Position numbers and translations under genes: made by a program
NCBI GenBank assembly: GCA_017994175.1
Contig: JAGOLH010000018.1
Location: 1 to 46,626, forward strand
Direction: 5' to 3'
DNA length: 46,626 bases
Source of the DNA: Bacteroidales bacterium
Lineage (GTDB): Bacteria; Bacteroidota; Bacteroidia; Bacteroidales; ML635J-15
Notes under the pieces: generated by a model
Told to the model about the DNA's origin: nothing
The model's database searches: none
What the model saw: the letters and a program-made list of their open reading frames with translations, nothing else
Shown: in pieces, positions 1 to 46,626 of the stretch
Layout of the letters: the number at the start of each line of letters is the position of its first letter
Position numbering within the stretch: the first letter of the stretch is position 1

Positions 1-2
1 TT

Positions 3-1001
3 GCTCACTATGACATTCTTTCAAAAAGACCAACCTACTACAACAGACTCGATCTGATTGAATACTATTTTATTCGTCAGAAAAACGGAGATATTCTGAA
101 TAATCCCAATCTGAAAACTGAAAAAACTATTGATTATGAGTTGGGATTCCAGCAAAAACTGGGAAATACTTCATCATTGAAGTTATCGGCATTCTATCGT
201 GAAATGCGCGATATGCAGCAGGCAGTCGCAGTATATGGTGCATACCCGGTTAATTATTACACTTATGGTAATATCGATTTTGGAACTGTGAAAGGCTTTA
301 CTGCATCGTACGATTTGCGCCGTACCGGAAATGTTACCATGAGGGTGGCTTATACATTGCAGTTTGCCAATGGAACTGGTTCAAATGTGGAATCTGCTGC
401 TGCTATTATCAAATCAGATCAGCCGAATTTGCGTACTTCTATTCCACTCGATTTCGACCAGCGACATAATATTGCCATCACTCTTGACTATCGTTTTGGC
501 GGAAAAGTGTCAGGAACACCTTATGATGGTCCACGATGGTTCGGTGCTGATATTTTTGCCAATACTGGTGTAAACTTCGTTATAAACAGTGGATCTGGAT
601 CGCCCTATACAAAATACGATAAACCTACCAATGGTTCAATCGTTGGTTCTCTGAATGGCTCTCGCAAGCCTTGGAGAACAAGCATTAGCATGCGTATCGA
701 CAGGGATATCCGACTGAAACTTGCCAGTGCTAAAGAAGACGGAAGAAAAGATAAATATGGTTACCTGAATGTATACCTTGACATTTCCAACCTTCTGAAT
801 GCAAAGAATGTTCTTAGTGTTTACAGTTACACCGGTAATCCCGACGACGACGGTTATCTGAATTTCTCCGAAAACCAAAGTCAATTGGCAACACAAAACG
901 ACGAGGAAGCATATCGGAATTATTATTCAATGCTCATTAACAGTCCTTATAATTATACCTTGCCACGGACAATCAGGCTTGGTGTTCAGTTCAGTTTTTA
1001 A
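3..1001 (+). CDS. TonB-dependent receptor, C-terminal part (5' end outside window)
   Basis: This is the last roughly 330 residues of an outer-membrane TonB-dependent receptor; the frame is open from nucleotide 3, so the plug and most of the barrel lie upstream of the window. The visible part shows the alternating aromatic/polar strands of a 22-strand barrel, a typical receptor stretch around 'NPNLKTEKTIDYELGF' (about nt 105-150), and a terminal 'RLGVQFSF' ending in phenylalanine, the usual signal for BAM-mediated insertion. The family imports large or scarce ligands using TonB/ExbBD energy; the ligand cannot be read from this fragment, and no SusD-like partner follows it. It lies 34 bp upstream of the giant secreted protein, on the same strand and with no terminator between, so co-transcription is likely. 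The TTG at 141 is internal, not a start. Confidence 0.88.
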   Translation, partial: AHYDILSKRPTYYNRLDLIEYYFIRQKNGDILNNPNLKTEKTIDYELGFQQKLGNTSSLKLSAFYREMRDMQQAVAVYGAYPVNYYTYGNIDFGTVKGFTASYDLRRTGNVTMRVAYTLQFANGTGSNVESAAAIIKSDQPNLRTSIPLDFDQRHNIAITLDYRFGGKVSGTPYDGPRWFGADIFANTGVNFVINSGSGSPYTKYDKPTNGSIVGSLNGSRKPWRTSISMRIDRDIRLKLASAKEDGRKDKYGYLNVYLDISNLLNAKNVLSVYSYTGNPDDDGYLNFSENQSQLATQNDEEAYRNYYSMLINSPYNYTLPRTIRLGVQFSF

Positions 1002-1035
1002 AGAAATATTGTGAAATTCTAAAAGACAGCATAAA

Positions 1036-4000
1036 ATGAGAAGATTAAGAAAATTTGTATTCGCTTCGATTGCAGTGTGTTTAACAATTAATGCCATGGC
1101 TGATAAGGATCCCAGAATTCCCAGCCAGAACAACGACAATCAAAAAAACACACGGGCTGCAGCTGCATGCGAACCCTCAAAAACTTCTACAGAGTTATAT
1201 ATCAATAATGTTAGGGCTTTGATCCATACCGGCGGCGATATGTGGTGGGACCTCCAGGGAGACCCCAGATATGAAGTTCCTGCAGGTTCAGGCAGAAATG
1301 CACTTTTTGCAGGTTCTATCTGGATTGGAGGTAAAGACGCCAATGGTCAGCTTAAATTGGCAGCCCAACGTTTCCGCCAGGTAGGTATCGATTTTTGGCC
1401 TGGTCCTCTGATTGTTTCTGGTAATTTGCAAGGAACTACTTCTCAGGAAATCTGCAGGGAATACGACAAACATTTTGTAATCTCAAAGGAGATGGTTAAG
1501 GAATTCCGTGAGTGGTATGCTTGTTCACAAGACCCTGACTGTGATGTGGCAGAAAACTTCAGTACATACACTATTCCGGATATCATTTTGAATTGGCCTG
1601 CACATGGTCCTTCAGGTGGTTACGATTATTATCTCGCTCCTTTCTGGGATGTGGATGGTGACGGAACTTATAACCCATTGCAGGGAGACTTCCCATATTA
1701 TGAATTTGCCAATGAAGGGATTACTGATGACCCCGACTGTATGAGACCCAGAGACAGAATGTCGAAATTATTTGGCGACTATACATTATGGTGGGTTTAC
1801 AACGACAGAGGAAATATTCACACTGAAACAGGAGGCGACCCGATTGGTATGGAACTCAGGGCACAGGCATTCGCTTTTACAACTAATGATGAGCTCAATG
1901 ACATGACTTTTTACAATTATAACATTATCAACCGTTCTACATATACACTTTACAAAACCTATTTTGGTGTCTGGACAGATGCTGACTTGGGTGGTGCAAC
2001 CGATGACTATACGGGTTGCGATGTTCTCAGGGGATTGGGTTATATGTATAATGGTGATGCATTCGACGATGACTATCAGGGCAACCTTGGCTATGGCGAT
2101 CAGCCACCTGCAATAGGCATCGATTTTTTTGAAGGTCCCTATCAGGATAATGATGGAATTGATAACCCAACCAGCTTTGATACTTTAAATGGGGTTAAAG
2201 TACTTAATTGTCAGAAAGGCGACATCCTGAATGGAAATATCAACGGGTTGAATTTTGGGGACGGTACCGTTGATAATGAGCGTTGGGGGATGAGGCGGTT
2301 TTTATATTTTAATAATGCTTCGGGAAACCCTGCGACCCAAGATCCAAACTCTGCTATTGAACACTATAATTACCTCACGGGATTTTGGAAAGACAACTCA
2401 CCGTTGTGCTACGGAGGTACAGGTCATACTTCTGGTGGTGGCGATGCAAGTGTTCCTACCGATTTTATGTTCCCCGGAAAACCGACTACTGATATTTGCG
2501 GCTGGGGTCAGGGTGGTGTAATTATGCCTGACTGGTCAGAAGAAACTGAAGGAAACCCTGCAGGTGACCGTAGGTTTGTTCAATCTGCCGGTCCGTTTAT
2601 TCTGAAACCGGGTGCTGTGAACGATATTACAATTGGCGCTGTTTATGCAAGAGCTGCATCCGGAGGTCCTTGGGCTTCGGTAGAAGCTGTGAGAAAAGCT
2701 GATGATAAGGCCCAGATACTTTTCGAAAACTGCTTCCGCGTTCTTGATGGTCCCGATGCTCCTGAAATCGAAATTATTGAAATGGATAAACAACTGATTT
2801 TCCACATTTCAAATAAAACGAATTCCAATAACTACCTCGAAGAATATATCGAAAAAGATCCATCAATTGTTTGTACCGGTGAATATGAACCGTGCGACGA
2901 ATATTATCGTTTTCAGGGATATCAGATATTTCAGTTGAAAAACGAATCGGTAAGCATCAGCGATAGATACAATAACAACCTTGTTCGTCAGGTCTTCCAA
3001 TGTGATTTGAAAGATGAAATTGAACAGATTGTAAATTACACATGGTCAGATGAATTGGGTGCAAATGTGCCTGTTGAAGAAGTGAATGGATTAAATGAAG
3101 GTATAACTCACACATTTGTGATTAATACCGATAACTTTGCTACCGGCGATAACCGTTTGGTAAATCACAGAGAATATTACTACACAGCTATTGCTTATGG
3201 ATATAATAACAGTATGCTCTATAATCAGCAGGTGCAGGAAACATTTAACGGACAAAAGAAACCCTATCTGGCAGGTCGTAACAATATTAAACGCTACAAA
3301 GCCGTTCCTCACATCAACGACCCGGAAGACGGCGGAACAATAATTAATGGTGAATATGGTTATGGTCCTGAAATTACCCAGATCGAAGGACACGGTAATG
3401 CATTCAATGTTTTGGATCTGAAACAGGAATCAATCGACGAAATTATGTCGGGACACCCTTGGAAAGCCGAAAACCCTGTTTACGAAAACGGTAAAGGTCC
3501 TGTTACAGTGAAAATAATCGATCCTCTGAATGTTCCCGAAGATTCCTATACCTTGCAACTTGTTGATGCAGCAATATGGAGTTACGGATGGATTAAGGAA
3601 GGTGCAACATGGTACATTGTAAATAGTGCAGGCGATATGGTGAAATCAGACGTTAGCCTGAATTTCATTGGAAATGAACAGCTTATTCCTGACTGGGGGT
3701 TGTCGGTGAATGTGGTTCAGACCGAATATGCAGGCAACAGAAACAAAGTTAAAAACAACGGCTTTCTAGAAGCAAGCTATGAATTTGAAGATGAGACAAA
3801 ACCATGGCTGTACTTCCTGCCCGATGGCGATGGCAACGACGAATACAACTGGATAAGGGTTGGCACCTATCAGAATAAGGAAGGCGAACTTGAAGCAGGA
3901 GGAGCCGATAAGAGTTACGACGATTATATTGGTTACGATCCTGATGAAAACTACGAAAAAATACTTCAGGGCACCTGGGCTCCCTTTAAATTTGCTTCCG

Positions 4001-5127
4001 ATTTCAAATTCGGACCTGCCTACAAAGCTGCGCGTTCGATTCAGAATATCGAAAAATATGAACCCATCAGTAGTGTTGACATTATAATAACCAGCGACAC
4101 CAGCAAATGGACTCGCGCCTGTGTAGTAGAAATGTGTGAAAATGAATGGACAGTTGATGAGTACAATCACCCTGAACAGGTAACTCCGTGGGTAAATTAT
4201 TTGTCGGAAGGCAATGCTTTGAGATTTACACTTCGTAAACAGGGCTCAGTCGATAAAAACGGACAAGCTTTGAACGATGGAACCCATGGTTTGGGTTGGT
4301 TCCCCGGTTATGCTATCGACGTGAGAACGGGAGAACGTCTCAATATCGCCTTTGGAGAAGACAGCTGGCTGGTTGGAGAAAACGGACGCGATATGATCTG
4401 GAATCCTTCCGAAGGAATTGCAAGTAATACAGGTCCACTGTTCGGAGGTAAGCATTATATTTATGTTTTTGGTCATAACCAAAACTTTACCAACCCTCAG
4501 TTGCTTGCACCTCGGTACGACTCCTGTGCATTTATCTACAGTAAATTGCTTAATTATGAAACTTCTAACAATGCACTGGATTTACGCGCAGCGTGGACAT
4601 CATGTATGTGGACAGCAATTCCACTGAAAAATCCGAGTTTCGATTTGTTGTCATCCGATGTTAAAATCCGACTGAGAGTTGTTACTCCGTTGCATAAAGC
4701 ACTGGGCGATTTCGCAGTTGAAGAGCCGGTTAACGATAATTTGCCGATGTATACTTTCAGCACCTATGACGTTAAAACGATTAACAACGACACCGTTCAG
4801 GCTGTTAGTGCACTTGACCTTATAAATATCGTTCCGAACCCATATTACGGACACAGCTATTATGAAACAAACCAGCTGGAAAACTATGTTAGAATTACCA
4901 ATCTGCCTCGTAAATGCACTATATCAATATATAATGTAGGCGGAACTTTGGTTCGGCGTTTCGAAAAAGACTCTGATATAACCTATATCGACTGGGATTT
5001 GAAAAATACCTATAACATTTCGATTGCCAGTGGATTGTATATTGTTCATTTTAATGTACCGGGAGTAGGAGAGAAGGTTGTACGATGGTTTGGTGCATTA
5101 AGACCGCTCGACTTAAATAATTTCTAA
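1036..5127 (+). CDS. Giant secreted protein (1363 aa) with Por-type (T9SS type A-like) C-terminus
   Basis: The protein has no recognisable enzymatic domain. Residues 1-22 are a Sec signal peptide (basic start, hydrophobic core, cleavage after AMA). Around residues 205-219 an Asp-rich loop 'DVDGDGTYNP' resembles a calcium-binding turn, and other Asp/Gly-rich loops follow. From about residue 1266 ('VPNPYYG') to the end there is a beta-sandwich tail with 'ISIYNVGGTLVRRF' and 'SGLYIVHFNV', the pattern of T9SS type A sorting domains, but it continues past the usual end into a basic 'GEKVVRWFGALRP' segment. Inferred location is outside the cell or on its surface after T9SS export. It sits between a TonB-dependent receptor and a PorV/PorQ-family protein, which suggests a dedicated secretion or surface-binding unit. 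Function is unknown; it could be adhesive, structural or ligand-binding. Confidence 0.85.
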   Translation: MRRLRKFVFASIAVCLTINAMADKDPRIPSQNNDNQKNTRAAAACEPSKTSTELYINNVRALIHTGGDMWWDLQGDPRYEVPAGSGRNALFAGSIWIGGKDANGQLKLAAQRFRQVGIDFWPGPLIVSGNLQGTTSQEICREYDKHFVISKEMVKEFREWYACSQDPDCDVAENFSTYTIPDIILNWPAHGPSGGYDYYLAPFWDVDGDGTYNPLQGDFPYYEFANEGITDDPDCMRPRDRMSKLFGDYTLWWVYNDRGNIHTETGGDPIGMELRAQAFAFTTNDELNDMTFYNYNIINRSTYTLYKTYFGVWTDADLGGATDDYTGCDVLRGLGYMYNGDAFDDDYQGNLGYGDQPPAIGIDFFEGPYQDNDGIDNPTSFDTLNGVKVLNCQKGDILNGNINGLNFGDGTVDNERWGMRRFLYFNNASGNPATQDPNSAIEHYNYLTGFWKDNSPLCYGGTGHTSGGGDASVPTDFMFPGKPTTDICGWGQGGVIMPDWSEETEGNPAGDRRFVQSAGPFILKPGAVNDITIGAVYARAASGGPWASVEAVRKADDKAQILFENCFRVLDGPDAPEIEIIEMDKQLIFHISNKTNSNNYLEEYIEKDPSIVCTGEYEPCDEYYRFQGYQIFQLKNESVSISDRYNNNLVRQVFQCDLKDEIEQIVNYTWSDELGANVPVEEVNGLNEGITHTFVINTDNFATGDNRLVNHREYYYTAIAYGYNNSMLYNQQVQETFNGQKKPYLAGRNNIKRYKAVPHINDPEDGGTIINGEYGYGPEITQIEGHGNAFNVLDLKQESIDEIMSGHPWKAENPVYENGKGPVTVKIIDPLNVPEDSYTLQLVDAAIWSYGWIKEGATWYIVNSAGDMVKSDVSLNFIGNEQLIPDWGLSVNVVQTEYAGNRNKVKNNGFLEASYEFEDETKPWLYFLPDGDGNDEYNWIRVGTYQNKEGELEAGGADKSYDDYIGYDPDENYEKILQGTWAPFKFASDFKFGPAYKAARSIQNIEKYEPISSVDIIITSDTSKWTRACVVEMCENEWTVDEYNHPEQVTPWVNYLSEGNALRFTLRKQGSVDKNGQALNDGTHGLGWFPGYAIDVRTGERLNIAFGEDSWLVGENGRDMIWNPSEGIASNTGPLFGGKHYIYVFGHNQNFTNPQLLAPRYDSCAFIYSKLLNYETSNNALDLRAAWTSCMWTAIPLKNPSFDLLSSDVKIRLRVVTPLHKALGDFAVEEPVNDNLPMYTFSTYDVKTINNDTVQAVSALDLINIVPNPYYGHSYYETNQLENYVRITNLPRKCTISIYNVGGTLVRRFEKDSDITYIDWDLKNTYNISIASGLYIVHFNVPGVGEKVVRWFGALRPLDLNNF

Positions 5128-5159
5128 CAAGTAATTGCAAATAATTAATAGATAAAAAT

Positions 5160-6272
5160 ATGAAAAAGTGCTTTAGCCAAATAGTAAGCGTAATGATTGC
5201 AGGTTTGTTGCTTTTACCTGCCCTGAGTTTTGGTGGAAACGAGCAGCGTGCCGGATCCAGCGGAGCATCGGAACTCCTTATAAATCCCTGGGCACGAAGT
5301 TCGGGATGGGGCGATGCAAATGTAGCCTGTGTTATGGGTCTCGAAGGTATGTACCAGAATATAGCAGGAATTGCTTTTACCCGTAAAACTGAACTTATAT
5401 TTAACAATACGCAATGGATGGTTGGCTCCGGTGTGGTAATCAATAACTTTGGTTTTGCTCAGAAAGTGGGAGAAACAGGAGTTCTTTCTGTGGGCGTGAT
5501 GAATATGAATTTCGGCGAAATCGAGATTACAACACCAGATTTGCCTGAAGGCGGTATTGGTACATTTAAACCTTCTTACACCAATATTGAGCTTGCATTT
5601 GCAAAGGAGTTTTCGCACAGTATATACGGAGGTATAGGCGTTAAAATTATCAACGAAGGAGTTGCCAATGCTACCGCGTCAGGATTTGCCATTGATGCAG
5701 GTATTCAGTACGTTACTGGCTTTGGAAAAGACAAAGCAGGAAACAGGAAGCGCGATAACTTACGCTTTGGTATTGCAATGAAAAACGTTGGATCGACTAT
5801 GAAATTTAAAGGTGATGGTATGGCTTTCACAGGAATTGTTCCCAATGGAACAAGCATGACCGTTGAACACAGATCGCAGGAATTCGAACTTCCTTCGCTT
5901 ATAAAAATCGGATTGAGCTATTCCATAAATCTTGACGCTAAGGTTGATAGTGTGAGTGAAACAGTGATTTCAAATCATCATCTGACTATTGCTGCAAATT
6001 TCACTGCAAATTCATTTACCAAAGACCAGTTTCATTTTGGAATGGAATACGGATTTAAAAACATATTCTTCCTGCGCGGTGGATATATGTACGAAAAAGG
6101 TATTACTGATGTAAACGATAGAACTACTGCCCTAACCGGGCCTACGGCTGGTGTGAGTGTGCAGATCCCGATGAATAAGGAGAAAAAATCCGTTATTGCC
6201 ATCGATTACTCATATCGCACTACTCAACCTTTCTCGGGAATTCATACTTTTGGAGCCAGGGTAACATTATAG
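5160..6272 (+). CDS. PorV/PorQ-family outer-membrane barrel protein
   Basis: The 370-residue protein has a signal peptide at residues 1-25 (cleavage near 'LSFG') and then an all-beta barrel of the PorV/PorQ (UPF0164, FadL-like) family: 'GASELLINPWARSSGWGDANVA' region, 'MYQNIAGIAF', and a terminal strand 'FGARVTL'. In T9SS, PorV is a 14-strand barrel that picks up cargo by its C-terminal domain after translocation and carries it to the attachment complex; PorQ is a related barrel. It follows the giant secreted protein by 32 bp and ends just before an intrinsic terminator, so the three genes from the receptor onward look like one operon. I infer a dedicated PorV-like carrier for the preceding protein rather than the housekeeping PorV, which usually lies beside porU. 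Family assignment is firm; the partner assignment is inference. Confidence 0.85.
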   Translation: MKKCFSQIVSVMIAGLLLLPALSFGGNEQRAGSSGASELLINPWARSSGWGDANVACVMGLEGMYQNIAGIAFTRKTELIFNNTQWMVGSGVVINNFGFAQKVGETGVLSVGVMNMNFGEIEITTPDLPEGGIGTFKPSYTNIELAFAKEFSHSIYGGIGVKIINEGVANATASGFAIDAGIQYVTGFGKDKAGNRKRDNLRFGIAMKNVGSTMKFKGDGMAFTGIVPNGTSMTVEHRSQEFELPSLIKIGLSYSINLDAKVDSVSETVISNHHLTIAANFTANSFTKDQFHFGMEYGFKNIFFLRGGYMYEKGITDVNDRTTALTGPTAGVSVQIPMNKEKKSVIAIDYSYRTTQPFSGIHTFGARVTL

Positions 6273-6294
6273 CAATAACATAACAATTGTATAG

Positions 6295-6326
6295 AAGGGA
6301 CTGAATACTTGAAAGTCCCTTTTTTA
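6295..6326 (+). terminator. Rho-independent terminator after the PorV-like gene
   Basis: An 8-bp perfect stem AAGGGACT (6295-6302) and AGTCCCTT (6314-6321) encloses an 11-nt loop and runs into a T tract (6320-6325). It lies 22 bp after the PorV-like stop codon and would close the receptor/secreted protein/PorV-like operon. Confidence 0.85.
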
Positions 6327-6394
6327 TTTAATCATAATTTATTAGTAATTAGGAAATTGAAGTAAAAACTATGTTTAATAAAAGAAATTAATGA

Positions 6395-6423
6395 TTGTTC
6401 GAATTAAAATATTCGTATCTTTG
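6395..6423 (+). promoter_or_regulatory. Bacteroidota-type sigma-ABfr promoter for greA
   Basis: TATCTTTG at 6416-6423 is a perfect match to the Bacteroidota -7 consensus TAnnTTTG. A TTG at 6395-6397, 18 bp upstream, fits the -33 element. The transcript would begin about 6428-6430, some 50 nt before the greA start codon. Confidence 0.7.
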
Positions 6424-6427
6424 CAGT

Positions 6428-6456
6428 AAGAAACCTCTTGAAAATGGGGGTTTCTT
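6428..6456 (+). promoter_or_regulatory. 5'-terminal stem-loop in the greA leader
   Basis: AAGAAACC (6428-6435) pairs perfectly with GGTTTCTT (6449-6456), with further T-G and C-G pairs inside, and is followed by a T-rich stretch. It starts almost exactly at the predicted transcription start, so it would form the 5' end of the greA mRNA. It might protect the mRNA end, act as an attenuator because of the following T run, or end upstream transcripts. Which of these applies cannot be told from sequence. Confidence 0.55.
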
Positions 6457-6480
6457 TTGTTTTATATATTTTTTAGAATT

Positions 6481-6954
6481 ATGAGCAAAATAACCTACAT
6501 GACCGAAGAAGGCCTAAAAAAGCTGAAAGATGAGCTCGATCGGCTTACCTCTGTTGAAAGGCCATCTATTAGTAAGCAAATTGCTGAAGCACGCGATAAA
6601 GGCGACTTGTCGGAAAATGCGGAATACGATGCGGCTAAAGAAGCACAAGGAATGCTTGAAATGAAAATTGCCAGACTTCAGGAAACCATTATTAATGCCC
6701 GCGTTATCGATCCGGCTAAAATCGATAATAAAAAGGTGCAAATAATGAACAGAGTAAAAATTAAAAACCTGAAAACAAATGCAATATTGGAGTACATGCT
6801 TGTTTCGGAGAATGAGGCTGACCTGAAAGAGAAAAAGATATCTGTGAATTCACCAATAGCAAAGGGGTTAATTGGGAAAAAGCAAGGCGACGTAGTCGAA
6901 ATACATGTTCCGGCCGGTGTGCTTAATTTCGAAATTATAGAAATATCAATGTAA
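6481..6954 (+). CDS. greA: Transcription elongation factor GreA
   Basis: GreA enters the secondary channel of backtracked RNA polymerase and stimulates cleavage of the extruded RNA 3' end. The N-terminal coiled coil (about residues 1-75) carries 'DKGDLSENAEYDAAKEAQ', whose acidic tip residues D and E in 'GDLSEN' position the catalytic metal. Residues 80-157 form the FKBP-like C-terminal domain ending 'VPAGVLNFEIIEI'. The ATG at 6481 gives 157 residues, matching family length; an in-frame upstream TTG at 6457 falls inside the leader stem-loop region and is unlikely. A second ATG at 6499 would remove the conserved start. It has its own promoter and is followed 12 bp later by the HIT hydrolase gene, so the two are probably co-transcribed. 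Confidence 0.97.
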   Translation: MSKITYMTEEGLKKLKDELDRLTSVERPSISKQIAEARDKGDLSENAEYDAAKEAQGMLEMKIARLQETIINARVIDPAKIDNKKVQIMNRVKIKNLKTNAILEYMLVSENEADLKEKKISVNSPIAKGLIGKKQGDVVEIHVPAGVLNFEIIEISM

Positions 6955-6966
6955 TATCGTGTTGCA

Positions 6967-7362
6967 ATGGGTTCAATCTTTTCAAAAATTATTAATGGCG
7001 AAATACCATGTCACAGAATTGCTGAAAACGATAAGTTCATAGCCTTTCTCGATATACAGCCTTTAAAATCAGGGCATACCCTGATTGTTCCTAAAAAGGA
7101 AACCGACTACATTTTCGATGTGACCGACTCCGATTTGGCAGATATGATCGTCTTTGCTAAAAAGATTGCCATAGCCATTAAGAAAGCAGTGCCTTGCAAA
7201 CGCATTGGCGTTGCTGTCATCGGGTTGGAAGTGCCCCATGCTCATATACATCTCGTTCCTCTGGATGCAGAATCTGATTTGCGATTTTCCAATACACGCC
7301 TGAAACTTTCTCAGGAGCAGCTATCAGTTATTGCAGAAAAAATCACATCATTTCTGGATTAA
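6967..7362 (+). CDS. HIT-family nucleotide hydrolase (HinT-like)
   Basis: The 131-residue protein has the N-terminal HIT signature 'IFSKIINGEIPCHRI' and the histidine triad H91-A-H93-I-H95-L, where the middle histidine is the nucleophile that takes AMP from phosphoramidates or acyl-adenylates. 'SGHTLIVPKK' (residues 35-44) is the conserved second strand. HIT proteins of this size are soluble homodimers. The physiological substrate is uncertain for most bacterial members, aminoacyl-adenylates and AMP-lysine being the best-known candidates. It lies 12 bp downstream of greA and is probably translated from the same mRNA. Residues 84-87 read 'VIGLEVPHAH' where many homologues have 'NxGxxAGQxVxHxHxH', a slightly divergent approach to the triad but with all three histidines kept. 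Confidence 0.93.
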   Translation: MGSIFSKIINGEIPCHRIAENDKFIAFLDIQPLKSGHTLIVPKKETDYIFDVTDSDLADMIVFAKKIAIAIKKAVPCKRIGVAVIGLEVPHAHIHLVPLDAESDLRFSNTRLKLSQEQLSVIAEKITSFLD

Positions 7363-7389
7363 TATTCTGACTGAGAATTTCGTTTGCCG

Positions 7390-7409
7390 TTCAACAGTAA
7401 TATGTTGAA
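7390..7409. promoter_or_regulatory. Perfect 7-bp inverted repeat upstream of rnhA
   Basis: TTCAACA (7390-7396) and TGTTGAA (7403-7409) are separated by 6 nt. The site lies 28 bp after the HIT gene and 65 bp before rnhA. There is no T run, so it is not a standard terminator; it could be an operator or a weak RNA hairpin. No regulator can be named. Confidence 0.35.
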
Positions 7410-7474
7410 ATATTCGTCAGATCAACACAATCAAAACAATTTATAAATTTTAATTTAGTAGGTTATCATTTAAT

Positions 7475-7951
7475 ATGACTGAAAACCTTAAAATAATAAT
7501 TTATGCTGATGGAGCAGCAAGTGGTAACCCCGGCCCGGGAGGATATGGAGCCATTTTAATGTCAGGGCGGCACAAAAAAGAAATAAGCAGGGCATTCCGA
7601 ATGACAACAAATAATCGTATGGAGCTTTTGGCAGTGATTGATGCTTTATCTCTGATAAAGAAAGTGGGTGCAGATGTCACGATTTTTACCGATTCACGTT
7701 ATGTTGTCGATAGCATCGAAAAAAAATGGTTGAATTCATGGGTGGCAACAGGTTTTAGGAAAAAGAAAAATGCAGATTTGTGGCAGCAGTATTTAGATGT
7801 TGCCGCACGCCATAATATTGTATTACATTGGGTGAAAGGTCATGCCGGTAATGAGCTAAACAACCGTTGCGATGAACTGGCCGTTAATGCGTATCGTAGC
7901 GGTGTATTTGAAATTGACGAAGTATATGAGCAGCAAAGAAACGAAATATAA
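7475..7951 (+). CDS. rnhA: Ribonuclease HI
   Basis: The enzyme cuts the RNA strand of RNA:DNA hybrids, removing R-loops and primers. The carboxylate tetrad is visible: D12 in 'YADGAASGNPG', E50 in 'NNRMELLAV', D73 in 'FTDSRYV' and D133 in 'RCDELA'. H123 in 'WVKGHAGNELNN' is the flexible-loop histidine. 'WVATGFRKKKNADLWQ' (about 89-104) is the basic handle region found in E. coli-type enzymes. At 158 residues it has normal length. The ATG start lies in an A/T-rich context with no Shine-Dalgarno, as usual in Bacteroidota. The next gene begins 26 nt before this one ends, so translation of the acetyltransferase is probably coupled to it. Confidence 0.97.
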   Translation: MTENLKIIIYADGAASGNPGPGGYGAILMSGRHKKEISRAFRMTTNNRMELLAVIDALSLIKKVGADVTIFTDSRYVVDSIEKKWLNSWVATGFRKKKNADLWQQYLDVAARHNIVLHWVKGHAGNELNNRCDELAVNAYRSGVFEIDEVYEQQRNEI

Positions 7952-8396
7952 TACGGAACTACGTGCCGTTAGGTTTTCGTATGATAACGACGAACTGTTA
8001 CGTATTGCCCTAACCATCCGTAAATTGGTATTTGTTGATGAGCAAAAAATTGATCCGGATTTGGAGTTTGATGGCTATGATAAAGATGCACAACACTTTT
8101 TATTGTATTTTAAATCAGAACCTGTAGCTACTGCCCGATGGCGGGAAACCGATGCAGGAATCAAACTGGAGCGATTTGCAGTAATGAAACAATTCCGGAA
8201 CCACGGGTACGGTAGCAAACTTATGGCGTTTATCATGCAGCAAAACCTTACAGGAAAACACTTGTATTTCCACTCTCAGCTGTCGGCTGTTGGATTTTAC
8301 GAAGCATTGGGTTTCGAAAAGGATGGGGAACTGTTTTACGAAGCCGGTATTCCCCACTATGCAATGAAGAAGGCGACAAAACCAAACTTACAATGA
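7926..8396 (+). CDS. GNAT-family N-acetyltransferase
   Basis: The 156-residue protein has the GNAT fold: strand/helix with 'IRKLVFVDEQKI', 'PVATARWRE' (strand 4) and the acetyl-CoA pyrophosphate loop in 'MKQFRNHGYGSKLMAF' (R-x-x-G-x-G type), followed by 'AVGFYEALGFEKDG'. It resembles the ElaA/YjcF-type branch, small acetyltransferases of uncertain acceptor. The start is placed at the ATG at 7926 because the family normally begins shortly before the 'ELRAVRFSYD'-type strand; an upstream in-frame start at 7872 would lie deep within rnhA. The stop TGA (8394-8396) overlaps the ATG of the flippase gene (8393), an ATGA coupling. The acceptor is not deducible, but position among surface-polysaccharide genes makes a sugar or small-molecule acceptor possible. 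Confidence 0.88.
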   Translation: MSSKETKYNTELRAVRFSYDNDELLRIALTIRKLVFVDEQKIDPDLEFDGYDKDAQHFLLYFKSEPVATARWRETDAGIKLERFAVMKQFRNHGYGSKLMAFIMQQNLTGKHLYFHSQLSAVGFYEALGFEKDGELFYEAGIPHYAMKKATKPNLQ

Positions 8397-9877
8397 CAGC
8401 AAATCCAATTAAACGACTTGCAGGGCAAACGGCTGTTTATGGTTTAAGCAGTATTATTGGGCGACTGCTTAACTATTTGCTGGTACCCATTTATACACGG
8501 TTATTTATTCCTGAGGTTTACGGGGTAGTAACCGAACTCTATGCTTATGTAAGCTTTTTACTCATTTTGTTGACCTATGGTACCGAAACCGGTTATTTCA
8601 GGTTTGCACAGGACAAAGAACGGTTTGCCACAACATACTCTACTCTCCTAAGTAGCCTGGCTGTAAGCTCACTGGCTTTTATCGGACTGATTTCTATTTT
8701 CATTCATCCCATTGCATCGGCAATGCAGTACACGGCACATCCCGAGTACATTATTTGGATGGCAGTAATTGTAGCAATCGATGCGTTTATTTCGATACCG
8801 TTTGCCCGTTTGCGACTCGAAGGCAAAGCGATGAAATTTGCAAGCCTGAAGCTAATCAATATTGCCATCAACATAGCCATGAATCTGTATTTTTTATTGC
8901 TGTGCCCCTATATAGCTTCAAAAAATCCGGAGAGCGTATTCCTTATCATATGGTCACCTGGAATAGGTGTAGGGTATGTGTTTATTTCTAATCTGATTGC
9001 GAATATAGCTACGTTGTTGATGTTCATTCCTTCGTTCATCAAAGTGAAATATAGGTTCGACGGACAGTTGCTAAAACAATTACTGCTCTATTCATTTCCA
9101 CTCTTGATTGCCGGTTTTGCTGGAATGATCAACGAAACCCTCGACAGGATATTGCTAAAGTATTGTTTACCGGATCAGGTAAATGCAATGGAGCAGATTG
9201 GAATTTACGGAGCCAATTACAAACTGGCAATATTAATGACACTGTTTGTTCAAATGTTTCGCTATGCAGCGGATCCTTTCTTTTTTGCTGAAGCGAAAAA
9301 ATCGGACGCAAAGGCAACCTATGCCTTAGTAATGAGATATTTTGTAATTGGTGGACTGTTTCTATTCCTGGGTGTTATGTTATACCTCGATTTTGTGAAG
9401 TATTTTATCGATCCTGAATATCATTCCGGACTTATGGTAGTACCCGTATTGCTCATGGCAAATTTGTTTCTGGGTATGTACTACAATATGTCGATATGGT
9501 ATAAGCTAAACGATAAGACTATCTATGGTGCTTATATTGCAATTATTGGCGCAGTTATAACCATTGTACTTAATGTGGCTCTTATTCCTTTTTTTGGTTT
9601 TATAGGCTCTGCCTGGGCAACATTTATATGCTACCTTGCGATGTTTATTATTTCGTATTTGCTCGGGCAGAAACATTATCCGGTAAAATACCCCGTAAAA
9701 GCCATTTTGCTCTATTTCGGCGTTGCGCTTGTCATATACTTTATCAGCATTGTAATACCCCCAACAACGGTTTTCCTGCATTATGCATTTAACACGGTCC
9801 TTTTTGTTGCATTTGGGATTTTTGTTGTGATTAGGGAAGGCTTGTATAAGAAATATATATTGCCAAAGCTGCGTTAG
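8393..9877 (+). CDS. Oligosaccharide flippase (Wzx-like, MATE/MOP superfamily)
   Basis: The 494-residue inner-membrane protein has around 12-14 predicted helices. The N-terminus 'RLAGQTAVYGLSSIIGRLLNYLLVPIYTRLF', described in pieces, is the hallmark of the polysaccharide biosynthesis/MOP family, with a basic first loop, and 'IYGANYKLAILMTLFVQMFRYAADPFFF' lies in the middle half. Family members flip undecaprenyl-linked sugar units across the inner membrane for O-antigen, capsule or related glycans; MurJ is a distant relative. It is translationally coupled to the acetyltransferase and followed by dut and a sugar nucleotidyltransferase. Because it is not inside a glycosyltransferase cluster it may serve a housekeeping glycolipid rather than a variable O-antigen. 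Substrate unknown. Confidence 0.9.
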   Translation: MTANPIKRLAGQTAVYGLSSIIGRLLNYLLVPIYTRLFIPEVYGVVTELYAYVSFLLILLTYGTETGYFRFAQDKERFATTYSTLLSSLAVSSLAFIGLISIFIHPIASAMQYTAHPEYIIWMAVIVAIDAFISIPFARLRLEGKAMKFASLKLINIAINIAMNLYFLLLCPYIASKNPESVFLIIWSPGIGVGYVFISNLIANIATLLMFIPSFIKVKYRFDGQLLKQLLLYSFPLLIAGFAGMINETLDRILLKYCLPDQVNAMEQIGIYGANYKLAILMTLFVQMFRYAADPFFFAEAKKSDAKATYALVMRYFVIGGLFLFLGVMLYLDFVKYFIDPEYHSGLMVVPVLLMANLFLGMYYNMSIWYKLNDKTIYGAYIAIIGAVITIVLNVALIPFFGFIGSAWATFICYLAMFIISYLLGQKHYPVKYPVKAILLYFGVALVIYFISIVIPPTTVFLHYAFNTVLFVAFGIFVVIREGLYKKYILPKLR

Positions 9878-9927
9878 ATACCGTTTGAATGTTAGAATTT
9901 CCGTAATATTGTAGATTGAACAAATTC

Positions 9928-10377
9928 ATGACAATGGGAAAAGTTAAAGTTAAAATCATTAATAAGTCGAAACATCAGTTACCGACCTATGCAACAGCAC
10001 TTTCTGCAGGAATCGATCTTAGGGCAAACCTTAATGAGCGGGTTGTTTTGAAACCCTTGGAACGCAAACTCATTCCGACGGGTTTGTTTATTGAATTACC
10101 GGAATCGTATGAAGCTCAGATACGGCCTAGAAGCGGACTGGCTATAAAAAAGGGAGTCACCGTATTGAACACTCCTGGAACGATTGATGCTGACTATCGT
10201 GGCGAAGTAATGGTAATCCTTGTGAACTTATCGTCTGAGGAGTTTGTTGTTGAGGATGGAGAACGAATTTGCCAGATGGTAGTAGCCCGGCATGCAACAG
10301 TTGAGTGGGAACAATCCGATATACTGAATCAAACCGAAAGGGGAGATGGTGGTTTTGGACACACCGGAAAAAAATAA
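9928..10377 (+). CDS. dut: Deoxyuridine 5'-triphosphate nucleotidohydrolase (dUTPase)
   Basis: Hydrolyses dUTP to dUMP and pyrophosphate, keeping uracil out of DNA and feeding thymidylate synthesis. All five trimeric-dUTPase motifs are present (numbering from the ATG at 9928, 149 aa): AGIDLR (27-32), RPRSGLA (67-73), [10 protein letters not shown] (84-93) with the catalytic Asp in 'TID', GERICQ (111-116) and the C-terminal [10 protein letters not shown] (138-147) that closes over the substrate. Starts at 9928 and 9934 are both plausible; both give family length. A TTG at 9916 is less likely. There is a 50-bp gap after the flippase gene with only a weak promoter-like TAATATTG, so it may share the upstream transcript. 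Confidence 0.97.
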
Positions 10378-10410
10378 TAAAATGATTTACAGTAATTTAA
10401 AGGAAATACT

Positions 10411-11421
10411 ATGAAAATAATAATACCAATGGCAGGTCTGGGAACTCGTATGAGACCACACACACTCACTGTTAAAAAGCCCCTGATTCCTATTGCCGGG
10501 AAAACTATTGTTCAGCGGCTTGTTGAAGAAATTGCTTCTGTAATTAACCAACCTGTTGAAGAAATTGCTTATGTGATTGGTAGGTTCGGCGAGGAGGTAG
10601 AATCAGAGTTGCGCAGCATCGCTTCAAAAATTGGCGCTAAAGCAAGTATTTATTATCAGGATATTGCGATGGGGACTGGTCATGCGGTTTGGTGCGCTTC
10701 TCCATCACTCAACGGACCACTGGTTGTTGCATTTGCCGACACATTATTCTATGCGGGCTTTAAGTTCGATGCATCAACTGATGGAACTATCTGGGTGCAA
10801 AAGGTTAAAACACCTGAATCGTTTGGCGTGGTTACACTTGATAATAATAACATTATAAACGGTTTTGTAGAAAAACCCAAATCCTTTGTTTCAGATTTGG
10901 CCATTATTGGGATTTATTATTTTAATGACGGCTTAAACCTGCAAAAAGAGCTCCAGCGGCTGATTGACGAGAATATAAAGGGCAATAATGAGTACCAACT
11001 TACCGATGCTCTTGAAAATATGCGCAGAAATGGAATGAAATTCATCCCCGGAGAAGTTGATGAATGGCTCGATTGTGGTAATAAGGATGCTACTGTTTTG
11101 ACAAATCAACGCATTCTTGCCCACGAAAAGGAATCACTAACTCAGGTTGAAAATAATAACATAATAAATTCAGTGATTATTCAGCCTTGTTATCTTGGAC
11201 ACGACGTAAAAATCGAAAACTCTGTAATTGGCCCATATGTTTCAGTAGGCAGAAACACGGTTATTAGCAATTGTATTATCAAAAACTCAATCATTCAGAA
11301 CAATTCTCAGTTAAATGGTGCGTTTTTACATAATAGTATGATTGGAAACGATGTCATTATTGATAAAAGGCCTGATGATTTAAGCGTAGGTGATTTTAAC
11401 CAGATACGGAAGAATTCATGA
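10411..11421 (+). CDS. Sugar-phosphate nucleotidyltransferase with left-handed beta-helix tail
   Basis: The 336-residue enzyme has the nucleotidyltransferase start 'MKIIIPMAGLGTRMRPHT' (residues 1-18; G-x-G-T-R binds the NTP phosphates) and 'KPLIPIAGKTI'. 'VAFADTLFY' carries the metal-binding Asp, and 'NGFVEKPK' is the conserved sugar-binding stretch. Residues about 245-325 contain hexapeptide-like repeats with Ile/Val spacing (left-handed beta-helix). It would make an NDP-sugar from a sugar-1-phosphate and NTP; whether the product is UDP-, dTDP- or GDP-sugar cannot be told. No acetyltransferase signature of full GlmU is seen and the tail is short. The stop TGA (11419-11421) overlaps the ATG of the TPR lipoprotein (11418), so the two are translated in coupled fashion. 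Confidence 0.88.
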   Translation: MKIIIPMAGLGTRMRPHTLTVKKPLIPIAGKTIVQRLVEEIASVINQPVEEIAYVIGRFGEEVESELRSIASKIGAKASIYYQDIAMGTGHAVWCASPSLNGPLVVAFADTLFYAGFKFDASTDGTIWVQKVKTPESFGVVTLDNNNIINGFVEKPKSFVSDLAIIGIYYFNDGLNLQKELQRLIDENIKGNNEYQLTDALENMRRNGMKFIPGEVDEWLDCGNKDATVLTNQRILAHEKESLTQVENNNIINSVIIQPCYLGHDVKIENSVIGPYVSVGRNTVISNCIIKNSIIQNNSQLNGAFLHNSMIGNDVIIDKRPDDLSVGDFNQIRKNS

Positions 11422-13145
11422 ACAAAAACCTGACAGCATATATAGTTTTAGTAATTACTGCCTTACTTTTGTATTCGTGTAAAACAATGGAGAAATCACC
11501 CGTTGCTAAGGGTAAAGATAATACCAGTTATTTTGCCTTTAAGAGCGAGCTTCTCGATGGTGTTCGAAATAAAATGACAGGTAACTATGATGCTGCCCTT
11601 GATAACTTTTCGCGGGCATCACGGTGGGATCCGAAGCAGGCAGTAAGCTATTACGAAATGGCAACTGTATTGGCAATCAAGAACGATTACCCAGCAGCAC
11701 TGGAATATTGTAAATTGGCAACCGGTCTGTCGAAAAACAACTATTATTACACACTGCTGCTTGCAAGTTTGTATCAGGCCAATGCCATGTCTAAAGAAGC
11801 CGCCGAAACGTATGATGAGGTTATCCGCCTGAAACCTTCTATCCCCGATAACTATTTCTCGCAATCATCAATTTATCTTTCGGTTTCTGACCCTAAAAAA
11901 GCTCTTCAAAGTCTTGATAAAGCGGAAGAATATTTTGGTGTAACACATGAAATAAATTCCGAGAAGTACGATATTGCTGTAACATCCCGGAATTATCCTG
12001 TAGCACTGAAAGAAATAAACAAACTTATTGAAGCCTACCCCAAGGAAAGCATTTATTACGCAATGCTGGCAGAATTATATAAAGTCATGGGAAAAACTGC
12101 CAATGTTGCCGAGGTATATCAAATGCTGGAAGGTATGGATGTCCGCAATGGGATGGTCCTTGTTTCGCTGGCTGAATATTACAGCTCGCAGGGTAACAAC
12201 GAAAAAGCATTTGCTATTTTGGAGAAAGCATTTGCGCTTGATGACTTTGATATGGATTCTAAAATTCAAATCTTGTTCAACCTGATAGTACCTACCGAAA
12301 ATGATGTGATGCTTACCGAAAAAGTGTACCGGCTTCTTGAAATTCTGGTTCTAAAATATCCCGATGAACCTAAAGTGCATACCATATATGGCGATTACCT
12401 GGTTAGGGATAGACGGTGGGAAGAGGCGCAATCTCGGTTCAATTTTGTGCTAAAAAACGAAAAGTCGCACTACGAAATTTGGGAGCAGGCATTGCTCATC
12501 GACAATCAGATAAAAGACTGGACTTCGATGTATGACAGGAGTAACGAAGCATTGCAGTATTTCCCGATGCAGGTTACTCTGTATGTTTTTAATACTGAAG
12601 CAGCAATGCAATTGAGTAAATATAGCGAAGCAGTAATGGCTGCTGAGTCAGGATTGCGATTTGCAGCAGGGAATGATGATATCAAACTCGATTTCTATAT
12701 TTACCTTGGAGAAGCATATCATAAAACTAATCAGCATGAACTGTCGGATTCTGCATTTGAAAATGCATTGAAGCTTGACTCTCAAAATACTTTTGTTCTC
12801 AACAATTACAGCTATTATCTGTCGCTGCGAAATGAAAGGGTTGACAAAGCTCTTCAATTATCGGAAAACCTGATGCTGCTCGAATCGGAAAATGCCAATT
12901 TCATCGATACACATGCATGGGCATTGTTCCGCAATCAAAAATATAACGATGCTCTGATTTACATTGAAAAAGCTGTGATTATCGATGGTGAAAAGAATCC
13001 GAATATTCTCGAACATTACGGCGATATTCTTTCTAAAACCGGAAAAACCGAAAAGGCAGTTCAATGCTGGAAAAAAGCAAAAGAAATGGGTTCAGGATCG
13101 AAAACCATTGATTTGAAAATCGAAAAACAGCAATACACCGAATGA
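11418..13145 (+). CDS. Tetratricopeptide-repeat lipoprotein (575 aa)
   Basis: A type II signal peptide ends in the lipobox LLYS-C21, so the mature protein should be a lipoprotein anchored in the outer or inner membrane. From about residue 55 to the end it is built of TPR-like helical pairs, recognisable in 'GNYDAALDNFSRASRWDPKQ', 'PAALEYCKLATGLSKNN', 'KEAAETYDEVIRLKPS' and the final 'KTEKAVQCWKKAKEMGSG'. Such solenoids hold protein partners. Stop/start ATGA overlaps link it to the nucleotidyltransferase before it and the DUF4292 lipoprotein after it, so the three products are probably made in fixed proportion. It recalls TPR lipoproteins such as PorW of T9SS in general build, but I see no specific motif to make that assignment. 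Confidence 0.85.
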   Translation: MNKNLTAYIVLVITALLLYSCKTMEKSPVAKGKDNTSYFAFKSELLDGVRNKMTGNYDAALDNFSRASRWDPKQAVSYYEMATVLAIKNDYPAALEYCKLATGLSKNNYYYTLLLASLYQANAMSKEAAETYDEVIRLKPSIPDNYFSQSSIYLSVSDPKKALQSLDKAEEYFGVTHEINSEKYDIAVTSRNYPVALKEINKLIEAYPKESIYYAMLAELYKVMGKTANVAEVYQMLEGMDVRNGMVLVSLAEYYSSQGNNEKAFAILEKAFALDDFDMDSKIQILFNLIVPTENDVMLTEKVYRLLEILVLKYPDEPKVHTIYGDYLVRDRRWEEAQSRFNFVLKNEKSHYEIWEQALLIDNQIKDWTSMYDRSNEALQYFPMQVTLYVFNTEAAMQLSKYSEAVMAAESGLRFAAGNDDIKLDFYIYLGEAYHKTNQHELSDSAFENALKLDSQNTFVLNNYSYYLSLRNERVDKALQLSENLMLLESENANFIDTHAWALFRNQKYNDALIYIEKAVIIDGEKNPNILEHYGDILSKTGKTEKAVQCWKKAKEMGSGSKTIDLKIEKQQYTE

Positions 13146-14047
13146 GAGGAAAGGCACTTGTTAAATTAGTTTTACTGATAGTCCCACTTTTTTTAGGTGT
13201 TGGTTGTAGCAAGGTGTTTTATACAGGTGGGATAAAAAACAACTACAAACCCGTTAAGCTTTTTCAGAAAATCAGTGAAAGCGAGATTCAGTATCATACG
13301 TTTATGCTGAAAGCTGACTGCGAGTTCGAAGTGAACGGGCAAAGCCAGTCATTTCAGTTAAATGCTCGTATTCAGAAGGACAGTGTTGTTTGGCTATCGA
13401 TGAAAATGCTTGGAGTTGAAGGGATGCGCGTGCAATGCCTGAAGGATAGTTTGTATATTGTCGATAGGATAAACAATCAATGGTCGGTCGCAGCATACGA
13501 AGACCTTAACAATGTCTTCAGTATGGAGTTGTGTTATCAATTCATTCAGGCTGTTATTACGAATACGTTCTTTTTTTACCCCCCTACATCCGATACTCTG
13601 AAAACGCTTCACGATTTTGATAATTGTAAAGATACTTTGAATTATTGTATGAGTTCAGGTGGTTGGAAGCGGTATCAACGATATATTTCAGACAGCACAG
13701 GGTCCAGACGCAACGAAAATCGACCGGGAAGATACAACCCCGAAAGGTATCACGATAATGAGCAAGAAGCGGGTGAAGCATCGATTTTTCAGGTGATAAA
13801 GGTGTATCCCGAAATATTTAAAATTGCTTATGTGTTGATTGACAATTATATGAATGGTCAAACTATGGAAATTTCTTATGAAGAGCCTCGATTGTTTGGT
13901 ACAAACTTTTTCCCCGGTAAAATTCGCATTTGGCTCGATTCTCCTGAAACAGAAATAATTTTAAACATCGAAACCGAACGTATTGAAGTGGATATCGATC
14001 AGCGATATCCTTTCAAAATACCTTCGAATTACGAAAGAATGAAATAA
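13142..14047 (+). CDS. DUF4292-family lipoprotein
   Basis: The 301-residue protein has a lipobox LGVG-C22 after a hydrophobic signal. The body is beta-rich with 'ECEFEVNGQSQSFQLNARIQKDSVVWLSMKMLGVEGMRVQCLKDSLYIVDR' type strands (pieces at residues about 58-110), matching the DUF4292 family, which is LolA/LolB-like in fold and usually 200-300 residues. This suggests binding of acyl chains or lipoproteins in the periplasm, though no function has been shown to my knowledge. A charged insertion rich in Arg, Asn and Glu lies around residues 180-215. It is translationally coupled to the TPR lipoprotein by an ATGA overlap and followed 30 bp later by the EnvC-like gene. Confidence 0.82.
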   Translation: MRGKALVKLVLLIVPLFLGVGCSKVFYTGGIKNNYKPVKLFQKISESEIQYHTFMLKADCEFEVNGQSQSFQLNARIQKDSVVWLSMKMLGVEGMRVQCLKDSLYIVDRINNQWSVAAYEDLNNVFSMELCYQFIQAVITNTFFFYPPTSDTLKTLHDFDNCKDTLNYCMSSGGWKRYQRYISDSTGSRRNENRPGRYNPERYHDNEQEAGEASIFQVIKVYPEIFKIAYVLIDNYMNGQTMEISYEEPRLFGTNFFPGKIRIWLDSPETEIILNIETERIEVDIDQRYPFKIPSNYERMK

Positions 14048-14077
14048 TAGTATTAATTTAGAGAGTTGTTATTTAAT

Positions 14078-15286
14078 ATGATAAAACGAATTCCAATAGC
14101 AAAAGCGGGCATTTTTTTAATGCTTTTCTGCCTCATGGCTTCCGTAACTTTTTCGCAATCGCGAAAGGAGCTCGAGAACAAAAAGAAGAAAGTGCTTCAG
14201 GATATCGATTATACAAATAAACTTCTCAAAGAAAATGAAGCAAAAAAGGTTGACTCTTACAACAATTTATTGCTGATAAACAAAAAGGTTGAATCACGAC
14301 AGGAATTGATTTTAAGCATTGGCGAAGAATTGGCTATAATTGATGAACATATCGACGACAACAAAATGGTTCTTGATTTGATGCAGGAAGATTTGAAACG
14401 GCTCAAGGATGAGTATGCCGAAATGATTTATTTTGCATATAAAAACAGGAATACTTATAGCAGTATTATGTTTATCCTTTCATCGGAAGATTTTAATCAG
14501 GCCTATCGAAGACTGATGTACCTGCAGCAATATTCCGACTACCGTAAACGACAGGTGCTGGCTATTCAATCAACCCAACTCATGATTGAAAATCAGATAG
14601 CAAAACTCGATGCTCTGAAAGCAGAGAAGCAAGCCCTGCTGGGCGAGAAAAATGCTGAAAAGGAGCAATTAAAGGAGGAACAACAACAGCAGTCAAAAAC
14701 GCTGAATAAATACAAAAACAAAGAAGCCGAGCTTAAGAAACAGCTTAAGAAACAGCAGGAAAGTGCTGCACAGCTACAGCGTGAAATCGAAAAAATGATA
14801 GCAGAAGAAGTAAATAAGTCGTCGGGTGGGAAGTCAAATACCTATGTGCTTACTCCTTCCGAAAAGCTGGTGTCAACGAACTTTGCAAATAATAAGGGAA
14901 AACTTCCTTGGCCTGTTGAAAGGGGTGTAATAGTTTCTTCGTTTGGCAAACACGCCCATCCGGTTCTCGAAAATGTTACCATCGATAATGCGGGTATCGA
15001 TATCAGCACTACTGAAGGAGCTGTTGTAAGGGCAGTTTTCGAAGGCGAGGTTAGGCGGGTATTTACGTTGCCTGGTGCTCAGAATGCTGTAATCATAAGG
15101 CATGGAAATTATCTGTCGGTATATACACATATCGCTAAGGTGTATGTAAATACCGGAGACAAAGTAACAACTAAGCAAGCAATAGGTTCGGTTTATACCG
15201 ATAAGGAAGAGAATAAAACTATCGTTCACCTCGAAATATGGTACGAAAGCTCAAAGCAAAACCCGGCTTCGTGGCTGGCAAAATAG
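14078..15286 (+). CDS. EnvC-like murein hydrolase activator (coiled coil plus degenerate LytM/M23 domain)
   Basis: Residues 1-26 are a signal peptide (cleavage after FSQ). Residues about 28-250 form a long coiled coil, ending in Lys/Gln/Glu-rich heptads, and residues 275-402 form an M23/LytM domain. The zinc site is broken: the family His in H-x-G-x-D is replaced at N304-A-G-I-D308, and the first His of H-x-H is Ile (I382-V-H384), while H351 and H384 remain. E. coli EnvC is also inactive and instead activates amidases at the septum, so an activator role is inferred. The ATG at 14078 is chosen over a TTG at 14066 because it gives a clean signal peptide. It precedes the DUF4175 gene by 6 nt. 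Confidence 0.9.
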   Translation: MIKRIPIAKAGIFLMLFCLMASVTFSQSRKELENKKKKVLQDIDYTNKLLKENEAKKVDSYNNLLLINKKVESRQELILSIGEELAIIDEHIDDNKMVLDLMQEDLKRLKDEYAEMIYFAYKNRNTYSSIMFILSSEDFNQAYRRLMYLQQYSDYRKRQVLAIQSTQLMIENQIAKLDALKAEKQALLGEKNAEKEQLKEEQQQQSKTLNKYKNKEAELKKQLKKQQESAAQLQREIEKMIAEEVNKSSGGKSNTYVLTPSEKLVSTNFANNKGKLPWPVERGVIVSSFGKHAHPVLENVTIDNAGIDISTTEGAVVRAVFEGEVRRVFTLPGAQNAVIIRHGNYLSVYTHIAKVYVNTGDKVTTKQAIGSVYTDKEENKTIVHLEIWYESSKQNPASWLAK

Positions 15287-15292
15287 CGCAAA

Positions 15293-18200
15293 ATGGAAAA
15301 GCTGGTTAGTGATATTATTCTTAAGATTGAAGGCTTCATCAAGAAGTACTACACGAATAGTATTATTAAAGGACTTATTCTTGCTTTTTCAATCAGTGGA
15401 TTGTATTACCTGATAATTGTACTTGCAGAGTATTTCGGACATTTTACGGTGGCTATTCGGACCCTTGCCTTTTATACCGGTATAATATTGTTTAGCATTG
15501 TTTGGATCTATTATATTATTATTCCACTCATTAAGCTAATCGGTATCGGTAAACGAATTTCGTACAAGCAGGCTTCGGTAATACTGGGTACTCATTTCCC
15601 TGAAATCGGCGATAAGTTGCAGAATACTCTTGAATTGGCAGAGCTTATCAAGCACAACCCGGATGCGAGTGACCTGATTTTGGCAAGCATTGCACAACGA
15701 AAAATGCTGATAAGTCCGATTCCTTTCCGCAACGCTGTACAATATCGTAAAAATGTTACATACCTTAAATATTTGTTGCCGGTTGCGGCAGTTTTTGTGG
15801 TACTTCTCATTTTATGGCCTTCTATTATCAGTGAGGGAACTCAACGAATAGTAAGGCATAGCCAGGAATTCGTTTTACCCCCTCCTTTTAGCCTCAATAT
15901 CGATAGCGATACGCTTCTTGTTAAAAAAGGCACCGATTTCAATGTTAAAGTGCAGGTGGAAGGGAATGTGGTTCCTGCAGAAGTTTATATACACATTGGC
16001 AGCAACAGGTACGTAATGAAGAAAGACAACCCGAGAGAGTTTTCCTATGTTATTCGCAACCTGAACAATAACATTCTTATTCATGCCAGTTCAGGTGATA
16101 TTATTTCAGGTACTGTTGAGCTAAAAGTATTGCCATCACCAGCTATATTGAATTTTTCACTGAATGTTGTTCCACCCGCATATACCGGAATTGAACAGAA
16201 ACTGTACACCAACACAGGAGACGTGTCAGTACCCTGCGGGTCGGAGTTGATTTGGCAGTTTGGTACTGCAAACATTAATACAATGAATATGCTGGTCAAC
16301 GATAGCATCGAAATTGCCGGAGAGAGAAATAACAATACATTTTCGTTCCGGAGGAAAATTATTCAACCTCTGAAGTATAATATGCTGGCATCGAATGAGT
16401 ATTTTAAAAATCAGGAAAATGTGGCATATACCATTAATGTTATCCCTGATGTTTACCCGGGGATAAGCGTTAAGCAGGTACAGGACAGCGTTGACCTGAA
16501 TATATTTTTCTTTAGTGGTACAATTGATGATGATTATGGGTTTAACAGCCTCAGTTTTCACTACAAGACCGATAGTCTTCATGTTGCATCATTGCCTGTT
16601 GGCAGAGGGGTTACGACTCAGAATTTTTACTATGCTTTCGATTTTTCGGGCATCAACATTCCCGGCAACTCAGTAACTTATTATTTTGAAGTTGGCGACA
16701 ACGATGCTGTGCATGGTAGCAAAAAGACACGCTCAACCAGTTTTCAGTTTACGGTACCCACTATCGAAGAAATTGAATCAAAAACTGAGGAAGCCAATAA
16801 AAGCATTGCCTCTAAGATGGATCAGGCTAAAAGGCTTGCCAATGAGATTCAGCGCGACATAAATAATCTTCAACGGCGGATGATGAACGAAAACCTTTCG
16901 GAATGGGAACGCAATCAGATGATGAACGAAATACTCGAAAAACAAAAAGAACTTGAACAGCTGGCAAACGAAATTGTGGAAGAGCAAAAAAAATCGAACC
17001 AGTATAAGAATACATTTAACGATAAAGAAAACTTGCTAGAAAAGCAAAAACAGATTGAAGAATTACTAACCCAATTGATGGATGAAGAAATGATGAAGCT
17101 GATTGAGGAACTGCAAAAACTAATGCAGGAATTCGATCAGGATAAATTTAACGAATTGGCCAACGATTTAAATCAGAATTACGAAGAGCTCTCAAAGCAA
17201 ATGGATCAGGATTTGGAACTCCTTAAAAGGATGGAGGTGGAGGAAAGAATGGAAAATACCATCGATAAAATGGATCAGTTGGCAGAAGACCAGGAACAAC
17301 TTGCTGAAGAAACGGAGAATAAAGAGCTGAGCAATGATGAACTCCTTAAAAAGCAACAGGAACAAATGCAGCGTTTCGAAGACCTGCAGAAGGAATATGA
17401 AAACACCCTCGAAAAAAACAATCAATTGAAAGAGCCTTTTCAAATGGATGACTTTTCGAAGGATTTCGAAGAAATTAGCAATCAAATGCAGCAATCAGAA
17501 CAGAATTTGAACGAAAATAAAAACAACAAAGCCTCGAAAAGCCAGCAGCAAAGCTCACAACAGATGCAGTCGCTTAGTGCGAAAATGCAAAATATGATGG
17601 ACAGCAATATGCAACAGCAGGCTGCAGAAAACCTGGATGATTTGAGGCAAATACTCGATAATTTGATTTCGTTCAGCTTCAGCCAGGAAAAACTGATTAA
17701 CGAAATTAATGGTGTCGGAACCAGAAGCCCTCGGTATCGCGATATTATAGCGGAACAAAAGAAAATCGGCGATGATTTCAATATCATTCGCGATTCTCTT
17801 GATGCGTTGGCAATGCGCATGCCCGAAGTAAACGCGATTGTTAAAAAGGAAGTAAATACAATTTTTCGTAAACTTGATGATATTATGTCCGGTTTCTCTG
17901 AACTCGGTACACAAAATATTACCACCAACCAACAGCTTGTTATGACATCGGCCAACAACCTTGCATTACTATTGGAGGAGCTTATGAAAGCTATGCAGCA
18001 ACAAATGTCGATGCAAATGTGCGGCAATCAGAATTGCAGCAAACCCAACAACAGTTCGCAACCCCAGATGGGTCAGCTTCGCGACTTGCAGAAAGGGATG
18101 AAACAACAGATACAGCAAATGATTGATCAGATGAAACAAGGAGGTGATAGCCCGGCACAAAAGGAGCAAATGAATAAGAATCTGGCAAAAATGCTTGCAC

Positions 18201-18592
18201 AGCAGGAAATAATGCAGCAAATGTTGAACGAAATGATGACCAGCGAAACACTAAGTCCGGAATCTGCAAAAATTCTTAATGAAATCAACCGCATGATGGA
18301 GGAAAATATTAAGGACATGATTAATGGTAATGTCTCGGAACAATTGCTACGCCGTCAGGAGCTTATTCTTACCAGAATGCTGGAAGTCGAGAAAAGTGAA
18401 CACGAAAGAGAGCTTGATGAGAAACGCAAATCTAACGAAGCCAGAGATTACAAAATCAGTAACCCTGATAAGGCTTTTGATGAGAAGGAAAAGCAAATGA
18501 GATTTAACGAGCTTCTGAGGCTTTCTAATCTTAAAATGACACAGTATTACAAAGAAAAATATAAAAACTATTTGCAAAACCTCGAAAAATAA
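15293..18592 (+). CDS. DUF4175-family membrane-anchored coiled-coil protein (1099 aa)
   Basis: The N-terminus has membrane segments at about residues 22-45, 50-76 and 155-175, followed by beta-rich extracytoplasmic repeats (about 190-500; 'PPAYTGIEQK', 'FSGTIDDDYGFNSLSFHYKT'). Residues about 505-1090 form a very long Gln/Met/Glu-rich coiled coil ('QEQLAEETENKEL', 'QQQMSMQMCGNQNCSKPN', 'EQMNKNLAKMLAQQEIMQQM'). This matches DUF4175 proteins of Bacteroidota, about 1100 residues and of unknown role. A short Cys pair (CGNQNC) lies near residue 907. It sits between the EnvC-like gene and ybeY with gaps of 6 and 3 nt, so it is surely in the same operon. A structural or scaffolding role at the envelope is inference only. 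Confidence 0.85.
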   Translation: MEKLVSDIILKIEGFIKKYYTNSIIKGLILAFSISGLYYLIIVLAEYFGHFTVAIRTLAFYTGIILFSIVWIYYIIIPLIKLIGIGKRISYKQASVILGTHFPEIGDKLQNTLELAELIKHNPDASDLILASIAQRKMLISPIPFRNAVQYRKNVTYLKYLLPVAAVFVVLLILWPSIISEGTQRIVRHSQEFVLPPPFSLNIDSDTLLVKKGTDFNVKVQVEGNVVPAEVYIHIGSNRYVMKKDNPREFSYVIRNLNNNILIHASSGDIISGTVELKVLPSPAILNFSLNVVPPAYTGIEQKLYTNTGDVSVPCGSELIWQFGTANINTMNMLVNDSIEIAGERNNNTFSFRRKIIQPLKYNMLASNEYFKNQENVAYTINVIPDVYPGISVKQVQDSVDLNIFFFSGTIDDDYGFNSLSFHYKTDSLHVASLPVGRGVTTQNFYYAFDFSGINIPGNSVTYYFEVGDNDAVHGSKKTRSTSFQFTVPTIEEIESKTEEANKSIASKMDQAKRLANEIQRDINNLQRRMMNENLSEWERNQMMNEILEKQKELEQLANEIVEEQKKSNQYKNTFNDKENLLEKQKQIEELLTQLMDEEMMKLIEELQKLMQEFDQDKFNELANDLNQNYEELSKQMDQDLELLKRMEVEERMENTIDKMDQLAEDQEQLAEETENKELSNDELLKKQQEQMQRFEDLQKEYENTLEKNNQLKEPFQMDDFSKDFEEISNQMQQSEQNLNENKNNKASKSQQQSSQQMQSLSAKMQNMMDSNMQQQAAENLDDLRQILDNLISFSFSQEKLINEINGVGTRSPRYRDIIAEQKKIGDDFNIIRDSLDALAMRMPEVNAIVKKEVNTIFRKLDDIMSGFSELGTQNITTNQQLVMTSANNLALLLEELMKAMQQQMSMQMCGNQNCSKPNNSSQPQMGQLRDLQKGMKQQIQQMIDQMKQGGDSPAQKEQMNKNLAKMLAQQEIMQQMLNEMMTSETLSPESAKILNEINRMMEENIKDMINGNVSEQLLRRQELILTRMLEVEKSEHERELDEKRKSNEARDYKISNPDKAFDEKEKQMRFNELLRLSNLKMTQYYKEKYKNYLQNLEK

Positions 18593-18595
18593 CCA

Positions 18596-19015
18596 ATGGC
18601 CGTAAGCTTTTTTTCAGAACAAATTGCTATGCCTGCATTGAAAAAGCGGGTTATTAAAACATGGGTATCAGAAATAATTGAAAACCACGAAAAAAAATCG
18701 GGAAACATAAATTTTATTTTTACCACCGACGACATGTTGCTCGAAATCAACAAAAAGTATCTAAATCATGATTACTATACCGATATCATAACTTTCGACT
18801 ATTCTACCAACAGGCTAATTCATGGTGATATTTACATCAGCCTCGACAGGGTAAATGAAAACGCTTCAACCCTTAATACCGGTACAACCGAATTGTTCAG
18901 GGTAATGATTCATGGGGTTTTACACCTTTTGGGCTACGACGACTCCGATAATGAAAGCCAAGAGAAAATGCGAAAGGCCGAAGACCAGTGTATTACGTTA
19001 CTGTTGAATAAGTAA
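18596..19015 (+). CDS. ybeY: Endoribonuclease YbeY (rRNA maturation and quality control)
   Basis: YbeY is a single-strand zinc endonuclease needed for 16S rRNA 3'-end maturation and 70S quality control. The metal motif is H106-G-V-L-H110-L-L-G-Y-D-D116: two histidines kept and the third E. coli histidine replaced by Asp, a substitution seen in Bacteroidota homologues. 'YTDIITFDYS' (61-70) and 'HGDIYISLD' (76-84) are the conserved core strands. At 139 residues the length is normal. It starts 3 nt after the DUF4175 stop and is the last gene of the long operon. No clear terminator is visible in the 87-bp gap before the convergent lolA gene. Confidence 0.95.
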   Translation: MAVSFFSEQIAMPALKKRVIKTWVSEIIENHEKKSGNINFIFTTDDMLLEINKKYLNHDYYTDIITFDYSTNRLIHGDIYISLDRVNENASTLNTGTTELFRVMIHGVLHLLGYDDSDNESQEKMRKAEDQCITLLLNK

Positions 19016-19102
19016 AGATATTGTTCGGTGAATAGTAAAAATATTACAGAAGGCGGTTCCCAAATCTTATAACTGAAACAAATACTCTTTGGCAGCAAAA
19101 AA

Positions 19103-19750
19103 CTAGCGCATGTCAATTATTTCGGCATTGGGAAAATTGGCTGAGTTAAAGATAATATCCTTATCGGCGATTACCGGATTTTCAACAAATTTATCAATTA
19201 CCACAAGGTAACTAACCCCATCTTTGCCAACATAATGTATGGAATAAATCTGATTTTTAGTTTTATCAACTTTAAGTGTCAGTTTCGAATATTTCTTCCC
19301 TTCAATTTTAACAGGATATAAATCTATTTCGACCAAAGTTCTGTTGTTTTCGAACTTATCGCTTATCCAACGGCATTTATAGTCCTGCGAGAAATTATTC
19401 AGCACATTTTGCGGATTAAATACGGTTCCATCTGTTTCAGAGGCATCGGTGATATTTATTTCTTCTGCATCTTTTAGGTAAGTCCAGTTTGTTTTCCCGT
19501 CCGAAAAAACCACTTGTCCCATCAGGTCCATCCTATACCTGTCGCCACGATATAGTGCCTTGCCTGAAAACTGATCTCTACTGCCATCCTGAAGGCTTTC
19601 CACATAAAAACGAAATTCAACCTGGATCGATTTGTAAGCACTTAGTTTTGATGAAACGGTTTGTAGAAGTTCTATAGCTTTCGGGTCGCTTTGAGAAAAA
19701 GCCGAAGAGGCAGCAATGATTAAAACTACTGTTAAGAATAAATTTTTCAT
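19103..19750 (-). CDS. lolA: Outer-membrane lipoprotein carrier protein LolA
   Basis: LolA takes lipoproteins released by LolCDE and carries them across the periplasm. The 215-residue protein has a signal peptide (residues 1-19, cleavage after AFS/Q) and the LolA half-barrel pattern 'IQVEFRFYVES...FSGKALYRGDRYRMDLMGQVVFSDGKTNWTY' in pieces from residue 42 to 92, with 'VFNPQNVLNNF' matching the family's helix. The end 'FNSANFPNAEIIDMR' is the usual C-terminal strand. It begins 9 nt after the ftsK stop on the same strand, an ftsK-lolA pair seen in many genomes, so both are one transcript. Confidence 0.92.
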   Translation of the reverse strand: MKNLFLTVVLIIAASSAFSQSDPKAIELLQTVSSKLSAYKSIQVEFRFYVESLQDGSRDQFSGKALYRGDRYRMDLMGQVVFSDGKTNWTYLKDAEEINITDASETDGTVFNPQNVLNNFSQDYKCRWISDKFENNRTLVEIDLYPVKIEGKKYSKLTLKVDKTKNQIYSIHYVGKDGVSYLVVIDKFVENPVIADKDIIFNSANFPNAEIIDMR

Positions 19751-19759
19751 GTTAGGTAA

Positions 19760-22150
19760 CTATTTGTTTTCGGAGTTCTTCAAATATTGTTCCAAAGAGT
19801 ATTCATCCTGAAACATAACCTGGCGTGCTTTACTCCCCTCGTAAGGGCCAACAATGCCCGCCTGTTCGAGCTGGTCGATAATACGCCCCGCCCTGTTGTA
19901 TCCAATTTTCATTTTACGTTGTATCAGCGATGTGGACCCTTGCTGGTGACGCACAATGAGTCGCGCTGCTTCATCGAAAAGAGGGTCTTTCTCATCATCG
20001 TTAAAGCTCATATCGCCGTTATCGCCCGAATCCATCCCTGGATCCGGAAGTTCATAAATATTGGAATACCCTTGTTGTTTCCCAATGTAGTCAACAATAC
20101 TTTCAACTTCGGGAGTGTCGATAAAAGCACATTGAATACGAATTGCCTTGCCGGTTTCAACCATAAGCATATCGCCTTTGCCAATTAGCTGATTTGCACC
20201 TGTTGCATCGATAATGGTTTTTGAATCGTGTCCCGACATCACTTTAAAAGCAATTCGGGTTGGGAAATTTGCCTTTATCACACCGGTAATAACATCAACC
20301 GAAGGTCGTTGTGTAGCAACAATCAAATGAATGCCTATTGCCCTGGCTTTTGCAGCAAGACGCGAGATGGGAGCTTCAACCTGTTTACCTTCCTGAATAA
20401 TAATATCTGCAAATTCGTCGATGACAACAACTATATAAGGCAGATATTTATGTCCTTTCAATGGGTTGAGCTTGCGCGAAATAAATTTGTCGTTGTATTC
20501 AACAATAGTTCTCACACCGGCCATAGTAAGCAGCTTGTAACGGTTTTCCATCTCGATGCACAGTGAGTTCATTACAGGGACTACTTTCGAAACATCGGTA
20601 ATAATGGAAGCTTCTTCGTTGGGAAGTTTTGCAAGGAAATGTCGTTCAATTTTTGAATACAACGAAAGTTCAACCATCTTCGGATCGATGAGAACGAATT
20701 TTATCTGTGACGGGTGTTTCTTATATAAGAGGCTGGCGATTATTGCATTTATACCAACCGACTTTCCCTGACCAGTGGCACCTGCAACAAGTAGGTGTGG
20801 AGTTTTTGCAAGATTGAAAACGAAAGTTTCGTTGCTGATTGTTTTACCGATAGCTACCGGTAACTGGAAGGTGCTTTCCTGAAATTTTGCAGATTTTATT
20901 ACCGATTTCATCGAAACAATCTCAGGGTTTGAATTGGGTACCTCAATCCCAATGGTTCCCTTACCCGGCATTGGTGCTATTATTCTAATCCCCAGAGCTG
21001 CCAGACTCAAGGCAATGTCGTCTTCAAGATTTTTGATTTTCGAAATACGAACACCGGGAGCAGGTACTATTTCATAAAGCGTTACTGTTGGGCCGATAGT
21101 TGCCGTGATTTTTGCAATTTCAATTTTATAATCCTGTAGCGTTTTAATGATTTTATCTTTGTTGCTGTTTAGTTCAGCGGCAGTTACTTCGGTTTTACTG
21201 GCAGCAATGTCGATAAGCAGGTCAATCGGAGGTTTTTTGTAATTGGCAAGATCTTCCGTAGGATCGTAGTCCCCCATCGGCTCTATATCGATGTCTTCAT
21301 CAGAAATCAGTTCTTCATTTTCGTTTTCTTCAAGCTCGAGTTCAATGTTGTCGTACAGGGTTTCAGACTCCGGGGTTTCTACCGGAAATTCAACAACGTT
21401 TTCCGATGCTTCTTCTGCTGTCACCTCCGAAACGTCTTCTTCCATATCCTCTTCTTCTGATTCGGGAATATCTCCGAACACAGGGTTAGCTTCTTCCAGA
21501 TCGGGCTTTTTTAGGTTTCTGATTTTACTGATACCCCGTTTAATGGCGGGAAGAGCGCTGTGAAAACTGTAAATTATTATCAGAAATGCACTGATACCAA
21601 TGCTTGTCAAGGTTCCTATCTTCCCCCAGAAACTGTTTAGCCATTTACACATAAAATATCCGTGAGCACCTCCCAGAAAAAATATCTTGTCGCCAAGAAG
21701 AAACGATAAAGTTATACTTAACCACAAAGTAAAAATCAACAGAATAAAAACTGTTTTCCTAAAGGGTAGCAGCCGTATCTTTAGAAGTCGAAAACCCGCA
21801 ACACCAAAGATTACAATAAACGAAAATGATGCAAGGCCAAACCAGTTTCTTATGAACAGATTTGAAAGCAGAGCACCAATTTTGCCAACCCAGTTATCAA
21901 CTTTTAAGCTTTCATTCGAAAATAGCTTGTTCAATGGAATATCGAGAATACTTTGGTCGCTTTTCCATGTGAAAAGATAAGATGTAAACGAAAGCGTAAG
22001 CAATATACTGAAAGCTATCAGCAGAATTCCGAGGCTTACTGTGAATCGTTCATCGGTAAAAAAATTCTTCATTGAACCGAACATTCCGGGCTTTTTTGCT
22101 TTACCCTGCTTTTTATCGGTTTTGTCTTTGGTATTGCTTTCTTTCTTCAT
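19760..22150 (-). CDS. ftsK: DNA translocase FtsK
   Basis: FtsK coordinates division with chromosome segregation, pumping DNA at the septum. Four membrane helices lie at about residues 36-58, 100-122, 130-150 and 178-200, then an acidic linker rich in Glu/Ser (about 215-300) that is short compared with E. coli. The motor follows: Walker A 'GATGQGKSVG' (about 452-461), Walker B 'VVIDEFADI', 'QRPSVDVITGVIKANFPTRIAFKV' region, and a C-terminal winged-helix gamma domain (about 725-790) with 'SLIQRKMKIGYNRAGRIIDQLE' type sequence that reads KOPS and activates XerD. At 796 residues it is the compact Bacteroidota form. lolA follows directly. Confidence 0.97.
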   Translation of the reverse strand: MKKESNTKDKTDKKQGKAKKPGMFGSMKNFFTDERFTVSLGILLIAFSILLTLSFTSYLFTWKSDQSILDIPLNKLFSNESLKVDNWVGKIGALLSNLFIRNWFGLASFSFIVIFGVAGFRLLKIRLLPFRKTVFILLIFTLWLSITLSFLLGDKIFFLGGAHGYFMCKWLNSFWGKIGTLTSIGISAFLIIIYSFHSALPAIKRGISKIRNLKKPDLEEANPVFGDIPESEEEDMEEDVSEVTAEEASENVVEFPVETPESETLYDNIELELEENENEELISDEDIDIEPMGDYDPTEDLANYKKPPIDLLIDIAASKTEVTAAELNSNKDKIIKTLQDYKIEIAKITATIGPTVTLYEIVPAPGVRISKIKNLEDDIALSLAALGIRIIAPMPGKGTIGIEVPNSNPEIVSMKSVIKSAKFQESTFQLPVAIGKTISNETFVFNLAKTPHLLVAGATGQGKSVGINAIIASLLYKKHPSQIKFVLIDPKMVELSLYSKIERHFLAKLPNEEASIITDVSKVVPVMNSLCIEMENRYKLLTMAGVRTIVEYNDKFISRKLNPLKGHKYLPYIVVVIDEFADIIIQEGKQVEAPISRLAAKARAIGIHLIVATQRPSVDVITGVIKANFPTRIAFKVMSGHDSKTIIDATGANQLIGKGDMLMVETGKAIRIQCAFIDTPEVESIVDYIGKQQGYSNIYELPDPGMDSGDNGDMSFNDDEKDPLFDEAARLIVRHQQGSTSLIQRKMKIGYNRAGRIIDQLEQAGIVGPYEGSKARQVMFQDEYSLEQYLKNSENK

Positions 22151-22159
22151 GTAAGTATA

Positions 22160-22194
22160 AAAATAGGAAAATCCTCAAAATATGAGAATTTTCC
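22160..22194 (-). terminator. Hairpin between the DUF4412 gene and ftsK
   Basis: On the minus strand GGAAAAT (22194-22188) and ATTTTCC (22172-22166) form a 7-bp arm, interrupted by one mismatch and extended by a CTC/GAG triplet, and are followed by TATTTTTA. It fits a weak intrinsic terminator for the DUF4412 gene. A promoter-like AATATTTG lies just upstream (22203-22196), so it could instead be a 5'-terminal hairpin of the ftsK mRNA. Confidence 0.5.
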
Positions 22195-22222
22195 GCAAAT
22201 ATTTTTATGAAAAATGAAAAAA

Positions 22223-22891
22223 CTATCCACCAAACATTGTTTTAAACTCTTCGTATGATTTTTTCTCGTAATCGGAAGGTACAGTGAACAAAGATTGATT
22301 CAGTTTTGACTTGCTTACTTCTTTAACAGAGAACTTCATTATCATGCCATTTTGGTCCATGTTGTATTCCATGAAAATACCATCGATTCCTTCCATCTGA
22401 TACTGCGAATTTTTATCGAAGGGAACAGCAAGCTCGTTGGTGTAATACACTTCCATCGTTTGCCCACCGGAGGTGATTTCAGCTTTTTTGCAGGTGTATC
22501 CGGCAATAACCTTTGTTTCGTCGAGTTGTTTGATAACAGGTTTTTCTTCGCTCTCGTCTTTTAAGGCTTCAAGATCTTCTTTGGTTTGTACTACGTAAAA
22601 TTTCATACCCATTCCGTTAAACATTTGGGTAACCGAACCATCGTTAACATTCGACAGTGATATGAATGAAAACATAGGTGTAATCATTTCAGTACGGATA
22701 TTATCACCTTTATAATATACGACAATTTCGGATGGCATCTGTGCTCTTGTTGCTGCATCAATGTTTTCACCTTCTACATCGATTTTATATTTCACCGATC
22801 CTTCAAATGTTTTGGCTTTTTTCTGTCCTGCAACATTCAGGGCTAATACTACAAACAATAACAAACTGAAAATTCTGACAAGGTTTTTCAT
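22223..22891 (-). CDS. DUF4412-family exported protein
   Basis: The 222-residue protein has a signal peptide (residues 1-22, cleavage after NVAG) followed by a beta-sheet body. 'FEGSVKYKIDVEG', 'VYYKGDNIRTEM' and 'IAGYTCKKAEIT' are the recurring strands of the DUF4412/GLPGLI-like group of Bacteroidota periplasmic proteins; the group has a LolA-like fold in prediction, with no proven role. The two-cysteine pattern is absent: only the Cys in 'GYTCKKA' is seen. It has its own -7 promoter box upstream and a hairpin after it, so it is probably a single-gene unit. Function is not assigned. Confidence 0.8.
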   Translation of the reverse strand: MKNLVRIFSLLLFVVLALNVAGQKKAKTFEGSVKYKIDVEGENIDAATRAQMPSEIVVYYKGDNIRTEMITPMFSFISLSNVNDGSVTQMFNGMGMKFYVVQTKEDLEALKDESEEKPVIKQLDETKVIAGYTCKKAEITSGGQTMEVYYTNELAVPFDKNSQYQMEGIDGIFMEYNMDQNGMIMKFSVKEVSKSKLNQSLFTVPSDYEKKSYEEFKTMFGG

Positions 22892-22954
22892 ATTAATTTT
22901 AATTTAAGATTTAATGAGTTTATTTTTTCAAGATTTGTACCAAAAAGTATTTTA

Positions 22955-22962
22955 CAAAAATA
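22955..22962 (-). promoter_or_regulatory. -7 promoter element for the DUF4412 gene
   Basis: TATTTTTG on the minus strand (plus-strand CAAAAATA) is an exact TAnnTTTG match, 64 bp upstream of the start codon. The -33 element is poor (TTTCG about 18 bp away). Confidence 0.45.
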
Positions 22963-23034
22963 ATTTTTTCTTTATTACAACGAAATTTATAGGGGGCGTA
23001 TTTAATAATTAATTGAATAACATAAATTTAGTTG

Positions 23035-23063
23035 TTTGAATTCTCAAAATATTTTTAGTTTTG
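23035..23063 (+). promoter_or_regulatory. Promoter for carbamate kinase / ornithine carbamoyltransferase
   Basis: TTTG (23035-23038) and TAGTTTTG (23056-23063) are exact matches to the Bacteroidota -33 and -7 elements, 17 bp apart. The transcript would start near 23070, leaving a leader of about 15 nt before the ATG at 23086. Confidence 0.7.
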
Positions 23064-23085
23064 TGGTTTACCAAAATACTGATTC

Positions 23086-24033
23086 ATGAATAAAAAGTTA
23101 GCAGTGGTAGCCTTTGGTGGAAATGCTCTTCTGAGAGCAGGACAGCGTGGAACAATTGACGAACAAAAAACAAATGTGCGAAGAGCTTGCGAAATTCTAT
23201 TTAGCATACTAAAAGAAAATCATAATCTTATAATTATACATGGAAACGGACCGCAAGTGGGCAATATATTATTGCAAAACAATGCGGGAGCTAAAATGTA
23301 TGGTATTCCAGAAATGCCTTTGGATGTTTGTGGAGCATATTCACAAGGTTTTATAGGATATTTGATTGAACAACAACTTAGAAATATTTTACCTGCCAAA
23401 GATTTAGAAAGAGGCGTTGTAAATCTAATAACTCAAGTTTTGGTAGATAAAAATGATCCTGCTTTTAAAAATCCAACAAAACCGATTGGACCTTATTATA
23501 CAAAAGAAGAGGCAGAAAAACTTTCTGCAGACACAAATTCTTTGTTCAAAGAAGATCCAGACGGGATTGGTTGGCGCAAAATTGTTCCTTCCCCTCTGCC
23601 CAAACAGGTTGGGAATAGCAAAGTGATTGAAAAACTAGCCCGAGATGGACATATTGTTGTCGCTGCTGGTGGTGGAGGAATTCCCGTTTATTATGATGAA
23701 CAAAAAAACTTGCTGGGTATAGATGCAGTAATTGACAAAGACCACACATCTGCACTGCTTGCATCTCAAGCAAAAGCCGATGAGTTTTATATTTTTACTG
23801 ACCTTAAAAGAATTATTATAAAAACTGAAGATTCTGAAGAGAAAGTTTTAGATACTATACCAATTGCTGAGGCTAAAAAGCACTTAGAAAAAGGAATCTT
23901 TAGTGCAGGAGGGATGGCTCCAAAAATCAAAGGAGCTGTTAGCTTTATTGAAAATGGCGGTACTGAATGCACCTTTTTGCATTTCCCAGATAGTCCAAAA
24001 GATCCAATATATCAAACTAAAATTGTGCGTTAA
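23086..24033 (+). CDS. arcC: Carbamate kinase
   Basis: Catalyses carbamoyl phosphate + ADP to carbamate (which falls to NH3 and CO2) + ATP, the ATP-forming step of arginine/citrulline fermentation. Family features: 'VVAFGGNALL' at the N-terminus, 'IIHGNGPQVGNILLQN' (about 49-64), 'AAGGGGIPV' (about 190-200) and 'GIDAVIDKDHTSALLA', with length 315 as expected. The gene is A/T-rich, about 36% G+C over its first 480 nt, against about 40% in ftsK and about 50% in the later part of the next gene. The low G+C continues through the spacer and the first 56 codons of the carbamoyltransferase gene and then stops abruptly. A clear promoter precedes it. No arginine deiminase is in the window. Confidence 0.96.
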   Translation: MNKKLAVVAFGGNALLRAGQRGTIDEQKTNVRRACEILFSILKENHNLIIIHGNGPQVGNILLQNNAGAKMYGIPEMPLDVCGAYSQGFIGYLIEQQLRNILPAKDLERGVVNLITQVLVDKNDPAFKNPTKPIGPYYTKEEAEKLSADTNSLFKEDPDGIGWRKIVPSPLPKQVGNSKVIEKLARDGHIVVAAGGGGIPVYYDEQKNLLGIDAVIDKDHTSALLASQAKADEFYIFTDLKRIIIKTEDSEEKVLDTIPIAEAKKHLEKGIFSAGGMAPKIKGAVSFIENGGTECTFLHFPDSPKDPIYQTKIVR

Positions 24034-24069
24034 TATATAAATTAAATAATAACTAAAAATAAATAAATC

Positions 24070-25071
24070 ATGGCTTTTAACCTAAGAAACAGAAATTTTC
24101 TAAAACTTTTAGATTTTTCCCCTAAAGAAATTCAGTATTTATTAGACTTATCGCTTGACCTCAAAAAAGCAAAATATGCTGGTACAGAGCAGCAAAGATT
24201 AAAAGGTAAAAATATAGTTTTACTATTTGCAAAAGATTCTACTCGTACCCGTTGTGCTTTCGAAGTTGCTGCTCTCGACCAGGGTGCCCATGTTACATAT
24301 ATCGGCCCCTCGGGTTCGCAGATGGGCAAAAAAGAATCGATGAAAGATACTGCCCGTGTGCTGGGGCGCATGTACGACGGAATAGAATATCGCGGATATG
24401 GACAAGAAATTGTTGAAGAATTGGCAAAATATGCCGGTGTACCGGTGTGGAATGGTTTAACCAATGAATTCCATCCCACACAAATATTGGCCGACTTCCT
24501 CACCATGCGCGAACATAGCGATAAACCCTTGCATCAGGTTTCGTTTGCCTACTGTGGCGACGCCCGCAACAATATGGGAAACAGCCTGATGGTAGGTGCT
24601 GCTAAAATGGGTATGGACTTTAGGGCCGTAGCTCCCAAGCAATTCTGGCCTAATGAAGAACTTGTTAAAACCTGCCGCGAAATTGCAAAAGAAACCGGTG
24701 CAACAATTACATTAACCGAAGATGTGGCTCAAGGTGTAAAAGGCGTTGACTTCCTCTACACCGACGTTTGGGTGTCGATGGGAGAGCCCGATGAAGCCTA
24801 TCAACAGCGCATCAACTTGATGATGCCCTATCAGGTAAATGCAAAAATGGTTGAGTTAACCGGCAATCATAAGGTGAAATTTCTGCATTGTTTGCCGGCT
24901 TTTCACAACGATGAAACCGAAATAGGCGCCGAGATTTGCAAAAAATTCAATATCGAAGCAATGGAATGCACCGATGATGTGTTTGAATCGCCTCGTTCTA
25001 TTGTTTTCGACGAAGCCGAAAACCGTCTGCATACCATTAAGGCTGTTATGGTAGCTACATTGGGAGCCTAA
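24070..25071 (+). CDS. argF: Ornithine carbamoyltransferase (likely catabolic, ArcB-type), composition mosaic
   Basis: Interconverts ornithine + carbamoyl phosphate and citrulline + phosphate. The carbamoyl-phosphate loop STRTR is at 57-61, HPTQ at 135-138, the ornithine-specific SMG loop at 236-238 (in 'DVWVSMGEP') and 'HCLPAFHND' at 273-281. This set identifies a true OTC and not a putrescine, acetylornithine or YgeW-type relative. At 333 residues it has catabolic/anabolic OTC length. The pairing with carbamate kinase favours the citrulline-splitting direction, making arcB an equally fair name. The first 56 codons are 25-30% G+C and from codon 57 on the gene is about 50%, a step at nt 24238-24252 that suggests recombination within the gene. 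Confidence 0.95.
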
Positions 25072-25151
25072 AACTGACACAATCTTTATTTAAATTCATT
25101 ATAAATAGAGTGAGTATCATGTTTTCCTTTCTTTATTTTGAGAAATGTGCT

Positions 25152-25177
25152 TATGTTTGTGGTGTTAAAACGAACAC
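25152..25177 (+). promoter_or_regulatory. Ferredoxin promoter with operator-like palindrome at the start site
   Basis: TATGTTTG (25152-25159) is an exact -7 box; TTTC 20 bp upstream is a weak -33. Immediately downstream GTGTT (25162-25166) and AACAC (25173-25177) form an inverted repeat with a 6-nt spacer covering the expected transcription start, where a repressor would act. No regulator family can be assigned from the site. Confidence 0.45.
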
Positions 25178-25205
25178 TTATTTAATAACCTAAATTTATA
25201 AAAAA

Positions 25206-25376
25206 ATGGCTTATAAAATTTCTGACGACTGTACTGCATGCGGAACCTGTATCGACGAATGCCCTGTTGAGGCTATTTCTGAAGGTGATATCTATAAGAT
25301 TGATCCCGATGTTTGCACAGAATGTGGTGCATGTGCTGATGTTTGCCCAGTTGAAGCAATTCACCCGGAAAACTGA
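25206..25376 (+). CDS. 2[4Fe-4S] ferredoxin, 56 aa
   Basis: A complete clostridial-type ferredoxin: 'CTACGTCIDECPVEAI' (residues 9-24) and 'CTECGACADVCPVEAI' (37-52) give two C-x2-C-x2-C-x3-C-P motifs, and the two halves are near-duplicates as in the ancestral fold. Each set of four cysteines binds one [4Fe-4S] cluster, so the protein carries two low-potential electrons. The 56-residue length is typical. It ends at a strong terminator and lies 203 bp upstream of pyruvate:ferredoxin oxidoreductase, its natural electron donor, suggesting it accepts electrons from pyruvate and passes them to hydrogenase, Rnf or NADH-forming enzymes elsewhere. The first Cys motif has the spacing expected for normal clusters; nothing is missing. 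Confidence 0.96.
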   Translation: MAYKISDDCTACGTCIDECPVEAISEGDIYKIDPDVCTECGACADVCPVEAIHPEN

Positions 25377-25396
25377 TCAGTCAGGTAAAAGAATTG

Positions 25397-25425
25397 AAGA
25401 GTGCCAGCGTGGCACTCTTTTTTTT
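25397..25425 (+). terminator. Rho-independent terminator after the ferredoxin gene
   Basis: AAGAGTGCC (25397-25405) and GGCACTCTT (25411-25419) form a perfect 9-bp stem with a 5-nt loop followed by a run of T. It separates the small ferredoxin mRNA from the PFOR gene, which must have its own promoter in 25426-25579. I could not identify that promoter with confidence; TATTTTAG at 25491-25498 is the nearest match. Confidence 0.93.
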
Positions 25426-25579
25426 ATATGCTGGTGATATTTGTATGCTGTGCGTACAAAAGCGGAATTTTCGAAACTTATCAAATAACATATTTTAGGT
25501 ATTAGTTTTTTTTTAAATTAGCACACTCTAAAAAGAAATATACTCACAAAAAAATTAAAAATAATTAATCGTAGAAACG

Positions 25580-28500
25580 ATGGCAAAAACAAAAAAATTT
25601 ATCACTTGTGATGGGAATCATGCTGCTGCTCATGTAGCTTATATGTTCAGTGAAGTTGCATGCATCTATCCAATCACTCCTTCTTCGAACATGGCAGAAA
25701 ATGTGGATGAATGGTCTGCTGCAGGAAGAAAAAATATTTTCGGACAAACCGTAAAAGTTGAAGAAATGCAAAGTGAAGCCGGTGCTGCCGGTGCTGTTCA
25801 TGGTGCACTTCAGGCAGGTGCCCTCACATCAACATTCACCGCCTCACAAGGTTTGCTGCTGATGATACCGAATATGTATAAAATGGCCGGCGAATTGCTG
25901 CCAGCAGTTTTCCATGTAAGTGCCAGAACAGTTGCTGCTCACGCATTATCGATTTTTGGCGACCACAGCGACGTAATGTCAACACGAGGTACTGGTTTTG
26001 CAATGTTGGCAACCGGATCGGTGCAGGAAATAATGGATATTGCGCCTGTTGCCCATTTGGCAGCTATTAAAACAAGAATACCATTCCTCCATTTCTTCGA
26101 TGGATTCAGAACATCTCACGAAATTCAAAAAGTTGAATATCTTGAGAATGACGACATGGAAGGCCTCATCGATCAACCGGCTTTGCAACTTTTCAGAGAT
26201 AATACACTCAATCCTGAACACCCTGTTACGAAAGGAACAGCCCAAAATCCAGATATTTTCTTTCAGGCAAAAGAAGCTTGCAACAGCTTTTATTCTATAG
26301 TTCCCGATGTTGTTGAGTACTATATGAAAGAAATGACTAAGCTCACTGGGAGAAAGTACCATCCTTTTACATATTATGGCGCTCCCGATGCTGAAAATAT
26401 TGTAGTTGCAATGGGTTCGGTGACCGACACAATAAAAGAAGTTATTGATTTCAAACTAACACATGGGGAAAAGTTCGGTTTAATTACAGTACATCTTTAC
26501 AGACCTTTCTCAGAAAAATATTTCAGAAAAGTGCTTCCGAAAACCGTTAAGCGTATCACAGTTTTAGACCGCACCAAAGAGCCGGGAGCAAATGGAGAAC
26601 CTTTGTATCTCGATATAAAAGATATTTTCTATAACGATAAAAATGCCCCCATGATTATTGGTGGCCGTTATGGACTGTCTTCAAAAGATACAACTCCCGC
26701 AATGATAATGTCGGTACTTGAGAATATGGCATCAAAACAACCAAAGAATGGATTTACTGTTGGTATTGTTGACGATGTTACAAAACTCTCATTGCCTTTA
26801 AAGAATGATGTTACCGTACTTTCCAAAGGTACATTCGAAGGAAAGTTTTATGGACTGGGCTCTGATGGTACTGTAGGTGCAAATAAAAACAGTATAAAAA
26901 TAATTGGTGAAACAACCAACAAATATTGTCAGGCATATTTTGCCTACGACTCAAAAAAGTCGGGCGGATTTACCGCATCGCACCTTCGTTTTGGCGACAA
27001 ACCCATTCGAGCACCCTACCTGATAAACTCTCCCGATTTTGTGGCATGCCATGTGCCGGCATATATTTATCTTTACGATGTACTGAAAGGTATTAAACCC
27101 GGCGGTACGTTTCTATTCAACTCAATTTGGAGTGTGAAGGAAACTTTGGAAAAACTGCCCGATCACATGAAGAAAACATTGGCAGAAAAAAAGATTAAAT
27201 TCTTCATGATCAACGCAACAGAAATAGCTGAAAAAATTGGACTGGGCAATCGTACAAATACAATTATGCAATCGTCATTCTTCAGAATCTCTGGCGTTAT
27301 CCCCTATGAATTGGCAGTAAAAGAAATGAAGAAAATGGTTGTAAAATCATTTGGCAAAAAAGGTGAATCGGTGGTGAAAATGAACCACGACGCGATTGAT
27401 GCCGGTTGTTGCAACTATGTTGAGGTTGATATCCCAAAAGAATGGAAAAAACTCCCCAACACAGGCTTTAAGGTAATACGCAATAATGTTGTCCCTCAGT
27501 TTATATCGAACGTTGCCGATGTAATTAACTCTCAGAATGGCGATAGTTTGCCTGTTTCAACATTTGTTGGCAGAGAAGATGGCACATTCCCATCGGGTAC
27601 TACCAAATACGAAAAACGCGGTGTTGCGGTGAATATACCTGAATGGATTCCTGAAAATTGTATTCAGTGCAACCAATGCTCTTTTGTTTGTCCTCATGCT
27701 GCTATCAGGCCATTTTTATTAACTGAAGACGAGTTGAAGAATGCTCCTGCAGGTACTAAGGCTATTCAGGGAATTGGCGGAACAAAGGAATACAAATTCC
27801 GGATTCAGGTAAGTGTACTCGACTGCACGGGTTGTGGCAACTGTGCTGACGTTTGCCCGGCCAAAACAAAGGCACTTACCATGAAGCCCATCGAAACCCA
27901 GCGTGCTGAAGAAGCCAGATGGACTTATATGGATGAAGTTGTTGGTTATAAAGACCATATTCTTCCCAAAGATAAAACAGTGAAGAACAGTCAGTTCGCA
28001 CAACCATTATTTGAATTTTCGGGTGCCTGCGGCGGGTGCGGTGAGACCCCCTATATTAAAGCGATAACCCAACTGTTCGGAGAAAGAATGATTGTAGCCA
28101 ATGCCACAGGTTGCTCTTCAATTTATGGGGGCTCCGCGCCATCTACTCCATATTGCCCGCATTATAAATCAGGCTTTGGGCCTGCATGGGCTAATTCTTT
28201 ATTTGAAGATAATGCTGAGTATGGTTTTGGTATTGCCACTGGAATCGATAAAATACGTGAGAAAATTTGCTTACAGATAGAAAAAGCCAAATGGCCAGAA
28301 AAAGCAATGAATATTGCTCTTGAGTGGAGCAATAGTAAAAACAACGCAGAGCAATCGGTTGATGCATCAGCTAAGTTTGTCGAAATGCTGAAATCGATTA
28401 ACGATAACACCGCCAAGGAAATACTGAAATACAAGAGTTATCTGATAAAAAAATCGGTTTGGATATTTGGAGGTGATGGCTGGGCTTACGACATTGGATA

Positions 28501-29101
28501 TGGAGGCTTGGATCACGTGATTGCTACAGGGAAAGATGTGAACATACTTGTACTTGATACAGAGGTATACTCAAATACAGGTGGTCAGGCATCAAAATCA
28601 ACACCGGTGGGTGCTGTTGCAAAATTTGCTGCAGCTGGAATGAGAACCCGCAAAAAAGATCTGGGTGCAATGGCAATGACTTACGGATATGTTTATGTCG
28701 CTCAGGTTGCTATAGGTTCGAGTCAGAATCAGTTCTTCAGGGCAATTAAAGAAGCAGAAGCGTATCCCGGCCCTTCGCTGATTATAGCTTATGCTCCATG
28801 CATTAACCATGGTTTGACTCTCGGTATGGGCAAGACTCAGGAAGAGCAGAAACTTGCAGTTGAAGCCGGATATTGGCATTTGTATCGCTTCAACCCGTTG
28901 CTGGAAGCAGAAGGACAAAATCCTTTTACCCTCGACAGCAAGGAACCCGATTGGACTAAATTCAAAGATTTTCTAAAGAGCGAAGTTCGCTATTCCTCTT
29001 TACTGAAATCGCTGCCGGAAGAAGGTAAACATCTTTTTGATGTGGCAGAACAAAATGCCCAATGGCGTTATAATTACTACAAACGTTTGGCAGGAATTTA
29101 A
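25580..29101 (+). CDS. nifJ: Pyruvate:ferredoxin (flavodoxin) oxidoreductase, single-chain
   Basis: Oxidises pyruvate with CoA to acetyl-CoA and CO2, reducing ferredoxin, the central step of anaerobic pyruvate use. All domains of the homodimeric enzyme occur in order: pyrimidine-binding domain ('YPITPSSNMAENVDEW', 'EMQSEAGAAGAVHGALQAGA'), domain II, the CoA-binding region, gamma-type domain ('YDSKKSGGFTASHLRFG'), two ferredoxin-like clusters (C694-x2-C-x2-C-x3-C and C749-x2-C-x2-C-x3-C), and the TPP domain with 'FSGACGGCGETPY' (proximal cluster cysteines), 'CSSIYGGSAPSTPY' and 'GDGWAYDIGYGGLDH'. 'YSNTGGQASKSTPVGAVAKFA' is the typical late motif. Length 1173 is normal. A terminator follows 23 bp after the stop. 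Confidence 0.98.
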   Translation: MAKTKKFITCDGNHAAAHVAYMFSEVACIYPITPSSNMAENVDEWSAAGRKNIFGQTVKVEEMQSEAGAAGAVHGALQAGALTSTFTASQGLLLMIPNMYKMAGELLPAVFHVSARTVAAHALSIFGDHSDVMSTRGTGFAMLATGSVQEIMDIAPVAHLAAIKTRIPFLHFFDGFRTSHEIQKVEYLENDDMEGLIDQPALQLFRDNTLNPEHPVTKGTAQNPDIFFQAKEACNSFYSIVPDVVEYYMKEMTKLTGRKYHPFTYYGAPDAENIVVAMGSVTDTIKEVIDFKLTHGEKFGLITVHLYRPFSEKYFRKVLPKTVKRITVLDRTKEPGANGEPLYLDIKDIFYNDKNAPMIIGGRYGLSSKDTTPAMIMSVLENMASKQPKNGFTVGIVDDVTKLSLPLKNDVTVLSKGTFEGKFYGLGSDGTVGANKNSIKIIGETTNKYCQAYFAYDSKKSGGFTASHLRFGDKPIRAPYLINSPDFVACHVPAYIYLYDVLKGIKPGGTFLFNSIWSVKETLEKLPDHMKKTLAEKKIKFFMINATEIAEKIGLGNRTNTIMQSSFFRISGVIPYELAVKEMKKMVVKSFGKKGESVVKMNHDAIDAGCCNYVEVDIPKEWKKLPNTGFKVIRNNVVPQFISNVADVINSQNGDSLPVSTFVGREDGTFPSGTTKYEKRGVAVNIPEWIPENCIQCNQCSFVCPHAAIRPFLLTEDELKNAPAGTKAIQGIGGTKEYKFRIQVSVLDCTGCGNCADVCPAKTKALTMKPIETQRAEEARWTYMDEVVGYKDHILPKDKTVKNSQFAQPLFEFSGACGGCGETPYIKAITQLFGERMIVANATGCSSIYGGSAPSTPYCPHYKSGFGPAWANSLFEDNAEYGFGIATGIDKIREKICLQIEKAKWPEKAMNIALEWSNSKNNAEQSVDASAKFVEMLKSINDNTAKEILKYKSYLIKKSVWIFGGDGWAYDIGYGGLDHVIATGKDVNILVLDTEVYSNTGGQASKSTPVGAVAKFAAAGMRTRKKDLGAMAMTYGYVYVAQVAIGSSQNQFFRAIKEAEAYPGPSLIIAYAPCINHGLTLGMGKTQEEQKLAVEAGYWHLYRFNPLLEAEGQNPFTLDSKEPDWTKFKDFLKSEVRYSSLLKSLPEEGKHLFDVAEQNAQWRYNYYKRLAGI

Positions 29102-29123
29102 GCCTTAGATACCATAATTTCAT

Positions 29124-29160
29124 AAGCAAGAGGGTCTGTAATGATTCTCTTGCTTTTTTT
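29124..29160 (+). terminator. Rho-independent terminator after PFOR
   Basis: AAGCAAGAG (29124-29132) and CTCTTGCTT (29147-29155) make a perfect 9-bp stem with a 14-nt loop, followed by seven T (29154-29160). The decayed transposase fragment begins right at the end of this T run. Confidence 0.88.
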
Positions 29161-29263
29161 GTACGCTTTATGACATTTAAAACGCTGTTTCCCTTGTTGG
29201 GTACCCCATTTGATTACATTCAAACTTTGACATGCCCAACACTGCTTTTTTTAATGTTTTCAT
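29161..29263 (-). pseudogene. Relic of a transposase N-terminus (zinc-ribbon domain), frameshifted
   Basis: Reading the minus strand from 29263, ATG begins 'MKTLKK' and then, after a one-base shift in a run of seven A (29252-29246), 'QCWACQSLNVIKWGTQQGKQ' and 'RFKCHKAY'. This is the C-x2-C ... I-K-W/x-G ... G-K-Q-R-F-K-C zinc ribbon that opens many IS1/IS1595-like transposases; the last expected Cys is gone. The 103-bp length is not a multiple of three, in keeping with the frameshift. The rest of the transposase is missing: the reading runs directly into the PFOR terminator. The bases from 29264 to 29477 hold no gene I can support; some may be the former insertion-sequence left end (A/T-rich, no clear inverted repeat). 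Confidence 0.6.
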
Positions 29264-29477
29264 ATATACTAAAAGGTTAACTGAAACAACTTTCAATTAA
29301 CTCTTTTGTAGATCAAGTGGGAACTAGGTTTGTGAACTTTTTACCAACTATTTTTGGCCTCTATATCTTCATATTGTATATCGTAAGCCTGAAGCAAAAT
29401 TAAAAGGAATGCAATAAGCAACTTTTGGTTATGCTTCCGCATTAATTCCTAAATGAGGTAATGGAAAACTTCGATAA

Positions 29478-32117
29478 TTACTCAAAAAAACTGAGTCTCC
29501 GTATAAACGGATCGTAGCCCATTGATTTAAGTTTGTCGAGCGATTCTTTGGCTTGATTATAGGAATCGAAGGAGCCAACATAATACCTGTACCATCCATC
29601 CTGCCCTTTCTGAAGTTGAACACCGATTAAATCGGCAAAGTAGTTATCGGGAACAGGGTTATGTACTGCCATAATCTGTATTGTAAACTTCGGCTGGGTA
29701 TGAGTACCGTCAGATCCTGTTCCTTTGGTATTACTTCCCGCACTGGGTGGAACCACAATCTTACGTGCTACCAGAAATGATTCAGTTCCCTGGCTTAGTA
29801 CTTTGAATTCAACACGGCGGTTATATTGCCTGCCCAAAGGATTATCGCTACCATCGGGGTTTGCATTTTCGGCAATGGGTGTGCCTTCTCCAAACTTTGT
29901 TGTAATCAGGTTTTCGGGATTAACACCTTTTCCTACCAAGTAATCTTTTACATGTTTCGATCTGCGGTACGACAGAAGATAATTGTATTCATTGGTACCG
30001 TACCAGTCGGTGTGTCCTCCTATTTCGACACTGGCTGTGGGGTTGGCTTTCATATAACTGGCCAGAACATTCAGGCTGTCGAAAAACTGCGACCTTACTT
30101 CATCGCGGTCGAATGCAAAGTACACCGGATCGATATATACAGTATCACCATATTTTTTACCTGTGTCGGTAGTATCAAGGGGTAGGTGGGTAATTACAAC
30201 GGGCTCCTGAGTTTCTTTCATATCAAGGCAATAGATATCCTGATATCCTGCAGGAAATGCTCCGTTGAGATAGATGTCAGTTTTTTCAACTCCTTTGGTG
30301 CTAAGGTAATCGGTTATATAAACGGCTCTTTTGGCAGAAATCTCTTCTTTTTCTTTCTCTGGCAAATAATTAATATTAACAATTAATCTGTCGGATTCAG
30401 AGTTTTTTGCAGCTACATCATTCAATGCAGTCACTGATTCAATTGTATATGGAATACTATCGGAGACGAAGTAAACATATTCGTGATATTTATACGACTG
30501 TAGCGTTACCCTGTCGAGAGGAACAGGAATGTATTTTTCCATAAAGGAATTAACATCTTTCCGCTCAGGTGAAACAGTTTTTGTAGTTGCAAGGTATCCG
30601 TCTGCTTCATATTCTATGAGATATTCATGACCAGGTTGAAGAATCAGGTAATAATTACCATCGGTTGAACCGGTGCGGTAAACTCCCTGTACTGTATTGT
30701 TGGTTTTATCGTTGACACGTATTACCAGATCTTTTGGAACCTGATTGTTGATGTCGGCTACCTGCCCGTTATACACTACCATTGTATTGATGTACACTCC
30801 GGTTTGTGTTATTTCGTAAATGTCGAGGTCCCCGTAGGTATCATCTTTCGATGAGGCAAGATATGCTCTTCTGCCGTCAAGGTTAACAACATACGAAACC
30901 TCATCATCAGGTGTGTTGATAGGGTATCCGATATTTTCAGGTTTCGAAAACTTATTGTCACCCTCAATAGTGGTTCTGAAAACATCGTATCCGCCCATCG
31001 ATTCATGCCCTTTTGAGCTGAAAAACATGGTTATTCCATCGGGGTGAATGAAGGGGGTCTCCTCATCATAAATTGTATTTACATCGGTACTGAGGCACTG
31101 CGGAGGGCTCCAGCTGCCATCTGGTAAAAGATTCATTTTATATATATCGCGACCGCCCACTCCACCCTCACGGTTGCTAACAAAATAAAGCGTATTACCG
31201 TCAGGACTGAGACAAGCATGTGTTTCCCTGAATTTTGTATTGATATCAGCGCTCAGTAATTTTGGGTCAGACCAAAGCAAGTCATCGCTTGTCATAGTCA
31301 TCATTACATTGCTGTAATTGGGGCCTTCGCTTCTGAAAATGAATAAGGTTTTTGCATCGGCAGAAAACCCAATTGAAGCTTCGTTTTTATATGTATTTAC
31401 ATTGTCTTCCAGCCTCTTGGGTTCTGTCCAAACAAAATTTTTGTTTTTTGAAAGGAAAATATCCTCGTCCTGATTTACACGTTCTTCTCCAGCTCGTGGT
31501 CTTTTGGATGTAAAAATAAGGTACTCTTCATTCATGTCAATTACCGGGGAATGATCGCAAAACTCTGTATTAATAATGCTCCCCATATTCTTAATGCTAG
31601 CATCTACAGGGTGGCTTGTGAAATAAATGGCATTGTTGGTTATTTCAATTTCCCTTTTCGTTTGGGCGACTAAGTCAGCATCAAATTTTCCTTGCGGAGT
31701 TAGGCGTGTGAGAAGTTCATTGAATGTGGTCAGCGCATCGTTGAATTTATAATTTACTCTATATGCCTGTCCAAGATACAAAAGGCATTCAACCGGTGCT
31801 TTCCTTTCACGGTGGTTATCTGCTTTATAGTCTTTATTAATGTTTTCCGCACTAAAAAGAAGGTATTCAAGCGCATTTTTTTTATTCAACCTTGAATTCA
31901 AATAGCAAATTCCAATTTTATACCGGACATTTGCATTATCTGGATCCATTTCATCCAGTTTCAGCAACAACGAAAGCGCTTCTTCGTAATTTGCTTCATA
32001 CATATAGGCTTCTGCATCATAAAATAAATTAACATATTTTCTGTCAGGCTTGATTTCCTGCGATGTAACGCTACAGGTGAATAAAACGCCGATTAATAAA
32101 ATGTAGATTTTCTTCAT
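29478..32117 (-). CDS. PorE-like envelope protein: TPR, beta-propeller, OmpA and SPOR domains
   Basis: The 879-residue exported protein has a signal peptide at 1-19 (cleavage after VTS/Q). Then follow TPR-like helices (about 25-160; 'YEEALSLLLKLDEMDPDNANVRYKIG'), a WD40/PD40-type beta-propeller (about 190-440; repeated 'SPDGNTLYFVSNREGGVGGRDIY', 'HPDGITMFFSSKGHESMGGYDVF' type blades), a carboxypeptidase-like fold linker, an OmpA peptidoglycan-binding domain (about 660-775; 'EIGGHTDWYGTNEYNYLLSYRR'), and a C-terminal SPOR domain (about 805-879; 'FTIQIMAVHNP', 'YYVGSFDSYNQAKESLDKLK'). The first four match PorE, the T9SS ring anchor; the SPOR tail is an addition that binds denuded septal glycan. 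Position between PFOR and dxs gives no extra hint. Function by analogy: tethering a secretion or envelope complex to peptidoglycan. Confidence 0.88.
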   Translation of the reverse strand: MKKIYILLIGVLFTCSVTSQEIKPDRKYVNLFYDAEAYMYEANYEEALSLLLKLDEMDPDNANVRYKIGICYLNSRLNKKNALEYLLFSAENINKDYKADNHRERKAPVECLLYLGQAYRVNYKFNDALTTFNELLTRLTPQGKFDADLVAQTKREIEITNNAIYFTSHPVDASIKNMGSIINTEFCDHSPVIDMNEEYLIFTSKRPRAGEERVNQDEDIFLSKNKNFVWTEPKRLEDNVNTYKNEASIGFSADAKTLFIFRSEGPNYSNVMMTMTSDDLLWSDPKLLSADINTKFRETHACLSPDGNTLYFVSNREGGVGGRDIYKMNLLPDGSWSPPQCLSTDVNTIYDEETPFIHPDGITMFFSSKGHESMGGYDVFRTTIEGDNKFSKPENIGYPINTPDDEVSYVVNLDGRRAYLASSKDDTYGDLDIYEITQTGVYINTMVVYNGQVADINNQVPKDLVIRVNDKTNNTVQGVYRTGSTDGNYYLILQPGHEYLIEYEADGYLATTKTVSPERKDVNSFMEKYIPVPLDRVTLQSYKYHEYVYFVSDSIPYTIESVTALNDVAAKNSESDRLIVNINYLPEKEKEEISAKRAVYITDYLSTKGVEKTDIYLNGAFPAGYQDIYCLDMKETQEPVVITHLPLDTTDTGKKYGDTVYIDPVYFAFDRDEVRSQFFDSLNVLASYMKANPTASVEIGGHTDWYGTNEYNYLLSYRRSKHVKDYLVGKGVNPENLITTKFGEGTPIAENANPDGSDNPLGRQYNRRVEFKVLSQGTESFLVARKIVVPPSAGSNTKGTGSDGTHTQPKFTIQIMAVHNPVPDNYFADLIGVQLQKGQDGWYRYYVGSFDSYNQAKESLDKLKSMGYDPFIRRLSFFE

Positions 32118-32180
32118 GGTTATTGAAGTTTTCGGTTGATGAATTCTAACTTGTAAATATAATGTTTTAAAAATAAAATT

Positions 32181-34070
32181 CTATTTTCTATTCAGTTTTA
32201 TTACTTCTTCAACAATTGATTGAATATCATAATGGCATAGACTATATAAATCGGACTGATTCCCATGCTCGACGAAAATGTCGGGAATGCCAAGGCGGGC
32301 CACTTTAACATCAACTCCATTATCGGCAATGTATTCCAGAATGCTGCTTCCAAAGCCTCCTATTAAGGCAGCATCCTCAACGGTGAGAATTTTTTTAAAT
32401 TTCTTAAACACCGATGCGAGCAATTCTGTATCGAGTGGCTTTACAAAGCGAAGATCATAGTGGGCGGTGCTGATGCCTTGTTCTGCCAGTCGTTTGCAGG
32501 CCTCGGTTACCTTAATTCCGATAGATCCGAAACTTAGTATGGCAATGTCGTTTCCTTCTCTAATGGTTCTTCCGGAACCAATTGTGATTTCCTCAAAAGG
32601 CTTTTTCCAATCGTTGTAAATACCTCTGCCACGAGGGTAACGTATGCAAATGGGAAAATTGTTTTTTTCGAGTTGGGCAGAAAACATCATATGCCTCAAT
32701 TCTATTTCATCCATTGGAGCGGCAATCACCATATTGGGTATACACCGCAGGTAAGATATATCGAATGCCCCCTGATGAGTTGCACCGTCATTGCCTACCA
32801 AACCTGCCCTGTCGAAGCAAAATACAACATGAAGATTTTGCAGGGCTACATCATGAATTATCTGGTCATAGGCTCTTTGTGCAAAAGTACTGTAGATGTT
32901 GCAGAAAGGTATCATCCCTCTAATTGCAAGGCCGGCTGAAAATGTAACTGCATGTTGCTCAGCAATGCCAACATCGAAAGCCCTGTGAGGCATTTTTTCC
33001 ATCATCAAATTTAGCGAACAGCCTGTGGGCATTGCAGGAGTAATCCCAAAGATTTTTGAGTTGGATTCAGCTAGCTCTACAATGGTTTCTCCAAATACAT
33101 CCTGAAAACGCGGTGGCTTTTTATCGATATTTTTTTCCTGTATAATGGTACCTGTAGCGATATCAAACTCGCCCGGAGCATGCCAAATTGTCTGATCAAT
33201 TTCTGCAGGTACATAACCCTTTCCTTTGGTCGTGATGCAATGAAGTAATTTAGGACCGGAAAGGCCTTTCATGTCAGTTAAAATTTTAACGAGATAAAAG
33301 ACATCGTGACCATCCACAGGACCAAAATACCTAATTTTCAGAGACTCAAATAAATTTGAACTTTTCATTACAAACGACTTAATGGCATTATCGACACGCT
33401 GGGCAATTCCCTGAGCATTGGGTCCAAATTTGCTAACCTTGCCCAGCATTCTCCATACATCGTTTTTTACCCTGTTGTACGTTTTCGATGTCGAAATATC
33501 GGTGAAATACTCCTGCAACGAACCTGTGCTTGGGTCAATGGCAATTTTATTATCGTTCAGAATAATAAGAATATCGGTATTCTGAATATTCATATTATTC
33601 AATCCTTCGAAAGCCTGGCCGGCCGTCATGGCTCCATCCCCAATTACTGCAATCACTTTCCGCGATTCCCCCAAATGCTTAGATGCTACAGCCATTCCGA
33701 TTGCAGCTGATATTGATGTTGAAGAATGACCAACCCCAAACGCGTCGTATTCACTTTCTTTCGGTGACGGAAATCCGCTTATTCCTTTCAGTTTCCTGTT
33801 AGTGTGAAAAACTTCTTTCCGGCCGGTGAGTATTTTATGCCCGTATGCCTGATGTCCAACATCCCATATTAGTAAATCTATCGGAGTGTTGTACACATAA
33901 TGTAATGCTACCGTTAATTCCACAACACCCAGAGAAGCCCCGAGATGACCAGGGTTACAGGATACTGCATCAATGATAAAACTCCTCAATTCATCGCATA
34001 ATCCGGGCAATTCTTTAATGTCGAGCTTGCGGATATCTTCGGGATAATTTATTTTATCTAATACACCCAT
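32181..34070 (-). CDS. dxs: 1-Deoxy-D-xylulose-5-phosphate synthase
   Basis: TPP enzyme that condenses pyruvate and glyceraldehyde-3-phosphate, first step of the MEP isoprenoid pathway, feeding undecaprenyl phosphate and quinones. Visible marks: 'GHLGASLGVVELTVALHYVY' near the N-terminus, 'WDVGHQAYGHKILTGR' (about 69-84), the TPP motif 'GDGAMTAGQAFEGLNN' (about 143-158), 'VDGHDV', 'DVGIAEQHAVTFSAGLA' and 'FDRAGLVGNDGATHQGAFD'. Length of 629 residues is normal. It lies upstream of the PorE-like gene on the same strand with a 63-bp gap and could be co-transcribed. A TAnnTTTG box lies upstream, divergent from the OmpA-type lipoprotein gene. Confidence 0.98.
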   Translation of the reverse strand: MGVLDKINYPEDIRKLDIKELPGLCDELRSFIIDAVSCNPGHLGASLGVVELTVALHYVYNTPIDLLIWDVGHQAYGHKILTGRKEVFHTNRKLKGISGFPSPKESEYDAFGVGHSSTSISAAIGMAVASKHLGESRKVIAVIGDGAMTAGQAFEGLNNMNIQNTDILIILNDNKIAIDPSTGSLQEYFTDISTSKTYNRVKNDVWRMLGKVSKFGPNAQGIAQRVDNAIKSFVMKSSNLFESLKIRYFGPVDGHDVFYLVKILTDMKGLSGPKLLHCITTKGKGYVPAEIDQTIWHAPGEFDIATGTIIQEKNIDKKPPRFQDVFGETIVELAESNSKIFGITPAMPTGCSLNLMMEKMPHRAFDVGIAEQHAVTFSAGLAIRGMIPFCNIYSTFAQRAYDQIIHDVALQNLHVVFCFDRAGLVGNDGATHQGAFDISYLRCIPNMVIAAPMDEIELRHMMFSAQLEKNNFPICIRYPRGRGIYNDWKKPFEEITIGSGRTIREGNDIAILSFGSIGIKVTEACKRLAEQGISTAHYDLRFVKPLDTELLASVFKKFKKILTVEDAALIGGFGSSILEYIADNGVDVKVARLGIPDIFVEHGNQSDLYSLCHYDIQSIVEEVIKLNRK

Positions 34071-34098
34071 TCACAAGGAAACCATTCAATTTGAAGTT

Positions 34099-34106
34099 CA
34101 AAGTTA
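34099..34106 (-). promoter_or_regulatory. -7 promoter element for dxs
   Basis: TAACTTTG on the minus strand (plus-strand CAAAGTTA) is an exact TAnnTTTG match 29 bp before the dxs start codon. No convincing -33 element was seen. Confidence 0.4.
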
Positions 34107-34196
34107 TATAAATTTGATTATAAATTTCATCAGAAGATTAACAATCTGTTGTAGATAAATATTTTGACAGAGTTTATAAATGCCGCTTCAATAGTG

Positions 34197-34204
34197 TATT
34201 TTTG
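34197..34204 (+). promoter_or_regulatory. -7 promoter element for the OmpA-type lipoprotein gene
   Basis: TATTTTTG is an exact TAnnTTTG match 20 bp before the start codon. A short palindrome TTGTTAAAACAA (34206-34217) follows directly at the expected transcription start. The -33 element is not clear. Confidence 0.5.
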
Positions 34205-34224
34205 TTTGTTAAAACAATAATAAT

Positions 34225-35253
34225 ATGTCGAAAAATGTGTTCCCATTGATTGCGGTAGCTGTAATGATTGCTGCAGTCGTTTCGTGTGTTCCTGCCCGGA
34301 AATTCGAAGAAGTAAATTCCCTGAAAAAGCAATGTGAGCAGGAAAGAAGTATTCTTAAAGGCGATAACGAAAAGCTTACAACCGAAAACAATGAATTGAA
34401 AAACGAGATGGAGCGGATAAAAATTACCATGTCGGCGCTTGAGCGCGACACTGCAATTAAAGGGAATGCATACCGAACCCTAACGATTCAATATGATAAA
34501 ATCAACCAGTTGTACGATCAGCTTCTCGAAAACCAGTCGAAGCTGCGTGAGGGTGCCGATGCTGAAACTCAGAAAGCCCTTGCAATGTTGCAGCAAACAA
34601 GAGATGAACTGCAAAAGAAAGAAGATGAGCTGAAGCTATTGGAAGCACAATTGAATAAAGAAAGGGCAAATCTAGAGGCCCTTAAGGCACAGCTCGATTT
34701 AAAAGAAAAGGAAATTGATGAAAAAAATGCCAAAGTAAAAGAACTGCAGGCAATTCTGGCCAGTCAGGATTCTGCCATGAATGCACTTAGAGACAAAGTT
34801 GCCACAGCACTAAGGGGATTTGAAGGAGAAGGGCTGACTGTAACCATGAAAGACGGGAAAATTTATGTTTCTCTCGATGAAAAATTGCTTTTTAAATCAG
34901 GGAAATGGGATGTGGACCCAAAGGGTGAAGCTGCTCTTATAGAGTTAGCCAAGGTTCTTGAAAAAAATCCGGATATCAACATAATGATTGAAGGACATAC
35001 TGATGAGCTTGCTTATCACCCAAACGGTAACATCGAAGACAATTGGGACCTTAGTGTAAAACGCGCTACGGCCATTGTAAAAATTCTATTAAAGAACTCA
35101 AAAATAGACCCTGTACGCCTAACTGCGTCAGGCAGAGGACAGTATTTACCTGTTGATAAAGCCCAAACCCCGGAAGCACGGGCAAAAAACCGAAGAACAG
35201 AAATAATACTGACTCCTAAGTTGGACGAATTATATAAAATGTTTAACGAGTAA
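34225..35253 (+). CDS. OmpA-family lipoprotein with long coiled coil
   Basis: The 342-residue protein carries a lipobox AVVS-C21, so it is lipid-anchored, probably in the outer membrane. Residues about 30-195 form an uninterrupted coiled coil ('EDELKLLEAQLNKERANLEALK', 'LDLKEKEIDEKNAKVKELQA'). Residues about 215-342 are an OmpA C-terminal domain: 'LLFKSGKWDVDPKGEAALIELA' strand-helix, 'IMIEGHTDE' and 'WDLSVKRATAIVKIL', whose Asp and Arg bind diaminopimelate in peptidoglycan, and 'RAKNRRTEIIL'. The architecture is that of a spacer that holds the outer membrane at a set distance from the cell wall. It has its own promoter and a strong terminator, so it is a single-gene unit. Confidence 0.92.
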   Translation: MSKNVFPLIAVAVMIAAVVSCVPARKFEEVNSLKKQCEQERSILKGDNEKLTTENNELKNEMERIKITMSALERDTAIKGNAYRTLTIQYDKINQLYDQLLENQSKLREGADAETQKALAMLQQTRDELQKKEDELKLLEAQLNKERANLEALKAQLDLKEKEIDEKNAKVKELQAILASQDSAMNALRDKVATALRGFEGEGLTVTMKDGKIYVSLDEKLLFKSGKWDVDPKGEAALIELAKVLEKNPDINIMIEGHTDELAYHPNGNIEDNWDLSVKRATAIVKILLKNSKIDPVRLTASGRGQYLPVDKAQTPEARAKNRRTEIILTPKLDELYKMFNE

Positions 35254-35274
35254 TTGAAAAAACGACACGGACGT

Positions 35275-35305
35275 AAAATCACCCGCTCAAGGGTGATTTT
35301 TTTTA
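35275..35305 (+). terminator. Rho-independent terminator after the OmpA-type lipoprotein gene
   Basis: AAAATCACCC (35275-35284) and GGGTGATTTT (35291-35300) form a perfect 10-bp stem with a 6-nt loop and continue into T (to 35304). The next promoter -7 box begins only 14 bp later. Confidence 0.92.
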
Positions 35306-35318
35306 TTCCGAATTGTAA

Positions 35319-35326
35319 TATCTTTG
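35319..35326 (+). promoter_or_regulatory. -7 promoter element for the radical SAM / folK / tadA operon
   Basis: TATCTTTG is an exact TAnnTTTG match. The -33 region falls in the T tract of the preceding terminator and has no TTTG. Its last three bases are the TTG that opens the longest radical SAM reading frame, so that TTG is probably not the start codon. Confidence 0.5.
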
Positions 35327-35341
35327 AAATTGATAAGAAGA

Positions 35342-36346
35342 GTGAGAAATCCGATTCAATATTGCCGGTACTTTTCTGCGAGAAAAATTATAAACCTCAG
35401 TAAAGCCGGTTTATCTTTCGCAGTAAATCGAATTTTTCGAAAGCATCCCTCTTTTCGTAATCACTATGCTGTTAGCATTGAAACAACAGCAGTATGCAAT
35501 CTGCAATGTCCTGCCTGCACACTGGGGTCAGGAGAATTGTTGCGGGATAACCGTTATATGGATTATGAAGTATTTAAAAGAATTGTTGATGAGCTGAGGC
35601 CAAACATAATTAATGCGAATTTGTATTTTCAGGGTGAGCCACTTATGCATCCGGAAATTGAGAATTTAATCAGTTATGCCGAAAAGAACAGAATTCACAC
35701 AACCATATCAACAAATGGCGGATTGCTATCGCTCAAGGCCTCCAGAATTGCCAGTGCCGGGTTGTCGCGACTGATTGTCTCGGTTGATGGCATTACTCCC
35801 GATACATACGAGAGATACCGTGTTAATGGTGATTTTTCGGTATTGTGCGAGGGGTTAAATTCACTGATGAACCTGAAAAAAACCTATAAAAAATTCACAA
35901 CGGTTACCGAGGCTCAGTTTATCGTTATGCGACATAATGAACATGAGATTCATGATTTTTTTATTTGGGCAAAAAAAATCGGATTCGACAGAGCACACTT
36001 GAAATCGCTGCAGGTTAACCGTCACAAAGATGTTGAACTCGTACCTGCAAAATCTTGTTATGCACGATACAAAGTTGACGAAAGCGGCAATTTGCAGATA
36101 AAAAGCGGATTAAAAAATGCATGTTATCGGTTATTGTCAACAGTTGTAATTACAGTTGACGGCGATGTTGTTCCCTGTTGCTTCGACAAAAATGCAAAAT
36201 ATTCTTTTGGAAATATAAATCAACGTAGCATCAACGAAATTCTTGCATCAGAGAAGGCGAAAGATTTTAGAAAAAAAGTATTTAATGACAGAAAATCGGT
36301 TGATATTTGTTTGAATTGTACAGAAGGTCTAAACATCAGATATTAG
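35342..36346 (+). CDS. Radical SAM/SPASM-domain protein
   Basis: The cluster-binding C-x3-C-x2-C is C52-N-L-Q-C56-P-A-C59 (numbered from GTG 35342) in 'TAVCNLQCPACTLG'; it binds the [4Fe-4S] that cleaves S-adenosylmethionine. 'LYFQGEPLMHPEI' is the GGE-like motif and 'TISTNGGLL' the following strand. The C-terminal SPASM-like part has the 'CYRLLSTVVITVDGDVVPCCFD' and 'DICLNCTEGL' cysteines that hold extra clusters. No peptide substrate or partner lies nearby, so the substrate is unknown. The frame has no early ATG: starts are TTG 35324, TTG 35330 or GTG 35342; the first overlaps the promoter -7 box, so GTG is preferred, giving 334 residues. folK follows 9 bp later. Confidence 0.85.
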   Translation: MRNPIQYCRYFSARKIINLSKAGLSFAVNRIFRKHPSFRNHYAVSIETTAVCNLQCPACTLGSGELLRDNRYMDYEVFKRIVDELRPNIINANLYFQGEPLMHPEIENLISYAEKNRIHTTISTNGGLLSLKASRIASAGLSRLIVSVDGITPDTYERYRVNGDFSVLCEGLNSLMNLKKTYKKFTTVTEAQFIVMRHNEHEIHDFFIWAKKIGFDRAHLKSLQVNRHKDVELVPAKSCYARYKVDESGNLQIKSGLKNACYRLLSTVVITVDGDVVPCCFDKNAKYSFGNINQRSINEILASEKAKDFRKKVFNDRKSVDICLNCTEGLNIRY

Positions 36347-36355
36347 AAATTAAGC

Positions 36356-36877
36356 ATGCAAAGAGATGTTATATACCATACATTGTTTCTATCGGTGGGA
36401 GGTAATGTTGGCAATCGACTTCATTACATGAGAATGGTGTACCTTGAGATAAACAGCAGCATTGGTACGATAATTAACGCGTCTCCGGTTTATCTGTCGG
36501 AACCCTGGGGTTTTATGCATAGAAGGTACTTTACCAACGCAGTTTTTCATGTGGAAACTGCGTTAGAACTCTGTGAAATATTACCTAAACTGCATAAGAT
36601 AGAAGCAAACCTGGGCAGAATAAGAAGTGCTGCTACAGGGTATATCGCAAGAACAATGGACATAGATATAATCGCAATGGACGATACTGTATATAATGAA
36701 GAGAACGTTACTCTTCCTCACCCCAGAATGAGAGATAGGCTTTTTGTGCTTTTGCCATTGTTTGATATTGCACCCCAATGGGTGCATCCACGCACAGGAG
36801 AGAATATTCAGGAACTGATACGTAAATGTTCGGATACAGGTAAAATCAGAAAGACAATGCTTTGTTATTATGACTGA
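36356..36877 (+). CDS. folK: 2-Amino-4-hydroxy-6-hydroxymethyldihydropteridine pyrophosphokinase
   Basis: HPPK transfers pyrophosphate from ATP to hydroxymethyldihydropterin in folate synthesis. Visible: 'FLSVGGNVGNRLHYM' (about 11-25; GxNxGD-like), 'SPVYLSEPWGF' (43-53), 'IEANLGR' (82-88) and 'ARTMDIDII' (98-106) with the Mg-binding D102 and D104. 'LPHPRMRDRLFVLLPL' is the conserved late motif with the catalytic Arg region. The 173-residue length fits. The N-terminal 'SVGGNVGNR' has Gly for the more common Leu/Gly-S-N, a mild variation. Its end overlaps tadA by 8 nt, so the two are translationally coupled. Confidence 0.95.
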   Translation: MQRDVIYHTLFLSVGGNVGNRLHYMRMVYLEINSSIGTIINASPVYLSEPWGFMHRRYFTNAVFHVETALELCEILPKLHKIEANLGRIRSAATGYIARTMDIDIIAMDDTVYNEENVTLPHPRMRDRLFVLLPLFDIAPQWVHPRTGENIQELIRKCSDTGKIRKTMLCYYD

Positions 36878-37307
36878 AGAAATCTACATGAAAATGGCTT
36901 ATGATGAGGCCATGAAAGCTTACGACGAAGGAGAGGTTCCCATTGGGGCGGTTGTTGTTTGTGAAAATAAAATTATTGCCCGCTGCCATAATCAGACAGA
37001 AATGCTTCACGATGTTACGGCACACGCTGAAATGCTGGCTATTACAGCCGCAGAAAATTATATTAATGGCAAGTACCTTGATAAATGTACGCTATACGTA
37101 ACGCTTGAGCCCTGCGTTATGTGTGCAGGGGCATTGTCGTGGAGCCAGATTGGAAGCATTGTGTATGCATGTAGTGACGAAAAACGCGGGTATTCTCAGT
37201 TTTCCGGTAACATTTTGCATCCCAAAACCGTGGTTAGAAGTGGTGTGCTGGAAGAAATATGTCGTAATTTACTACTGGAATTCTTCCGGGAAAAACGTAA
37301 ATTATAA
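36870..37307 (+). CDS. tadA: tRNA adenosine deaminase-type nucleoside deaminase (TadA family)
   Basis: The zinc deaminase motif is H52-A-E54 (catalytic Glu) and P81-C82-V-M-C85, the CDA-fold pattern of TadA, which converts A34 to inosine in tRNA-Arg(ACG). 'EVPIGAVVV' (22-30) and 'GALSWSQIGSIVYACSDEKRG' match TadA, and 145 residues is the usual length. Guanine deaminase (GuaD-type) is the main alternative within the family. It overlaps folK by 8 nt and its stop codon shares the hexamer TTATAA with the stop codon of the convergent CNNM transporter gene. Confidence 0.88.
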   Translation: MTEEIYMKMAYDEAMKAYDEGEVPIGAVVVCENKIIARCHNQTEMLHDVTAHAEMLAITAAENYINGKYLDKCTLYVTLEPCVMCAGALSWSQIGSIVYACSDEKRGYSQFSGNILHPKTVVRSGVLEEICRNLLLEFFREKRKL

Positions 37308-38573
37308 TATTCGTAGCGAAACCAGATCAATTTTTGATGCAGATACTTTTAAAATCTTAACAATAAGCTTTTGTCTGTTGTCGATTATGGTAATTTCGTT
37401 GTGTATCTGAGGAAAACTTCCGTGAAAATACATAATGTAACCGGCCAGAGTTTTATACTCCGACGACTCCGTAAGATTTAGCCCGTATTTGTTGTTTAGG
37501 TCCTCTGTTTCGAGGCGGGCCGAAAATATATATTCATTTTCCGAAACCTGCTTTTCAATCAGTTCCGATACATCGTATTCATCTTCAATTTCGCCGAATA
37601 TTTCTTCCATGATATCTTCGATGGTTACAATACCTGATGTTCCCCCGAATTCATCAACCACCACGGCGATACTTTTGTTGTTGCTTATAAAGTTCTCAAG
37701 TAAGCGATAAGCAGGCATTGTTTCGGGAACAATAAGCACTGGGTTCAGCATATTTCTAACTTTCTGAGCGTTTCTGAATAAGTCGAGCACATGAACATAA
37801 CCGGTTATTTCATCGATACTTTCTTTGTAAATCAAAATTTTTGAATACCCGCTTTCAATAAAAATATTTTTTAGTTCATCAGGATTCCCATCAATCTGAA
37901 AAGCACATATTTCCGTGCGGGGAACCATGCAGTCGCGCAGCTTTATATCAGAAAAGTCAAGAGCATTCTGGAATATTTTCAGATCGCGGTTTTGTGTTTC
38001 AGTATTACTGTAAGGGTCTTCTCCAATTTCTGACAATGTTTGATTGATATCAATTTTCCCAAAAACACGCTCTTCGTCAGCTTTATGTATTTTAACGCCC
38101 GTTAAAACCCGGATAATCAAACCTGACAGCCCGACAAAGAGTATTACAACAGGGTATAATACGTAATAGATTATTAATAATGGAAATGCGAAGAACTTCA
38201 ATGCATCGTTGCTGGTGTTACGAAACATCATTTTTGGCAGAAACTCTCCCAACAAAAGAATTACCATTGTAGCGCACAGGGTTTGGGTAATCAGAATTGC
38301 AAATGCAGAATCTGTTATGTTCAGTAAAAAGGGTTCAATGAGTTTTGCCGCATAAATACTATACACCGACAGCGCAATATTGTTTCCGACAAGCATTGTC
38401 GAAATATACTGAGAAGGATTATCAGCAAAAAATGAAATAATTTTAGGACTAAAACCACCTTGTTTCTTATCGAGTTCAATCCGGAGTTTATTCGAAGACA
38501 TGAAAGCAATTTCGAGCCCCGAAAACAAAGCGGAAAAAAGAACAGCAATAACAATTATAATGATTGTGTTCAT
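37302..38573 (-). CDS. CNNM/CBS/CorC-type membrane transporter ('hemolysin' family)
   Basis: The 423-residue protein has a DUF21/CNNM domain of four membrane segments (about residues 1-24, 55-78, 86-110 and 122-150; 'LFSALFSGLEIAFMSSNKLRIE' start), a pair of CBS domains (about 205-325; 'DCMVPRTEICAF', 'VVVDEFGGTSGIVTIEDIMEEIFGEI') and a CorC/HlyC domain at the end. CNNM proteins export Mg2+ or other divalent ions and sense adenosine nucleotides through the CBS pair. The ATG at 38573 is chosen because it overlaps the stop of the preceding small gene (ATGA) and starts the first helix; upstream in-frame codons would put it within that gene. GldE is a related family member but its usual neighbours are absent here. 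Confidence 0.9.
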   Translation of the reverse strand: MNTIIIIVIAVLFSALFSGLEIAFMSSNKLRIELDKKQGGFSPKIISFFADNPSQYISTMLVGNNIALSVYSIYAAKLIEPFLLNITDSAFAILITQTLCATMVILLLGEFLPKMMFRNTSNDALKFFAFPLLIIYYVLYPVVILFVGLSGLIIRVLTGVKIHKADEERVFGKIDINQTLSEIGEDPYSNTETQNRDLKIFQNALDFSDIKLRDCMVPRTEICAFQIDGNPDELKNIFIESGYSKILIYKESIDEITGYVHVLDLFRNAQKVRNMLNPVLIVPETMPAYRLLENFISNNKSIAVVVDEFGGTSGIVTIEDIMEEIFGEIEDEYDVSELIEKQVSENEYIFSARLETEDLNNKYGLNLTESSEYKTLAGYIMYFHGSFPQIHNEITIIDNRQKLIVKILKVSASKIDLVSLRIL

Positions 38574-38785
38574 TTCATAAATCTGTTCTGTCGCTTTTCT
38601 AACCGCTTGCGGCTGCTCCTTCTCAGAAAATACATACCAACCGATACCGCCGACAATACGTAAAACAGCCATGTAAACTGGAAGCCTATCTTACTTGTTT
38701 GCAATATACCTACAATCAGGCAAAAAATCGACATACCAAGCCACAGAAATTCGATTATAACAGAAAGTGTGATTTTATTCTTCAT
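38570..38785 (-). CDS. Small two-helix membrane protein, 71 aa
   Basis: Two hydrophobic stretches (about residues 8-28 and 36-54) are separated by a short loop and followed by a highly basic tail 'RRSSRKRLEKRQNRFMK', which by the positive-inside rule faces the cytoplasm. It is not a shadow frame: it starts 11 nt inside lptC's end and its TGA overlaps the ATG of the CNNM gene, fitting perfectly into the operon. I do not recognise a named family. Candidate roles are a small partner of LptC in LPS export or an accessory of the CNNM transporter; neither can be shown from sequence. Confidence 0.75.
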   Translation of the reverse strand: MKNKITLSVIIEFLWLGMSIFCLIVGILQTSKIGFQFTWLFYVLSAVSVGMYFLRRSSRKRLEKRQNRFMK

Positions 38786-39332
38786 CGTTAATAGTGATTG
38801 TTCCTTTAGGTTTTATAATTTTCCAGCTGCTGAAATCCTGATTCGACCGAAATCCATCGCCGTAAATAATTTCATCGGCAGTGGTTATTCTTACAAATTT
38901 ATCGGAATAAATTTCTTCGAGGTTCATATCCCACCATAATAGCTCGGTATTAATCTTTTCATCTTTTTCAAGGTTCATGGCTTCCACATTGGTGCGCACT
39001 TCCCAAAGGTTTTTATCGGGAAAATACCGCGCATACTGACAGGAAAGCTTGCCTACAACGTTGAGGTGACTGCCATAAAACTCAACCAGCAATCCTTGTG
39101 GGTATTCATCATATTTTTCCGGTCCTGATTCAAAATGACGGTATTCTGCAGCTGTGAGCTTGAGTTTTACCACCGCCGAGTCGGAGTAAATGGTTTCTAT
39201 GTTTTTTACCGTTGTGGCTGGAAGAGTAGTAACACTGGTCAGTTCATTTACCTCTTCGATATTGTTGGAGCAGGAACCCAAAACCACACAAATTGCAATA
39301 ATGTTTGCAAGATATGTGGTTTTGTATTTCAA
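38775..39332 (-). CDS. lptC: LPS export periplasmic protein LptC
   Basis: LptC joins LptB2FG to LptA and passes lipopolysaccharide from the inner membrane along the periplasmic bridge. The 185-residue protein has a signal/anchor with lipobox LGS-C21, a Bacteroidota variation on the usual membrane anchor, then the beta-jellyroll ('LPATTVKNIETIYSDSAVVKLKLTA', 'LVEFYGSHLNVVGKLSCQYARYFPDKNLWEVRTNVEAMN' in pieces, 'INTELLWWDMNLEEIYSDKFVRI'), which is the LptA/C repeat fold. The start codon is TTG at 39332: there is no ATG in frame between the preceding stop and residue 115 or so, so low initiation strength may be intended. It lies 18 bp after the TPR gene. Confidence 0.92.
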   Translation of the reverse strand: MKYKTTYLANIIAICVVLGSCSNNIEEVNELTSVTTLPATTVKNIETIYSDSAVVKLKLTAAEYRHFESGPEKYDEYPQGLLVEFYGSHLNVVGKLSCQYARYFPDKNLWEVRTNVEAMNLEKDEKINTELLWWDMNLEEIYSDKFVRITTADEIIYGDGFRSNQDFSSWKIIKPKGTITINDEE

Positions 39333-39350
39333 GGTATGTAATGTTCTGGT

Positions 39351-40697
39351 TTACTGAATAAACCTTGCTGTTGTCGATTCGTTGATCCAGCATCCGACAG
39401 TGTAGGGTTGACCTTCCGAAACATTGTACCAGAATGCCTTTTCCTGAGTTGGGAAATAACCTGAATATTTCCTGATAAGCTCGTTTGCTTCTTCCGAAAC
39501 CGATGGGTCAGCTGATTTTGCTTTATGAAACTGATCAACTACTACCCAATACACAGCAACTTTATCGAGTTCAGTTTCTCCGCATCCTGAACCCCCTGAA
39601 GCATAACATTTACCAATAAGTAAATATGCCTTACCATAGTTGGGGTCTGATGCTAGTGCCTTACGGGCGAAATCACGCGATTTTGCAAACATTTTCAGAT
39701 TGCCGAAATATAATGTGGCCAATTCGTAGTATAGGTCGGCTTTTTGCTTTTCGTCGCTTTGCAGACGAATGGCTTCGTTATAGTAAAACTCAGCTTTTTC
39801 GGTATTGTTTTTAATAAAATATACTTTTGCAATTTTATGGGCAGATTCGGCATCCTTTTCAAGGACATACAGCGACTCAGATACAGAAGCATACAAGTCG
39901 GTTGTAAGGCAATCCTGGTTTTTTGTTTTTTCGATGAGTTTAGCAATTTTCTGAAGTAGAACCAAATCAGTTTTGTTTGCTTCGTATTTCGGTGTAAAAA
40001 TCGTTATTATGGCTTCGCAGTCGGCAGCAGGAGTGTTTACGAACATCTCTTCTACTTTTTCGTTTATTTTACTTAGTCTTTCAACAGTTTTATCATCTCC
40101 TGCAGCAGCTGCAATTTGCTTGTCGAGAATTTCGGAAACGGTTGAGTAGTTTTCAACTACCGTTTCTTTTGATAGATCGCCACTTTTCAGCAGGATTACC
40201 GAAACATTCATAAAATACCCAAGCACTGAACTTTCCGATGAATTTCCTGTAAGTTCAATGGAACGTTTGTAGATGTTGTAAGCCTGCTTAATACTGTCAG
40301 GACGATATTTCAACAGGTCGTTGGCTTTGCGGCCCAGCACTTTCCCTTCTTCATTATAGTATTTAATTCTCATATCGTAAACCATCATCAGCGTATCGAT
40401 ATACGATTCCTTTGTGTTCTGGTCTTTCGCATTCGATATCAGATAATCCAGAATTGTAGGACCATGAATGTAGAGATTCTTTGTTGATGCAGGGCAGTTT
40501 TTAATGCACCATGTCCAGGCCGGATAGGCATCATGATAGTTTTCCTGTTTGAAAAATTCGGTGTAGGTCGAAAGTTTTACCTTACACTCATCGGGGTTGC
40601 TGCCAAAATTAGAATCTTCTTGTGCGTTTAATGTCATGCTGCCTAAAGCGGACCCCAGCATGATCAGAAAAGCTCTTTTAAAAAATACAGTTTTCAT
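39351..40697 (-). CDS. Exported tetratricopeptide-repeat protein (448 aa)
   Basis: A signal peptide (residues 1-24, cleavage after LNA/Q) is followed by helical repeats throughout, clearest near the C-terminus: 'NNTEKAEFYYNEAIRLQSDE', 'ADLYYELATLYFGNLKMFAKSRDFARKALASDPNYGKAYLLIGKCY'. It ends in a conserved-looking 'YSGYFPTQEKAFWYNVSEGQPYTVGCWI' segment. The ATG at 40697 is used; a TTG six bases upstream overlaps the previous stop. It lies between an outer-membrane barrel and lptC. In Bacteroidota this TPR gene accompanies coaX and lptC, so a role in outer-membrane protein or LPS assembly is likely, but no function is proven. Confidence 0.85.
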   Translation of the reverse strand: MKTVFFKRAFLIMLGSALGSMTLNAQEDSNFGSNPDECKVKLSTYTEFFKQENYHDAYPAWTWCIKNCPASTKNLYIHGPTILDYLISNAKDQNTKESYIDTLMMVYDMRIKYYNEEGKVLGRKANDLLKYRPDSIKQAYNIYKRSIELTGNSSESSVLGYFMNVSVILLKSGDLSKETVVENYSTVSEILDKQIAAAAGDDKTVERLSKINEKVEEMFVNTPAADCEAIITIFTPKYEANKTDLVLLQKIAKLIEKTKNQDCLTTDLYASVSESLYVLEKDAESAHKIAKVYFIKNNTEKAEFYYNEAIRLQSDEKQKADLYYELATLYFGNLKMFAKSRDFARKALASDPNYGKAYLLIGKCYASGGSGCGETELDKVAVYWVVVDQFHKAKSADPSVSEEANELIRKYSGYFPTQEKAFWYNVSEGQPYTVGCWINESTTARFIQ

Positions 40698-40699
40698 TT

Positions 40700-41977
40700 T
40701 CAATCAAATTTACGTTTAATAAACCAAACATCCGACAGGGTAAGGTTGACACCCAGATTTGCGTAGGTTTCACGAACCAAGCTGTTGCGTGTTGTCCCTC
40801 TCTGTCCGAGCTCGATCGAAATATTAAAAGATGTCTTAGAACGATTAAGCGGTAAACCAAATCCAAAACTTATGCCAAAATCTGCAATTTGCTCTCCGTA
40901 GGTGGCAAAGTTAATATAAGTATTATTATAGAAGGCACCAAAACGGTATGCAACACGCTGGGAATATTTCGAGGTTGCACGGCTTGGTCCTGCAGGCAAG
41001 TATTCAGCACCGAACCTAAAGCAGTTGCTGTTGCCCAGAGAGTCGGACTGGTTAAAAAATTTCGCATCCGACCAGTTCTGCATATTGTAATCGAAGGCAA
41101 GTTTCAATTTATCGTCGAAATTATAGAGCAATCCACCACCGGCACTTAAAGGCATCGATACAGTACCCCGCTGGTTATCTTCGTTGTAAATAGTATCGAC
41201 CGTAGAACTGCTGCCAACGCTCAGGGAATTGGTAACCAATACATCTCTCCTGCTGTTCAAATTGTTGGGGTACGAAAACACAGCACCGAGCGATAATTTG
41301 CTTTTGCTTCCAAGTGCAAAGTCGTATTGTAATCCGGCTGAAAAACAGAAGTCGTTAACATATACAATATTCTCTTCAAGAACATTCACATAGGCTCCTG
41401 AATCGTCGCTGAAAATAACACTGTTTGAACGGTTCTGCATACCAAAAAGGTAATAGGCGTTTACACCAATTCGAAAATTTCTGAAAGGTAAAAAGGCATT
41501 TCCCCAGTACACCTGATTAATACCTCCGCTGCCTTCGTAATAATAATACTTGGGTACATTAAAGGTTGAATCGGAAGAGCGAATGCTGTACCCTACAGAA
41601 CTAAATGGCATAATGCCGATTGAGGAAGCCCACCACCTTGTAACGGGAAATCCGAAAGCGAGATACGATAACTTTGTATCGTTGCTGAGTGCACTCAGGT
41701 CGGGGTTGGTGGTTTTGAAATAACGAATTCCCGATTCAAGGCCAAATTCGAAGATAAAACACATACTATCAACGGAAGCAATGCTGGCTGGGTTAACAAC
41801 ATTCAGATTCCTGCCAGAGGAAAATGCAGCTGCAGTTCCCCCCATTGCTCTTGAAGGACCAAAGGACCGGGAGTTTAAATCTCCCAAACCGTATCGCGAA
41901 TAAGGCGAAGAATTTTGCGCTTCAGCCAGATATGCGGCTGTTATCAGAAATAAAACAAAAATTAACTTATTCAGCAT
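40700..41977 (-). CDS. Outer-membrane beta-barrel protein (FadL-like)
   Basis: The 425-residue protein has a signal peptide (residues 1-20, cleavage after AEA/Q) and the start 'SSPYSRYGLGDLNSRSFGPSRAMGG', the mark of a conserved Bacteroidota outer-membrane family related in fold to FadL/OmpP1. Alternating strands fill the rest and the C-terminus is 'TLSDVWFIKRKFD', not a perfect BAM signal. Such proteins may transport hydrophobic compounds or act in outer-membrane maintenance. It overlaps coaX by 11 nt and precedes the TPR gene, whose ATG is 2 nt after its stop, so all three belong to one mRNA. Confidence 0.85.
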   Translation of the reverse strand: MLNKLIFVLFLITAAYLAEAQNSSPYSRYGLGDLNSRSFGPSRAMGGTAAAFSSGRNLNVVNPASIASVDSMCFIFEFGLESGIRYFKTTNPDLSALSNDTKLSYLAFGFPVTRWWASSIGIMPFSSVGYSIRSSDSTFNVPKYYYYEGSGGINQVYWGNAFLPFRNFRIGVNAYYLFGMQNRSNSVIFSDDSGAYVNVLEENIVYVNDFCFSAGLQYDFALGSKSKLSLGAVFSYPNNLNSRRDVLVTNSLSVGSSSTVDTIYNEDNQRGTVSMPLSAGGGLLYNFDDKLKLAFDYNMQNWSDAKFFNQSDSLGNSNCFRFGAEYLPAGPSRATSKYSQRVAYRFGAFYNNTYINFATYGEQIADFGISFGFGLPLNRSKTSFNISIELGQRGTTRNSLVRETYANLGVNLTLSDVWFIKRKFD

Positions 41978-42692
41978 TTAAATCAAGAATACGTTTTAAA
42001 CCTATTGGTACTAATTCAAAGTTGACAAAAATGGGACTTTTTATTGAATTTACAAAATAACTTATATCCCCGCCGGTTAAAATAACCATACTGTCAACTG
42101 TTTTATTGTACCAATCGCGTATATAATTTTCAATTTCGTAAAGTATTCCGTTCTGAACACCTGAAACAATTGCTTCTGCGGTGGAAGTTCCTGTTTCCTG
42201 CCAAGTTTCTACAGGGGCCATTAGCGGGAGTTTGCCGGTATAATTACTCAGGCTTTTATATCGCAGGATCAACCCCGGAGATATATTTCCTCCAAGATAT
42301 GCAGCATTTTTATCAACATAATCGTAAGTGATGGCTGTTCCGGCATCAATGATAAGAATATTTTTCGCGGGGTATAAGAAATTGGCACCAACAGCTGCTG
42401 CAATTCTGTCGCCGCCAAGAGTTGCAGGTGTCTTATATTGTATGGAAAGGGGTGTGCACAGTTCTGCACTCATCATAATCGGTATAACACCTTTACTGCG
42501 TAGCAGGCCGGAAAGGGCAGCAGAACGTGCGGCTACATCACAAATTATTGCACGGTCAGGCACAATGAACCCCGAATTCTTCAATTTTATTTCTTCCCCT
42601 GCAGAGATGTCAACTGAGGAAACGATAGCCCCGTGATTATTGAAGTAACGAAGTTTGGTCTTGGTATTTCCTATATCTGCAACTAAATCCAT
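41967..42692 (-). CDS. coaX: Type III pantothenate kinase
   Basis: Phosphorylates pantothenate, the first step of coenzyme A synthesis; needs a monovalent cation and resists CoA feedback. The ASKHA-fold motifs are present: the phosphate-1 motif 'DIGNTKTKLRYF' (residues 6-17), 'GGDRIAAAVGANFLYP' (about 92-107), 'IIDAGTAITYDYVD' (112-125), and 'YLGGNISPGLILRYKSL'. 'ETWQETGTSTAEAIVSGVQNGI' is the late motif. At 241 residues length is normal. It heads a minus-strand operon with the barrel, TPR, lptC, small membrane and CNNM genes, with an 11-nt overlap to the barrel gene. Confidence 0.96.
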   Translation of the reverse strand: MDLVADIGNTKTKLRYFNNHGAIVSSVDISAGEEIKLKNSGFIVPDRAIICDVAARSAALSGLLRSKGVIPIMMSAELCTPLSIQYKTPATLGGDRIAAAVGANFLYPAKNILIIDAGTAITYDYVDKNAAYLGGNISPGLILRYKSLSNYTGKLPLMAPVETWQETGTSTAEAIVSGVQNGILYEIENYIRDWYNKTVDSMVILTGGDISYFVNSIKSPIFVNFELVPIGLKRILDLNAE

Positions 42693-42751
42693 GCGGCAGG
42701 CAATTTACAAAATCTAGCTTACTTTTATTTTAAACCGATACATATTATTAT

Positions 42752-42759
42752 CAAAATTA
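42752..42759 (-). promoter_or_regulatory. -7 promoter element for the coaX operon
   Basis: TAATTTTG on the minus strand (plus-strand CAAAATTA) is an exact TAnnTTTG match 60 bp before coaX. A looser plus-strand box TATATTCG (42761-42768) for the PpiD-like gene lies next to it, so the two divergent promoters would be back to back. Confidence 0.35.
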
Positions 42760-42811
42760 TTATATTCGCAGCCTGAAATTTATTGAAAGTAAAAAATAAA
42801 ATTTATCAATA

Positions 42812-44941
42812 ATGGCAATTTTACAAAAAATCAGAAACAGAGCAGGAATTTTTGTAATTATATTTGTTGGTGTTGCATTGTTCTTGTTTATAATTGACCC
42901 TACAACCTTTAATTCTTTGTTTCATAAAAACCCCACTGATATTGCAAGTATCAATGGTCATGATATTAAGTATGAAGAATATCTGAAGATTGCTCAGGAG
43001 CACGAAGATTTTCTGAAGGTATCGCAGCAAACCGACAACCTAAGCCCTGAAACACTGGAAAGCGTTCAGCAGCAGGCATGGATGGACTTGCTCCGCATGT
43101 ATATCCTGGATGTAAATTTCGAAGACTTGGGTATTACAGTAAGCGACGAAGAGCTCGAAGATATGCTATGGGGAAAGCATCTTAGCCCGATTATTCAGCA
43201 AAACTTTACCAACCCACAAACAGGCCTTATCGATACGTCGATGATTAAAAATTATTTTCAGAATGCCGAAAAGGATGAAACCGGAAAGCAGCTGTTTATC
43301 GCAGACTATTTAAAAAAAGCCATGGTGTATGAATATCAGTACGGGCGTTTACATATTAAATATCGTACTCTTATTGAAAAAGGCTTGTATGTGCCAACCT
43401 TCATTGCCAAAGACGATTATTACAGTAAAAACAACAAGGCTGACATCCTGGTTGTTGCACGTAATTACAAGGATGTGGATGATGCAGTTATTAAAGTGAG
43501 TGATGCCGACATTAAAAATTATTATGATGAGCATATCGAAAGATTTCAAATATTGGAAGCCAACAGAGATATCGACTTCGTAATTTTTGATGTTTTCCCT
43601 TCGAAAGAGGACACCTTAGCTGCTTTGAAAGATATTAAAACCAATTCCAAACAGTTTTGTACCATTGAAGCGGAAACTGTTACCGATTTTCTGAACAGCT
43701 ACTCCGATTCACTTTATCAGGAAAAATACTATAGGCCTGAAGAATTTGCTTTTGTTGGAGGGTTTGATCCTGCAACGATGAAAACTGGTGACACATCGGA
43801 GATTTTTCATTTCCAGGGATCGTTTATTCAGGCTCGCGTTCTCGATGTTTCAACCCGCCCCGATTCAGTAAAAGCAAGTTATATGTTTATTATGGCCGAT
43901 ACAACCAAAAGTATTGAACGGGTAATGGTGCTTGCCGATAGTATTTATAATTTGCTCGTAAAAGGGGCTGATTTCGCACCTCTCGCGATGCAATATTCCG
44001 ATCACCCAGCGTCAAAAGAAAAAGGGGGAGATTTGGGATGGTTAACCGAAACGATGCTTGGTGACGATAAAGAACTTAAGGATGCAACCTTCCTGTCGAA
44101 AAAGGGTGAAATAAAGAAGATTGAAACCGAATTTGGAGTTCATATCATTAAAATTGATGAGCAGACTATGTTATTGCAAAAGTTCTCGATTGCATTTTTA
44201 TACAAGAACATCAAATATAGCACACAGACAGCACAAATGCGATTCTCTCAGGCTAGCGAATTTGCATCTAAAAACAATACCGCTGCCAAATTCGATAAAG
44301 CTTGTATCGACCTACAACTTACAAAGCGAATGGGTAATGCCATTAAAGAAAACGATATGAAAATCCCCGGGCTTGTTAATCCGAGAAGTATTATTAAATG
44401 GGCTTACGGGGAGGAAATTGAAAAAGGTGCTGTTTCTCCGGTATTTGAACTGAACGATATGTATGTGGTTGCCAAAGTCGCTACAATCAGAGAAAAGGGC
44501 CCTGCTGCCATCGAAGATGTAAAAGAACAGATTGAGCCCATTGTTGTTAAGAAGAAGAAGGCTGCTTTGCTCACCGAGGAATTCAATAAGGACCTGAGCA
44601 AAGGAGAATCGCTTGAAGCTATCGCTTTAAAATACAACAAGAAGCTTGACACTATTAGCAATATTACATTTAACTCGATGTCATTGCCCGGTTATGGGTT
44701 GGAACCTAATGTTACTGGAACTGCCAGTGTACTCGACAAAGGTAAAACATCGAAACCAATCGAAGGCAACAATGCAGTGTATGTAATTGCTGTTGTTAAT
44801 AAAGTTCCGGCACCAGCAAAAACTGATTTCAAGGACGAACAGCTTTATCTGATGCGGTCAGCTGCTTCAAAAACCTATCAGGTATTTGAAGTTCTTAAAA
44901 AAATTGCTGACATCAAAGACTATCGGTCAACCTGGATGTAA
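42812..44941 (+). CDS. PpiD-like periplasmic peptidyl-prolyl isomerase (SurA-N plus parvulin domain)
   Basis: The 709-residue protein starts with a short cytoplasmic end and one membrane anchor (about residues 12-30), then a SurA-type N-terminal chaperone domain (about 35-170; 'ASINGHDIKYEEYLKIAQEH', 'QQQAWMDLLRMYILDVNFEDLGITVSDEELEDML'). A parvulin rotamase domain follows (about 350-450; 'GADFAPLAMQYSDHPASKEKGGDLGWL' and 'GEIKKIETEFGVHIIKID'), then a second, degenerate rotamase-like part. This is the layout of PpiD, a membrane-anchored foldase at the Sec exit. It probably helps fold the many exported barrels and lipoproteins. It is a single-gene unit with a good terminator; the divergent coaX cluster often accompanies it. 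Confidence 0.9.
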   Translation: MAILQKIRNRAGIFVIIFVGVALFLFIIDPTTFNSLFHKNPTDIASINGHDIKYEEYLKIAQEHEDFLKVSQQTDNLSPETLESVQQQAWMDLLRMYILDVNFEDLGITVSDEELEDMLWGKHLSPIIQQNFTNPQTGLIDTSMIKNYFQNAEKDETGKQLFIADYLKKAMVYEYQYGRLHIKYRTLIEKGLYVPTFIAKDDYYSKNNKADILVVARNYKDVDDAVIKVSDADIKNYYDEHIERFQILEANRDIDFVIFDVFPSKEDTLAALKDIKTNSKQFCTIEAETVTDFLNSYSDSLYQEKYYRPEEFAFVGGFDPATMKTGDTSEIFHFQGSFIQARVLDVSTRPDSVKASYMFIMADTTKSIERVMVLADSIYNLLVKGADFAPLAMQYSDHPASKEKGGDLGWLTETMLGDDKELKDATFLSKKGEIKKIETEFGVHIIKIDEQTMLLQKFSIAFLYKNIKYSTQTAQMRFSQASEFASKNNTAAKFDKACIDLQLTKRMGNAIKENDMKIPGLVNPRSIIKWAYGEEIEKGAVSPVFELNDMYVVAKVATIREKGPAAIEDVKEQIEPIVVKKKKAALLTEEFNKDLSKGESLEAIALKYNKKLDTISNITFNSMSLPGYGLEPNVTGTASVLDKGKTSKPIEGNNAVYVIAVVNKVPAPAKTDFKDEQLYLMRSAASKTYQVFEVLKKIADIKDYRSTWM

Positions 44942-44966
44942 AACTGATTTTAGAACATGTTTTTAT

Positions 44967-44997
44967 AGGGCGACAAATTTGATTTGTTGCCCTTTTT
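44967..44997 (+). terminator. Rho-independent terminator after the PpiD-like gene
   Basis: GGGCGACAAAT (44968-44978) and ATTTGTTGCCC (44982-44992) form an 11-bp stem with a single G-T pair and a 3-nt loop, followed by TTTTT (44993-44997). Confidence 0.92.
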
Positions 44998-45057
44998 CGT
45001 AAGTTTTTTCGGAGACTTGTAAAGATAGTTTTTACCTTTACTTTTATTTTATCTACA

Positions 45058-46500
45058 ATGAAAACGTTTTTTACAGCATGCGTCTTTGTATGGATATGTT
45101 CTTTGGGACTATCTGCATTACCTGTTTCTGTTGAAAATGCTACAAAAGGAGCTCTGCATTTTATTTCCTGCGAAAAGAAACTCAATCATTGTCAGATTGT
45201 AGATTTTCAGCATATTACTGTAGGTGGTGAAACCGTTGCCTATGCTTTTAACCTTAGCCCTATGGGTTATATCGTTATGAGTTCGAGTTACTATCTACCC
45301 CCGGTTATAGCCTTTTCGACAGAAAGCGGTTTCGGGGAATTGGGAGAACACAATCCTTTATACACGCTAATTGTTAGTGACCTCCCCCTGAGAATGAAGT
45401 ATTCATCTGATATCGAGGCCGGCTACGCCAGAGAAAATATATTACAATGGGAGGCATTGCTGAATCAAAACCCTAGGAGTAAAGGTGAACCCCAGCAATG
45501 GCCGGAAGGGCAGGAAGGATGGATACAATCAAGCTGGAACCAGAATGCTCCCTACTGGAATATGTGTCCGGTTGACCCAGTAACCCATGTAAGATGTTAC
45601 ACTGGTTGCCCTGCAACAGCTATGGCTATGATTATGGATTTTCATGCAACAACAAACAATGTTCAATTCACAGATGAAGATGATTATTACCACAGTTATG
45701 CCGGGCGAAATTACTGGATTGATGATGATTTTGAGGCAAACGGGTTCCCATCGTTTCCTGATCTTAACAAATACCTTGATACCCTGAATATGCATTACCA
45801 GCTAAAAAGCGTTATTACGAGCAACGACAAAGCCGCATTAAGTTTTGCATGCGGCATAGCTGCACACCAGGTATACACATCTCAGGGCTCAGGGACTTTT
45901 GCCGTATCTCAGGCCTATGATGCATATATGCGTTTTGGTTGCATAACCGCAGTGCTTATGTACCCGGAGGAAGAAGGAGTTTTCGACAGCATCATTCTGA
46001 ATATACAACATGCTTTACCCGTGCACCTTGCAGTTGTCGATGAGAGTAATTCATCGGGACATAATCTTGTAATAGACGGGTATCGTACCGATAATTACTT
46101 TCATCTCGACTATGGCTATGGAGAGTATTATAACGGGTGGTACCTGATCCCTTCCGAAATACAGATGGGCCTTACAGTAATTGAGGGTGTCATCGTAAAT
46201 ATTATGAAACAAAACACTTCGGGAATATATTTCCCAATTGCTGAGCAAAGCAATATTGAGGTATTTCCTGTGCCTGCTAACGATTTCTGTAACATTCAAT
46301 GCTGTAAACTGTCGGACGGGAATGCCAAAATTGCAGTATGTAATGGCTTTGGTGCTGAAATTTTAAAAACTTCAGTTGATATGTTCGATTCGGAAAATCG
46401 GCTTAGAATCGATACAGGCTCATTACCCGAAGGAATATATTTCGTGAAAATAAATTCAGGTGCAGAAACAAAATTTGCTAAAATTATTGTAATACATTAA
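45058..46500 (+). CDS. C10-family cysteine protease (streptopain-like) with T9SS type A sorting domain
   Basis: The 480-residue secreted protease has a signal peptide (about 1-20, cleavage near LSA), an inhibitory Spi-like prodomain (about 22-115), and the C10 catalytic domain: 'SSWNQNAPYWNMCP' then C184 in 'YTGCPATAMAMIMDFH' (nucleophile, nt 45607-45609) and H335 in 'GHNLVIDGY' (nt 46060-46062), followed by the 'YFHLDYGYGEYYNGWYLI' Trp/Gly region of streptopain and interpain. The last 80 residues, from 'IEVFPVPANDFCNIQ' to 'LPEGIYFVKINSG...FAKIIVIH', are a T9SS type A tail, so the protease is exported through T9SS and surface-bound or released. Natural role: extracellular protein breakdown. 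An insertion sequence begins one base after the stop. Confidence 0.93.
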   Translation: MKTFFTACVFVWICSLGLSALPVSVENATKGALHFISCEKKLNHCQIVDFQHITVGGETVAYAFNLSPMGYIVMSSSYYLPPVIAFSTESGFGELGEHNPLYTLIVSDLPLRMKYSSDIEAGYARENILQWEALLNQNPRSKGEPQQWPEGQEGWIQSSWNQNAPYWNMCPVDPVTHVRCYTGCPATAMAMIMDFHATTNNVQFTDEDDYYHSYAGRNYWIDDDFEANGFPSFPDLNKYLDTLNMHYQLKSVITSNDKAALSFACGIAAHQVYTSQGSGTFAVSQAYDAYMRFGCITAVLMYPEEEGVFDSIILNIQHALPVHLAVVDESNSSGHNLVIDGYRTDNYFHLDYGYGEYYNGWYLIPSEIQMGLTVIEGVIVNIMKQNTSGIYFPIAEQSNIEVFPVPANDFCNIQCCKLSDGNAKIAVCNGFGAEILKTSVDMFDSENRLRIDTGSLPEGIYFVKINSGAETKFAKIIVIH

Positions 46501-46626
46501 GAAACTGTTTTGAATTTTTTATTTTAATCTATTAAGCATTAATTTGGTCATTGCAATTTGTATCATTGTTTCACTGGTATCGGTATTAAACTCATAGTCT
46601 TTACTTAACCTTCTATAGCTTTCAAA
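46501..46626 (-). mobile_element. IS5-type insertion sequence, right part (continues beyond the window)
   Basis: The element is recognised by its transposase C-terminus and by a junction just after the C10 protease stop codon. The terminal bases 'GAAACTGTTTTGAATTTTTT' (46501-46520) probably hold the terminal inverted repeat; the other end and the target duplication are outside the window, so the exact boundary is inferred. Confidence 0.55.
46519..46626 (-). CDS. IS5-family transposase, C-terminal 35 residues (partial)
   Basis: Reading the minus strand from the window edge gives 'FESYRRLSKDYEFNTDTSET' then 'MIQIAMTKLMLNRLK' and a TAA stop at 46521-46519. 'YRRLSKDYE ... TSE.MI.IAM..LML.RL' is the conserved end of the IS5-group DDE transposases (the segment following the catalytic Glu). 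No stop interrupts it, so the copy may be intact, but most of the gene lies beyond the window. The gene ends 18 bp from the apparent element border, as usual for a compact insertion sequence. Confidence 0.8.
   Translation of the reverse strand, partial: FESYRRLSKDYEFNTDTSETMIQIAMTKLMLNRLK

Follow-up and report, generated by a model that had tools for sequence, protein, structure and literature searches.

A phylum-wide gene triad in Bacteroidota couples a TonB-dependent receptor, a giant protein with a variant type IX sorting domain and a PorV-family barrel

The first three genes of the stretch of Bacteroidales DNA analysed here (46,626 nucleotides, referred to as the window) encode a TonB-dependent receptor (TBDR), a giant secreted protein and an outer-membrane barrel of the PorV/PorQ family. 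The triad could be confirmed. It represents, in a single copy, a module that is inherited in an all-or-none manner throughout the phylum. The window is the beginning of contig C41 of a draft genome of 3.17 Mb; among named genomes, its nearest relatives are metagenome genomes of Bacteroidales. The three open reading frames lie on the forward strand at positions 3-1001, 1036-5127 and 5160-6272, separated by gaps of 34 and 32 bp. Since the contig starts there, the first contains only the last 332 residues, i.e. the 3' part, of the TBDR gene (PF00593, 40.6 bits). The second encodes the giant of 1363 aa, for which full-length homologues exist, and the third the barrel of 370 aa. A sequence-only reading of this DNA had pointed to the tight same-strand arrangement, which we see as well, and to a terminator at its end. 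A terminator-like stem is indeed located at positions 6428-6456. Because the scan gave fewer terminator sites than shuffled sequences (5 versus 7.9), this stem counts for little and was set aside as operon evidence.

Scanning a genome collection revealed 197 stretches encoding a relative of the giant, and the best 78 of these loci were examined. These derive mainly from Bacteroidales and Flavobacteriales, are mostly metagenome-assembled, and share 40-79% identity with the giant in the best segment, in most cases matching over nearly the full length. Both flanks were readable for 77 full-length giants. A TBDR gene directly before and a PorV-like gene directly after the giant were found in 65 of them, neither in 12, and one of the two alone in none. 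Chance adjacency of the three genes was rejected on these counts. Five of the 12 partnerless giants are additional copies in tandem with a complete triad (loci L035, L042, L043, L094, and L104). Regarding the other seven, six genomes have a triad-class PorV elsewhere (467-541 bits); none was found in the draft genome of L092. Two checks had been proposed along with the sequence-only reading, namely whether receptor, giant and PorV-like gene stay together across genomes and whether homologues of the giant are widespread without such a neighbour, and both came out in its favour. The triad is followed by greA and a HIT-family gene in 50 of the 59 cases with enough sequence, the window included. 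From this conserved setting it follows that the Bacteroidia locus is probably old and was mostly inherited vertically. In the Bacteroidia the triad is single-copy and lies among housekeeping genes (greA, HIT), not among sugar genes.

A complete homologue of the receptor, encoded in L035, has a length of about 1210 aa and contains a carboxypeptidase-regulatory domain (CarboxypepD_reg), a plug and a barrel. For this homologue, no match to the SusC/RagA model TIGR04056 is listed. Triad TBDRs of other classes reached at most 80 bits with this model, the cut-off being 368 bits. Judged by score, the triad TBDRs are not SusC proteins. In one locus (L067:3198-6979) the receptor gene upstream of the giant is split into several frames, representing either a pseudogene or assembly errors.

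The giant starts with a signal-peptide-like (Sec) stretch at about residues 1-22, as read from the sequence, and is very highly conserved along its entire length, with 146 near-invariant positions in an alignment of 84 sequences. Pfam and NCBIfam searches revealed no enzymatic domain, in agreement with the earlier reading. The only domain signals were a weak sorting-domain match and a CBM65 match below the cut-off (16 bits, E 0.012), which was disregarded. Residues 24-590 (positions 1105-2805, forward strand) were predicted to form a beta-supersandwich (pLDDT 91.4) resembling the domain at the N-terminus of GH94, GH116, GH65 and related enzymes, with 9ju0 as the best structure match (Z 18.9, rmsd 3.2, 253 aligned residues). 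The catalytic (alpha/alpha)6 helical barrel of the GH65/94/116 enzymes was not observed in the two models of the giant, and there was no Pfam enzyme match indicating a glycoside hydrolase or phosphorylase. The predicted fold held in common with glycosidases does not show sugar or glycan binding. The second model, which covers the giant from residue 575 on, begins with a region that gave a fibronectin-like match too weak to be considered (Z under 8).

Profile and structure matches place a variant C-terminal domain (CTD) of the type IX secretion system (T9SS) at residues 1256-1363 of the giant (positions 4801-5124, forward strand). This domain had been described as type A-like, which holds for its fold: the predicted CTD has the Ig-like beta-sandwich of type A CTDs (Z 6.9-10.3). 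The best structure match was the PorZ CTD (Z 10.3, rmsd 2.6, 91 aligned residues, 28% identity), followed by PorU (Z 9.0), mirolase (7.8), RemA (7.2), and NucA (6.9). A grouping with the ordinary type A domains, for which a check had also been suggested, did not hold. The CTD alone scored 21.6 bits with the type A model TIGR04183, below its cut-off of 23, and the whole giant 16 bits. TIGR04183 weakly matches all 63 CTDs, and the PorZ and PorU models match all 63 too. When the genomes of 41 relatives were searched with a model of the CTD, only giants and their tandem copies exceeded 120 bits, the next best match reaching 37 bits. An ordinary type A CTD was rejected on account of the score under the TIGR04183 cut-off and the restriction of this class, in the relatives, to the giant family. 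By profile and predicted structure, the CTD of the giant is a type A variant that resembles PorZ and PorU and forms a class of its own. From NPYY to the C-terminal end it spans 96 residues, which is the length of the PorZ CTD, compared to 67-88 residues for cleaved CTDs (PMC11285876). PorZ and PorU retain their CTDs, which bind PorQ and PorV, respectively (PMC10202324, PMC11285876, PMC5562754).

An unusual basic stretch had also been noted behind the sorting domain. A stretch of this kind is present, and its nature could be specified: GEKVVRWFG is the last predicted strand of the CTD itself and is followed by the tail ALRPLDLNNF. The tail, RPxDLxxF, is kept in most triad giants, giving the motif KWFGxLRPxDLxxF together with the end of the strand. 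Tandem second copies of the giant in the closest relatives of the window end in KWFGSxxQE without the RPxDLxxF tail. Such tailless copies (L034, L035:12512-16624, L042:12567-16709, and L043:12317-16468) are located just downstream of a complete triad and have no barrel of their own.

The 370-aa barrel belongs to the PorV/PorQ family (NF033709, 146.1 bits, cut-off 90) and to none of the named equivalogs, since it scored below the cut-offs of PorV (70 of 250 bits), PorQ (64 of 220) and PorV2 (55 of 325). It is the fourth PorV-family gene of the genome; PorV, PorQ and PorV2 are encoded elsewhere and score above their cut-offs. The assignment as a PorV/PorQ-family paralogue directly behind the giant was thus confirmed. 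The accompanying statement that PorV barrels are located apart from any one cargo gene does not hold in general, because in the same genome porV adjoins porU and porV2 adjoins porU2, PorQ being without a CTD-protein neighbour. Hence, the triad repeats a known pattern of CTD protein and barrel. The PorU2-PorV2 pair of the window's genome (L222, G000:C2:47000-58000) consists of a putative sortase of 1680 aa beside a PorV2 of 358 aa. In a tree of the PorV family the barrels of Bacteroidia triads group with those of other classes. We make no claim on the origin of the barrel, since PorV, PorQ and PorV2 form long branches whose placing is unsafe.

The genome of the window contains 149 type A CTDs matching TIGR04183 above the cut-off, and according to a comparison of positions only that of PorU adjoins a PorV-family gene. 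A protein of 480 aa encoded at positions 45058-46500 of the window, whose type A CTD scored 24.4 bits, just above the TIGR04183 cut-off, is a candidate for ordinary T9SS cargo; it has no PorV-like neighbour within the window. Proteins that share the N-terminal domain of the giant but carry an ordinary type A-like CTD had no PorV-like or TBDR neighbour in any of the 14 cases, as read from the stretches. Since these sharers of the N-terminal domain are without partners, the PorV and TBDR partners follow the class of the CTD. On genomic grounds, the partnership of giant, barrel and TBDR is CTD-linked. The gene linkage or co-inheritance by which cognate pairs of CTD protein and barrel are recognised was found for the giant and its barrel. 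The proposal of a dedicated pair, with the TBDR belonging to the same unit, appears well supported by these genomic data.

The module is not confined to the Bacteroidia. We searched a sample of the phylum comprising 296 genomes and studied five genomes of other classes closely. The other-class genomes encode proteins of about 1000-1300 aa that carry the same class of CTD, with a PorV-like gene directly downstream. In the five genomes, 32 of the 36 CTDs with at least 70 bits have a same-strand PorV-like gene directly behind them; conversely, 31 out of 34 PorV-like genes with at least 120 bits adjoin a CTD of at least 70 bits. Among the pairs retrieved, 46 were full triads with a TBDR gene upstream, ranging from 4 to 14 per genome. 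Distances between paralogues within a genome correlate for CTD and PorV, CTD and TBDR, and PorV and TBDR (r 0.60-0.90), with permutation p values of 0.0002-0.0066 for four of the genomes and just four triads available in the other. This indicates that the sets duplicate and persist as units. These correlations are a sign of partner fidelity or co-inheritance and not of contact. Genes for a GH2 galactosidase, CBM9-containing T9SS proteins, a LacI regulator, a sodium:solute symporter, and ABC transporters were found near some of the other-class triads, which suggests uptake of polymers or sugars there.

Two further arrangements were observed in these genomes. All five contain a weaker CTD (55-62 bits) with a PorV-like gene on the same strand 6.6-7.7 kb downstream (G276:C1:671798-679808, G307:C3:74989-83009, G054:C12:47282-55935, G164:C1:1467185-1475044, and G070:C1:4237816-4246588), and this conserved spacing suggests another recurrent locus. 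In a rearranged triad (L220, G164:C1:3165000-3184000) two CTD proteins of 1056 and 1057 aa are encoded back to back, with TBDR-like and PorV-like genes on the strand opposite to both.

The three genes form one inherited module. We consider it probable that the barrel serves as cognate exporter or anchor of the giant and that the giant acts at the cell surface as the binding subunit of the TBDR. It would be the adjacent PorV-family barrel, rather than the housekeeping PorV, that handles the CTD of the giant. Most likely, the barrel would collect the giant from the translocon and keep hold of the probably uncleaved CTD, thereby anchoring the giant at the cell surface in the same way as PorQ does with PorZ. 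The giant with its supersandwich may then capture a ligand that is probably a glycan or some other polymer fragment, and present it for uptake by the TBDR as the energised partner; its role would resemble that of SusD next to SusC. Binding of the CTD to the barrel, its escape from cleavage, anchoring, and uptake are steps that we infer. The tandem second copies and the few distant copies without adjacent barrel count against this explanation, and so do the draft genome of L092 without a triad-class PorV, the housekeeping surroundings of the locus in Bacteroidia, and TBDR scores below the SusC cut-off.

The evidence for a pairing of giant and barrel fits equally well with a barrel acting as a transient private shuttle to PorU, after which the CTD would be cleaved and the giant attached to lipopolysaccharide or released. 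The housekeeping PorV acts as such a shuttle for type A cargo (PMC5562754). However, the giant CTD is nearer to the retained CTDs of PorZ and PorU than to those of cleaved or ordinary cargo, and its 96 residues correspond to PorZ and exceed the range of cleaved CTDs (PMC11285876). The PorZ/PorU-like CTD therefore favours an anchor, and we regard a transient shuttle as rather unlikely. That the giant is merely a co-transcribed neighbour and ordinary type A cargo of the housekeeping PorV would agree with the weak TIGR04183 matches of all 63 CTDs and with the tandem copies lacking a private barrel. Nevertheless, this seems highly improbable in view of the all-or-none linkage, of the linkage seen in other classes, of partners that track the class of the CTD rather than the N-terminal domain, and of the lack of such neighbours beside the genes for ordinary type A cargo in this genome.

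The function of the triad might also be sought in surface structure or maintenance, e.g. adhesion or envelope assembly, with the TBDR having a structural or energy-transducing role and no nutrient being taken up. The single copy in Bacteroidia in its conserved setting beside greA and the HIT-family gene, and the very high conservation of the whole giant, would suit such a complex. In contrast, the other classes contain many paralogous triads, some beside sugar-related genes, which is what uptake systems for different ligands would be expected to show, so that a maintenance complex appears unlikely. Returning to the cognate exporter or anchor, we tentatively extend it to a type IX-assembled uptake machine, in which the ligand-binding surface subunit of a TBDR is, in place of a SusD-like lipoprotein, a T9SS-exported giant held by its own PorV-family barrel via an uncleaved CTD, and which may exist in up to 14 orthogonal sets per genome across the Bacteroidota. 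We hold this wider scheme to be possible.

Ordinary T9SS-exported proteins are thought to use one common carrier barrel. According to a study from 2025, PorV recognises all type A CTDs, and cognate PorP/SprF barrels serve type B CTDs (PMC12618676). If confirmed, the triad departs from the former claim. A review suggested that PorV-like barrels may shield their cognate CTDs from cleavage (PMC10202324). Among the open-licence papers listed in our literature searches, we saw no description of the triad, nor any paper that treats T9SS, PorV and Ignavibacteria together. If our reading is true, the triads would constitute a third, large class of CTD/barrel pairs beside type B and PorZ, and the role of the T9SS would reach beyond secretion to the assembly of energised receptor complexes. 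The many natural orthogonal sets per genome would then provide a study system for CTD-barrel selection and for the protection of CTDs from the sortase. Moreover, a likely role could be assigned to a conserved family of very large proteins without accepted Pfam or NCBIfam domain.

Among known systems, PorZ-PorQ and PorU-PorV likewise pair a CTD protein with a PorV/PorQ-family barrel, porU and porV being adjacent in the same order as giant and barrel, and the giant has a PorZ/PorU-like CTD. Judging from its predicted structure, the CTD of the giant may be retained like those of PorZ and PorU. Unlike PorZ and PorU, the giant has neither a sortase nor a PorZ body, the unit includes a TBDR, and other classes have many orthogonal copies per genome. 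Type B CTD proteins and PorP/SprF barrels, such as SprB-SprF, also combine a cargo gene with its own barrel gene in several pairs per genome (PMC12618676, PMC9143113), whereas the CTD of the giant has the Ig-like, type A-like fold, the barrel is a PorV-family member, and the unit further contains a TBDR. As in SusC-SusD, a TBDR with carboxypeptidase-regulatory and plug domains is encoded next to a large surface protein, but the triad TBDR is far below the SusC cut-off and its partner is a T9SS CTD protein instead of a SusD lipoprotein. With ordinary type A cargo, which PorV handles, the triad shares the Ig-like CTD fold, the signal-peptide-like N-terminus and a carrier of the PorV family; it differs from such cargo in the dedicated adjacent barrel, the conserved C-terminal tail, and the score below the TIGR04183 cut-off.
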